From Eublepharis macularius (taxonomy: Eukaryota > Chordata > Lepidosauria > Squamata > Eublepharidae), in contig NC_072797.1 of assembly GCF_028583425.1 (NCBI RefSeq), positions 21,176,001-21,240,000 on the forward strand: a DNA stretch of 64,000 nt. The letters run 5' to 3'. The notes under the pieces were generated by a model. The model was not told the origin of the DNA. It saw only the letters and a list, made by a program, of their open reading frames with translations, and did no database searches. Below are positions 1 through 64,000 of the stretch, piece after piece. How positions within the stretch are numbered: the first letter of the stretch is position 1; each line of letters begins with the position of its first letter. A program made the position numbers and the translations under genes.

Positions 1-118
1 AGCCATCTCGTTTTAGGCCTTCCTTTTTTCCTACTGGCACCCCCTTTTCCTAGCATTATTGACTTTTCCAGAGAATCTTGTCTTCTCGTAATGCGACCAA
101 AGTACGATAGCTTCAGTT

Positions 119-340
119 TTGTCATTTTACTTTAGCTTGGGGTCTCCAGTGTGGCAACCATGGGCACCATGGCACCCACGAACACCTTTCCTGGTGCCCG
201 CCAAGTGTTTTCAGAAAATGGGCAGGGCCACATGGGGTTTTGCCCAGCTTGGTCACCCAGCAAGCTTCCACAGCATAACAGGGATTCAAACTTGGGTCTC
301 TAAGATCCTAGTTTAGCCACTATACCCTATTGGGTCATTT
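119..340 (-). repeat. tRNA-derived SINE, minus strand, with flanking older repeat
   Basis: Read on the minus strand from about 335 to 235 the sequence has a tRNA-like promoter head (GTATAGTGGCTAAACTAGG as A-box region, then AGTTTGAATCCC as B box) followed by the GGAAGCTTGCTGGGTGACC segment shared by the Sauria-type SINEs elsewhere in the window. The adjacent part (about 119-234) looks like a further dispersed element that I cannot name. Open frames across it are incidental. Confidence 0.6.
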
Positions 341-1473
341 GCCAAACCCATATAAAAATTTAAGACCATCACATTTAGGGAGAAGGTCAACACTCACTGG
401 TGTTTCAAGGTTTCAAGGTTTTTTAGATGTGAAAAAAAAACCTGATCCGGGATTTTTAACATTCACCAATCTTCAGAAATCCACTGTAATATATTTGCAG
501 CGCTTCCACCGTGGAAATTGCTTCCTTAAGAGGTTCTCATTAGTTTCCTTCAAAGGAAGGTGGCTTTGTTTAAGAGGTTTACAAATACAGTCCAATCTGC
601 AAGGGATCTCAAGAGAGGCTCTTTTGTCCTAAAATACTCGAGTAGGGATTATTCATTTGAAAAAAATATGCACTATTCCGCATACCGTTCAGTTGCTATT
701 CAGCGGTCATTTGAAAATTAAATAACAGTCTTATTTACGTGATCACTGGCACATCCCACTAGAATTGGCAGGTCTTCCCTCCAACCAGATTGTTTGGGTT
801 TGCACGGTAACTCGGTAAGAGAAACTGAAGGAAAGCATAACAGGGAAATGAGACTTAGTCTGCTAAAATATTGATACAAATGTCGAAAAGGAAGTGCAAT
901 GTGCCAGTCGTTTTCCCTTCCTGTACTTCGGCAAGCTTGTGTTTATCTTAATAATTTATATCAATTCGCGCTTTTCACTTTGTGCCAAGTTTTCTCCCAA
1001 TAAAACATTCAAGTCTAAAACAGTAGAGCTTTGCCGACATATGCAAACCCCTTTAGCTATTTAGACTGTTAGAACTTCATAGAGAACCACCTTCTAAAAT
1101 GAAAACAAATATAGAAGAAAAAGCCGCTAATTAATTTTTTCAACTAGAACCATTCAACAGCGGTCTGCCCCATAGCTTAAAGTGGTAGGCGAGAGGGAAA
1201 ACAGATCTTAAAATATACCAGGAAGACACCAATTCTGGTTCCAAAGTTCTGGTTCTAAAGCCACATCCTGATTTGGGCCCAATCATGTCTCTGCATACCA
1301 TTTTGTTGTCCCTAAGCTACTAAGAAAAAAAGAACCACATCTACTATTTCATCAATGAATCCCGAGCAGACCCGTAAGGGAAGAGGCTGTCACCTGGGTC
1401 TGTCCTCTTCCATGGTCCTAAACCACTGTCAGTTTAACAACTGAAATTCAGCAAAGGCAAAACAGATCTGATA
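341..1473. other. Unannotated AT-rich intergenic DNA
   Basis: I see no gene, no intact repeat and no strong splice-site pair in this stretch. It is AT-rich, ordinary vertebrate intergenic sequence. Confidence 0.5.
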
Positions 1474-1481
1474 CACATGAC

Positions 1482-1917
1482 CAGGGGTCATTTCGTAGAA
1501 AAAGAGCTGGAGGAACTCATTAGCATAACTCATTAGCATATGCCACGCCTCTTGCCAGCACCAGAAGTGTGTCATTAGCATGACTGATTTGCATATGCCA
1601 CACACCCCTGACACCACTTATTCTGGCTGTTTTGAACCCAATCCTGGCCATTCAGGGCAGAAGTTGGGCCCAAAATGGCAAAAAGGGGCTGAAAATGGCT
1701 GAAAAGGGGCCCAAAATGGTCAGGATTGGCCTGCTGCTGAACAAGAGCGTGATCCACCACCCGTCAGAGGCCCGATCCAGTCCGTTTTGGCCCTAATCCA
1801 GGCTGTAATGGGGCCAAAATGGCCGAGAGTCAGGTGGGCGGGGCCACCTGACATGTGACCTCTTTGGGGAACTGCTGGAACTGCGTTCCTGTGCGTTCCC
1901 CCTCGAAATGAGCCTTG
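1482..1917. mobile_element. Non-autonomous hAT transposon with 8-bp target duplication
   Basis: The element begins CAGGGGTCATTTCG and ends CGAAATGAGCCTTG, which are imperfect terminal inverted repeats. It is flanked by a perfect 8-bp direct repeat, CACATGAC, at 1474-1481 and 1918-1925, the target-site size made by hAT transposases. It is 436 bp long with no transposase frame, so it moved in trans. Inside are ATTAGCATA repeats and an octamer-like ATTTGCAT. Minus-strand frames of 61-74 codons over it are not conserved proteins as far as I can tell. Confidence 0.85.
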
Positions 1918-1925
1918 CACATGAC

Positions 1926-2455
1926 TATTACTCTGTGCTGGCACAAGCCAATTTGGTATTCACCTAGAGTGAATAAGCGTATATCGGTAAAGAGTTATTA
2001 TTCTTTACATAGAATTTACTTGTTGGATCATCCTATGAAAAATTTTGAACTTTGATATATATTGCACCATTGAGAAAGACATTATTTGAATTATAAAATT
2101 GGTTACTTGTTTAGACATTAATTTGTCATCTATAGGCACAAGCACTTTATATTTATATAAGAAAATTTTTTACATAAGAAAATTGTTATATACTTAGCAC
2201 TTGGCACTTTGTTTTCCTATTGCAAAAGTGTTTTTGATGTGTTGCCTTTCACACATGTAACCATAATGGAATATATGCTTTTAAACATTACATATAAAGA
2301 GACTTTTTATAAATTGTATAAAATTACTTTTATTGTGGCATAAAATATTCTATATAGTAAGCATATCACGGCAACAGTTGTTTTTTTGCATTTTATTACT
2401 CTGTGCTGGCACAAGCCAATTTTGTATTCACCTAGAGTGAATAAGCATATATCGG
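1926..2455. repeat. 62-bp direct repeats flanking a 406-bp AT-rich core
   Basis: Positions 1926-1987 and 2394-2455 are the same 62-bp sequence, starting TATTACTCTGTGCTGGCACA and ending ATATCGG, with two differences by eye. The core between them (1988-2393) is very AT-rich and holds no recognisable frame. The first copy directly abuts the right target duplication of the hAT element at 1482-1917. The arrangement could be a local duplication, a short LTR-like element, or an insertion with an unusually long target duplication; the sequence alone does not decide. Confidence 0.75.
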
Positions 2456-2632
2456 AAAAGTCTTGTGAAAGATTAAGATGTCCAGCTCCCAGCAACACAT
2501 ATTAGATCAGATTTTTGTGAATCATTCACAAGACCAATTCAAAAACGTGCAACCGTACAGCCTACAGAGTCACTGGAAAGTGGATGGGAAAGACAGAGCA
2601 GAGAAATGTCTGCACTAACTAGTAGACAGCAG

Positions 2633-2793
2633 CAGGGCTTTTTTCCAGCTGGAACACGGTGGAACGGAGTTCCAGAACCTCTTGAAAATGGTCACATGGC
2701 TGGTGTCCCTGCCCCCTGATCTCCAGACAGAGGGGAGTTTAGATTGCCCTCCGTGCCACTGGCCAAGCAGCCAGTGAAAGCACAAAAGCCCTG
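2633..2793. mobile_element. hAT-type MITE, CAGGGCTTTTTT family (internally deleted)
   Basis: It starts CAGGGCTTTTTTCCAGC and ends AAAAGCCCTG, the inverted terminal sequences of a family with better copies at 26179, 34694 and 35556. The interior has the family segments AAAATGGTCACATGG and CTCCAGACAGAGGGGAG. I do not see a clean 8-bp target duplication here, so the right end may be rearranged. Confidence 0.7.
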
Positions 2794-3940
2794 CCACAAG
2801 GTACGACAACTTTAACTACAACCTCAGTGATGCTTTCACATCCCCACATGCTATTTCTCCAACATGTTTAGATGCAAAACACACACACATACCCAGGAAA
2901 GACATAAGGGGTGCCGCCTGGTTTTTACCAAATTAATTCTGGAGTACAAGGATCCAGAATGAGGTCCCTGTTTCTCTGCACAGTTTCCATCCTCCAACCA
3001 GTAAAGCAGGTAAATTCCTCCAACATCTACTGGAATTAGCAAGTGAACCAATCCTCAATATTATTTCATTTCAAAGAATAATTGCGCCTACAGTTGTGCA
3101 AACCACAGAAACAGACATGACTACTCAGCAAGACTTCAGCTCCAGGCTAAGGTCACCATGACTTCTCCCCCCTCCTCGCCCCCAACATGAGATTATTAAT
3201 TATTTTGGACAGCTTCCTAAAGTGCTGAAGCAGTTACTTTGTCCTGCTGTGTACCAGAATATCCCATCTGCCTTCATGCTGAGATCACAAAAAATTAGCC
3301 TAATTACATTTAGCATGGATATTCTTTTAATTTTTACAGTCATGTAGAAGTAGACTGCAATGTAAACGCAGATGACAACATAAAGGGAGCAGGACAGAGT
3401 TAATACTACTGGAGGATGCGAACACTACTCATACCAGCCGTCAGGAGTAACAAGACCGCCTGCTCTAGATCACACAAAGAGTTAGGTCAGAATGCTCACT
3501 TTTTCAGTATATAAACATCCTAAGCAACCCACATTTCACAAGTATATAGATGTTACTCAACATCCCTTAATGAGTGCTCTTTATTAAGAAAGGTGGCACA
3601 TCAGTATCATGGTGCCCCTTCTAGCTTTCTCTATGATCCCAGAGGAGCAAAATGGAACACAAATATGCCGAGACAGAACTCCATGTAGCTAAGAGAGCAG
3701 GCTAAACAAAGGGAATGCACATCTTTAACAAGGTGTGACTGTTTGTTGTGCTCCATGTCTTCACTTACCACACAATTTTGCACACACCCAATGTCTTAGT
3801 TATACTGTTGCACATATGCTCAATGCACAATTAGCATGCCAGCACCACATTCATCAGGGCTATGGAGCTCTGGTACACTAGTTGCACGTGCAGCAGCTGA
3901 GCACCAGGTTCTTAAATGGGATGTTGACACATGCAAGATC
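2794..3940. other. Unannotated intergenic DNA
   Basis: No gene or clear mobile element was seen. There is a short CA-rich tract near 2879-2891. Confidence 0.5.
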
Positions 3941-4245
3941 TTAACATAAGAAGAGCTTGCTAGATCAGACCAATGGTGCATAAAGACCAAAGCATTTTCC
4001 TGGGGCTGCCTCCTGGCATTGGCATTCAGAGGTTCACTGCCTCTGAACATGGAGGTTTTCTTTCATTATCTTGGTTCATAGCCATCGATGCACTTACTCT
4101 CCGTGAATCTGTCTAATCCCCTTTTAAAGCCATCTATGCTGGTGGCTATTACTACATCCACTGGCAGTGAATTCCACAACTGAATTACTCATTGAATGAC
4201 AGTATTTCCCTATAAGAACATATAAATAAGTTCTTGCTCAATTTA
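3941..4245. repeat. Dispersed LINE-like repeat fragment
   Basis: The segment holding GCTAGATCAGACCAATGG, then a CTGCCTCTGAACATGGAGG block and a CATCTATGCTGGTGGC block, matches my memory of an abundant reptile repeat, probably from a CR1/L2-type LINE. Related fragments appear near 4995-5190, 8795-8895 and inside the hAT element near 16813-16865. Subfamily assignment is uncertain. Confidence 0.5.
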
Positions 4246-4621
4246 AACGTGATCCTGGCAGACTGGAGCAGGCAGCAGAAATGATAAGCCCACGTCAAAA
4301 ATCATCAAAAAAAAAGCCAAAGAGCAGAGGTTAATTAATTCATAAAGAAAAATCTGTTTTGAGTTTTCCACCATGAGGTTGAGAATGAATTAATTACATG
4401 GGAAACTCTTCAGTCCAATTTAATTCAAAACTACGCTTCGCAGCACTGGCGATCTAGCATGCTTCAATAACACAGCAAAAGTCTTCATTTGCATATGATT
4501 TGCAAACACACATACACAACCCATACACTGTTTCTACACACCACATCCATCAGCAGAAATATTCAAAGTTAACTTGCATCACCTTGTAAGCTGTGCCTCA
4601 CAATGCATATTGTTACATGGG

Positions 4622-4778
4622 ATGAGGCTGTGGCTCACTAGAAGAGCTTCTGCTTTATACGTAAAAGGTTCCTCGTTCAATCCCCAGCAACTCCAGTTTT
4701 TAAAAGGACCAAGCAGTAAATAATGTGCCCTGGACAGTAGCTGCTGGTTTGGGTAGACAGGCAGCTTTATACATGTTT
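4622..4778 (+). repeat. tRNA-derived SINE, plus strand
   Basis: It has a tRNA-like head with A-box-like TGGCTCACTAGAAGAGC, B-box-like CGTTCAATCCCC, and a body that includes AAAAGGACCAAGCAGTA. Spacing of the two boxes fits an RNA polymerase III internal promoter. The copy is diverged and truncated at its 3' end, so it is unlikely to be active. Confidence 0.65.
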
Positions 4779-4895
4779 AAGATTGTACATTCCTGCCAAA
4801 ATTGGTTCCAGGCTCAGAATACTCTCATCAGGATTTCCTAAATTCCTACTTCCTAAAGCAAGTTTCTAGTTCTTTAAGCATTCAGAGATGCAAGC

Positions 4896-4990
4896 GCTAC
4901 CTGAACACGGCTTCCATCGGGATCAAACTCAGGTCGTGAGCAGAGCTTGGGCTGCAATGCTGCCGCTTACCACTCTGTTCCACGGGGCTC
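4896..4990 (-). repeat. tRNA-derived SINE (GGGGCTC-end family), truncated
   Basis: Read on the minus strand it starts GAGCCCCGTGGAACAGAGTG and continues through CTGCTCACGACCTGAG, the same head as the complete copy at 62702-62988. Only the tRNA-like head and part of the body are present. Confidence 0.7.
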
Positions 4991-4994
4991 ACTG

Positions 4995-5195
4995 GCTACT
5001 AATTTAGTTGGCTTTAAAAGAGAATTAGACAAATTTCTGGAAGATCGGTCCAACAATGGCTATTGGCAAAAATGACTAAAGAGAATGTCCACATTCAGTT
5101 AGATATTCTTGGAATATCACTGCAGGAGGAGCAACAGGGGAGACGTTTATCTCTGTGCCCTAGCATCTGGGCTGACATGTTTGAAACAGTGCTGG
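4995..5195. repeat. Dispersed LINE-like repeat fragment
   Basis: The segment with GAATTAGACAAATTTCTGGA followed by CAATGGCTATTGGC resembles another portion of the reptile LINE-like repeat seen at 3941-4245. It is old and partial. Confidence 0.4.
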
Positions 5196-5200
5196 ATTAT

Positions 5201-5418
5201 AGAACCAGTATGGTGTAGTGGTTAGAATAGGATCTGGGAGACCCAGGTTCGAATTCCCACTCTGCCATGGAAGCTTGCAGGGTGATCTTGGGTCAGTCAC
5301 ACCCTCTTAACCTAACCTACCTCACAATGTTGTTGTGAGGAGGAGAGGACACCCAGGTATGTTGCTTTAGGTCTCAACTGAGGAGAAAGGCATAGTATAA
5401 ATGAAGTAAATAAATAGA
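5201..5418 (+). repeat. Sauria-type SINE, nearly complete, plus strand
   Basis: The head ACCAGTATGGTGTAGTGG (A box) and GGTTCGAATTCC (B box) are tRNA-like. They are followed by CATGGAAGCTTGCAGGGTGA, the CCTAACCTACCTCACA block, and a 3' end GGCATAGTATAAATGAAGTA with an AAATA-type tail. This is the typical order of squamate SINEs mobilised by a Bov-B-type LINE (family knowledge). Confidence 0.85.
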
Positions 5419-6690
5419 CGGCCAAACCATCAAGCGCTGCTCCTCTTACGTTCTTAGGAGGGCAGGTGTTTAAAGCTGAGAAGAGAGGCCACCTGCTGAA
5501 TTCATCTCAGCCATGAGATCTGAACCCTGGAATTTCTGCTTTGCAGTTCATTGACTTAGCTATAAATACATTTGTACATATGAAATTCAGCAAAATTTGG
5601 GAGACTGAATTCTGCAAACGTCCAAGGCTGATAAACCACATGCACTTTTAGATTGTTAACCCACTGTTTTGCAAGGCTGCAGTCAGTTAAAATTTGGGGA
5701 CACGGTTTGAGACGCGTAGGGTCACTTAAGCCCACAGAAATCCATCAGCGGGGTGGGTGGGGAGAAAAACAAAAAATCAATAAGCATCCTTACCCTGCTT
5801 GAGGCCTTAAGCTGTTATCTGTTAAGTCCCATAGCATGTGGATCAGAATTAATATTTTATGTTTATTATATGCCAAAAGCAGCTTAACTGAAATAAGACG
5901 ACAAAACGAAGAATGAAAGGCTGAAGAAAACCAGGCTCAGATCAGCCAAAATGAACATCAGAGAAGAACCGTTCCAAGCATGTCCTGCTTTCAGAGACGA
6001 CACTGTCAGTTGCCTCGTGATAAACAAGCAAGAGACCTAGGATAAAATGATGACTTTCCTGCACAGTTTTCTGTAACGTGAACCTCCCGGGAGGGTGGAT
6101 CCCTGCCTCACAGAGGAAGCACAGCTATCCATTTAAGCAGAAAAAGACACTCTTTCCCTCAAGGCATGTGTTTTAAAAGAACCGTGTGTTGAAACGCGCT
6201 CTGTGGAGCAGCGGGCTCCCTGCCAGAGTCTAAGCATGGCCTGTATCCTTACATCTCAATTAACCGAGAATCAGCATTTCATTTTACTCCATTTACTAGG
6301 TAAAAGGCGGCTTATTCTAATAACGGAATCAGCTGTATCAGGCCATCTGCAGGCAAGATGGGGATGCAACGTACTCCCCAACTGTGATGCGGTTAGAAAA
6401 CTTCAGACTCTAGACAGTGGCCCCACTTAGATGGTAATTTATGCTTCCGCTTGTGAGATACAATCTGCTTTTATGGGTACTCTACGGAGCACATAAGCTG
6501 CGGCTCTGGATTCCCACCCGCAACAGCATTGCTTATCCTCATGTATGTGGAAAATACGGCTCTGAAAACTAATGAGTGGGAGGGGATAGCTGTACAATGA
6601 CTGAACAGGCTCTAGGAGGGAGGCACAGAAAGTTGATAGTTACGTTAAAAAAGTTAAAGAAAAAGGTAAAAGAAAAAAAAAACCGATAAG
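5419..6690. other. Unannotated, mostly unique intergenic DNA
   Basis: No recognisable gene. The part from about 5800 to 6430 looks unique and free of the repeat families seen elsewhere, so it is a candidate for conserved noncoding sequence. A 75-codon plus-strand frame at 6203-6430 shows no family resemblance. Confidence 0.4.
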
Positions 6691-6695
6691 TGTCA

Positions 6696-6949
6696 ATAAC
6701 AACAACAACAACATTCAATTTATATACCGCCCTTCAGAACAACTTAATGCCCACTCAGAGCGGTTTACAAAGTATGTCATTATTATCCCCACAACAGAAC
6801 ACCCTGTGAGGTGGGTGGGGCTGAGAGAGCTCTGAGAGAGCTGTGACTGGCCCAAGGTCACCCAGCTAGCTTCAAGTGGAGGAGTGGGGAATCAAACCCT
6901 GCTCTCCAGATTAGAGTCCCATGCTCTTAACCACTACACCAAACTGTCA
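6696..6949 (-). repeat. Sauria-type SINE, minus strand, with CAA-repeat tail
   Basis: On the minus strand the head is GTTTGGTGTAGTGGTTAAGA with B-box GGGTTTGATTCCCC. The body has the CTCTCTCAGAGCTCTCTCAG segment, and the element ends in a GTT repeat (CAA on the plus strand, 6697-6711). It is a near-complete copy of the longer SINE subfamily, also seen at 27015, 33935 and 54836. Confidence 0.85.
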
Positions 6950-7689
6950 AGGAAACTGGCCCACACACTCGACAATGGTGATTGTTTATTGTTACACTTT
7001 ATAAAAACGTTAAAACCAAAATAAAGTATTTTTTTAAAAAAGAAACTGGCCCACACAATCTTCAAGCCAATGAATCCAAATCACTCCCTCTCCTCCCGTT
7101 CTCACAGACCACCAGCCTATTTCCTTTAACAAACAACAACCAAGATCAAACGCCCTCTAAAGGCAGACAAAGGGGCCTAGCTGCAGATCAGACTGCAGTT
7201 TCTACATACTTAGTCCCAGGTACACAGAAAAATATCAGTCTTCAAAATTTAAAGTGAAAAAACAAAAAGGTCTGCTCAGGATTGTGCATGCTCTAGGAGG
7301 CACACACTTCTACACATCTGTTAACAAAAGGTAGGAAACAGAGTGAGAGGGAAACTGAACTGCTCAGGCCCTTCCTTCCACATATTATGGAAGAAGGGAT
7401 TTGGGTCAGGGAAAGTTTCCCCGTCATTCACCCCTTGTGGCTCCCATTTGTGTCTCTATAATCCTTCTAAAGGTTCCAGCACTATAACTCTCTTGTTCTT
7501 CTGGCCGATGCAAGCTATACTTGCAAACTCCTTGTGTGTGTTTCTGTAGGTCTGTTATGCTTGAATCCTGACACTAAGGAAGACAATCTCTCCTCCATTC
7601 AGACTCCTGCTTACTGTTCTGACAAGCCCCACCAAGATCTATGCGACTGGCACCCCCCCAAAAAGCGCAACTTGAAACAGGCAGTAGCC
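6950..7689. other. Unannotated intergenic DNA
   Basis: No gene or clear repeat was seen. The phrase AAACTGGCCCACACA occurs twice, near 6953 and 7044, flanking the SINE-proximal sequence as a small local duplication. Confidence 0.4.
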
Positions 7690-8157
7690 TTTTAAAAAAT
7701 AATTTATTTCATTTTTACCCTGCCATTCTCCCCAATCAGAACCCAAAGCAGCTTACATCATTCTCCTCGTCTCCACGTTTCCCCTCACAACAACCCTGTG
7801 AGGTAGGCTAGGCTGAAAGTACGTAACTGTCCCAAGGTCATCCAGCAAGCTTCCATGGCAGAGTGAGAAACTGAAGCTAGGTCACCTAGGGTTGCCAGCC
7901 CCCAGGTGGTGGCTGGAGATCTCCCAGAATTACAATTGATCTCCAGGCAACAGAGATCACGTTCCCCTGGAGAAAATGGCTACTTGGGGGGGGGGTGATC
8001 TCTATGGCTTTATACCCTACTAAAGCCCCTTCCCTCCCCAAACCCTGCCCTCTCCAGGCTCCCCCCCAAATCTCCAGGAATTTCGCAACCTGGATCTGGC
8101 AACCTAAGGTCGCCAGATGCTTGGCCATCACTCTAGCCACTACACCGTATTGGCTCT
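7690..8157 (-). repeat. Sauria-type SINE split by a MITE insertion
   Basis: The 3' half (7690-7886 on the plus strand) and the tRNA-like head (8107-8157, minus-strand GAGCCAATACGGTGTAGTGG) belong to one minus-strand SINE. They are separated by the 220-bp MITE at 7887-8106. This nesting shows the MITE moved after the SINE inserted. Confidence 0.8.
7887..8106. mobile_element. hAT-type MITE, TAGGGTTGCCAG family, nested in SINE
   Basis: Terminal inverted repeats are TAGGGTTGCCAG and TGGCAACCTA. The flanks AGGTCACC (7879-7886) and AGGTCGCC (8107-8114) match at seven of eight positions, an 8-bp target duplication. The interior carries GTGGCTGGAGATCTCC and CCCTGGAGAAAATGGCTAC, shared with copies at 14205, 24162, 29408 and 38158. 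No coding capacity. Confidence 0.85.
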
Positions 8158-8241
8158 ACCGACATAATAGCAAGATATAACCAATTGAAACACTCCTTAT
8201 CATATGTACAGCTCAGTGTTTAGTGAGTTTATGCTGCAGGG

Positions 8242-8533
8242 CAGTGGTCTTCAGTCCCCAGGCTGGGTCCTTCAGATGGGTAACGGAGCCCCTTTGGCTA
8301 GCACTCAAGCCCTTATACAGCTGCTTTTTGGAAAGACTTGCTGCGAGCTCACATACACTGAAAGCAAGGGCACCCGGAGTTCTTCCTTTCTTTATACCTA
8401 TGTTACAGGATGGCAAGGAGAAGTCACTCAGCATTGGAAAGGATTCCTTTTTGGCACTTTTAGTTCACCGAATTCTCTGCTACTGCGTGCAGTTAAAGGT
8501 AGGTCCTGGGTCCAGCAGTGTTGAAGACCACTG
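8242..8533. mobile_element. hAT (Charlie-like) MITE
   Basis: It starts CAGTGGTCTTCAGTCCCCAG and ends TGTTGAAGACCACTG, good terminal inverted repeats with the CAGTGG start typical of Charlie-type hAT elements. Flanking 8-mers CTGCAGGG and CCATAGGG agree at five of eight positions, so the target duplication is decayed. The 106- and 114-codon overlapping plus-strand frames are incidental. Confidence 0.75.
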
Positions 8534-8794
8534 CCATAGGGTATGCAGCACAGCAAAGGAATTGTGATTTCATTCATCCATCAAGTGGCCAAACACAAAT
8601 CAATGGAGACCCTAACGTTGATCATATGCAAACATCACATAAAAGTTCCTTGAGAACTGGAGTCATTAGATGCGCACAGGGTGGGGGGGAAATGAAGTAA
8701 TTTGTTGAGAAACAGACAAATGTGTTGTTGTGAACTGCCGCAGCAGATGTTGTGAAGGAGTCAGCAGGGAAAGGCTATTGCCTGCAGGCCCTGT

Positions 8795-8900
8795 GTGGGG
8801 TCTTCCTTGCTGCATCTGCTTGGCCACAGCTGGGAACAAGATGCTGGACCACTGGTCTGATGCAGTAAAACTCCTCTTACATCACTATGTTCTGAAACCG
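8795..8900 (+). repeat. Dispersed LINE-like repeat fragment
   Basis: The block TGCTGGACCACTGGTCTGAT followed by CTCCTCTTACATCACTATG resembles the reptile LINE-like repeat that ends with a TTCTTATGTTC motif. It is short and diverged. Confidence 0.45.
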
Positions 8901-8956
8901 TCTTCAGTTTAGGGCTGTGCAGTTTGCTCTTTTCCCATACATGATGTGACTGGCCC

Positions 8957-9172
8957 AGAGGAGTTAGCCATGTTAGCCTGTAGTCACAAAATCAAAGAGT
9001 CCACTAGCACCTTTAAGACTAACCAACTTCACTGTAGCATAAGCTTTCGAGAATCACAGTTCTCTTTGTCAGATGAGATGCATCTGACGAAGAGAACTGT
9101 GATTCTCGAAAGCTTATGCTACAGTGAAGTTGGTTAGTCTTAAAGGTGCTACTGGACTCTTTTCGATGATGT
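8957..9172. repeat. Penelope-like inverted repeat with hammerhead-like core
   Basis: Two arms, about 8996-9072 and 9082-9165, are near-perfect reverse complements around a short spacer. The right arm on the plus strand contains CTGACGA (9084-9090), a stem-II-like GAGAA (9092-9096) / TTCTC (9103-9107), GAAA (9108-9111), and a short GC-TTAT-GC hairpin followed by TA. This order matches the conserved core of a hammerhead ribozyme, which is known from Penelope-like retroelements. The minus-strand copy has CTGACAA, one change in box 1. Whether it self-cleaves is not shown; stem I pairing is not obvious. Confidence 0.6.
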
Positions 9173-9301
9173 GACTGTAGACTCATATGCTACAGCAACA
9201 GCCCGCTGGGTCATTTCCTAATTGTCTACTTAAATCTACATGTTTAAATTCAAGGAACTGGTTCAGCACAGCCCTTGCTCAGGTGGCAGAGGGAGAGGTT
9301 G

Positions 9302-9338
9302 CCTTTTCTTTTCTTTTCTTTTCTTTTCTTTTCTTTTA
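9302..9338. repeat. TTTTC microsatellite
   Basis: About seven tandem copies of a pentanucleotide TTTTC (polypyrimidine on the plus strand). Such tracts are length-polymorphic and can form triplex DNA. Confidence 0.9.
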
Positions 9339-10035
9339 TGAAGACCCAAGCAAATTTTAAAAAACAAAACCTGACGGCAATTATAAAAGTAATGCATCAA
9401 GCCAAGAAGCTGGCCAATACCATTCTTCCCAATGTGCTACTTTTCAACATGTGAGATTTTAAAAATGCAGCCCCCCCCCTACAGCCTTGAAGTGATATAG
9501 TACAAGAAAGGCACTACATTATGAATTTTGGATACTGCTGGAAATGCTATAAAGCTGTAAGTATATTCGTGGTGCAATACAGAATCATCAGCGTTAGCAT
9601 TTTGCTGATCATAGAGATGATCCCTAAGAGCCAGGAGATTTGGTGACGCAAGAAGAATACAGCAAGGGAAATATTTCCAGGTTCCGTGCAGCCCTCTAAG
9701 CAATACAGTTTCACTATGGAGTGACAGCTAAGCACAAGGATCAGGGATGTGGGTCAAAGTTGGCTTTGAAGAAATCTGGTTGAAGCATCTCTTGAGCCTG
9801 GTTGAACAAACAATACTGAATAATACATGAACAGAAACTAGTTCACGGGCCTAAACCAGGAGGCTGCCACTTCCTAGATGGGCAGAAATTCCACTTCTAA
9901 GCAGGATCCAAGTGCGAGAGACTCCATTTCAAGGCATCTTTGTTGTGCTTTGGAAACCTGGACCCAGAAACTACTAACATGTGTATAAAACCAGAGACAG
10001 AGGGCTTGTTAAATCTTCCTTCTAGGAAACTGAAC
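9339..10035. other. Unannotated intergenic DNA
   Basis: No recognisable gene or intact repeat was seen here. Confidence 0.4.
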
Positions 10036-10147
10036 AAGATTTGAGTCCAGGAGCACCTTAAAGACCAATCAAATTTCAAGAGTATAAGCTTTCAAGACTC
10101 GAATTTTGCTCTTCTGCCGCAGGCCAACACAAATACCCACCTGGAGC
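10036..10147. repeat. Penelope-like repeat fragment, single arm
   Basis: GATTTGAGTCCAGGAGCACC followed by TAAAGACCAATCAA and TATAAGCTTTCAAGACTC is one arm of the family present as inverted pairs at 8957 and 21747. The hammerhead-like boxes on the minus strand are degraded. Confidence 0.55.
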
Positions 10148-11153
10148 TGAGTAGCAAACAGTTGTCCGAGTCTTTGCCTTTTTTCTTACATGTATAAAAA
10201 ATAAGCTGGAAAGGGGGCCTTTTTGACCAGGTTACAGGGACCCAATCCACAACAGCAGGCCTGCCCATAAAGAAATCAGACAAGGCCTTCCATACACAAA
10301 ACAGAGCATTCTGCAAATATTACTGCTGAAGGACACTCCAGGTGTACAGGAAAATATTAATTTATATGCTAAGAGGAAAAACAGTCCCCAAAACTGATCA
10401 GTGAATAATAACCATGTTCCAGGAGGCATGACGTACTGAGGTCAACATAATGCCCAAGCGAGACAAAAAAGGAAGGCAAGAGGGATCCTGGCCTGCTCCA
10501 GCCTATAACAGTTTTGTCCTGGAAGGGGAAATTGGACCAGGAGATCGATGTCCCCAATGCACTCACACTCACACACCCTCCAATTCACATCCAACCTCTC
10601 ACCAGACCAAAGCCGAGTCTGCCTTTCATCGGTTCCCATACTACAGCATTTTTTTCGTGACCATCTGCACCAGATCTGTTGCCAGATTTGCTTCGGCCAC
10701 TATGTGGCTTTTCTGCAGCTTCCCTGAGAGGGCTTATACCCCAACTTTTAAAAAAAATCTACTTTGCGATAGGCTGTTTCCCCATGCATATGCTTTATTC
10801 AGCTTTTGGTGTTCCACCCTCTTCCCCCCTCTCCCACCCCTCGTCAGCCTACTGCATTATGATTGGCTACTCTCATCTCACTAGCCAATCCCCTCCTTTC
10901 CATTCTTCCCTCTCCCTCCTTTCCTCTTTTTTTAAAAAAGATTTTTTTAAGTCCAGCACAGGATCGATGAATCGCTGGTTTGAAAGCAGGTGGGGGGAGT
11001 TCCCTTTTTTTCTTTTTTTTGCTTTGGCACAAAGTAGGGATATTGTATAGGGGGCTAAATATTTGGGTATCAGAAATAAAGATTTTAATATTTAGATTTT
11101 CTTTTTATCCCATGGTAGAGAAACAGATGCTTGGGGGCAACAGAGAAGAAGGC
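10148..11153. other. Unannotated intergenic DNA with T-rich and C-rich tracts
   Basis: There is no convincing gene. Frames of 123-144 codons at 10450-11050 are dominated by low-complexity pyrimidine-rich sequence and have no family signature. A TTTTTTTAAAAAA block lies near 10929. Confidence 0.4.
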
Positions 11154-11397
11154 AGGAACAGAATTTTTAGTGCGATCCTTATGATCCTTGGAGCTTTTCG
11201 CGCTCCGCAAGTATGAGCCGGGCCGCTTCTCCTGGACCCTTTCAGCTCACCGATACAGTCGTCTTCTGACGTTATATGCTTACTGCAGTCCCGAACTCCC
11301 GACCTCAAGCATCCGCCGGCCACGGGAGGCTCAGGCCGGCAGATCGCTTGAGGTCGGAAGTTCGGGACTGCAGTAAGCATATAAGGAACAGAATTTT
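11154..11397. mobile_element. Retroposed 7SL/Alu-like sequence in inverted arrangement
   Basis: AGGAACAGAATTTT occurs at 11154-11167 and again at 11384-11397, a 14-bp target duplication of the kind made by LINE-type retrotransposition. Inside, 11272-11321 and 11334-11384 form a near-perfect inverted repeat around a 12-nt loop. The plus-strand right half (from 11325, GGGAGGCTCAGGC, through AGATCGCTTGAGG) resembles the Alu domain of SRP 7SL RNA, at roughly three quarters identity by eye over about 56 nt. The left remainder (11168-11271) is not recognised. An inverted head-to-head form suggests twin priming during insertion. Confidence 0.6.
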
Positions 11398-14196
11398 GCC
11401 AGCAATTCATTGCTGCTCCAATCAGAGGTATAAACAGCCACATACTAAGCCAATTCCATACCTTTCGGCTTGACTTCAGGGAAAGTAAGGAGTTGTCTCC
11501 AGTGCAGAAAGGGCTCAAGATGCAAAATGTTTTTAAGAGCTTTGACTATGTGGAATCTATAAGTGTCTTAGAGCGATGAGGACTGAAAGAAAAGCATCCC
11601 CCCCCCAGGGCACATTAAAGTGTAAGGGGAGCAGGGCCTTCAGGAGATCAAAGCATCCTGGAGTGGGGTGTATGTGTGAAAGTGAGGATTTGGATTCTGC
11701 CTGTCCATTACACTGACACACATCAGAATTTCAGACTTGGCAGCTTCATGGAATAATTCCCCTCTGTGGGTCAAAATGTATATTTGCTGTGTGACTTAGC
11801 CACTGTCACAGGCTCCTCCAAAGCTTCATTAACCATGGCCAGTTAATTTAAAACAAACATCAGGAATCTAACGCTGATGCACGGCACTCATGTGTGACTC
11901 CAAGGAAAGCTGCTGCTTGCAAGCAATTGTGAGTTTGGGAAAAACCCCTACCTGAGCTAGCCCTAGCACTGCCAATTTTGCCTTTACGCCCCTAGAACAC
12001 ATTTACGTTGCAGTCCATCATCATGAAACAGAATATATTCAACACTGGAAGAAACCATCTGGTTTCTTCAGTCAATTCAGATTTGCTGTTAAAATTCAGC
12101 TGTTCTGCCTTGCTAAATCAGGGTTGTGCCATGCAGGGAAAGAGGGCTGAAGCCTCCCCCCAATCCATTTTCGGGGAGCTGCTATTAGCTTTCATATATT
12201 TGGAGAACTTTATGTTGTAGCCCATCAATGCACATGTAATCTGCTCTGAATTGGGCCCTCCCAACATATCTGGGAATTACGTTTCAGGCATGAAACTCCC
12301 AGAGCATTTCTAGTTAAGAATCAAGGAAGGCACACGGGGGGGGGGGGCAGGAAGAGTTTACAATGTGTGAATTGAAGAGCAACCAGCTGGAGGTGCATAG
12401 TGGTGTTCTTCAAGTAAGAATACTTTGGGCCAAGTAGGAAGTCTGTTGGAGAGGGAGAAACTGAACCCTCCTACAGTTATCTGGGAGTTAAAAGAATTAA
12501 ACAGGCTTAGATCCTGAGCCTATCTGCGCTTTTTTTAAATCCAAACCAGCACACGTGCCAAACGGCAGGTCTCCAAATCAATATTTTGTGCAACACACAA
12601 GACCAGTTATCAGACCAAGGAACCAAAGAGATCCCCCAAGGGATTAGGCCATACTGCTGTTTGCATAGAAGAAGGCAAGAAGCATGGCTTATGCTTGCTA
12701 TCGCATCCTGGACAGCTACTAGCTGGGCCAAAGGCAAGCCCCTGAAGTGCTGGCAGTGCCATCAGGGCTCGGCTCACTCCCAACACATCTGGCCAAGTCT
12801 CACCTCCCTCTCTCTTGCAAGCCCAACATTATTTACATATATCAACACTGAATTTCTTTCAGCGTTCTGTTCAAAAAGGTTGCTAACAGAGCAACTATTA
12901 AGCCTGCTCAACCCAACTATGCCCAGTAGGGCAGGGCAGGCACAACATGAGAATTCAGTACAATTCCAGTAAGATGTGATGGTTACATATGCTGGCACAG
13001 CTCTCAGCCGGGGAGGGCGGGGGAAGCATCATAGGCTGCATACACACACTGTATGCTCTCATTCAAAAATGGATTGTCTCATCTGCACTGGATAAACCGT
13101 TTGCCAATGATTGCTATGGGGTAGATAGTGCAGTATCCAGTCATGTGCGGAAACCACCATAATAAGCAGTGATAAAACAGCAGAAATGAACGAAAGCCAA
13201 ACCATTCCACAGAATCTCATGCACAGACCCATGGCTTTTCAATGCCCAGCCACTGCCCACACTTTGTCCTTCAATGCACTTTGCTGTATATTTCTAGGTT
13301 TCAAGGTCAACCCCCTGTTTTGGACTTTCATTGGTTAGCTGACTATTCTCCCCTTCTTTCCCCACCCCCAATTCCTCTTAGGCTTAGAATACTGTACATC
13401 AAAGCCTGCAGATGGATGTATTTAATGACACACTGAACTACATTTTGCCTATGGAAAAAAAGCCAGATGTTTCATGCTGTCTGATTTTATTAGGTCATTG
13501 CATAAAGAAGAACGCAAGTCATTCTTTTTCTAAAAATATATATAATTTCCCAACCTGTTTTCTACTTGGCAATGTTCACCACACACACATACACTCTTCC
13601 GCCCCAAATTCTAGTATGCTACAGCAGAGATGACTATACTGAAGGTATTTTAAAGAATTAATTCAAATCCTTAAGCTAAAGGAATTAAATTTAAGCGTTC
13701 CTGATGAGAAATATCTTCTTTGTAATATCTATGACAGCACTATCTATCGTGTAACCAGGTAAAAGGAGGGATGCTCCAGCTGTTTTGCTATTCCAGTTCA
13801 CGCAAACAGAATGTCATGTGAAATCTGTTACCAAGAATCTAGCTGGAACTGCAGACAATTTCAATTTTCACTTACAACATGGGGAAAAATTTCTAGCCCT
13901 CATGGTAAGAATCCAAAGCTTTAGTGTCACAAATCACAACCAGCCCCAATGTACTTTTTGTATATATTAAAATATTTTTCTTGCCTCTCCCCTATGGCTC
14001 AATTCCAAGTATTTTTTTAAAAATACTAAATACAGTAGAACATCACTGTGACAGACAGAATGCTGTCCTGCCCCTTAAAGGAGAGAGTAGACAGAAAAAT
14101 TGGCAAATGCCTCAGGAAAAGGGACAGACAATTTCATGTGTAGAGCTGCCTGGAGAGTGCCAGAGCAGTTTAACTCTACCTCTGGGCGTGGACAGA
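11398..14196. other. Unannotated intergenic DNA
   Basis: No gene is supported. Poly-G tracts occur near 12337-12347. A 128-codon plus-strand frame at 12586-12972 has no recognisable motif and is treated as chance. Confidence 0.4.
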
Positions 14197-14204
14197 GTTG
14201 TGAG

Positions 14205-14423
14205 TAAGGTTGCCAGCCTCCAGGTAGTGGCTGGAGATCTCCCAGAATTACAACTTGTCTCCAGGCCACAGAGATCAGTTCACCTGGAAAAAATGGCTAC
14301 TTTTGGGGGTGGACTCTATGGAATTTTGCTATGCCGAGGTCCTTTCCCTCCCCAAACCGCACTTTCTTCAGGTTTCTCCCCCCAGATCTCCAAGAATTTC
14401 CCAACTTGGAGCTGGCAACCCTA
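14205..14423. mobile_element. hAT-type MITE, TAGGGTTGCCAG family, perfect target duplication
   Basis: Ends are TAAGGTTGCCAG and CTGGCAACCCTA. GTTGTGAG is repeated exactly at 14197-14204 and 14424-14431. At 219 bp it is almost the same length as the copy at 7887. The 8-bp duplication assigns the family to hAT-type transposition. Confidence 0.9.
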
Positions 14424-14431
14424 GTTGTGAG

Positions 14432-15113
14432 GCCTGTCTCTGGTAATAAGAAGACCAGGTACTTCAAGCTTTAAAGAGATTTCACCTCATAACCTGTACT
14501 TCAATCAATCAATCCTCAATCAATCATCCTGTTTTAGTGGGCTTTGTACTCTTCATGTTCAATACAAAACTTACCTCACAGGATCAACCCAAAGTCTTCA
14601 CCCTTGCTACCTGAAGAACATCTTGTAGCTGAGGGGAAGGTTTATATCTCGAAACCAACCAGGTCCCCCAAATTCCTAAGAAGGAGTCTGAGTCCCCTCA
14701 GTTTCAAAATAAGGAAAGAACCTATCACAATCATCTACCTTAACTTCCCAAGAAAAAGCCTACAGCTTAATCTCCATTAAATAAAACGTACTTACAGCAC
14801 TTATGGAAAACGATGCTTTCCCTCATCTCCCCAGGGAGCCAATTCCACAAGCAGGGAGATACTATAGAAAAGAAACAGGCTTTAGAAGATGCCAGATGGG
14901 CCACTATAAGCAGGGGAACAAGTAGAAAACGGCAGCCAGAAGACAGTAGTCATCATGGCTTCTAACCCTCATGGCTACCATGACCGCCTATTTCAGTACC
15001 CACAGTAGACCTGGTCTCAGCACCTGGGTTCAGAACAAAAAAAGCACACCAAGGCACTATAAAACAGAGTGAAAAAGTTTTACAGATGCTTAGCACCAAG
15101 CAGAAACAGAACT
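14432..15113. other. Unannotated intergenic DNA
   Basis: Nothing recognised except short CAATCAAT tandem motifs near 14502-14525. Confidence 0.4.
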
Positions 15114-15498
15114 GGAACAAAAGAAAGAAAACATTTAAAATGATTAAAGATAACTAAAAATTCAAACTAGAAACACAGGTATAAAATTTAATAAATCAAA
15201 TAGGAATACAAAAGTTCGATTTAAAACATCCTCAGTATGGTTCTACATATAAGTACTAAAACCTCAGCATTAGGATTTTTGGTTCTGTGCATATGGCAAT
15301 GAAATATACTATTATAGCTGTTTATAAGTGATTTTATTTATGTATCTATACAAGGTTTTAGTACTTATATGTAGAACCATATTGAGGATGTTTTTAATCG
15401 AACTTTGGTATTTCTATTTGATTAAATGTTATACCCATGTTTCTAATTCATAATTTAGTTATATTTAATAATTTTAAATATTTTCTTCCTTTTGTTCC
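15114..15498. repeat. AT-rich foldback element with about 155-bp arms
   Basis: The left arm (15114-15270, starting GGAACAAAAG) and right arm (15347-15498, ending CTTTTGTTCC) are reverse complements with roughly 85-90 percent identity by eye. They share blocks such as TATGGTTCTACATATAAGTA and GTTCGATT. The spacer is about 76 bp. Flanking the structure is a similar 21-bp direct pair, ACCAAGCAGAAACAGAACTGG (15095) and its variant at 15560, possibly a target duplication. No frame or known family recognised. Confidence 0.75.
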
Positions 15499-15581
15499 AA
15501 CCTCCTTGGTTACCCTTAGTTTGAAGAATGGTTAGTTTTTTCCTCTTTTTGTTGCCCTTACCAAGCAGAAATAGACCTGGA

Positions 15582-16660
15582 CACTGATTCAATCAGTCCC
15601 TTATCCTCCCCCAACTCATCTTCACATTTTCATTTTTCTATCAACTTTTATGGATGGGAAGAAAAGCCACCCTTGGATCTGTAAGCTCTGGATAAAAACA
15701 CAACATAATTAGCAGCCCCCCCCCAAATGGAAGCCACTTAATCACCACCTTAATGGGTCATGTTAACAGCCCAGGGCTATCTTCCCCAGTAACCAACATT
15801 AGATACTTGATATCAAAACAAAAGAGGCTGGACTATTAAGGCCCTCTTCCCTTTCACTCCTTTCCCCTGACTTTCATAAATCAGGGACTTAGGAAAACCT
15901 TGAGCAACAGCTTACAAAAAGCCAAGAGCTCCATTAGCGAAGGTTTGCAAGCCCGTGAAAAAGAACAGTATTATCGTGAGAAGCTCTTCAAATTTCACCT
16001 CTGCCATGAACTCATTAAAAAGCTTTAGACAAGCTACTACCCCTTGGCCTATGCCTCATATCTCTGACTAAGATTAATCATACTCAACATTTATCTAACC
16101 AACCATAAGCAGGCCAATTTTGCAGGAGGGTTCTTTATCCCTTACCACAACAGCTGTGCAAATCTACTCTTGATTTTCAGGGATCCTCAGGAAAGGTATA
16201 TGAGGTGACAAGGCTGCACAGGGGTGAGGGGGGGGGGAGACATCTGAAATGGATCTTCCCGACCTATGCACAAGCTGTTCACTGGAGAAGTTTTGCAAAT
16301 GTTTTGGGGTGGCATTTCGGCAGGTTCCTGTTTTCTCCTACAGCACACACGCCCTTTGTCACATCCCCAAGGGTCTTTTAATCCTCCAGAACAGCTTTTC
16401 CGTGGGTATAGGACACTGTAGTGGTGGCAGCAAAGACTCCTTTCAATGATCGAATCCAGCCTGCCAAGTATTGTTATTACATGTCATGGAACTGAAAGAG
16501 ACAAGACATCTAAAAAGCAGCAGGTACCAACTACATCTTTTGTGGACATGAACGAATTTGTATATTATTCCTACTCATTGTGTAGCTTCAACTCTCAATC
16601 CTAGCTCCTGTAGGTAGGAGGACAGGAGAAAAAGGGCAGTCTCTATGTAAAGATAATCAG
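15582..16660. other. Unannotated intergenic DNA
   Basis: No gene or clear repeat was seen. A G-run lies near 16229-16237. Confidence 0.4.
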
Positions 16661-16663
16661 TGT

Positions 16664-18440
16664 AGTGTAGTGGTTAGAAGGACTAATATCTAGGACAGTG
16701 GTTCCCAATTTTTCGTATGGTGACCCAGAACTCCAAATTTGCTTGATGTAATGTGACCCATCCAGGGTCAGTCTAAGATTTTTTGGCACCCTAGACTATC
16801 TCCTTGACACTCATCCTGTCCAGCATCCCATTTTCTACAGCGGCCAACCAGATGCTTTCGAGAAATTAGTCAACAAAGTACAAAGGGCAAGTTTCTCTCA
16901 GTACAAATCTCAAGCAAGTGGCATTCCACAGTATACAAACTTTGCATATGCAGGGTACATTTCAGCCTCTGATTACCCTTCTCCCTTTCTCCCTCTAATC
17001 CCCCCTAAAAGTCTAAGAAATTCTCTCTAGGAAACCATCAGGACATGCTTATGTTGATTCTTTATCAATCAGCATGTATATCAGAGAACTAAAACACCAA
17101 CTAGTTTATGACATGGAAGATACTGGTTCCAGGGTACGGTCTTCGTTTCCAAAACACAGGCAAAGCCTTGCCTCAAATAAGGCACTGAAGTTGTTTCTCT
17201 GCGGATGATTTTCCTACAGAGAAATTATTCTACACAGGAAAATGGACACACCTATCATTTGTGGTCAAATGCCATGTTTTGCTTACTGAGACAGAACTAC
17301 TGGTTGCCTTTATCACACATGACACCATATGGTTTTTTTCCTACAAAGCAGAAATACTAATGCAGGTAAATTACATTAAATTGGTCCAGTTTTCAACCTC
17401 AGTTGAAACACAGCAAGGGACTAGGAAAGTGGTGCTTCTAGTTTCCATCTAAACTTAGAAGAGAGACGTGGTTCTTTTCCCACCATGCATGGAAGGGCAG
17501 ATGCTACTCAACAGCTGTTTGCAGAAAACCGCTCAACACTGAGCACCTTTAACCACAGTGACTAAAGTGTAGATTTTCATCACTACCTGTGCTGTGATAA
17601 GAGAAAAGATGTAACCCACACATTACAGACTGTTTGAGTAGGAATATTAAGAGGTCTCCATGACAGCAACCAAGTCTATCCATAAAATATGTCGTGCATG
17701 GCGGAGAAACAGTGTCTTCTCTTATCCCAATAGTCCCTGAGAGCAGGGGCCTCTCCCTATTTTTTCCTGCTCCTCTGCCAACTCAGCCAAAGCTGGATTT
17801 TGAGAAGTCATGCTGGAGGGGGCACTGAGCTGAAGAGATGCGCAACGATGGTGGCAAAGCAGTTGGCAGCAAGAAGCTCAGTGTTGTACATCTCGCGCAG
17901 CATGTAGAAGGCAGTGAGGCACTGCAGGGGGCTGGGCAAGAAGTTGGGCTGCTGAAAGAGCAGTGCCAAGGTGGAGCCCCCCCCCATCTCTTTCTCCTCC
18001 TCTCACTTTTCTATGCACTGAGCAGCTCCCACCAACTCTCCAGCCTTTTTTCCTCCATTTTTCCTGCTACTGTCCTGAAGTTACTAGTTGCCAGAAAGCA
18101 TTTCCCCCCTCAATATTGTCACAAGGAGGGGGATGAGAATGTGAGAAGCTGGCAAAGAGGAAGAGGAGAAAAACCGAACGAAGTAAAGAGCAAGGACAGC
18201 CATCAGGGAGGGCTAGCCTTCAACCCACTTTCAGAGGCTTCAGGACTGACAGGTTGGAAAACACTTATCTAGGAGACCGTGGTGAGGACTTGACCCTTGA
18301 AGCCCACAGGCAACCTTAACCCAGTCACACTCTCAGCCTAACATTCCTTTACAAAGCTGCTGAAAGGATAAAATGGAAGCGCACACACCACCCTGTGCTC
18401 CTTGAAGAAGATGGGATACAAATGTATTAAATAATATACA
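16664..18440 (+). repeat. Sauria-type SINE interrupted by a 1.57-kb hAT element
   Basis: The tRNA-like head GTGTAGTGTAGTGGTTAGAA lies at 16669 and the SINE body resumes at 18275 with GAGACCGTGGTGAGG, then CAACCTTAACCCAGTCACAC and a 3' end with ATACAAATGTATTAAATAA. The two halves join cleanly when the inserted DNA and one 8-bp duplicate are removed. Confidence 0.75.
16696..18266. mobile_element. Non-autonomous hAT (Charlie-like) element, 1.57 kb
   Basis: It begins CAGTGGTTCCCAATTTTT and ends GGTTGGAAAACACTT, imperfect inverted termini, and is flanked by an exact ATCTAGGA duplication at 16688-16695 and 18267-18274. The interior has no transposase signature. A 144-codon plus-strand frame (17838-18272) reads through its right end and shows no DDE or zinc-finger motif. 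A LINE-like fragment at about 16813-16865 lies inside. It is probably an internally deleted derivative mobilised in trans. Confidence 0.8.
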
Positions 18441-19195
18441 TATATATATTAATAGAGGCAAAAGCTGTCATAAAGAGGCGACGTTAATAAAGCAGAGGAA
18501 AATTATGTCAGTCTCCCAGGACGCTCTTCTACTGAGCTGATTCTTTAACACCCCCTCCCCAAAAAGTTTCAAAAGAGAGAATCTGGTATGTAACTGCTGA
18601 ACTTGAGTTCCTCAGCAAATCCAGAGAGTGCAATTGGGACCATGAACTTTTTCCTGCCACTACAAATGGGAAAATTGGCTTAGAGAATCGGGGGGGGGGA
18701 ATTGTGTTATTGTCAATTACATGTCTTCTATCCAGTAGATAAGCTACCCAATTCGGTTTTGATTGACTGCTTCCTCACACATCATTCTAAAAAAAAAATC
18801 TTGTATACTTCTGATCTTTGCACAGAAACGCCTACTCTTGTGTTTCATAGCGTGTGTACTCCCCCTCCCCATGTATTCATGTATACAACCACTTTTCCAG
18901 CTGAGGATAACTTTTCATGCATTGATAAAAGTCCATGAACACTCACATTAAAATAAATATGTTAGTATTTAAGAAGCTTCACATTGTTCTACCACTCTGA
19001 GAACTAAGAAACCTCTTTGATCCACTAACGATATTATTTCCATACAGCCATCCATCTTCCAATTTTTTATTTATATATGAATTGCCAGAAGCTTTGGTGT
19101 CTCAGGGAAATGAGGAGGGGGGATATTGATGAAACATCTAAACCTTCACTGTTGGGAAAAGGAAGTCCTCGTGTCCAAAGAAAACCACAATTAAG
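18441..19195. other. Unannotated intergenic DNA
   Basis: Nothing recognised; a short AT dinucleotide run is near 18436-18450 and a G-run near 18690. Confidence 0.4.
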
Positions 19196-19292
19196 GCTGC
19201 AACCCTAAAAGCATTTTCCTGGGACTAAGCCCCACGGAATAAAATTAGACTTGTTTTTTAGTAGATCTGCTTAAGATTGCTCCCTAAGGCTC
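19196..19292. repeat. Short MITE-like repeat fragment
   Basis: CTGCAACCCTAAAAGCATTT at one end and GCTTAAGATTGCTCCC at the other are imperfect inverted ends. The middle CTGGGACTAAGCCCCA is typical of a short squamate repeat. Diverged copy. Confidence 0.45.
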
Positions 19293-19638
19293 CAAGTTAC
19301 AACCATGATCATTTTCAGCTCTCATGTCAGATGAGCAAGCAGCAAGTCAGATCGTTTCCCTTAAACTGGAACAGCATGGAATGGGACATTGACTAAGCCA
19401 TGTCATGGATATAGCTAGGACTATAGGGGAACAATTGCCCAATATGATCAAGGATGTTATTCAAGACACTTATGCATACCGAAACAGGGCTAGCCTGGCC
19501 CATAACTAGATAGGCCACAAAGGGAATCTAGAAGCCTAGAATAAAACAACCTTGGGAGAAGGGCATAAAACAATAGTTACACAGTTGTATTGCCATGTGT
19601 AGATTAGAAGAGCCATCTAACTCATACTAATGCATATA

Positions 19639-19725
19639 CAGTGCAATCCTAAACAAAGTCACTCCAGTCTAAGCCTATTGAAATCAATGGGCTTAGACTG
19701 GAGCAATTCTGCTTAGGATTGTGCT
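19639..19725. mobile_element. Palindromic MITE (87 bp)
   Basis: The left arm CAGTGCAATCCTAAACAAAG (19639) and the right arm ending CTTAGGATTGTGCT (19725) are complementary through CTCCAGTCTAAGCC at the centre. The transcript would fold into a single miRNA-precursor-like hairpin, but nothing indicates that it is processed. Confidence 0.7.
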
Positions 19726-20106
19726 CAAAATGTACCAAGGGCCAGGGAGTATCTAAGAATGGCAGGAACGTATAACTTTTTTGAAGCTGGCAATATTATA
19801 GACACACTAATGGAGAGCCAAAAGATATTCAGATATATGAGAAACTTGTATTCACTAATTCTACATAGACTTTGTTAACATAAAGTAGTGAAAATGAAAT
19901 AGCTATTGTTATATGTTTCAAGAAGATAGTTCAGATATGGATAACCTTGTTTGGTGTATGATATCATAAGATAATAATTCAGGCATTTGAGTCTTTGAAG
20001 CAGCTATTGTTAAGAGAAAGTTCTGAAACCCAATAAATATGACAGGTTAAACTGATTGAGAACTTCTTTGGAGGGGTTCCTTGCCTGTGACCTTCATATC
20101 CTTGGG

Positions 20107-20232
20107 CAGGGCTTTTTTCTGGGAAAAGAGGTGGTGGAACTCAGTGGGTTGCCCTTGGAGAAAATGGTCACATGGCTGGTGGCCCCACCCCCTGATCGCC
20201 AGACAGAGGGGAGTTTAGATTGCCCTCCGCGC
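20107..20232. mobile_element. hAT-type MITE, CAGGGCTTTTTT family, one-ended
   Basis: The left end CAGGGCTTTTTTCTGGGAAA and the inner ATGGTCACATGGCTGG and GACAGAGGGGAGTTTAGATT blocks are present. The right terminus is missing. Confidence 0.7.
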
Positions 20233-20802
20233 TCTATGTAGTTGTAAAGGATGGTATAATTTTTTTTGTTGATTGAGTTGGTATCAAGAATCCTGAATAA
20301 TTATTTTGTATTAATAAAAGCTTAAAATGGAAGCAGAGACTCCATAATTGTATTACTTGTGTGCAATACCCAATAACAAACCTTTTTCTGTATACCTATT
20401 GCCAGGAGTTAAATGATTTGATACAGGAAAGCTAACTAGTTGCTTAGAGCTCCTTAAGTGCACCCCTATATCTAAATCAGAACTGACCGGAGTCATCCAG
20501 AATAGCCTGATTACTTGCAATGCAGAAAGATGCGGGTCAGCAGAAATTCTACAGGTTCAGCGCACAACAAAGCACCCCTGATGTGTGATTTCATGCTCCT
20601 GGACCCAAGCCCTAAAGTAATGAATTTGAGCTTTAAAGTGTAATAGGGGAGCACCATGCATATAAGAAACCCTTGGCATAGCAAGCCAATCTCATAAGCA
20701 CCTTTAGACAGTAGTTGACTCTATCCATGTAAGCCCATGCGCCAACTGAGATCAGAACAGCAAACACATTGCTCTGCCACAAGTGAGGATGCTGGCTGCC
20801 TG

Positions 20803-21082
20803 AAGCAGAGCTTTTTTAGTGATGACCCCTAAATTTTGGTATCTTCTTCCTTCTTTTGTGACCTTTCTGTTTGAAAAGCTATTCCCATCAATGGAAATGA
20901 TGCAAAAAGATTCCTCGTTCAAAACACATCTGATAGGTTTAGAGATTCAGTTTTGACTACTTGGAATTTGTTGGAGGTTTTTTTTACTGCTTTTTTAAAT
21001 TTTGCATTATTATTCTATTGTGTTTATGGTTGTTAAACCATTGTGAGCTTCGGAAAGGGGGTATAAATAAAATCCTATAAAC
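20803..21082 (+). repeat. CR1/L2-clade LINE 3' end, plus strand
   Basis: The sequence ends with CCATTGTGAGCTTCGGAAAG then GGGGGTATAAATAAAATCC, the 3' UTR tail pattern of reptile CR1-like LINEs. The upstream part is too decayed to show coding motifs. Confidence 0.6.
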
Positions 21083-21740
21083 ACATACCAGCAAGTCCAC
21101 TCCACCGAACACAGGGAGTCAGTGGACCAATGACTCCTATTCTATATTTCATGCAGCCTTCTCAAAACAGATTGTTAAAAATGAAGATCCAGTAGCCTCT
21201 AAGCATACAAGAATTCAAGAATGTATACAAAGGCTGTGTAAAAATGGCCTAAATATTATGTTATCTCAGCAGACATCCCAAGGTCAGGAGAAATGTTCTA
21301 ATTTTGCCACACTTCCAGGGCATACAGAAGCCAAATTCAGACTAGAACTGTGGTGTTCAAAGAGAGGGTGCTTAAACCTCCCTTCCACTCCATGTCCCCA
21401 ATCTGAAACAGCCCCAAGGGACACAATTTGTCCCACACAAGAACTCCCCCCCCTACATACGCACGCAGGTCGCTCTACCTCATCCCTATCTGTGGCTTCT
21501 CCCCCCCACCCCCTTCGCAGCCCTAGAGGGGAGATCTGCATAGGATGTTATACAGGGCAATTCATGGGGGCGGGGCGTGATTTGCAATGGACTTCTCTAG
21601 AGACAAAACTGGGTTAGGGACAAGATTGAATTAAAACAAAACTCCATGTTAGACAAGAACTCTGTAGCAGTACTGATCCCTAAGCAATGAAAAAGAGTAA
21701 CCTCCTGCGAAAATAAGCAAAGAAGGAAGTTTGTCTGGGA
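21083..21740. other. Unannotated intergenic DNA
   Basis: No recognised gene. Overlapping 85- and 119-codon frames at 21258-21617 on both strands are chance frames in C-rich sequence. Confidence 0.4.
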
Positions 21741-21746
21741 AAGCTG

Positions 21747-22045
21747 GATTTGAGTCCAGGGACACCTTAAGAGACCAACAAGGTTTTCAAGGTGTAAGCT
21801 TTCGAGAGTCACAGCTTCCTTCTTCAGATAGGAAGGAACATTGCAAGGAAAGGCATCAGGATGCAAAGGTACAATGCACTGTACCTTCCACCTTCTGGTT
21901 GGGATAGAAAAGCTCAGGGATCTCCACTCCTCTGTGTATCTGAAGAAGGGAGCGCTGACTCTAGAAAGCTTACATCCTGAAAATCTTGTTGGTCTCTAAG
22001 GTGCCACTGGACTCAAATCCTGTGTTCTTCTACTGCAGATCTACA
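21747..22045. repeat. Penelope-like inverted pair with hammerhead-like cores
   Basis: The arms 21747-21839 and 21939-22019 are reverse complements separated by about 100 bp. On the plus strand CTGAAGA (21940-21946) is followed by a GGGAG/CTCT stem-like segment and GAAAGC (21964). On the minus strand CTGAAGA (plus-strand TCTTCAG, 21831-21837) is followed by GAAAGC (plus-strand GCTTTC, 21798-21803). The distal ends carry the family signature GGTGCCACTGGACTC. Cores on both strands keep boxes 1 and 2 of the hammerhead motif. Confidence 0.6.
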
Positions 22046-22049
22046 GGGC

Positions 22050-24030
22050 CACCCACCTCAAGCTACTTGGGAAAGGGGGGAATCGGCTACTCCTTGCCCC
22101 CTCCTCAGCTGCCATTGCAGGCTCCGACCTCTAGGAGGCGCTCTGCGTCGCTGTCCAGCCCGGCCGCAGCACGCGGGAGAGAAACTTTTCCCTGGGTGGA
22201 GGGGGCAGCCGAAGGCCGGCGTCGGCAGGACAGCAGGCCGGGCAGCCCCACCTCTTGCCACCCTCATCCTGACAAGTTTTAGCAGCTGAAGCTCGCTCGG
22301 GAGCGGCTTCTTCGACCTTCCACGCCCAGCCTGTTGCCCTCCTCCCCTGCTGGGTTGCAAAGATGCGCACCAGACCGGGAGGAGCCGCCTCTGCCGGGCC
22401 GGGAGGGGTGGAGGTCCGAGACCCTTCTGGCTCGAGAGGGGCGTGTGCAGAAGCAGCCCTTTTTGCCACCTTTCCACCGGGGGAAGGGGAGGACACAGGA
22501 TCCCCCCTTCCACCGGCACCGAGTTTGTCCAAGGTCCGATTTGCGATCCCGAAGCGGCTGGGTTCCGAAGCAGTTTCCGAACCTTCGCTTTCCCCCGCCC
22601 CACTAAAGGGCCTTGCAATACGACCTTGGGAAAGCTCCTTTATTAACACGACCCCCAAAGCCCTCCAGCCCACAGCTACACTCAGGGGGGCCGCTTTGAT
22701 CTCCCGGCTGGGTCAAGATCAAAGCTTGGGTCTTCTTTTAAAGAAGGGAGATGAGCGTCCCGTTCCCATTAGGGAGGAGACACAACAACTTCACAACTTT
22801 CTGAGACAGGCGGGGGCGCGCGCACACATGGCAACAAGAGGGAGCAGCACATTCCAATCCGAGCTGAGGCTCAGCTTCTCTTTTCCTCTCTGAGTCAGCC
22901 TTTACCAACCCCCCCCCCCCGGGAGGGGGTCTCAGCCTGGGGAACTGCCTGCCTCTTGATTCCACCGGCGGACCGGGTTTGCGTGGCTGCCTCCCCCCTT
23001 CCCCCCAATGCAAGCAGCCCCGCCTCTCACCTTGCAGTCCCGAAGCAACCAGAGATCCCCGCCGTTCAAAGACAGCATTGGCTGGGGTCAAACCCCACCG
23101 CTCCCGCTACTGTTCTCAATTTAGCTCCAGCGTTTGCATCCATTGGGAGAAAGCCGTCCAAACTACCCGCCCTTCCTCTTCTCCGATAGGCTAAAGGAAT
23201 GGAAGGAAAGCTCTGATTGGCAGAGTGCGGTTCGCTTTCTCGCCTCCGCTTTTTGGTAAAGAGATGGAAAATCCTGCGCTTCCCTTCTCCCCTTTGCCTC
23301 CAGCGTTCATTCAAGCGGGTGGCCCCGCCTCCTTATTTGCATGCAAGTGTCCTTTTAAGGCGCGAGGGGAGGGGAGTTCCCAGTGTCGGGGCGGGGAACC
23401 CTCTTGGAATGACATAACGGGGCGGGGATTCCCCCTCCGTCAGGCTGCGGTGAATGTATGAATGAGCGGCGAGTGGAAGGACGACTTTGATTCGGACAAA
23501 TCGCCGCAACGAGTGGAGGCGTGGGGGGGGGGGGGAGATAATAAAACCAAGCAACAAAAATAAGCAAATCAGGTTTCCCCCTCCGTTTTTGCAGATGGAG
23601 GTTTGTAGGGGCAATTTGGGGGAAGCCCCATTTGGCAGCCGCCGCAAGAAAGCGACAAGAAACTGGATTGTTGGTTGCTTTGGTTCCTTTTTAATTGCAT
23701 CTTACAAGCTCGCCGGGAGCCAGCTGCGAAGGGCATCCGGCTTTCGTTCCGCCGCTTCGAGGCAAGGGGAAATAGAAGGCACTCACCTCATTGGGAAAGA
23801 TTGCGACATCGTCACTCCGGCCTTATTCAATCCCGCAGCGCGCCCCTCGGGAATTGCCGGGCAGCTGCAAGCGCTGGGAGTGCACCAGAGCCTCCTTTTG
23901 GGCCTGTGCCATCATCCCGGGGCTTCTGGGCGCCTTGATCCGTCCCTCCTCCCTGCTCGGCTGGCCGCCAAGAAGGCTCAGGATAGACTGGAAACAGAGA
24001 GCCTCCAACTTGGTCAAAGTCGCCCGGCGT
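22050..24030. promoter_or_regulatory. CpG-island promoter, orientation uncertain
   Basis: This about 2-kb block is strikingly GC- and CpG-rich compared with its AT-rich surroundings. Around 23100-23480 it has promoter-type elements: CCATTGGG (23136), TGATTGGC (23213), GCCCCGCCTCC (23322), octamer ATTTGCAT (23335-23342), AAGGCGCGAG (about 23356), and two GGGGCGGGG boxes (about 23388 and 23418). The best splice donors are on the minus strand: CTGCAAG/GTGAGAG (exon end 23031) and CCAATGAG/GTGAGT (exon end 23787). No coding exon of a known family is visible; 180-codon frames here are typical of stop-poor GC-rich DNA. A noncoding RNA or an alternative first exon is possible. Confidence 0.6.
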
Positions 24031-24161
24031 AATTTAAGCAAGAAGCAACAAGCAATTCAAGCAATAAGGCGAATAAACAAAAGCCCCCAAACTGACTGGA
24101 GAGAGCCTGTGAAGGAGTTGGAGAGGAGCTCCTCGCTCAAGCATGAAGCTGTAGCTGTGCC

Positions 24162-24374
24162 TAGGGTTGCCAACTCTGGTTGGGAAATTCCTGGAGATTT
24201 GAGGAATGCAGCCTGGGGCGGGTGGGTTTGGGGAGGAGGGGCTCAGCAGGGTATAATGCAACAGAGTCCACCCTCCAAAGCTACTGTTTTCTCCAGGGAA
24301 GGCTGGTCTCAGTTGTCTGGGGATCAGTTGTAATTCCAGAGGTTTCCAGGTCCCACCTAGAGGTTGGCAACACT
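24162..24374 (-). mobile_element. hAT-type MITE, TAGGGTTGCCAG family, minus orientation
   Basis: Ends are TAGGGTTGCCAAC and GTTGGCAACACT. The interior is the reverse of the copies at 7887 and 14205, with TTTTCTCCAGGGAAGGCTGG and GATCAGTTGTAATTCC. No clear target duplication remains. Confidence 0.75.
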
Positions 24375-24698
24375 CCTCCGATCTGAACCTGCCTAACCAT
24401 GAAACAACATGAAGTATCTGCTTAGGCAGTAGATTTGTGTGGGGTATCCTTCTCCTGTCACCAGTTTCCATCCAATGTGTCATTAAAAATCAGTCTGGTT
24501 CAGTGCAGAAGACCTCATTTTTACTTTTTGCTTCAGGTGTGGAACTATCCAGATAATAATTTAAGCTCCAAGGCTGTGGTGAATTTTTGTATGCTTACTT
24601 GCCGAACAGCTAGTCCTGTAATCCCTAATGTGGTCATACTGGTGTGTCCTGATGCCCAATTGCTTCTTCCTCAAAGCAAAGAGCCAATTCTGGTTTAG
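24375..24698. other. Unannotated flank of the CpG island
   Basis: No gene or repeat was recognised between the MITE and the next Penelope-like fragment. Confidence 0.4.
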
Positions 24699-24840
24699 TT
24701 TCAAGTAGGTAGCCATGTTGGTCTGTGGTAGAACAGCAGGATTTGAGTCCTGTGGCACTTTAGAGATGAACAAATCTCCATTTTTTGGACTCTTGAAAGC
24801 GTATAGCCTGAAAATCTTGCTAGTCTCTAAGGTGCCGACA
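24699..24840. repeat. Penelope-like repeat fragment
   Basis: AGGTAGCCATGTTGGTCTGT, then GATTTGAGTCCTGTGGCACT, and later GTCTCTAAGGTGCC mark this family. The hammerhead-like boxes are mostly lost; TTGAAAGCGTATAGCC remains. Confidence 0.55.
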
Positions 24841-24873
24841 CAAATTCTGCAATTCCGGCTTACTTCATTGAAG

Positions 24874-25060
24874 CAGGGGCAAATCTACACGCCCTTGGCA
24901 TGTCCTGGCGTTGCGCTAAATGTTTGCTAAACCCCCGGAAGTATAGCATCCTTCTAGCGCAAGTTCAGAAATTGTACTAGAAAGACGCTATACTTCCAGG
25001 TGTTTAGCGAACATTTAGCGCAACGCAGGGACGCTCTGAGGGCGTGTGGATTTGCCCCAG
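24874..25060. mobile_element. Palindromic MITE, GGGGCAAATC termini
   Basis: Left end CAGGGGCAAATCTACACGCC and right end GGCGTGTGGATTTGCCCCAG are inverted repeats, and the complementarity continues inward (GCGTTGCGCTAAATGTTTGC against GCGAACATTTAGCGCAACGC). The whole 187 bp folds as one hairpin. Copies of this family elsewhere in the window were not noticed. Target duplication is unclear. Confidence 0.75.
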
Positions 25061-25204
25061 GAGGCGCTTCAGAAAAGCTCAGAAAGCATCACCTTTGAGT
25101 CTGCAGGAAGTGCCCATTCAGAAACAAATGCCTTTTCTATCTGAGGAGAATGCTTGGCTTGGAACCTTCCAGTCTTTTATGACTGGCCCCGGCTCACAGA
25201 GTGG

Positions 25205-25690
25205 CAGCCATTTTATTTATTTATTTAATTCAATTTATATTCCGCCCTCCCCACATCAGCAGGCTCTGGGTGGATTACAATTGGTAATAATTTAAAATAC
25301 ATGTAACTTTAAAACTAATAAAACCACATAAATATTTAAAACACACAGCAGCAGACTTCTCAAATCACCACCCCCCCAACCATCTCCAAAGTATTTAACA
25401 GGCTGGGTGGGGGGGGTATGTTTTCCTCTAGTCAGCTGGTGGGGAGGCCCAACCAGCGTCAACCATATGCCTGGCAGAACAGCTCCGTCTTGCAGGCCCG
25501 GTGGAAAGAGAACAAATCTGCCCAGGCCCTAGTCTCTTTAGACAGAGCGCTCCACCAGGTTGGAGCCAGGACCGAAAAGGCCCTGGCCCTGGTCGACGCT
25601 AGGTGGGCCTCCCTGGGGCCAGGGACCATTAACAGCTGTTTGTCGCTGGATTGAAGCATCATCGGGGGCTCATATAGGGGAAAGGGGAGG
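25205..25690 (-). mobile_element. CR1/L2-clade LINE 3' end, minus strand
   Basis: On the minus strand an open frame (25662 to 25459) keeps the reverse-transcriptase C-terminal signature WWSALSKETRAWADLFSFHR, comparable to the LWNSLP region of CR1-type ORF2. It is followed by a 3' UTR with AGAGCCTGCTGATGTGGGG and a TAAATAAATAAA tail (plus-strand 25212-25228). The rest of the element is absent, a usual 5'-truncated LINE insertion. Confidence 0.8.
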
Positions 25691-26170
25691 AGGCTTAAAG
25701 AGAGAAAAACTAATCACAAAGAGCTAAAACCCACACCCTGAAGTGGTAGATATGCTTGAAGCGATTATGTTTGAAGTGATTTGATTATATTGAATTTAAT
25801 TGTATACAAATGGTTTAGAAGTGCTTCGTGCTTGCCCGGCATCAGTTGGAACTCTGGAAGTAGAAACACATTAAGTAATTGGGTAGAAATAGGAAGGGGG
25901 GTTGATGAATCACAGGGGAAGGGAGATGGGGACATTTCCCTTTCCCTCATTGCACCCAACTATTGATTTGAAAGTCATTCCTATACTGCCTGATGCTCAG
26001 TCGAAAGGCAGCCAAGCCATTGCACACAAATAATACACACCAATTTGCACATTTAAATAATAATGGGAAAAAATCACTAACATTAACCCCAAACCTGAGC
26101 AGTCTTTCTTTCCTTTTTGGAAGCAGGAATCCTTGGTGAAATTTGGGGTGTGCACAGCCATGATTCACAT
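25691..26170. other. Unannotated intergenic DNA
   Basis: Nothing recognised. Confidence 0.4.
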
Positions 26171-26178
26171 CCTGTGAC

Positions 26179-26380
26179 CAGAGCTTTTTTCCAGGGGGAA
26201 CACGGGGGAACGGAGTTCCAGAACCTCTTGAAAATGGTCACACGGCCCAGCGGCATGGAGGGCAATCTAAACTCCCCTCTGTCCGGAGATCAGGGGGCGG
26301 GGCCACCAGCCATGTGACCATTTTCTCTGAAGGCAACCCACTGAGTTCCACCACCTCTTTTCCCAGAAAAAAAAGCCCTG
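26179..26380. mobile_element. hAT-type MITE, CAGGGCTTTTTT family, perfect target duplication
   Basis: Starts CAGAGCTTTTTTCCAGG and ends AAAAAAAAGCCCTG, with CCTGTGAC repeated exactly at 26171-26178 and 26381-26388. It is a 202-bp foldback holding both a CGGAGTTCCAGAACCTCTTG arm and a GTTCCACCACCTCTTTTCCC arm. The 8-bp duplication identifies hAT-type transposition for this family. Confidence 0.9.
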
Positions 26381-26773
26381 CCTGTGACCATAATTCTCCT
26401 CTGCCCAAAACTTTTAAGCTGTTGGGTTGGGGGTCGACCTTTGCAGCTAAAAAGATCTCCAGGAGATTAATTAGGAAGCAGTTCTCCTATACTAATTCAT
26501 CATTCTAAAAAGATTGTTTAAGCTGTCAAAGGCACCCTCTCTCCCCACCCTCTGCAGTTTAAAAGGTTGTGGAAGGGGGCAGAAATTGAGGGGCAGTGGA
26601 TGAAACTCTATGATGCACATCCCTTGCCCCCAGTTTCTTTTCACCCCCTTCAGGTTGTAAATTGAAGGGGAAAGAACAGAAAGCCCCCTTAAGTGTAATG
26701 GCCCTTTATGTATACCAGGGTTGGCCAGTTTAGATATAGTGTGGACAGTATTGCCTCCACCATTTCCTTATAT

Positions 26774-27000
26774 GAGAGCCATTGTGGTGTAGTGGTTAGA
26801 GTGTCAGATTTGGATCTGAAAGACCCAGGTTCGAATCTCTCACCATGGAAGCTTGCTGGGTGACTTTGGGCCAGTCACACACACCCAGCCTAACCTATTT
26901 CACAAAATTGTGAGGATAAAATCGGGGAGCAGAGAGCAGTGTTATAAGCTGCTTTGGATGCCATTTGGGAAGAAAAAGTGAGGTATAAGTATCTGAATTA
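26774..27000 (+). repeat. Sauria-type SINE, plus strand
   Basis: Head GAGAGCCATTGTGGTGTAGT, B box GGTTCGAATCTC, body CATGGAAGCTTGCTGGGTGA, and a 3' end with GTGAGGTATAAGTATCTGAA. Nearly complete. Confidence 0.85.
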
Positions 27001-27014
27001 ATCAAATATATCGA

Positions 27015-27231
27015 ACAACAACATTTAATTTATATACTGCTCTTCAGGACAACTTAATGCCCACTCAGAGCAGTTTACAAAGTGTGTTGTTATTATCCTC
27101 ACAACCTGTGGGGTGGGTGGAGCTAAGCTGTGACTGACCCAAGGTCACCCAGCCTGCTTCAAGCGGAGGAGTGGGGAATCAAACCTAGCTCTCCAGATTA
27201 GAGTCCTGCTGCTCTTAATCCACAAGTCAAA
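27015..27231 (-). repeat. Sauria-type SINE, long subfamily, minus strand
   Basis: On the minus strand it runs from the tRNA-like head (GTGGATTAAGAGCAGCAGG) through AGGTTTGATTCCCC and ends in a GTTGTTG tail. It sits 15 bp from the plus-strand SINE at 26774, giving a head-out inverted pair of related SINEs. Confidence 0.8.
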
Positions 27232-28370
27232 AGGCTAGAACACTGTTGTTTTTTCAATGAAAGCTGAAGGGGTGTGGAATATCAGACTTTTCCGCATCTA
27301 TTTGGCATGAAATAGCAAAACAGCAAAGTGTTTCCCGTGACTAGCAATGCACACTGGTCCCAGATAGAAGAATTTGCACATTTATTTTAAACTTAACTTC
27401 TTTCGCCTGCTTGAAAACTATAATGCTCCTCTGAACACAGAGGTTCTCCAGATGGATCAGTGAAGCTCCCTGCACCAGAATCACTTGAAAGAGAGAAATG
27501 GAGCAAGTGCAAATATACTGGCCCCTGTATAGCAGCATACAAGAAATCATGGGAAATAAGACACCCCTGGTCTCATCAGAATGAGAATACTATTATAACA
27601 AGGCAAATTTGACATCTTAAAGCACCATTGTGTTTTTCAGCGCCATGTAAGCCCAACATTTAAAAAAGAATTGTTCTTTCATCAATGATGCTAATGATGA
27701 CAGCCACAATGGACTCCTTTGCTAGGTCTGTGAATCGTAATAAAGGGTTCTACTCTATGTCTAACAAAGTGTTGGCAGAAAATTGTACTTGCTTAATTAT
27801 GGTAGTTCCCTCCATTGACATCAATGGAACCCAATTTGGCTGTGGATTATAGAATTAAAAGGTGCTGTAGCTTCAGTCTATTGCATTCTTCCTGTGGTAT
27901 TTTAAAAGTTGGTACTTTTCATCCGTTGATTTCTGCATAAAGAGAGCATGACACATATTCTAATGCAACACAGGCTTGTTGTCTGGAAAGTTCAATCTCA
28001 CTCACGTGATTTGGTTAGGACAAGCAAAGAGATACTCCCTTCTCAGTTCATGTACAGTCCAAGAGATAGTGCTGGAACAGGTGGACTCTCTAATGGCTAG
28101 TTCTAACTAAAACCAAGTTTTAGTAGAAGGTTTCTGAAACTGCACCAATTGGTAGGATGGTGGTTAAAGGGACAGTTGACGAACTGGGGCTGTGTCCATA
28201 CAGGGAAGAGTTTCAGTTTTGCATTCACTGCTTCTATGAATGCAGAGATACTTGCATTGACAATGGAACATTCATTCAAGATGATTTTTAAAAAAACGTT
28301 TTTCTCCATCACTTGACATTTTCCCTGGATTTTTTCCCTTATTTAAAAATTAGTGTTATAGCACTATAGC
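27232..28370. other. Unannotated intergenic DNA
   Basis: No recognised gene or repeat was seen. Confidence 0.4.
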
Positions 28371-28527
28371 AGCAAGTGGGTAGCCATGTTCGTCTGTAGT
28401 AGAACAGCGACCAACCTTAAAGATCAACAAGATTTGCAGGGTATAAGATCTTGAGATTCAAGCTCCATTGGTATCTGACAAAAACCTCTATAGTCGTAAA
28501 GGTGCTACTGGACTCAAGAATTGTGGC
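28371..28527. repeat. Penelope-like repeat, short inverted form
   Basis: GTGGGTAGCCATGTTCGTCT leads into one arm and GTAAAGGTGCTACTGGACTC ends the other. CTGACAA at 28473-28479 is a mutated box 1. Diverged. Confidence 0.55.
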
Positions 28528-28882
28528 ACTATAGCAATTACTGATTTTTGTCAAAAAGACACAGCAGGGAAAATAGGAGCCATGAAAGGATGACGAGGAC
28601 CACAGGAAAGTGGTGCTGATATGGGAGCAACTGTGCATTGTCCCATCTGGATGGCATGCTTATGTGCCCGGACTGCATTCTTTCTGAAAAGATCCAAGTA
28701 AAGTAGGTTTGAGAAAGAGCTTACCTAGGACGGGAAAAACATTGAAAGTGGACAATCAGGGGATGTGTGGATATTGTGTGTCTATTCCAAGAACATCGAG
28801 TTTGAAAGCAAAAGTGGAGAGAAACGTTCCCGCAGAAGCAGGCTTTGAGGTTGGTCAGAAAAAGGAGCGTGACTTTTGAAGC

Positions 28883-28985
28883 TGGCTCAAAGCAAGCAGG
28901 CTCAGGGCAAGGTACAATGTTGATTAAAGTACAACATAAAAACAATAAACACAGCACAAAACCAGCAATCAATAAAATCATTCCA
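28883..28985 (-). repeat. CR1/L2-clade LINE 3' UTR fragment
   Basis: AAGCAAGCAGGCTCAGGGCA followed by AAAGTACAACATAAAAACAA matches the 3' UTR block at 55268-55435, minus strand. Confidence 0.5.
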
Positions 28986-29249
28986 AGATGGGCAGTCCTG
29001 CACTCCTGCCCGTCAGCATACAAAAAAGGGAGGTGGTAGTGGACATATAGATTACTGTACCCCTTTTCGGGGCAGCCAGCAGTGTAGATTGGGTGGAAAG
29101 ACAAGGAAGTGCTAGATAGCTCAGTTTATACTGGGGTAGGCAATTCACACCATGTGTATAGGACCACTGAGAAAAGAACTTCACAGTAAGTGAACAAACT
29201 TTCCATTTTCAGATTTCTGCAATCCATTGCATTGTTTATTAGATGTACC

Positions 29250-29335
29250 ATCCTGTTAGCTCTATTGACTTACATTGTGTAATCCACCTTAAGTCTCAGT
29301 GAGAAAAGCAGACTATAAATAGAATTATAAATATG
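29250..29335 (+). repeat. LINE 3'-tail-like fragment
   Basis: GTGTAATCCACCTTAAGTCT then CAGTGAGAAAAGCAGACTAT is shared with 47938-48027 and looks like a LINE or SINE 3' tail. Confidence 0.5.
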
Positions 29336-29407
29336 TACCAAACAGTGCCACGCCAGGCTCAGCTGCACAGCCCAAGAAATCAAGGGGCTAATAGCCTTCA
29401 GGGCCTA

Positions 29408-29967
29408 GCAGCGCAGCTAGGATCAACTTTGCCAGCTTCCAGGCGGTGGCTGGAGATCTCCTGCAATTAAAACCCGACTCCAGACAACAGAGAACAGTTC
29501 CCCTGGAGAAAATGGCTGCTTTGAAGAGTGGACTCTATGGCATTAATTAGGGCTGCCAGGTCCCCCACCCCCACTCTCTGCCCTCTGCCACCACACCTGG
29601 CCGGCAGGAAGGAAAGGTAGGGGAACAGGCCTCCCAGGTGCATTTCCGATGCAGAGCAATGATGTCATGATGACATCACTTCCAGGAGTGATGTCATCGT
29701 GCAGGGCATGGGAGCACTCCCGTGATTTGCACTGGGACGATTTAGACCCTAAACGGGCTCTGCACAATGACATCACTCCAAGAAGTGATGTCATAATGCT
29801 GCACCAGGAGCGCTTGTGCACTTTGCATGTGTGCAGAGACAAGAAAGGTGAGTACCGGGTCCCACCTCCTGCCAGGATGGTAAGGAGACCTGGCAGCCCT
29901 CCCCAATTTCTGCCCTTTCCAGGCTCCACCCCCTAACTCCAGCAATTTCCCAAGGGAAAGCTGCAAC
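29408..29967. mobile_element. hAT MITE (TAGGGTTGCCAG family) split by another MITE
   Basis: The outer element starts near ACTTTGCCAGCTTCCAGG and keeps GTGGCTGGAGATCTCC and CCCCTGGAGAAAATGGCTGC. After the inner insertion it resumes with TGCCCTTTCCAGGCTCCACC and ends GCAACCC. A stretch around the insertion point is missing compared with full copies. Confidence 0.65.
29548..29900. mobile_element. Nested MITE with TAGGGCTGCCAGG ends and CRE-like repeats
   Basis: Ends TAGGGCTGCCAGGTCCCC and CCTGGCAGCCCT are inverted repeats. The interior has several TGATGTCAT and TGACATCA motifs at about 29662-29697 and 29768-29793, arranged as small palindromes. It lies within the outer MITE at 29408, so it is the younger of the two. 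No frame of interest. Confidence 0.65.
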
Positions 29968-31115
29968 CCGATGTGTGGGAAAAGTCACTGGGCAGCTGCC
30001 AGCTAGAGATGAAGCAAGATGCTGAGCCACTGGTGGGTCTCTTGCTCCAAGTACAATCCTCATTCCTCCCCCTCCCATTTTGTTTGCTGGCACACTGGCA
30101 GTTTCAAAGTAGATTATGTGGTTTTCTAGCACTCAGGCCAAAAAAAGAAGGCCAATCTCTGCTTTAGGCCTTCAGTAGCATCAAATAAGAAAGTTTCTCC
30201 TTGATTGTATCATTTCAGGCTGCATGTGGGAGTTGCATGTCTGAATGTTCCTCCATGAGGAAACACCCACATACCCACACACACAGTGGAAAACGAGCAT
30301 GCCACAGAGGCAGGTGTGCACAACCCTTTCCCCCCGGCATGCTATTAAACTCCACGAAGAGTCTTTCCCTTCAAGGCAGCATTTACAGATGTTTTTTGAA
30401 GCGATGCCGCTCAGGAAGTTTTCCTCCTTGGTTCTGTATGCTGGTATTAAGCCCAACAACAACCCAGTGGTTAGTTCTGCTCGATTACAGATTTAGGAAC
30501 CCCTACAGGCCTTTCTTTCCCAAACAAAACAGTCTTCTTTTTCTCTGGGGGAAGAGTGTGAACCTTTTTATTTAGGTTAGCAAGTTGCACTTGCCTACAA
30601 AGCAAGGGCTAAATTCGACGGTCTTTCACATGACAAGTTACACCTAGACCTCTCCAGCCACACCCACAAAGCTGTAACAGTGTGACAAAACCTACTCTTT
30701 AAAGGGATTGGGGGGAGTATATAATTCCAGTTTAATTACAGCCACACCAAGAAAGGGCTAAGGTATCTTAAGTTTTCAGCTTTGGAAAAGAGGCCCAAAG
30801 CTAACTGGTGGAAGGTGATGTTGTTGCTGTCTGTGCACTTCCAATTTAAACCGCTCCAGGCGAAGGGTAGCACCTCGATGAAAGAACTTGCTTGGCTCGT
30901 TTATGTTTCATTACTTGCAAAATGGAAAGTGTGAAAACACCCTTCCATGGTTGTGGAACTGGTGTGAGAGGAGAGGCAGGTCTGTCATTTCTTATCACTT
31001 TAAATATATTGATCTCTCGGGAGCAGGCTGGGACATTGTTTTTATTTGGGTATTTCTTCAGATCAGAAAAAGGTTTCCAAATATTTTCTGCAACTCAAGG
31101 AATTCCGTATTTGTT
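29968..31115. other. Unannotated intergenic DNA
   Basis: No recognised gene or repeat was seen; a 124-codon plus-strand frame (30201-30575) lacks any family signature. Confidence 0.4.
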
Positions 31116-31335
31116 TTAGTTATTTAATATATCTTTAGCCCACCCATCTTCCAAGGAGCTTTGATCAGTATACACAGTATACATCATTCTCCTTCCACCT
31201 CTATTTTATTTTTACAAAAAACCTGTGAGGTAGGTTAGGGCAAGAGAAACTGACTGGTCCAAGGTGACCTAGAAAGCTTCAGGGCAGAGAGTGTCCCAAA
31301 TCCTAGCCCAACTTCTTAGCCCCCTACTCTACATT
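31116..31335 (-). repeat. Diverged Sauria-type SINE, minus strand
   Basis: TTTAGCCCACCCATCTTCCA, then AACCTGTGAGGTAGGTTAGG and CCAAGGTGACCTAGAAAGCT follow the order of the SINE body in reverse. The head is decayed. Confidence 0.6.
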
Positions 31336-31394
31336 TGCTTTCTATTCGGGATTAAAAGTTTCAAAGAGAAAAGTAGTGATAGTAGATCACAATT

Positions 31395-31665
31395 GATTTA
31401 CACGTGGCTTGTGAGGAAGCACATTGTGCGAAACGGGATTTAATTTTCACGCTGGCAAACCTGTTGCCACCTCCTGCCAGGAGTTTGGAAATTCTTACAA
31501 CTCTCTGGTTGATCTTGTTTTACTGTCGTGCCTTATATTTGAATTTTGAAGAAGAGAACATTAAAACCTTATTTATCACTGCATTGCTTCACGTGGTCCT
31601 ATTCATCGCCTTGTCTCATTCTGCTTGGGACCACCCCCTCTTGGATTTGTTTTTCCCTACTCTAC
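31395..31665 (+). repeat. Penelope-like repeat with hammerhead-like core
   Basis: GTGAGGA (31411-31417, one change from CTGANGA), a GCAC/GTGC stem (31419-31422, 31426-31429), and GAAAC (31430-31434) give a second family with the hammerhead box order. Downstream blocks such as TTGGAAATTCTTACAACTCT and GCCTTGTCTCATTCTGCTTG look like a dispersed repeat, but I saw only this copy in the window. Confidence 0.5.
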
Positions 31666-32105
31666 ATTAGCTTTCTCCCAGGACAGAGATTGTTTATGCA
31701 CAGGATATCTCAAGAGATTTGGTTCCCATATCAAAACATCCTGAGCGTATGTTGAGAATTATGACCCTGTTCCAGACTCTCATGTGTTACAATGCATGTG
31801 CAGTCTGACACTGTGGTGAAGAGTAGGCCTCCCATATACCAGCCCAGGGCAGGGAATTATCTGCCTTCAGCCCTAATTTTCCGTACCTGAGAAACTGAGT
31901 AGCAGGACAAAACATTGTGACACTCTAGGAATTTCCCCCAGTCTCTGTGGTAAAGATGATAGAGACTAGGGAAGGAAAACTAGAGAACCAGCTAGAAGTA
32001 ACATCACATCCTCCCCAGACAACCCCCACCCCCAATCTCCTGGAATTTGCAGAGGCAGTGTTGGGCACTATATTGAGAAGGTATAAATGGAAGAAAGGAG
32101 AATGA
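31666..32105. other. Unannotated intergenic DNA
   Basis: No feature is supported. Confidence 0.4.
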
Positions 32106-32178
32106 TGGAAGCTGCTTTGAGTCCCCATTGAGGAGAAAGGCAGGTTATGAACGAAAAAAAAATATAAATAAATAAATG
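32106..32178 (+). repeat. Sauria-type SINE 3' end only
   Basis: AAGCTGCTTTGAGTCCCCAT then AGGAGAAAGGCAGGTTATGA and an A-rich, AAATA tail is the 3' third of the SINE, a 5'-truncated copy. Confidence 0.75.
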
Positions 32179-33934
32179 TTCCCATCTGAATTTCACTACA
32201 CATGAAAATGCCTCCCCCCCCCCCAATCCTATGCAGAAGCAATGAGAGGCCATATCAGATGATTCATCCAAATGTGTGCTGCAACACCAGTGCACATCCA
32301 CATCCAGATGGTGTGCACAAATCCTGCAAGAAAAATTACTTCCATGCATGTATCTCCCTTATTATTTATCTAGCGCTATTTGTAGACCACCTTTGGAGTA
32401 CACAGTGTAAGTTAATACAATCAGTAAGGTGAAGCATCTAATAAGCAATGTGATAGCACAGAGATCACAGAAATCTGAAACAAACAAAACTATTAAACAA
32501 AAATAAGTATTAAGCATGACATGTTAAGCAAGCAGTAAATGGTATTAGATGCAGAAATACAATGCGCTGAGAAAAAGATAATGCATGCAACATTGATTTG
32601 TCCGTAAAGGAATCTCAGAGCATCAGTTCTCATATAGTTAATTTATCACGGTAAATATCAGTTCTGGGGTGGGGGCCTACATTGTGAAGATAGCACAGGG
32701 GAGGGGTTAAGCCATCTTCACCACCACTGTGTTCCAGATCCAATTCTCCCCCCACCCCCACCCCAGCCACATACTAAAGAAACTTAAAGACATGAGAAAT
32801 CTGAGATCAGTAGTTTGGATCTGAGCTCAACTGGCAATTTCTTTTAACTCCACCTTCCTGCTGCAGACCCCTCCCCCTTATGTCATTCCCCAGGGTCTCC
32901 TGTCCCCCCAGGAGCAGAATTTCATGGAGATCACTGGGCTGGAGAGGGAAGGGGGAGGCAGGAAATTTCCGTTCTGCAATTGGATATTTGGATCCAGTCC
33001 AATATCTCAAATATCTTTACTATTCGGATTGTATCATACTCTGTGTATCATACAAGCCAACATCTCATGTAGCTGCATAGTGCAGGGCAGGATTCGTAAT
33101 GATTGCCAAAGTTGTCTTTTCATGACATTTGCATACAGAAACTGCAGGTGACTAGGATCTTGACCTAGAAAAATCAGCGTATTTATCAACCTAATATGCC
33201 AAGGAGCATTCCCTGTATGCATCCTACCCTCTGTTGTCAATGACTAGCAGAGTTTACCAAGATTTACAGTTCCCTTGACACAAATGGATAGATTATGGAG
33301 CACCAACGTGGGTAACCATTAAGGATCACTTAGTCTAAATTATCATGAATCACGGAAGGTTGATGTCTCATCTGGCACAAACACAGGGGGCTTACTATGC
33401 TACCATCTTTGACATCTAAAACTCTGAAGTTAAAAGATATATAATTCTGGAATATTTTTACTGGAAGTTGGTCTTCAGTGCAGCTGACCAATTATGCATT
33501 TGCTTTGAAATTCTGAATTACCCACTGTGCATAAATTTTATCCTCAAGTGACCAAAAACTTACTTTTAAAAACTGTTGTCTAACAACAAGCTTTGGATTC
33601 ATTACCAACATTTGTGCCATCAGAATAAATACTATTCTGGAATGAATAGAGGAAATCTGGAAAAAGTGTACCAAATAAAAATCAAGAGACTAGCATCTGT
33701 GTTAAAATACTTTACACCCCAGAATAAATGCCAAAGGCTGTAAGCCCAAAGGATAATTTTTGGATTTAGACTCTGTACAGGCACAGAGGCTATGAGACAC
33801 ACTGTTGACTAGCAGAAGAAAAGTGGAGACAGAAGTTGGGAGAGGTCACGTCAGAGCTAGCTAGTGCCATAGAAATGCAGATTACTGAAGAAGAAAAATG
33901 GACAACCAGAGTCACCCCTATACTATAACAACAT
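32179..33934. other. Unannotated intergenic DNA
   Basis: No gene is supported. A 12-nt C-run is near 32213-32224. Confidence 0.4.
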
Positions 33935-34182
33935 ATATAACAACATTCTATTTATATACCGCCCTTCAGGACAACTTAACACCCACTCAGAGCGGTTTAC
34001 AAAATATGTTATTATTATCCCCACTACAATCACCCTGTAAGGTGGGTGGGGCTGAGAGAGCTCTGAGAGAGCTGTGACTGGCCCAAGGTCACCCAGCTGG
34101 CTTCAAGTGCAAGAGTATAGAATCAAACCCGGTTCTCCAGATTAGAGTCCTGCCCTCTTAACCACTACACCAAACTGGCTCT
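33935..34182 (-). repeat. Sauria-type SINE, long subfamily, minus strand
   Basis: Full length, from the tRNA-like head (minus-strand AGCCAGTTTGGTGTAGTGGT) through GGGTTTGATTC to a GTTGTTATA tail. It carries the doubled GAGAGAGCTCTGAGAGAGCT block. Confidence 0.85.
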
Positions 34183-34685
34183 TTGTAGTTACACTTAAGC
34201 TATAGAGCTTCAGGAAGACAAAAGACAGAGTGGACATTTCCTGCAAACTGGAAGGGGGAAAGAGACTGCGTTGCGGGGAGCTAAGGTGATAATAAATCCC
34301 CTGAGCATGTTGAAGGGGTTTCCATTTTGGCCGTTTTACACTTAGAGGAGGAATTCCATCTTGACCCCAAGAGGTACCACTCACCAGGGGATGACCTCTA
34401 GATAACTGAAACCAAGGTAATGGATGATTTCTAATGCTTGCAACTCCAATTATAGTGCTTATCCTATTACTATCTTTAGAGATTTGTAAGAATCAGAGTT
34501 TAGAGGATTTGGTTTTATTCTCATATATTTATCTTTGCTCGGTATGCTGTGTTTGCAGATATGATATGCAATTTTTATTTTCTTATTAGTATTCTTTTCA
34601 TTTTTAACATGGTTGGTCTAATCTGGAACCATGTTAAGCCCCTGTTCAGTCCGCTTGTCCCAGGGGGGAAAGGGAAGAGGGCAGT
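34183..34685. other. Unannotated intergenic DNA
   Basis: Nothing recognised. Confidence 0.4.
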
Positions 34686-34693
34686 GGTTTAAC

Positions 34694-34952
34694 CAGGGCT
34701 TTTTTTCAGCTGGAATGCAGTGGAACGGAGTTCCGGAACCTCTTGAAAATGGTCACATGGCCAGTGGCCCCGCCCCCTGATCTCCAGACAGAGGGGAGTT
34801 TAGATTGTCCTCCATGCTGCTGAGCGGCACGAAGGCCATCTAAACTCCCCTCTGTCTGGAGATCAGGGGGCGGGGCCACCGGCCATGTGACCATTTTCTC
34901 TAAGGGCAGCCCACTGAGTTCCACCACCTCTTTTCCCAGAAAAAAAGCCCTG
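34694..34952. mobile_element. hAT-type foldback MITE, CAGGGCTTTTTT family, perfect target duplication
   Basis: CAGGGCTTTTTTTCAGCTGG to AAAAAAAGCCCTG, flanked by exact GGTTTAAC at 34686-34693 and 34953-34960. Two long internal arms (about 34745-34812 and 34843-34910) are reverse complements, including GATCTCCAGACAGAGGGGAG on one side and its complement on the other. The 259-bp unit is therefore a large hairpin. Confidence 0.9.
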
Positions 34953-34960
34953 GGTTTAAC

Positions 34961-35547
34961 CCTTCTTCCCTAGAGTGCTGAACTGTGTCAGTCCCCTTTG
35001 GTAATGAGTAGAAAAGGAGAGGGAGGCGTAAACATGGAACTAAGCCTTTAAGCAGCAAAAGGTGCCTGAGCATTAACCTTCAAGTTGGAACCTTGAAAGG
35101 AAAATATGGCTGGGAAGGATTTTTTTTCTTCTGAACAAAGTGAGTGCTAAGATCGAATTCTAGAAGACAAGTTGACAGCTCATGACTGGGTAGGTGGAAA
35201 GATACAGAAATTCTCAACCTCCCTCCTCACCAGAATATTATCTCCACCGGTACATCGCAGAGAGGAAAGTGTTTGCTCTCCTGTCCTGTTCGTGGGTTTC
35301 CTAAGGACAACGAATTGGCTAGTGTGGGAAGACGGATGGTGAACGAGGTGGACCTTTCCGATCCCTTAGGTCTTCTCCTATATTGTCATAATTAAATTGA
35401 TTGCAAACCGGCTGATAGACAGGATAATAAAGCACAATTCTGTGGAACTTGGTTTTGAGTAATTGTAACCCCTATGCGGTAATTGATTTAGCCCAGCAGG
35501 GCAGAGTCAGTAGCTAGAGCCAGGTAGCTGAGGAAGAAACTGGGAGC
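34961..35547. other. Unannotated intergenic DNA
   Basis: Nothing recognised between the two foldback MITEs. Confidence 0.4.
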
Positions 35548-35555
35548 TAAATAAT

Positions 35556-35886
35556 CAGGGCTTTTTTTCTGGAAAAAGAGGTGGTGGAACTCAGTGGTGG
35601 AACTCAAGACCGCACAATGACGTCACGTTGGGTTAGCTGGAACAAGGGGGGAGTTTTTTAAAGTTTAAATTGCCCTCGGTGAAAATGGTCACATGGCCGG
35701 TGGCCCCGCCCCCTGATCTCCAGACAGAGGGGAGTTTAGATTGTCCTCCGTGCTGAGGCTGAGCTGGAGGGCAATCTAAACTCCCCTCTGTCTGGAGATC
35801 AGGGGGCGGGGCCACCGGCCATGTGACCATTTTCAAGAGGTGCCGGAATTCCGTTCCACCGTGTTCCTGCTGAATAAAAAGCCCTG
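35556..35886. mobile_element. hAT-type foldback MITE, CAGGGCTTTTTT family, with perfect CRE
   Basis: CAGGGCTTTTTTTCTGG to AAAAAGCCCTG, 331 bp. Internal arms at about 35682-35752 and 35763-35835 are reverse complements. The flanks TAAATAAT and TGACTAAT match at six of eight positions. A TGACGTCA palindrome at 35618-35625 lies in a 40-bp stretch absent from the other copies here. It lies about 600 bp from the similar copy at 34694. Confidence 0.85.
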
Positions 35887-36297
35887 TGACTAATAATTAA
35901 TATGATCTCATCACCTTGAATAAGGTAATCAAATGTTGTATGTGAACAATATGAATTAAAATGGTGTTTGTGTATTGTGTTTGGATGGTGTTACTGGGAT
36001 TATATTATTTTTGCAGGGCTGTAGTTCCCTAAGAAGAGGACAGAAGCCTGGGCTGCAGTTGCTTTGAATTGGAAAGGCAGTGAAAAAAGGACTCTATCAC
36101 TTGTCTGATGCCACTAAGTTGAACTGTTTACCTTTCGAAAGACATTGTTGGTTTAAAGTTTCTGTATGGTTGCACTTATTATGAGTTTAGTTAAAGAAAA
36201 AAACAGTTGTATTAACCGTTAAAAGGTTTTTAAAAGACTTTTGTTCTTAAATTTGTGTGAAAGTTTGCTTCCTAAGTCCCATAGAACCCATACAAGG
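35887..36297. other. Unannotated intergenic DNA
   Basis: Nothing recognised. Confidence 0.4.
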
Positions 36298-36497
36298 GCC
36301 GTTTCCAGACGACTTACCTGCCTCCGGAACGTCGTGCCATGTTGCGGGGAAAACGCAAAATACCGCGTTTTCTCACGTGAGTTTTGCACGACATCGCGCG
36401 ACATCAAGCAAAACTCGCGCGAGAAAACGCGGTATTTCACGTTTTCCCCGCAACATGGCACGACATTCCGGAGGCAGGTAAGCCGTTTGGAAACGGC
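36298..36497. mobile_element. CpG-rich palindromic MITE, GCCGTTTCC termini
   Basis: The left arm (36298-36392, GCCGTTTCCAGACGACTTAC onward) and the right arm (36403-36497, ending GGAAACGGC) are reverse complements over almost their whole length, sharing TGCCTCCGGAACGTCGTGCC and AAAACGCAAAATACCGCG blocks. High CpG density in an AT-rich setting and high arm identity suggest a recent copy. Frames of 74-100 codons on both strands are symmetric by-products of the palindrome. Confidence 0.8.
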
Positions 36498-38157
36498 GAA
36501 GGAGAAGTTACATAAACACACTTGGGAGGGGTGTTAAAAAGTTATATAAAATAAGAATGCCTACCTCAGTAAGGTTGTTAAGACATGTATAATTTCTGCA
36601 ACTCCTAGACTCCTTCCTGCATGAGCAATATAGGATTCTAGCTCCAAAAAGGATGACTGAACTGCAGGACTACTTGTTCCCTTATCAGCTGAGGAGGTCA
36701 TCATAAAAACAATCCCATTTCTCAAAAACATAATGCAAGGAACAACCTGGAAATGGCCTAAAGCAATCTTCACACAGTCATCCACTCCCCAATAGCTATT
36801 TTTGGTCTTATTTCACATGTAGGACCCAGTGCATTAAGACGTGCAAAGTGACAGGAACATGTGGAAATTAAAAACTTGGATGTTATTTGACAAATACCAG
36901 AATATTTTAACTGTCAGTGAGTGTACCATTCTCTCTTTTGCTGCTATAAAGGGAATGTAAATTAGGCTTTGAAGGAGGCAATTTATTCACAGGACCAGCA
37001 CTGAATCTTTATGCATGCATTCTTCACAACACAATCAGGTCCTTTTAATAAGCCATGCACCGTGTTCCTAAGTAATCTCTCTCTGGAGTTAATGTGTGTA
37101 TCTTTAATACACAAACTATCTCGGCTGGCAAGTCAGAACATCAGCCGACTTTATCAATAAACTCCCATCAAATAAGATTAGATAACCTCACACGTGCAGC
37201 TATGCACACACACATCAATACTTAACGCTTAAGAGGTCAACACAGTTCTTAAGACTGTAAAGGCTTCTGTTATCTCTTAAGAAACAATCATTGTTATTAT
37301 CAGAATCACAGAATGGGCAAAGGTTATAAAATACAATCCAACAAAAATTAACCACAAATAACTCCCATTAAAAGCAATCAGGGTTCGGACTGACTGATGT
37401 CTCACCGGCATGCATTATGCGCTGTGGCTTTCTAGAGGATCAGCTCCAACATGAATAGAAACTTAATAGAGGTTTTCACAACTACATTTTTTCTTTCAGA
37501 CCTAGGATTGTTTAAAGAAATTCTCCAAAGCGTTTCAGCAGCAGTTGCATGGCCTTGCTTGTTGACAATCAAGGGGGACAAGAAAGGAGGGGGCCTCTGG
37601 GACTCTGAATCAAGTGTTTTATAATTTAAGGGAGGAGGAAGCAGAAGGAGGCAGAGAAAAACAGACTGATAGCTTGGATTACTTAATTATTATTACAGCA
37701 ACTTTCCAGAAAATTGTCTTGCAAAGTGGTTCGTGTTTATATTAAAGAGACGCAAGCCCTGCCTCCAGGCTTTAAATCCTAAAAGGCAAGAGACACAAGA
37801 GAAGCAGAGGAAAGAAAAAGGAGACCGAGCTGCCAGTGTCAGCATTTATATCCAGTTCGGTTCAGGCTGGTCTTCCCTTGCTGGTGGTCTTGCTTGAACT
37901 GAGGTGGGGGCAGCTACCCTTCAGTCCTTAGCCCTCCCGTCAGTGACAACGACCAGAACCAAATTATGCCTCAACGTAACTGGTTCATTGAACAATACGA
38001 TAGTATTGATTTCTCAACAATGTTGCATTATTACTGGTTTCTAAAATGCTTGGTTACACAGAGGATGTCCGTAGTTCAATTATTTGCCATCACCAACTGT
38101 ACATGATATTTACATTAAAAGAGCTACACCATTACATGAGAGAGGCCTAAAGTGGTT
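36498..38157. other. Unique AT-rich DNA, possible conserved noncoding sequence
   Basis: This repeat-free block has several compact AT-rich motif clusters (around 36960-37330 and 37640-37820), including TTAATAAGCCATGCAC, CAATCATTGTTATTATCA and TACTTAATTATTATTACAGC. These resemble homeodomain or SOX-type sites. No reading frame is conserved. Enhancer function is only a suggestion. Confidence 0.3.
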
Positions 38158-38310
38158 ACCTCCAGTTTGGGAAATCCCTTGAGTTTGGGGTCAGTGTCTA
38201 GGGAGAGAAGAATTTGGGGCTGTGTGTGGATGATACACCACGGACTTTGCCCTCTAAAGCTGCCATTTTCTTCAGGGGAGCTGATCTACATTGCCTGCCT
38301 ACCTGCTTCT
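38158..38310 (-). mobile_element. Degraded hAT-type MITE, TAGGGTTGCCAG family
   Basis: CTCCAGTTTGGGAAATCCC, then GACTTTGCCCTCTAAAGCTG and CCATTTTCTTCAGGGGAGCT follow the family in reverse order. Termini are gone. Confidence 0.5.
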
Positions 38311-40285
38311 TGTACAATCCGGTAACCCCAGACACCATCCGCACAAACATGAAACTAAACTAATATTTTGAATGCATTTGGTTCTTCTCTATTAAATGCT
38401 ACTTGTATGGCGCTTGGGGAATGGATGGATCCTGTTATTTGAGGTTCTACCTCAACTATGCCTTCATCTTGTCACAAAGTCAAGCTTGCATACATTCAGA
38501 ATCTTTCCCCCCACTTTAATACTTTTTCTACAACATGCACTTTCAGCAGCTTAGCAAATGCCCTGAGCTAAATGGAAATCCAGAGAGGAATGGAGGTAGT
38601 TTCATATGTAATGTTGTATAGACATCAATGTTCTGGGAGCAGGGCAAGTTATAAAGTGGAACTGTCAGAAATTCCAAAATCTTTTAGCAATAATAATTAT
38701 TAAAAAGGAAGCCACAGGAATTTTCAAAGAGGAATAAAGTCCAAATCTTAAAAATATCTAGGAAATATACCTCTGCTCATTAGAAAGCAAAGTGTGGGAT
38801 GCTCTTTCAGATGTGAAGTTAAAAACGTGGAAAGAGATGTTACTTCTGCCTGAGTTGATGCACAGGTGTATTGTGGGAAGCATGAAAAATTCAAAAGACT
38901 GACAAATCACATCAATCAGCTGAAATCCTGGTGGGATGCAGGAAGAGAAAGCTGACCTACAAAATCCAAATCGTGACCCCATTTTAAATCCTCCATTTCC
39001 CTCCATCCCACCCTACTAATACGACTGCTTACACATTCAGTGCAAGCCCTAGTATTTCAACATTCCCCTGCAAAAGAAAATTATCGCTTTCATCACACAA
39101 AAGCCAGTTAGTATCTAAATTGCCACACATTCTTCTTTTTTCAGTTTCTGTGATTCCCAGTTAACAGAATCCCCTATGCAGCCTCCAGGTAGATCTTTAT
39201 CAGCATTACTCTCTGTTAACAAGCACTTCATGTAGGCAGACGATCCTAATGTTGCTGCTGTCACAAGAAGCCCTTGGGATTCTGCAAGACTGCACTGCAC
39301 TCGAAACATCTGCCAGTTGAAAAATTAGATGCTGCCATGCTCAGTTTCAGAATGGCTGGCTGAAGAATTTAGTACCTTAATAACTCTAGCCCGCCCTGAA
39401 CAGCAAACAAGGAAGCTACTCATCTGCCCCCCAAATCAACTTTCTGGGACTTCTAGATAAGCTTCTTCTTGTTTGGGGGGCGTCATATGAAATCTTAGAA
39501 TATTGGGCTAGTGTGCAGAGAGAAGTAAGCAGTTTTTCCAATGTTGGGATATCAGGACTTAGCCGAGCTTTCTGGGAGGAGGAAGAATAAAAAATAATGC
39601 ACACTAGCAAACCAATGCACATTTTGGATAATACATTTATCTTTCAGAGTTTGGCTTTTTGTGCCATTTTTTAACCTACGCACAACTTAGGTCATAATAC
39701 AAGCAGTAGTATAATGTCCCAGAACTCGACAAGGAGAAGGACCGATCAGCCAGCAAGTAATCGCTCATTTTCCATATAAGACATTCATATACCATCACCA
39801 GTTCAAGCGTTCCAAAGCACTTCATTTGTATCTTGGAATCCCTTTTTTAAAAAAAAATTAGAATTTTGATTAGTGTAAAACAATTTTTTTTAAAGCAAAC
39901 AGAAGGAAAAAACAGTGCTGCCTACAAAAATACTATTGGAAAATATATACATGGTATCTACAAAAGATTTCCAAATATCTAAAAATAAGTCCACATGCAA
40001 TTGCCTTCTATATGCGATAAGTTTATAAGGTCTTCAATCCAGTGATTTACAGGAAATTAGCTTCTGTCTTTCTAAAGTTGAAGTATAAGTCTTTTAGAGA
40101 CTGTAAGGACACAGTCCATTTCTGTTGACTATCAGTTAGATTTCAAGAGACAGGCAAGTAGTTTTAACAGTTCATGAACATCCTCAACAATAAATGAGTT
40201 TTCTAACACAAAATTAATATAACAACTTCCTCCCAAAAGGGCTGGAAGGCTAAACATGTCCAAAGTGTATGTTGTATCTTGGAAT
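38311..40285. other. Unannotated intergenic DNA
   Basis: No feature is supported. Confidence 0.4.
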
Positions 40286-40425
40286 TCTTGTAACAGCCCT
40301 GTAAAGGTAGATTATCTCCTTACATTGCTGATGGGAGGTGACTCACTGAAGGCAACTGAGTTCGTATCTTTTGTGACATTTGAACCCAGAACTCTATGCT
40401 TACATTTTGTACTCGTATGAGACAT
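40286..40425 (-). repeat. Old tRNA-SINE fragment (MIR-like)
   Basis: AACAGCCCTGTAAAGGTAGA, AGGTGACTCACTGAAGGCAA and CATTTGAACCCAGAACTCT follow the order of a MIR-like SINE read in reverse. Heavily diverged, so old. Confidence 0.45.
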
Positions 40426-43400
40426 TGCACATGAAGTGCATGTCATCATAATGCCCTTTTGAATATCAAAGAAATGCTTCTAGAGGGTGATTAGGATAAA
40501 GAAGTGGTCCTGGGTGGGGCACTGAACCCTTTCCTCACCATGATTTCTGCTCGCAATTGGGTTTGAATTGTATGTTATCCTCCATTCAAGTTTCCAAAGG
40601 AAGACAAAGCTATTTGCAAGAAAATCTGGAACAGTGAAAGAACAGGTGAGGGAAAGGCTAAGTATTCCTTCCACGGTGATCCCGAGAAGTAGCTTTCGAG
40701 TTCCATTGGGATGATGCTACGTGAATTCATGTGTCAAATCTAACATGAACCGTAGTCTTTTATGTGCAGTTTTCCATCTTACGTCGCACATCAAGGACTG
40801 AAGACCCAGACTGGAATTGTGATATGTCATTGGGAAGAAAAATACAATAGCAGTCATTTCTCCATCCAGTTTAATTTCATGAGTGTGGATCTGAATATTC
40901 AGAATAGCCTTCCACCTTGATAGCTTCCACTGCAGGTCAGGCGCTGTAATTCTTTTAATAGGCAAAGAGACTAAATTCTTTGAATGGGCCTCCTAGAAAA
41001 ACATTTGTAAACTACAGCATTATAATCGATGCCCAAGAATTTTGGAGAAAATTCTCAGTGAAGACAGAATGCCAGAAACTAAGATTTTGCATGTCACATT
41101 CTATGAAGGGGAGAACATAATTCAGAGACTTAAGATACCAGCAGTGAATCTCTCTCTTCTTTCCCATCCATTCAATTCCATCTTTGAAGTCCACCACTAC
41201 ATTGGTTTCTTTATGGTCGTTTCCTCCAAATTTACTAAATAGTTTTCACATATAGCATTAGAATGGGCAGCATAAGAACTGATTCAGACCTTTATGGGAT
41301 TGCACATTTTTCAGAGTAAAGAGGACTAACTAAAGAGCAGTAACTAATTTCATATTGTAAGTATTTAAAAGGCTACTGTGAACTGGGGTCAGGGGTTTCC
41401 ATCAATATGTATGCATCTGTATCTCACCCTTCGTGCAAGGAGCTCAGAGCAAAGTCCACGAGAGTTCTCCTCTTATAACCTCACAATGCCACTGGGGAAG
41501 GTCTTCCCTCCGTAACACAGTAACGTCGCACAGGTTTCTGCCCTGCCCTTTTTTACGCAGTCAGCTTTTCCAAGGCACTTTCCAACTTTTCCAAGATATA
41601 CCATGTTTCCCCCTCCAAATGAAAAGTACTGGTTTGGAGGGCCCGTTCTCTCTCCATGGTTCCTTTTCATAATGCAGAATTAGAGCTTCATTTCTCTCTC
41701 ATTCCCCAGTGCCTCATGAAGGGTGATGCACTTGTTAATGTCAGTGTAACCATTTTCCATTGACGTAAGCTCCCACCGCCTGCAGCCCACTCCTCAACTA
41801 AGTGCTTAATCTCTTGAATTTTTTATGATGGCTACCATCCATCCACAACTCGCAGAATTTTTTTTTTTTTTGTTAACAGTCAACTATTTTTTCCTATTGA
41901 TTTGCTCCTGTGTTATTTCACTTAACCATGCAGCAGACTGTGACCTACTTGTGACATCCCCATTACGTTGTTTTTAAAACCCTTATTCAAAGTATTATTA
42001 TTATTATTAAGCTTCTGCTAACTGCAAGGCCTAAGAAGGTATCTTGAACAGGGACCACATGCCTGCTCATGGAGAACCTCTCAAGTTTGCCACAATTTCA
42101 CCAAGCACTGCCATGTATTTTCAAGTTTTCCTCCCCAAACTACTATTCAGTTCCCCTCCCCAACAAACTTCTATACGGTTCTCCATAATCCTCAGTTTTA
42201 GAGTTAGATAAGCAACTTTCTGCTAAGCAGTCAACATAAAAGGATAATTGCATTGCAGGGCTAGACTTCCCTGTTCAGTAACTGGAGGATTTATCCAGCA
42301 CCTGACAGGTCATGATCCAAGGCTGATGGGCTGCATTGAGCTTGTGGTGCAGCCTAAGAAGAGTTCCCCCCCCAAGGGTCAGATCCTATTCATGTTGCCG
42401 CTCATGCTCGTCACTGAGGAGGTGTTGTTCTCACACTATATGCTTTTGGGGGGTCATTGAAAGACATTGGTCTGGTGCGTGCAGAAATGCCTAGCGGTAG
42501 AAGAAATGCGCAATTGCTCCACAACGGAGAACCATCCCCACAACAGATAAAGAAGAGTGCAAGTGGAAACAAACTACAGGACTGAAAGTCAAAGAATGTT
42601 GCTACTAATTAACAGCTGGGTTTCTCATTTCCTCCTTCCAAGTCCAAGGTACATTGGGGGTTTAGATGCAAGAGTATGTTTTTTCCTCCTTCCCTTTCCT
42701 CTTGTGATGAATTTCAAGCCCCCAAGGAAAAATACGAATCGTCTCACTCGGTATAAGGCAACATCATACATTCATTTTTAAGCTGCATCAGTTTCTGAAG
42801 TTGATGACATTATATTTCAGCTGCACTGTAAAACCCCATGGAGGATGGAGAGACAGAAAAATACAGAAACAGCAAGAAACAAAGCATCCTTCAGATGATC
42901 ACCTGTGAGAAACCAAACTTTATTGTCTCTACAGATCTCTAGTTTAGTTTTAGTTTAGCTCCCTAGAAAGGTAGTGAGGAATCTGTTATTCAGTGACCTA
43001 CATTATAGTGATTTGCCGAGCTATAATCCAGGCAGGGAGCAGCTATCTGCACGCTAGCAAAAATGGCGAATCTAAACTTCTACTCTGCAAGCAAAAAAAA
43101 AAGTGGGTGCGGGGAGGAAACGGAGTGTTAAATAAAATTTAACCCGTTCTACTGAGGATTAGTACTAGACAAATCAGCATCCCATCTCAGCAATTTTCAC
43201 AATACATCTATGAATTAGAGAGATCTTGGCTGGCCAAGGCCAACCAACCAGTTAATTAGTGACTGACCAGACATTTCAGCCTGGGATCACGTCCTAATAC
43301 TGTACTAAACCACCATCAGTTAGCCAAATACTATACTGTGGTGAATGGGACAACCTGGTGCAGGAGGAGATGTTGGAATCATGCAACTCCAGAGAATGAG

Positions 43401-44880
43401 CAGCAGCAAAGACTGAGGGTGGGGGCCAGAGGTAGCCGACTTGCAGATGGTTTCTCTGAGAGGCAAAGATTCAGACCAGATCTGTATATAGTTCATTTCA
43501 ACTCAGGTCGCCTCCATGTAATCTTATCAAGTTACTGGAATAAAAATCACGGGTCATGCCGGGGGTGGGGGTGGGGGGGAGGCACACCGAGGTCTCTCTC
43601 TTCCAACTGTGAATCTAGTCACAGCAAAATAGCCTTTGGAGCATGTAGGTGCCCCAGCTCGTCATTAGGCATGCAATGAATGCAAGCTGCGATTATTCTA
43701 GCAGATGCGATAACACCAGGGCTTTCTGGTGCCTGACACTTTGCAAGACTATGTGGGAAACAACTCCAGAGGCACTGTTGATAAGGATAACATTGTCAAC
43801 ACATAATGTCATGACTTTTCCCCTGCCATCATGCCTTGGCACATCTTGTGAAGTCTTCCAACTGTCCAGTTAGCACAACACACACACAATACACACACAA
43901 GACAGAAGTAGGATTTTGAAATGCTCGGCTGATTTCTTGGACTTGTAGACCATGCTATGAAAGAAGCCAAACAGAACAAACTTGGAACCAGGTGTACAAA
44001 TTTATCTCAGGTAATTCCATACATCTATCACATACTTTTGGACTCTTCTTCTATGCTGTTGAGTAGTCTACAAAACCATAAGCAGCAAAGATTATCCTAA
44101 CTTATATGCCACCTCTCCCCCATCTCCACAAAAGAAGCCAGGAGCACATCCAGTAACAGTTCAAGACAGATCAGGAAGGAGCTTCCAGAAACCTTGGTAA
44201 AAAACTTTTCATGTTACAATCCTCGAGCGCAGCAGTTCTCAGAGTTGGGAGCATCTCTAAACCTGTTATCAAAAACAAGCTTGAATGGCTCAGTAACAAT
44301 CACATCCATATCAAATATACTAGTAATTCATTTAAGTTTGTTTAGGCCTCTAGGGAAAATGTAAAGATGATAGAGAATCTCAGCCCTAAAAGTATACTTG
44401 CAAGTTTTATGGGACATCTTAACTGCATTTTGCAAGAGCATGGCTGGAAATATCTGAGCTATTTATTTATTAATTAAAGTACTTGTACCATGCCCTTCTT
44501 GGTTAAAGGCAGTTGGAGGGATTATACCTGAACTTCTTGCACTCGTAGAATCAGTGGGTAGCAGTCATGTTAACAAAGGTATATACTTCGTAATTTTTAG
44601 CTCCTCATGTTCAGTGGAAGCAGAAGAAACCACCTATCTTCTTTTTCAGAGCACAGAATCGTTCCAGAAAAATCACAACGCTAGCTAGAAAATCTCAGAT
44701 CATCAAAGAACAAGTTTCTACCCTCATTTCCACAACCAATCTAGACTTTTAGATGGGGATTCAGTACTAACGGGGTTTCCCAGAACCAAGAGAATTAGCT
44801 CTTAAGTGTATTCATCAGTATTTGCACTGTACAGGACTATACTTTTAAGAATTAAACAAATACAAATGACATGCTTGCTC
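40426..44880. other. Intergenic DNA left of GOLPH3
   Basis: No gene is recognised. Minor features are a poly-T run near 41860-41870, a TTA microsatellite near 41995-42008, and a diverged SINE-like tail near 44458-44525. A 113-codon frame at 43338-43679 lacks any signature. Confidence 0.4.
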
Positions 44881-44889
44881 TGTTTCAGG

Positions 44890-46435
44890 CACTTTCAAAA
44901 TCAGAGTTTATTTACTGTAGGTAAAAAGCTAGTATACAGATTGGGGATCCCTTTAAATTTCTGCTACAGTTATACACCATCTAGAACTTTTTTTGCTTTC
45001 AATGTTAACCAAAACATTTCTAGATACCTGCCCCACTATTAGTGTGTGGTTATTTGAAAGAAAAAAAGGAGGGAAAAATCAGTTTTTTAATTTGTTTCAA
45101 TGCATAATATTTACATTGTGACTGGAGCTAGAACAAGCAATGGCAAAGAGGTAATAAACTTTAAAAAGCCAGTTTATATATTTTACAATAATGTGCTAAT
45201 CAGCATAATTGTATATAAAAATTAAAACATAGTAGAGCTTCCCACTACAGAAATCTTAATTGGTTGAACTGTAGTCATCACCTGCTAACAATTTACATGC
45301 AACATCTGCTAAGATTGACAACTGATTTTTTTGGAAGTGTTAAGTAGATTAATGACATGAGACACAACTGTTAACTTGTGTTCAAACAAAAAAAATTGAA
45401 AATTGCACTCAAGAATTGTACTGGTCACAAGCCCTCCCCCCAGCCCCCCATAGAAACAATGATAAAGTGGTCTCATCATACAATGAATGCTATAAAGGCA
45501 ATGAATCGGCAGATTGCACCTGGCTGGTACAAACTCCAGAGACACTATAAACACAAGACACACACACGCAGGCACACACTTCCTGTAAGAGGCCCATCTT
45601 TCCAAGAGGCAACAGTTGAAAATAATGGATCGCCAGGTGTACAAATTTGGAAATTTACTACAGTTACCGAGATGTGTGCAGTTATGTGTTAATGTAGAGT
45701 TTTTCTTACTATATACAGACTACACTGGAATGTATTCCCATCCCAAAAACTTTTCTCTTTGTGAAACAACAGGACCTTTCTATATACTAGCCTTAAGAGT
45801 TAGAGCTTAACTTTTTAAAGCAAACAAATCAACATAGTTTTACATAAGCAAAAAAAAACATATGGGATGGCTTTAACTGTTTATTGAGCCAATATGTTAA
45901 TACTCCCTATTTTAAAACTGATTTTGAGCACTTCAAAATGAACATCTAAGAAAAGGCACAATCTACCAGGTACTGCTGATGCACAACCCCTCCCCATAAG
46001 CAGTATACTGCATTAGGTCATTCCACTGAATAAGACCTGCTAAAATGTGCCCACCTGGATCAACTGGAAACTAGGTGCTTGTTTTGCCCCTGGGAGGCAC
46101 TCGCTTGCCACATTAAACCATTCCAATGGAAGGAAGAGAGTACAGATCATATCCAGATAATGCAACTTACATCCAATATGAAATGGAATACCAATATGGC
46201 AATCAAATGTGTTTCAAGAAAAGGAAGCTCTCTTGCAACAGCAAAACCCTGAAGGAGAGAGAGACACGCACACCACAAACAACCAAACACGCCACCTATC
46301 GTTCCCATGAAACAAAAGCTGATTTTTCATCGTATGAGGAGAAATACAAATGACAGAAAACATGAATCATCAATAGAAGAGAAACTGATTTACATAAAAG
46401 GGGGGGGGAGGAACACTTGAGCAGTCTGATTGCAG
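44890..46435 (-). other. GOLPH3: Probable GOLPH3 3' UTR
   Basis: The stop codon is at 46436-46438. Going left, the first AATAAA on the transcript strand is at 45880-45885 (plus-strand TTTATT) and another at 44907-44912. Mammalian GOLPH3 mRNAs, from memory, have a 3' UTR of roughly 1.5 kb, which would favour the 44907 signal. The region is largely repeat-free and AT-rich, as expected for a UTR. The true end needs transcript data. Confidence 0.4.
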
Positions 46436-47222
<787 letters not shown>

Positions 47223-47235
47223 AATGCACTAAGTA

Positions 47236-47510
47236 TGTATTGTCGAAGGCTTTCACGGCCGGAGAACGATGGTTGTTGTGGGTTTTCCGGGCTGTATTGC
47301 CGTGGTCTTGGCATTGCAGTTCCTGACGTTTCGCCAGCAGCTGTGGCTGGCATCTTCAGAGGTGTAGCACCAAAAGACAGAGATCTCTGAGAGATCTCTG
47401 TCTTTTGGTGCTACACCTCTGAAGATGCCAGCCACAGCTGCTGGCGAAACGTCAGGAACTGCAATGCCAAGACCACGGCAATACAGCCCGGAAAACCCAC
47501 AACAACCATC
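47236..47510. mobile_element. Penelope-like insertion, near-perfect palindrome, 13-bp target duplication
   Basis: AATGCACTAAGTA is repeated exactly at 47223-47235 and 47511-47523, bounding the insertion. Within it, 47268-47387 and 47391-47510 are essentially exact reverse complements around a 3-nt centre. Each arm holds CTGAAGA (plus 47419-47425), a GCCAG/CTGGC stem (47427-47431, 47441-47445), and GAAACGTC (47446-47453), the box order of a hammerhead ribozyme. GAAACGTC leaves no room for a cis stem III but contains self-complementary ACGT. A 32-bp non-palindromic piece (TGTCGAAGGCTTTCACGGCC onward) is at the left end. The arm identity suggests recent insertion. Confidence 0.8.
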
Positions 47511-47523
47511 AATGCACTAAGTA

Positions 47524-47936
47524 GTTGCTGGGGACTAAGTCTTAGGGACTAATTGGCGGTGTGGCACCAAGGCGGTGCATAACTAATACAGCAATCATAG
47601 TTACTGCCAGTATCAAATGTAACAAGCTTTCCAAATTTTTTATACAAATAATTTCTTCATACAGCAAGAAAGTGGCCACTTTGCATCCAGAGACAATAAC
47701 AACCAACAACAGTTTTCAAAGGGAGTTATTGGATGGAAGTTATTAACCAACAAGGAAATTTCTTACTGTGTCTTCCAATCAAGAGCTGCCATTGATTAGA
47801 ACTTAGCGCAGAGCCTCTTGACCTTGTAGGCTCTGGTACTACAGACAACAAAAACATTCTTCTTAAAACTGTACCTGACAAAGTTCTCACTTTTTACTGT
47901 TGCCCTCTTTATACTCATTTAATGTTTTATATAAAT
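47524..47936. other. Intronic DNA without recognised features
   Basis: No gene or repeat is recognised in this part of the GOLPH3 intron. Confidence 0.4.
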
Positions 47937-48028
47937 GTCTTCGATATTGACTGTACTGATCCACACTGTAATCTGCCTTAAGACTCAGTGAGAAAGGCAG
48001 ACTATAAATAACGTAAATAAATAAATTA
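47937..48028 (+). repeat. LINE 3'-tail-like fragment
   Basis: CTGTAATCTGCCTTAAGACT, CAGTGAGAAAGGCAGACTAT and an AAATAAATAAAT tail match the fragment at 29250. Confidence 0.55.
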
Positions 48029-48561
48029 AAATAAATAGAGGTGTGTTTAAATATAGTAAGCTGCCTTGAGGATTTAACACAGAAAGTTGGGGCACATATT
48101 TTATATACAAAGAATATATAAAAATAGCCAAGGCAGCAGAATCGTCTCTCATTCTGCGTATCTGTGAAGTCCCAGAAAAAGATGACAATCTCGGCCTTAT
48201 TTGGAATAATTTGGATCCTTTCAAGTGGAGAGATGCAAAGTACATATGATGAAAAGTGCATCAGGGAGACAGAAATTTCCAGCTGAACTCTTATAAAATA
48301 TTATTCAAAATGCTTTAAAATATTCTAGGTGCTTCCATAAGATATACTTTGCCCTATACACGTACAATCTAAGACCCTATGAAGAACTCTTTAAGATGAA
48401 CTGAAGGAGGCAAATCTCTGCTCCAGTAAAAAGACAACAACCATTTTCATCAGTTTTAATTTCCTTCAGTAGCTTGGTGACACCTTGTGACCAAACCTCT
48501 TAACTACAAGGAACCATAGGGCTGCATTTTAAGTATGCATGACTGCAAAATCTGATTAATG
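48029..48561. other. Intronic DNA without recognised features
   Basis: Nothing recognised. Confidence 0.4.
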
Positions 48562-48592
48562 GCATGCGCGCACGCGCGCACACACACACAGA
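48562..48592. repeat. Alternating purine-pyrimidine tract (GC then CA)
   Basis: CATGCGCGCACGCGCGCACA and further CA repeats form about 28 bp of uninterrupted alternating purine and pyrimidine, sequence that favours left-handed Z-DNA under negative supercoiling. Confidence 0.85.
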
Positions 48593-49520
48593 GCAACGTG
48601 GATCAGATTAACTTCTGGTGAACAGTCCTACCAAGTTATCAATTTATTTACCCACCTCTTTGCAGCGATCAAAAATACGAAGGGGAAATTTTTTCTAAGT
48701 GCCACAGGAATGAGCTCATGCACTATAGTGAGGTCTGCAAATGAACGCAAATGGCTTTCCTAAGGATCCCCAAACCTTTGGCAAGTCATTGGGCAGCATC
48801 CACCAAGGCTTCTAAACTATAAGACTGCACAAGTGCATTCTTAGGGCATTTCAAAATTAAGCGCTAACTGAGCTCCTGAGAACATCTTCTCCATTTCCAC
48901 AGCTTAACTAGCACTAATAAAGTACTCAGCTTCTCTACGTTGAGAGAACCCTAAGGACGTGCAAATGCCAAGGTCACTAAACTGCAAGACAACGTAAGTG
49001 TGAATAAGTGTGTTCTTATGGCACTTAGGAAAAAAAATTCCCCAGTACCCACAGCCTCTGAAGACAGTAGAAGAAAAAAGCAGACTTAAAAAGGTAGTAA
49101 TGGATGGGAAGGGGTTGAAAATTTTCTCTCTCTACTCCCAGTATTCTCTTCTATTAGAGTTCATACATTTTGACAAAAGACTTTCGGATCTCTCCAGGAT
49201 GGAACTGTGGGAATCCATTCATCTGTACTTTTAGGACTGGCCATACTGAATCCAATTCTGCAAAGACATTCATGCTATTGCAGCAAGGCAACAACAGTGC
49301 TTTCCTCACAAGTAGCGCCCCCACCCTCACGCCACAATCTGCTGAAAATACAGGGTCACATTAGGTCAGACATTCCCTGAAAAGTACAGCAACCTCATAT
49401 CCTACTGACCTTTGCATTAGCTTGGTCCAAGTGTACTCTGTATACCGAGAAGGAACAATGTACAGCCAACAGGGGTGCTGCCCAAGGCTTAGTTCTCACT
49501 GAGGTGATAAATCTGGTTCT
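48593..49520. other. Intronic DNA without recognised features
   Basis: A direct repeat is visible: the segments around 48655-48830 and 48955-49060 (inverted relative) share phrases such as GTGCCA, CTTAGG and AAATTTTTT-type runs, but not strongly enough to name. Confidence 0.3.
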
Positions 49521-49521
49521 G

Positions 49522-49690
49522 CCCTGACCTGGAGGACTCAGGCTAGCCCAGTCCCAGCAGATCTTAGAAGCTCAGAAGGGTTGGCCCTGATTAGTACTTG
49601 AACGGCAGACCACCAAGGAACTCCAGGGTTGCCACACAGAGACTGGCAATAACAAACCACAGCCGAACATCTCTTGCCATGAAAATTCTA
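49522..49690 (+). repeat. 5S-rRNA-derived SINE
   Basis: ATCTTAGAAGCTCAGAAGGG, TTGGCCCTGATTAGTACTTG and AACGGCAGACCACCAAGGAA reproduce the 5S rRNA internal promoter (boxes A, intermediate element and C) in order. This is followed by a GGGTTGCCACACAGAGACTG body and GGCAATAACAAACCAC. Known families of 5S-derived SINEs (SINE3 class) exist in vertebrates. The copy is diverged. Confidence 0.75.
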
Positions 49691-49693
49691 CAG

Positions 49694-49958
49694 CAGCGTT
49701 TCCCAATCTTTTTGACACAGAGGAACCCCTAAATTAAGCTTTCAAATTCCCAAGGAACCCCTACCTATGGAAATGTTCATGGGCCAGAAAAAGTTGATGT
49801 CAGGGAGTGAAATTCAATTACCGCTAAAGTACTGTCATTTGTACTGTCAATGTTCTGTAACTGTGATATTTTGAGGGATATTCAAAAAATTTATTTATTC
49901 CATAATTTCTCATTGAACCCCTGGCAATGCCTTGAGGAACTCTGGTTGGGAAACACTG
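49694..49958. mobile_element. hAT (Charlie-like) MITE
   Basis: CAGCGTTTCCCAATCTTTTT to GGTTGGGAAACACTG are inverted termini, with AGGAACCCCTA and GAACCCCTGG blocks inside. The flanking 8-mers TTCTACAG and CTGTACAC agree at five positions, so the duplication is decayed. It directly abuts the 5S SINE. Confidence 0.75.
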
Positions 49959-49966
49959 CTGTACAC

Positions 49967-51088
49967 AGTCGGCACAAGTCACCTGCGATTTGACAGCACT
50001 TTCTACCACCACCAAATCTGTGTCTAGACTGTACCAGAATTCTTCCACACACAAAAATTCCCTTCACAAAGAAATTTCTCTCATGAAAAAAATGTTTCTG
50101 ACCTGACATTCCTCTCAATATCCCACTTTTTTCTGTGCCAGGAATTATTTTGCATGGAGAAGCATTCAATCACTTGAGTCCCCCTGCTTGCAGTAAAATA
50201 GCCCAGACAAGGTGTCAGGCTCTAGCAGTTAGACCCCCATAGTACTCCACTGCACACAGTCCAGTGTATGAGTTAAAGTTACTTTATTAGAGATCCATTA
50301 GTATCAGCATGCATAGACAAGGGTATTGGCAGAATTGACGTGTAAAGGAGGGGTTAGTTATAGGGCAAGTTCTCGCCTTTAGAATATGGATGGTTAGGAT
50401 TCTGGTGCGAAGGAGCCAGGGAGGGAGGGGAAGGGGTTTTGAGATAGAAGTACAGAAGAACTGGAGGAGAGAAGCAAAAAATGAAGTCATTTTTAGTTCC
50501 CAGGCTCATGCCGGCCCTCAAGGACACATTCTCAAGCGGCTGCGAAAACGAAAGTGGACACCACAGCAGGCACCTGTAAGATAAACAGCTCCCAGCCAAG
50601 CAGGCCACTGATATGCAACTTCTGTACTCTCAGAGGATCAGTACAGAGCCCAGACTACAGAAAAAATACTCATGGCAGATATGTAGACAGACATATATGA
50701 CACAAGGTTTGCCTACCCTTCACTGAGAATCAAGCCTTAAATAAGAATGAGTGAACCATTTCCATCAGCAGAAACAGAGAGTTTTGTCATTTGTAACCCA
50801 AAAAAGGACGTGAGTATTTTATGAATCCACGCATTGCTCAAAAGTGGAAACATAGTACAGGACTTGGCAAACCAGGAACAGCAATTTATGTTCATTCCAG
50901 AGAGCATTGGGAAATATGAGACCCTAGCGTACCAGGGAGATGTACATTGCCTTAAGTCATCAGGACTGCAGCTCACGTGCCTCGGGCAATCACCTACCAT
51001 GCAGGCTCTCCTCGCAAGTTCCCCTAATACTATTTCCCATGAATGTACCCCAGTGCCTCATCTACCTTTCTGGTTCTCAAAAAAGCGA
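49967..51088. other. Intronic DNA without recognised features
   Basis: No coding exon with a homolog was seen. A 350-bp stretch near 50270-50620 has the look of a spliced-transcript-derived or LTR-like sequence (GTTACTTTATTAGAGATCCA) but could not be assigned. Confidence 0.35.
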
Positions 51089-51089
51089 A

Positions 51090-53420
51090 GAATTTGGTGT
51101 TGAGGACCCCACGGCTGGTTGTCCTGGAGGGACTTCAACATTCATGTCAAGGCTATCTTTTTAGGAGTAGCTTAAGATTTCATGGCCACCATGAGTCTGT
51201 CTCAGGTAATAACTGGTTCTACACATTGCACAAGTCACACTCTTGATCTGCGTGGGATGAATGTGATCGAAGGGTGGAGGAACTGATGATGGTTCCTTTG
51301 TCATGGGAAGATCACTATTTACTTGGGTTTAGACTTACAGGGATGCCAAGAGTCTTCAGGGACGAGGAAACTATTTAAATGATCTGCCCTTGGAGACGGA
51401 AGGATCCAAATGGCTTTCTGACTGCTCTAGGGGATTTTCCTGTTGATATGGTTGATGCGCCTGTCAATGCCCCGATTGACCTCTGGAATGAGGAAATCAC
51501 CCCAGACAGTTGACACCATCACTCCCAGGCACTCTTTCTCTGGCGTCAGAGCCAAGGCAGGCTTTTGGTTTACTGGGGGCTGCAGGTGATGAAAAGACAA
51601 GGGGAATGGCTACTGAGGCAGTGGAAGATGACTTGGGACAAATCCAGTAAGATACAGGTGAAAGCTCATTTTAAAGCATACTCCATGGCACTGACAGCAT
51701 CAAAGAAACAACACTTTTCTATCCCCATTGCAGCTGCACAGTGTAGGGCAATGGAGAAATTCCAGGTGGTCGGAGGCCATTTGGCCTGCAAGAAGAGGTG
51801 GATGGCACTGTGACCACTTTGCTCAACACTTCACAGATAAAATATCTCACATTCATAAGAACTTGGGACTCTATATTAGCAGTGATAGGATCAGAAGCTG
51901 CCAGCGTACAAATTTGTTCAACTGTTTGTGATCCCTTTCAGTTTATTCAGTCTGAGGGTGCAGCCAGGATCCTTGGACATTTTAGGCCTATTATCTGCTT
52001 GTATGATACTTGCAGGGGGAGGGGCTGGCTGGCCGGCTAGGTCCGAGACATAGTTAATTCCTCCTTGATAGAAGGCATGGTCACCCCAAGCCTTGAAACA
52101 GGCCAAGCTGTGTCCACTACTGAAGAAGCCTGCCCTGGATCCAGGAGATTTCAATAACGATGGACCAGTTGTTCCTGGGGAAGGTGACTGAACAGGAGGT
52201 GGCTGGGCAACTTCAAGCCTTTCTGAAATGGATTGTTTGGATTGTCTTTGAATAGGCTTTCAGACCTGGTTATGGAACTGAAACAGCTTTGGTGGATGAC
52301 CTACATCAGGAGATGGACAGAGGGAGTGGGACACTGTTGAGTCTCCTGGACTTCTCAGAGGCTTCTGATACCATTGATCATGGTGTCCATCTAGACTCCC
52401 TTTTTGAGCTGAGAATGGGAAGCACTGTTTTACTGCGCTTCCAGTCCTCCTTGCACGGTAGCTTTCCGGAAGTTGGTATTGAGAGGCTGCCTTGGCCTTT
52501 GAGGTTGTGAAAGGCTCTATGCTCTTTAACATCTACATGAAACCACTGGGTGAGGTCCTCCGGAGACTTGGGCTGGGTTGTCACCCATATGCAGGTGACC
52601 CTCAGCTCTATCTTGCACTTCTGGCTGATCCCAAGAAGGCTTTAGAAACCCTGAACTGGTGCCTGGAGGCAGTTTTGGAGCGGATGCGGGCTCATTAACA
52701 GAAGCTTAATCCTGAAAAGATAGAATTGCTACTGGTGTGTGGAAGTTCTAACCCAGGATTTAAGATGTTATCTGTTATGAATGGAGTTGCAGTCCCCTTG
52801 AAGGAATAGGTCAATAGTTTGGGGGTGATCTTGTACTCAGGCTTACTGCTGGATAAGCAGGTGGCTGCTGTGGCCTGCACTGCCTTTTACCAGCTTTGAC
52901 TAGTTGGCTAGCTGTGGCCTTGCCTCCGTCACTGGGCTGTGGTGCATGTCCTGATTACATATAAATTGCAATGTACTTTACATGGGGCTTTCCTTGAAAA
53001 GTATTTAGAAGCTTCAATTGGTACAGAATGCTGCAGCCAGGATGCTGACATCACCCCAGTTTTGGTCTATCTACAACTGACTTCTAATCTGTTTTCAGGC
53101 CCAATTCAAGGTGCTGACTATTAAAGCCCTACATAGCTTCAGACCAATATACTTGAATACTTCCTTATGAACCTATCTTAACACTGTGGTCATCCTCTGA
53201 GGCTCTGGTTTGGGTGCCGGTGCCTTCTGAGATTAGGTGGGTGTTGTTAACCCAGGAAAGGACTTCCTTGGTCACGGCATCAAAACTCTGGAATTTTGCT
53301 CCTAGGGAGGCAGGTCTTTCCTCTTCTGTTGCTATCTTCTGCCAAGGATGAAAACTTTTTTGTTTTTGCTCGGCATTACTTTAGTGAATCCTCATTCCTG
53401 CCCTATATTTTATTTGTGAT
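51090..53420 (+). pseudogene. Dead CR1/L2-clade LINE (endonuclease-RT remnants)
   Basis: In order on the plus strand are an endonuclease remnant (WRDFNIHVK at about 51117-51146, then SHTLDL near 51236), a reverse-transcriptase core (RPGYGTETALVDDLHQEMDR at 52263 onward, LLDFSEASDTIDHG), a catalytic-box remnant YAGD at 52588-52599 in place of YADD, a CLEAVLERMRAH segment to about 52696, and a C-terminal LQLVQNAAARMLT remnant near 53012-53050. The fragments need several frame shifts and cross stops, and the middle Asp is replaced, so it cannot encode an active enzyme. It is old, and lies in the last GOLPH3 intron, antisense to the gene. Confidence 0.85.
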
Positions 53421-54834
53421 TTTTTAATGCTTCTTTATGTTTAATTTAGCTTTGATTTTAATAATAATTCCCATTACAGCTGGTAGGGTTAAGACAGGAC
53501 ACAAACCATTTTTATAGCTAAAATGACACGCAAGCCTAGATTTCCAGCCCTCAGCTGCACTCTCTTTGTTGCTATTTAACGATGACTGATAGAAACGTTT
53601 GAAAATAAACTCAAAGAACAGAATCTGATTTTCCATATTCAGTGCTGCCACGAAAACATCAAGGGTGTCTTATCTGCCCACCTCATTCCTGCCGTTTTCA
53701 AGGGAAAAACAGATACATGTCATTGAGGATGCAGTTCTGACTACCACTGAAGTCACTGGAATTTGCTTCTGCGTAAACATGCCTTAGATCCTGCTACATG
53801 TGCAGGGCACTTAACAAAGTGTGAGAAAACTGAATAAAGGGGGAACAGAAGCAACTAAGTAGAGAATGTACTGAGATCACACCTTGACTCACACACAGCT
53901 TTTTACAAAACAGAAATGTGAGAGATTACTTTCGCAGACATTTAGCTCGATTGCACATTCTGAATTGATATAGTAATTGTAACTGAATAGATCCCCACGC
54001 ACTCCCCCCCCTACATTTGGTGATCCAGTATTCTGCTCTACAAACTTCATCTATTCCAGTGAAAGCAATGTTTTGTTTCCGCACCCAGAATAAAATTAAA
54101 AATTGACAATATTCCTGAGCAACTAGGCTTGCTGTTTTGAAGAGCCCAAGAGGATTATAATTCAGTAATAAGCCCTACTCCTCATTCATGGCCTTGAGAG
54201 ATCCACAACAGTGAATAACTATCATCTTTGAAATTGTAAATTACACTCCTGACTTTTGTGATTAAGAGAGCCGCTCTTAAATCAGGAATACCTTGTATGC
54301 TTTTGAATCATGTTTAACAACACAACAACTCACTCACAGTTTTTCAGTGAAATGAGACAATTCTTGCCTTTCCTCTAGAGACATGCTGGAAAAAATCTTC
54401 AGAAAACACATTCCAGTGGGTTCTGGTATTGCATTTCCAATAATATTCAGAGTATGCAAGCAGTAGTGGGGTTTACTGATTATACAATAGGTAGGTCTAT
54501 TTAGGGGGCTTTTGGCATAATGTGCCCCATGTTAAGTAGCATTAGGAACAACATCATGGTACTATTCAAGTTATCTGAAAACAGACAATCAACCCTCTAC
54601 AGGTACGGACAGAACATGCAGTTCAGTATTTTCTCCTCCATCCCCATAAAAGTCAGTGAGGAGCAAATCATATTACTGAGTATATAGAAATGCTTGAAAA
54701 GCAGATAAAGATGTGGACATTCAAGTCATAGATGTTTGACTCAGAGAAAGTCACAATGTGTATAACAACTGCATGGCCCCCTCCATTACAGACCCCGGAT
54801 GAAATCTTTAGCCAACCCATACAACTTCCTTGCT
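53421..54834. other. Intronic DNA with one small repeat remnant
   Basis: Only a diverged short repeat (about 53729-53803, GATGCAGTTCTGACTACCAC to CTTAGATCCTGC, similar to 19196) is suggested. No coding sequence. Confidence 0.4.
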
Positions 54835-54958
54835 TAATAATAATAATAATAACCTTGTGTTATTATCACCCAGCTGGCTTCAAGTGGAGAAGTGGGAAAT
54901 CAAATCCGGATCTCCAGATTAGAGTCCTACCGCTCTTAACCACTACACCAAACTGGGC
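54835..54958 (-). repeat. Sauria-type SINE, internally deleted, with AAT microsatellite tail
   Basis: The minus-strand head GCCCAGTTTGGTGTAGTGGT and GGATTTGATTTCCC are intact, but the body after TGGGTGATAA is deleted and it joins directly to a TAA repeat (54836-54852). Confidence 0.8.
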
Positions 54959-55267
54959 TTTTATTCCTATGGCATGCACTTGGCCATAAACACAGTATCG
55001 GTTTGATTTCAAGAAGTTAATTGTTGTTCTGGCCTTTTTATAGTGTACTTGCCACTGCCACTTTAGTTTGATTTTCCAAGGAGGGAGATTTCTAGACCAG
55101 TAGCTATGAAACCCCTTGGAACATAGAACTTACAGAGCTTAGCTTTTTTTTAAGCAGATGGCCTTTAGATGAGTTCGAGGGTAGGATACATTGCAGAACT
55201 TATTGCAATGTTACTATTTGCTATGAATATCTTTATAATCTCTTTTCACTGTGTGTCCTATCTTTGC
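54959..55267. other. Intronic DNA without recognised features
   Basis: Nothing recognised. Confidence 0.4.
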
Positions 55268-55435
55268 TTAGTTTATTTAACTTTTAGCCCGCCCTCCCCG
55301 CAAGCAGGCTCAGGGCGGGCTACAACATTAATAAAATGTAAACTACAGGATAATAAATAACATGCAATAAAACAATACAAATCTACAATGGCACAATCTA
55401 AAATACCTAATTAAACAGTAATAGCCACTTGAGTG
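55268..55435 (-). repeat. CR1/L2-clade LINE 3' UTR fragment, minus strand
   Basis: AGCCCGCCCTCCCCGCAAGC then AGGCTCAGGGCGGGCTACAA, followed by A-rich sequence, is the reverse of the LINE 3' UTR hairpin and tail. It also folds as a GC-rich hairpin (GCCCGCCCT/AGGGCGGGC). Confidence 0.75.
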
Positions 55436-55822
55436 GCAGCCACTTCATGTATCACATTCTCCTTGCATGCTTTATTTGCTTATAGGTTATATTATGCCTA
55501 GAAAGCTATTTTAGTCCGATTACAGAGTCTGCATGTGTTCCTTACTGGCCAGTGTTCACCCCCCAGTGACAAAGTAGGGCCCAGATTTTCAGAGGCGGCT
55601 CTGGTTAGCTGACAGGTGCTCATCTTCATCTCACCTCTTGAACAATGGGCAAAACAATGGATCGCATGAGTAAACATACAATCAACTATGTGACATATGA
55701 ACATTAATTCTGTTAAATTCATTATGGCACTGTGAAGTAAGCATATCTATATAGGAACAGGGCAAGCCATAGGCTTGAAATGTTCTCCTTTAAAACCTAG
55801 TGCTGCATTGCAGCCCAAACTA

Positions 55823-56700
<878 letters not shown>

Positions 56701-56719
56701 TAAAGACAAACCAATAAAG

Positions 56720-57010
56720 ATGCCAACATATCAGGACATGGAAGCCTGCTTCACAGGGAGCAATCTAACAGCATTACTGCATCTTTCAGAATCTTGGAAC
56801 ACATGGACCTACTCCGAGAGTCACAGGGACCGAAGCCAGCAGATGAAAGAACCAGAAGACAAAATACAACTAAGACACATTCAGAACCGACCAGAGGAAA
56901 GAAGACAATCAGCAAAGGTGTTTCTACAAAGTTTAAGGAGACAGATGAGAAGAAGATTAACAGTAGGAAAAAATCTGGACATTCTTAGCAGAGGGGGGTG
57001 GTATAAGTAA
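56720..57010 (+). pseudogene. Possible retroelement ORF remnant, unrecognised
   Basis: Two overlapping plus-strand frames (96 codons from 56720; 64 codons from 56794) encode very Lys/Arg/Thr/Gln-rich sequence, for example TRRQNTTKTHSEPTRGKKT. The composition resembles the basic N-terminal part of a LINE ORF1-type protein more than a chance frame, but no domain is identifiable. It is antisense to GOLPH3. Confidence 0.3.
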
Positions 57011-57679
57011 CAGCGCATAGCAATTTTTTGGATCTGGAGAGAATTAAAAGAATAAATGGAAGATGATCCATCTCCCTCACTTAATGCAAAATTCCTTTGT
57101 TCTTTCCTTAGAACGCAAGGGCAGGAGCAGCATCTCCACTGCCAACGATGATGCATCAATGATGCAATTCAGCATCATTTATATGCTGAATTTGAGATAT
57201 CAGTGAGGAAGAATTTCTGAGGGGCTGTAGGCTGGCGTTAGAGTATCTGCTTAGCATTCAGAAGATTCTTCCCATTTTTGCTTCTGTTTATCTGTAGGGG
57301 CAGAGGAGGTCCCTTTGCCCTGAGAGCCCTCCACTACAATGGAGGAAGAACAAGAGACAGTCAGTTACAATCCTCTTGCATTATAAGCTCTCTAGCCTTT
57401 TTGATGTGAGAGGTAGAGAAGCTGTTTTCTCCCAGAAGTCCCTCGACACTCGGTGTAAAACATTACCAGCATCTATGCACCAGCACTTACAAGATCAAAC
57501 TGAGTTGTGAAGTTTTGTGGACTGTTTTATTATCTTCAGTCCCAACGATGTGGCCAATCAAATCAGCTGCTCTGCTCTATGGGTTGAGAGAAGAGTGCAA
57601 AGTCTTGCTATCAGATTCCAAGACAAAATCATCTCCCTCTGCTGAATGACAGAAAGAGGTAAAAGAGCCTCACTGGCTC
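57011..57679. other. Intronic DNA without recognised features
   Basis: Nothing recognised. Confidence 0.4.
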
Positions 57680-58084
57680 CTAGGGGGAGTTGGGGAGCTG
57701 GTCGAACAGTAGATCTTTGTGCAGCAGGAATCTCCAGACAGGTTCTGTGGGTGTCAATATCAACCCTGTGGTAGCAGGTAATAATGTATATGGAGTAGTA
57801 AAGACCACCTTTGGGACCAAAGAGCATGCAGTCAGTCCTGAAAGAGGAGAGTCAGAGAGCGTGAGATTGTAGCCAATGAGACTGAAGGTAGATGAACCTG
57901 CAATGAAACCCAAGGCATGTGCTGTGTGAAAAGCCCATAGAAGTGTGTAGTGAACAACGTGTGTAGGAGGCTCCTGAGAATCAATTCCAGTTTCTGCTGG
58001 AATAGTCTTGGGGCTCCCATGACTCAGAGAAGTAGCAAGGGGACAACAGCCAAAATCAATCCCAAGAATCCAGACTGTACTCAA
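57680..58084 (-). pseudogene. 134-codon hydrophobic frame, unrecognised
   Basis: The minus-strand frame from 58084 to 57680 has hydrophobic stretches such as LLWAFHTAHALGFIAG and is open for 134 codons, longer than most frames nearby. Neighbouring frames also read hydrophobic, which hints at a frame-shifted processed pseudogene of a membrane protein. No homolog is recognised and no function is proposed. It may equally be chance. Confidence 0.25.
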
Positions 58085-58785
58085 AATACCTAGAATGATG
58101 ATGTTGCCTCCAGGTCCCCGATAATGAATGCTTGGAGGAGCCAGGGTACAATGAGCAGGTTAGGAAATCTAGCCCTAGGAGACCTCTGGTGGTTCAGGGT
58201 ATGGTAGCTGGAGAATACCCCATGAGAGTTCTTCCAAATAGTCTTCAGAAAAGAACCCCACATGTTGTACATTTGGAGTTAACTTCTATCAGTCAATCAT
58301 CTCTAAGAACAGTTCTGGTGGCATTGGTGTGCCAAAATACACAGGGAAAAATTCACCCCAGGGGCCAGAACCAAGGTAGATGAGACGGCTGCTGTTTACC
58401 TTGGGTTGACATTTCTCTTAGTGTTTCTTTTTGTTCTGTTCCAATAGTGATCTGGCTCGATGATTCTGCCTCAGCAATATGTTCTGCTGCTGGCCCTGTA
58501 CTGCGGAGGTTGGTATTGATAATTCTGGCGCGAAAAGATGATCAGCCACACTGATACTGAGCAGATGAGTTTTTACATTCTCAGTGCAGGTTTATTAGCC
58601 ATAGAGGCTAAAAGGATTCTCACCCCCAAGAGTGACTTGGAGCTGAGAAATGTAGATGCACCTGGCCCACTTGCTGAATTTCAAGCAGTGGATTCAAGTC
58701 TTTATTGGTGGGTTACTCTCCAAGGCACAGGAGACACAAGGCACATAGTCAGCAATCAATGGTAACCTTCCTCTCTACTGCTATG
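58085..58785. other. Intronic DNA without recognised features
   Basis: Nothing recognised. Confidence 0.4.
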
Positions 58786-58789
58786 CTTT

Positions 58790-59535
58790 AACAAGTAACT
58801 CAAAGCAGCTTATAAGATAAACAACAACAACAAGACTGCCAGTAACTAGAGAAAACTGAGTTAATTAAAAGCAGTCCTAAATACCATGATAGCTGCCTCC
58901 TAAAGGAGCCCAGTGTACCTTACGGAGGCTGTTCCATAATTGTGGAACTGCCACCGAAAAGTCCCTCTTTCATGTACCCACTAAACAAGCTTCTTTAGTT
59001 GATGAGACAGTTAGGAGGGCCTTTTCTTGTGATTTGATCTGCCATACAAGAACATATGAGAGAAGATGGTGCTTCAAGTACCCTGGTCCCCAAGCCATAT
59101 GTGGCTTTAAGGGACAGAACAAACACTTTGAATTGGCCCCAGGAGTAGATGTAGCCAGTGTAATTGCTGTATTACTGCAATCACATGTTCCCAATAGCTG
59201 GCCCAACAATCTATCTAACCATAGCATTCCGCACTAGCTGTAATTTAAAACTCTTCAAGGGTAGCCCCAAAGAGAGGGCAAAAACACTCCAAACCACTGC
59301 AGCCACCTGGTTTTCAAAGGCGACTGCTGTGTCAAGCAGCACTCCCAAGCTGCCATCCTGGCTTTCCAAAGGAAGTGTGATCCCATCCAAGACAGGAGAG
59401 ATCTCAAAGTTCCTGGTATGCCTTCCTACTAACCCACAGAACCTCTGAATTGTCAGGATTCAGTTTCAGGTTGTTCACCCTTCTCCGGTCCATTACTGAC
59501 TCCAAGCACTGATTATGACGTAGCAAGTTGTCTTC
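58790..59535 (-). mobile_element. CR1/L2-clade LINE 3' part, minus strand
   Basis: On the minus strand a frame near 59510-59410 reads ESVMDRRRVNNLKLNPDNSE, the segment after the reverse-transcriptase catalytic box of CR1/L2-type LINEs. Further left come remnants of the thumb and C-terminal region (plus-strand TGTATTACTGCAATCACATG and GGCTGTTCCATAATTGTGGA) and a CAA-rich end near 58830. It is broken by frame shifts. It has the opposite orientation to the copy at 51090. Confidence 0.75.
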
Positions 59536-61427
59536 TACATCACAGGTGTCATGGCACCAGAAAGGACAACTGAAAGGAGACAGAAAAGATGAGAAAACTG
59601 AAGAGAAAGGAGAAAACAAAAGGCTAGTGGAACATACACAGATTTAGAAGAAAACACTGACCCACAGAGAAATAGTCCTGGAAGAGTGTCCCAAAATGCT
59701 GCTGCGCTTCTTTTTTCCAAAGAACTCAGGGGGAAGATGCAACTCGTCTCTCTGGGCATGAACAGTGAAGACTCTGACTCTGAGACAAACAGGTTTTCAC
59801 ACTTTAAAGCTAACTAGAAATTTCTAAATCAATGCTCTGTACAGGCTTAAAGCCCAACAATTTTTATAAAAGGGTATATTTAATGTAGAAATATCTGGCT
59901 ACTACTATTGCTAGCATGGCATCTTCAGATAACCCTTCCTGGATTCTCAGGCCACAACAATGTGATTTACCACTCTTACCCACAGAATCAATTTTACAAC
60001 TGGAAATTGGAGGTGTTCACTTACTGGTGTTCACTTACTGACTGAACGGTTCCTTAAAAGTATCTCGGCCACCTTGTTTCCTTCTAAGCCACATACTACA
60101 TACCCAAGTACAAAAATAAGGTTTGGCCTGTCAAAAATTACTAATTATCTGTATATTTTGCCGTTTCATAACTTGGAATATTTATCTGAACTGTAAAACC
60201 TACTGTTTAACCAACATTTGATTAAGTGTTTTAAATTCTTGAACAATAAAAAAGCCATCTATAGAACAAAGAGTTTAGATTGTAAATTTTACCAAGGTCA
60301 CATTTGTTACTGAAAGTCAATTAGAAGAGTTTTGTGAAATAGCTTATAAACAGCCCTGTTTAAATTGTACTTTAAGCTGGTATCACATGGAGTAATAAGG
60401 GACCAAAGGGGAAATGGAATTAATTAACTCAGCAGCTCTAGAGTCCTCTAGTCAGACCCTCCATAGAGAAAGACACTCTCTACTTGGAGTGTCTCCTATT
60501 TCCTAATCCTTTGAAATCACACTTAACAGAGGATAAACAATCTAAATGCACACTTTGCAGTCAGGATGGTGATTAGAAATCTTCATCAATGCAAACCTTC
60601 CGATGAAAACTTCCCAGCAAGTCTCTACATTCTGATGGGAAAAGAATGTTTAATAAAGAAATTCTATTTCACAAACAATATCTCACTTTGAAAAGTATTT
60701 GTTTTATTTTGGAGCCCAGCAACAGAAATTGCCAAAATAGGGAACTCAAAAGCTTGCACACTGTTTCGGCTGGTCCTCATGAGAGGCTTTTATTTTTAGA
60801 AGCGGCAGCAGTGGCCAGCACATGGGCAGGCAACATTTTCAGCCTTGCTCTGGTGGCAACAGTGAGCAGAGCAGACAGAACAGCCCATTCAGTAGTACAG
60901 GTAAGAGGAGCAGTGGAAGCGCTTGGGTGTGCCGGCAGCAAAGGACACCCAAGGTACACCTAGAGACAAAACTACCAAAAGCAGCCACGGATAAGCCTCA
61001 GCTAGTGCATTCCTTGCCATCTTGTGCTCACTGCGATTTATTCCCTTTACAAGTGTGCATCTTGTATCGTTCTGCGGGCGTCCTCTGCTGTGTGGCACTT
61101 CCCTCTCGGTCTTTCTCTCCTACCCTCCACTGCTGGCCCTTAAGCTCTGTTGTGCTTTCTCATGCCTTCAGCTACCATCCCCATCTGCTTTCTTTAAATA
61201 CAGACTTCCACAAGCACACCTTCATGGGCTTCATATATGAACTGATCGTAAAAATGTGGTTTGGCTCACATTCCTGCTTTCACGTGCTCAGAGCTCTATA
61301 GTGGAGATGCTCATTGTCCCTGGAGTAGTCTCAGCCTTGGCATCCCTGGCTTGTGTGAATGTTACCCAAAATCCATTTGTTTATCCCTTAATATGCTGCA
61401 TGCATGTGCATTATACATGTGACTTAC
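59536..61427. other. GOLPH3 intron, no recognised features
   Basis: A 159-codon plus-strand frame at 60822-61301 has no motif or homolog that I recognise. No repeat is clear. Confidence 0.4.
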
Positions 61428-61579
61428 CTGCTTGAGATACATGTGCTTATTGGTGCAGTCAGGATTGTATAAGGCTAACCTGTAACAGCCTAGTAGTACT
61501 AGTTGGTGATAAGGGCATAACAAACATGGGGAATTTTCCAGAGACGATGCACTGGAACCATTTTGTGACCAGCTTTATT
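61428..61579 (-). other. Candidate cassette (poison) exon in GOLPH3 intron
   Basis: On the minus strand a strong pyrimidine tract (TCTTTTTTCTTTTTTAAC region) and acceptor GGGCTCCAG (plus 61580-61588) are followed 152 bp later by a consensus donor CAG/GTAAGT (plus 61422-61427). Entered at phase 0, as this intron requires, the exon meets an in-frame TAG after about 26 codons. Its length is not a multiple of three. Inclusion would therefore truncate GOLPH3. Only splice signals support it. Confidence 0.3.
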
Positions 61580-62100
61580 CTGGAGCCCAAATTTAGTTAA
61601 AAAAGAAAAAAGATCTCTAAACCCTGAAGTCAGAGGGGGAAAACTTCTGCTTAAATCTAGGGCAATCTTTCTGTACGCAACACATGTAGCACAATTGTGA
61701 AAAATACCCTTGCAGTGAAATAATGTCAGAAGACTAAAACAATAAAGAGAAGCTTCAAGCAACAATCTAAAGGAGTCTACAGATAGTGGAAGAACCAAAC
61801 CAAAATCTGCTCTTCTGACAAACCATGCACCATTTGTGGTATTTACGCAGAAGCTACACATATGGAGTCCAATAAGTGTATGCTTAATGCACGTGAACAT
61901 TCATCCAGGAAAATTTGGGGAATTACTATGAAGCCTATTTACATTGTGCTCCATGTGTGTAGCTCTGATGCCAACATTACGGCCAACAAATGTTCCTCTG
62001 ATGGGTTCTCCTACCACATATAGGCTCTACCTGTTGGAGCTTCACCTTAAGATATACCTTAAAACATATAGAAGCTGTAAGGTGTTTTGCTTAATCAGAT
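61580..62100. other. Intronic DNA without recognised features
   Basis: Nothing recognised beyond the candidate branch-point and pyrimidine region next to 61580. Confidence 0.4.
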
Positions 62101-63160
62101 TCATTTTCTGAAAATGCATATTCTGGACCCTCAGCAACAAGTTTAGAAAGAAAGTCATGTCATGCAGGTGATTATGGGCTTTGGTATGTCAAGAAGCATT
62201 CCTACATTTCTGGCAAACCAAAGGACCTTGAAAGCTTTGTAGGAGGAAAAAGATACATTTCAAGCTAATCATAACTAAATGCAGCTGAACTAGATTAAAA
62301 TAAGCTGTAACTCCTGCTCACACAAAGATTCAATTCTGAACAGGGAGGCAGTGTGTGGAAACTTCTCAAATTTGCTCTTTAAATAGGTGGGCAGAAATAA
62401 TATTGACAGGGCAGAGCGCCCACACAAGTAAGTTTGTGGCAGGAGGCAAAGCAATTTTTTTCACCACAGAATCACCTCAGAAAAACAAATTACCTTCACA
62501 TTATGCCAACAAAAATCAACTGCAAAGAGCAACACAGACAGATTCAGTTCTTAACTAGGCCTTGGATTTAGCAAACTGCTTAAGCATAAACCTTCTATGG
62601 TACTGCCCATAACTTTAGGTATGCGGCCTAAGGAACTTAAACTGCTGATAAGAGATCAATATTTTCTGAATAATATACATTTTAGACCATCTTTAAAAGT
62701 AAAAGGTGTGCAAGCACCGAGTCGTTCCTGACCCATGGAGGGGATGTCACATCACGACGCTTTCTTGGCAGACTTTTTAGGGGGTGATTTGCCACTGCCT
62801 TTCCCAGTTATCTACACTTTACTCCCAGGAAACTGGGTACTCATTTTACCAACCTCGGAAGGATGGAAGGCTGAGTCAACTTTGAGCCAGCTACCTGAAC
62901 CTGGCTTCCGCTGGGTTCGAACTCAGGTCGTGAGCAGAGCTTGGGCTGCAGTACTGCAGCTTAACCACTCTGTGCCACGGGGCTCCTACATCTTTAAAAG
63001 TACTTTAGTAAAAAGTTAAGAAAGAAAGCCAGGTCACGCAAGTGATTACGGTACCATACCATCATGGCATGGTATTTCAAGGAATATTCCTGCATTTCTA
63101 GCAAACTAAAGAATCCTGGAAGCTTTGTGAGAGGAAAAATCCATTTCAAGCTGTTACTTC
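62100..63160. repeat. Local direct duplication, second copy split by a SINE
   Basis: The unit around 62100-62275 (with AGAAAGAAAGTCATGTCATG, CATTCCTACATTTCTGGCAA, GAAAGCTTTGTAGGAGG) recurs at about 62660-62700 plus 63003-63160 (AGAAAGAAAGCCAGGTCACG, ATTCCTGCATTTCTAGCAAA, GGAAGCTTTGTGAGAGG). Identity is about 75-80 percent by eye. The second copy was later split by the SINE at 62702. Confidence 0.6.
62702..62988 (-). repeat. tRNA-derived SINE, full length, 14-bp target duplication
   Basis: Minus-strand head GAGCCCCGTGGCACAGAGTG, B box AGTTCGAACCCAG, then TTGACTCAGCCTTCCATCC, GGCAGTGGCAAATCACCCCC and CATGGGTCAGGAACGACTCG to a short 3' tail. CATCTTTAAAAGTA is repeated exactly at 62688-62701 and 62989-63002. 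The complete duplication and good preservation point to a relatively young insertion. Confidence 0.9.
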
Positions 63161-64000
63161 AGCTTATTCTATAATAAATTTTATTTGCCTCTAGTGTGCC
63201 ACTGGACTTATGTTTTATTTTGCTTCTGCAAACTAACACATTTCCTCACCTAGGATTATCAATGTTTTCTCAGAAAGGCCTGTTAGTCAACTGACTGGTC
63301 AAATATTGCCAAATATCTCATGGAGTTCAGAATACCACTATTGGATAACAGAATGTATAAAAAGCAAGTAGTAGTCATGAGATATCTAACCAGTTTTGTT
63401 CAGAAAGCACTGCTTGCCGCCTAGTCCTGCTACAGATAGGGGCAAACTTCTCACAACTGCAGAACTCCTCCGATTAGCCCCAATTGCTAGAGCTGCAGGC
63501 ATTTCCAAAAAGGAACACAACTGTCAACAACGGCAAAGGTCACTGCCTAGGAACACCCAAGTAAATTAATTTTGATTTAAGTTAATTTAATGGGTTCATA
63601 ACAACAGCAAACTAATTTGTTCTTGTAACAGGTATATGATTCAAACTGTTGATAATCATTAAATCTAATTCTGAACATGGCGCCATCTACAGATACTTAA
63701 ATCCAGAGACTGGGGCCATGTACAGAGAAAGGAGTTCCTTTTTTCATACAGACCCCAGGTTTGCAAAAGAAGTGTAAACAAAGGAAGATTCTAGGGGGCG
63801 GGAGGGATGCAGAGTGGCAGGATTCCCCCTCCCTCTTGAGTTTCTTGCAGGTCCCTGAGGCAGCACATGGGGGGAGGTGGTTGTGGGAGTCTAAACTGCT
63901 GTTACCAGGCAGGGAGAGCAGAAGCTACCCTCCTACTTACCGCCACCACCAACCTGTGAGCCAAGCCCGTGGAGGGGGGGAGCAGGAGCCACCCCCTGCC
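63161..64000. other. GOLPH3 intron, distal part to window end
   Basis: No exon is recognised. The last 250 bp become G-rich (GGGGGCGGGAGGG, GGAGGGGGGGAGCAGG), which could be the start of another GC-rich region beyond the window or a repeat. Confidence 0.4.

Follow-up and report, generated by a model that had tools for sequence, protein, structure and literature searches.

In the genome of Eublepharis macularius, each of 47 head-to-head Penelope/Poseidon insertions with a target duplication carries a tail at one outer end and lacks it at the other. The best explanation, and in our judgement the probable one, is that these insertions arise in a single event, by target-primed reverse transcription from both staggered 3' ends of the target, one for each of two start sites on the element RNA, with the cDNAs joined head to head and sometimes copied from two RNAs. 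The reference insertion lies in a stretch of 64,000 nucleotides of contig NC_072797.1, here called the window, and is compared below with its sisters in the same genome and with PAc, the Poseidon element of Anolis carolinensis.

Anatomy of the insertion

The insert spans 275 nt (47236-47510) and is flanked on both sides by perfect copies of AATGCACTAAGTA, which bears out the exact 13-bp target duplication given in a preliminary description of this DNA. That description also gave two 120-bp arms around 3 nt; the arms are indeed identical and inverted, but each measures 121 nt, with 100% complementarity and a spacer of 1 nt. Absent from it was a 32-nt tail confined to the left arm, which makes the insert asymmetric and proved to be its most informative feature. 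Each arm reads outward through a leader into an ATG that opens MPATAAGETSGTAMPRPRQYSPENPQQPS, and contains the first 86 or 118 nt of the ORF. The features are as follows.

46439-46870, minus strand: last coding exon of GOLPH3, approximate limits (tblastn)
47223-47235, no strand: target-site duplication, left copy, AATGCACTAAGTA, 13 nt, 100% identical to the right copy
47236-47267, minus strand: tail, ORF +118 to +87, left arm only, 32 nt (direct reading; comparison of sister ends; PAc start site)
47268-47388, sense on the minus strand: left arm, part shared with the right arm, leader and ORF start (inverted-repeat comparison)
47325-47359, minus strand: hammerhead core of the left arm, same as that of the right (direct reading)
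47389, no strand: joint centre, 1 nt, inside CTGAG, which in the native 5' region forms an odd quasi-palindrome
47390-47510, sense on the plus strand: right arm, tail-less, outer end at ORF +86
47419-47453, plus strand: minimal hammerhead core of the right arm (direct reading; geometry as in PAc)
47419-47425, 47427-47432 with 47440-47445, and 47446-47449, plus strand: parts of this core, namely CTGAAGA, stem II and GAAA
47425-47510, plus strand: truncated start of the element ORF (MPATAAGETSGTAMPRPRQYSPENPQQPS..), right arm (direct reading)
47511-47523, no strand: target-site duplication, right copy, AATGCACTAAGTA (repeat comparison)

The palindrome is not a chance structure, because its fold energy (-262.8 kcal/mol) is far below that of 200 shuffles (-86.3, sd 5.8) and at least 43 perfect copies of the arm occur elsewhere in the genome. 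Neither the arms nor the two copies of the duplication show any difference. This fits a recent insertion, although it gives an upper limit of age only, since arms copied from like RNAs begin identical. The proposed position of the insert, in the last intron of GOLPH3, is borne out by tblastn, which places the last exon at 46870-46439 and the preceding one at 55996-55865, both on the minus strand.

The insert is a 5'-truncated Penelope/Poseidon retroelement insertion. Longer sister copies encode a reverse transcriptase (L022:3685-5655, RVT_1, E=2.4e-12, 47.4 bits against a cut-off of 29.6), and in them a GIY-YIG domain is hinted at by a T5orf172 match below the Pfam cut-off (E=0.021) and, by eye, by GVYRIPCSCGQVYIG and GVY..YIG-like motifs. 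The inverted pLTR-like repeats have a one-sided tail of 32 nt, where 30-40 bp is typical of PLEs, and the duplication is 13 nt in the window and 10-16 nt across the 47 insertions, with 13 nt in 22 of them. The young Penelope-like insertion proposed in the preliminary description is thus upheld by the sisters that encode reverse transcriptase, the one-sided tail and the target duplication. The element, the tail, the inverted copies and the hammerhead are all of kinds already known, and so is the head-to-head shape.

Each head-to-head insertion with a target duplication has one tailed and one tail-less end

Sisters were sought in the same assembly (2.24 Gb, 72 contigs) and fall into three sets. 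A search with the right arm gave at least 53 matches, at least 43 of them perfect over 121 nt, with 40 of 613 candidates scored. Set 1 consists of the window and 38 fetched loci that cover the right-arm matches listed; these matches were chosen to reach -35 and were not selected on the tail. Set 2 consists of 19 new loci from a search whose query was +30 to +118 (of 661 candidates, 40 were scored) and which required one perfect tailed arm, so that tail-less pairs could not appear in it. Set 3 is two loci found with a probe for a tandem joint. To locate the insertion ends, the loci were compared by blastn with a single arm of the genomic copy L022, and a further probe was used to detect sequence beyond +118. 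L001-L008, being the same places as L039-L046, were counted once.

All 47 head-to-head insertions that have a target duplication combine one tailed with one tail-less end, and no two of their duplications are the same. Set 1 contributed 31 of these (26 by script and five, L017, L041, L027, L030 and the outer insertion of L019, by reading or fetching), set 2 contributed 14 (13 and L061/L062) and set 3 two. The clean figure is the 31 of 31 in the tail-blind set 1, for which an independent, even choice of ends would have a probability of 0.5^31 = 5e-10. The rule is also kept by older members with the 37A marker, such as L014b, L019b, L019c, L024b and L036b.

Tailed ends lie at about +113 to +120, apart from one at about +127 (L067:440-480), and tail-less ends at about +80 to +87. 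Exact coordinates were obtained for 45 tailed and 43 tail-less ends, and the remaining six were placed by blastn (+116 and +118; +80, +81, +84 and +87). The tail-less ends are 32 nt upstream of the tailed site, within CACAACAACCATC. A hairpin is predicted at the +118 site, which falls in its 7-nt loop; the whole larger fold is no better than shuffles (z -0.93). The two classes of end match the two reverse-transcription start sites of PAc.

Single-armed insertions are present too and were left out of the 47. In set 1 they are 11 tailed cases (L011, L012, L013, L015, L018, L020, L023, L033, L035, L037 and L046) and three tail-less ones (L010, L042 and L045 at 1789), and in set 2 four tailed cases (L047, L048, L050 and L064), L048 and L050 among them extending beyond the sequence retrieved. 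Also left out was the large L039 arm with L070 (L039:3851-5996 and L070:1-1274), an inverted structure that is tail-less at both ends, has mirrored flanks and lacks a duplication, and that looks like either a fold-back made in assembly or a locus duplicated in inverted orientation. A reading of L027 as a tail/tail pair was rejected once the neighbouring region had been fetched, its inner +118 being read-through inside a longer arm.

The two arms as probable separate copies

The inner ends could be measured in 45 pairs. In 29 of these they lie within 10 nt of each other, most at -52 to -31, and in the other 16 they are more than 10 nt apart, by up to 1479 nt (in L034, for example, they are at -1087 and -1780). 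The interval from -52 to -31 takes in 48 of the 90 inner ends, in part through a selection effect in set 1, and this cluster likely marks a common RNA 5' end or a strong stop. Seven pairs have coinciding inner ends outside it (L021, L024b, L043, L052, L053, L059 and L060), a result that fold-back copying and a shared template would give alike.

The arms of L038 differ at four subfamily sites, one arm having 27A, 37A, 56T and 72T, each of which is seen in at least three arms, and those of L057 differ at two shared subfamily sites. L036b, L019b and L019c are weaker cases, to which mutation after insertion could contribute. Because inner ends are unequal in 16 of 45 pairs and arm markers can differ, an insertion would seem to be made of two cDNAs and, at least sometimes (L038, L057), of two RNAs. 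Two RNAs need not be the general case, since the same marker is frequently present in both arms of an insertion, such as the uncommon -8T in L051, L052 and L061. Shared markers and close inner ends fit a shared source RNA, with fold-back copying possible in some cases, and the identical arms of the window insert are compatible with one RNA or two.

Both outer ends overlap the target duplication by more than chance would give, on average by 1.63 nt at tail-less ends (n=43) and 1.40 nt at tailed ends (n=45), against an expected 0.67 and 0.72; none of 4000 simulations, in which the cuts were placed approximately, reached the excess at either end. Such an excess would be expected if the 3' ends paired briefly with the template. 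At the centre, same-sense cDNAs can pair at their 3' ends only at self-complementary sequence, and joints lie on odd quasi-palindromes in the window (CTGAG), L014, L049, L053, L055 and L063. Extra or non-native bases occur at the joints of L043, L051, L057 and L036.

Proposed double priming and its alternatives

In the sequence of events that we propose, the GIY-YIG nuclease would cut both target strands 13 nt apart and leave two 3' ends, each of which would prime reverse transcription on sense element RNA. Priming from the left 3' end would begin within the loop of the small hairpin, about +118 in the ORF, and so give the tail; from the right 3' end it would begin at about +86, a little upstream of the structured region, and so give none. 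Both cDNAs would extend toward the RNA 5' end, stopping near -38, and would be joined through their 3' ends at a short quasi-palindrome, presumably by annealing, and fill-in would then produce the head-to-head arms and the duplication. On a stricter form of this proposal our judgement is evenly balanced. Integration would in that form be obligately asymmetric and two-ended, with the +118 loop and +86 both primed in every head-to-head event, two RNAs held by a dimeric enzyme and same-sense cDNAs joined via quasi-palindromes of the RNA 5' region, so that inverted pLTRs would be the normal product of double priming and not of self-priming.

Self-priming, in which a fold-back of the first cDNA, or of an antisense RNA, lets the second arm be copied from the first, is the published reading for the elements of Adineta vaga (PMC3846280). 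It would account for the exactly symmetric arms with a 1-nt centre in the window and several sisters, and for the quasi-palindromes at joints. However, a copied-back arm should repeat the tail, which is on one arm alone in all 47 insertions, and the unequal inner ends (16 of 45) and the differing arm markers of L038 and L057 are a poor fit to the copying of one arm from the other. We therefore reject snap-back as a general mechanism and regard it as improbable for these insertions, although a minority of the symmetric joints could have formed in this way.

Somewhat less probable again is a mixture of templates, in which one arm is primed on sense RNA at +118 and the enzyme then switches to an antisense RNA, the tail-less end being set by the 5' end of that RNA near +86. 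Such a switch would account for the head-to-head arms, for inner ends that are unequal, for markers that differ between the arms and for the constant position of the tail-less end. An antisense RNA is unneeded, however, since in vitro PAc uses two neighbouring start sites on sense RNA, which mark the limits of the tail, and both target strands are extended (PMC11167929). Overlap with the target is also in excess at the tail-less end just as at the primed end.

The hammerhead core

A minimal hammerhead, consisting of CTGAAGA, a 6-bp stem II and GAAACGTC, spans the ORF start in each arm, with the ATG overlapping CTGAAGA. By direct reading, the core residues CUGANGA, GAAA and the U-H before the cut are matched as CTGAAGA, GAAA and GTC. 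The predicted cut falls after 47453, 29 nt from the A of the ATG. Stem II pairs GCCAGC with GCTGGC, thus 6 bp and not the 5 bp stated in the preliminary description, with an unpaired U ahead of it; stem I is just CCU/AGG, compensatory change having been examined in young copies alone. Across the whole window, CTGANGA followed by GAAACGT occurs once per strand, at 47419 (plus) and 47359 (minus). The description of a minimal hammerhead-like core without a stem III in cis therefore stands, and its conserved residues, whose absence would have spoken against it, are present on both strands.

Less tenable is the suggestion that the palindrome is a functional paired hammerhead cleaving the GOLPH3 intron, the head-to-head layout bringing two cores together in one RNA. 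The core residues on both strands would suit such a role, PLE hammerheads act as tandem dimers according to PMC7761336 and PMC6155905, and the PAc hammerhead cleaves with protein added (PMC11167929). Because the arms are inverted and one core is sense and the other antisense, the idea of paired cores within one RNA is not borne out: each RNA has one sense core and its exact antisense, the antisense arm is transcribed first whichever the direction of transcription, and the predicted fold of the palindrome transcript is one perfect 121-bp duplex in which the core is buried. The hammerhead at this locus would thus be expected to be locked in the duplex. The palindromic layout, moreover, recurs at many unrelated loci and is a product of insertion, not a local design. 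We consider a functional paired hammerhead very unlikely; the core would instead be carried along as a piece of leader and ORF start, and if the palindrome has any local effect, it may be solely by giving rise to double-stranded RNA in the intron.

The covariance search proposed in the preliminary description found no hammerhead at gathering score in the whole window or up to E=10 in the palindrome, nor did the Rfam search of a single-armed sister copy. This is weak evidence against a hammerhead, because a minimal motif without stem III may escape and because the control over the whole genome was silent as well (RF00163 gave 0 matches, and all 14 controls were equally silent). Matches to miRNA-precursor families at 47331-47447 were rejected, all being below their gathering scores (MIR8565, for example, 83.2 bits against 136); their scores are due to the long hairpin.

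If hammerhead-cleaved RNA 5' ends (+30) served as template ends, inner ends would be expected there. The interval from +28 to +32 contains none of the 90 inner ends (the nearest, in L031, is at +33), and cleaved RNA therefore does not visibly shape the insertions. In a direct tandem at L023:2885-3118 the first unit stops precisely at +29, the cut site, and the next unit follows from its -44, which might be a template jump onto cleaved RNA, one case not being enough to say so. At L066:353-654 two 72-nt leader units ending at +28 are followed by a third, longer unit and an inverted tail-less arm; this locus was found through the probe for the L023 joint and is thus not independent support. At L017:2690-3290, TCTCAGTGTC occurs three times in a row at the joint, and the tandem joint is at about +192 | -43.

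An assembly or amplification artefact, of the kind of which perfect short-spacer palindromes are typical and which the mirrored flanks of L039/L070 recall, is hardly credible here, since the window insert has a duplication at its borders and unlike flanks beyond it on the two sides, and the 47 insertions have 47 different duplications.

Comparison with known systems

The rule of one tailed and one tail-less end makes the inverted shape a readable record of both priming events, and it can be tested in other genomes and with purified PAc protein. Double priming would explain the long-puzzling inverted shape of Penelope insertions. In the open-licence literature that we searched, we found no statement of a strict one-of-each rule or of double priming.

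Minimal type I PLE hammerheads were reportedly described by Cervera and de la Pena in 2014 and by Lunse et al. in 2017. They are presented, in two sources that cite this work, as cores without helix III for which cleavage as tandem dimers has been proposed (PMC7761336, PMC6155905). The core in the window resembles them in having no helix III, and differs from them in that its copies are inverted and not tandem, because of which a tandem-type dimer is impossible inside one RNA.

The Penelope families of Adineta vaga also have inverted copies, which are explained by self-priming that 'would have to occur on an antisense template' (PMC3846280). They differ from the present family in being few in copies and in being read in this way.

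If double priming is true, it would set Penelope elements apart from LINE-type elements, for which only nicking and extension of the bottom strand have been shown according to the 2024 PAc paper, which also gives the later steps of PAc integration as unvalidated (PMC11167929). The closest known system is PAc itself, compared here by its description. Its hammerhead overlaps the ORF start, with a cut 26 bp past the start codon, and its reverse transcription starts 111-118 nt into the ORF and at an adjacent site, the two bounding the tail (PMC11167929). The window element is similar in having its ATG inside a minimal hammerhead and two probable start sites that bound the tail; a stem III is not described in PAc (PMC11167929). 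The PAc ribozyme cleaved only with protein added, and ribozyme mutants had no effect on insertion in vitro (PMC11167929). In vitro, PAc cuts and extends both target strands, and its start site is the same on both, without difference, so the coupling of one site to each end that we find in the genome was not seen there (PMC11167929). The main text of that paper, unlike the present analysis, has no one-of-each rule and no model for head-to-head insertions (PMC11167929).
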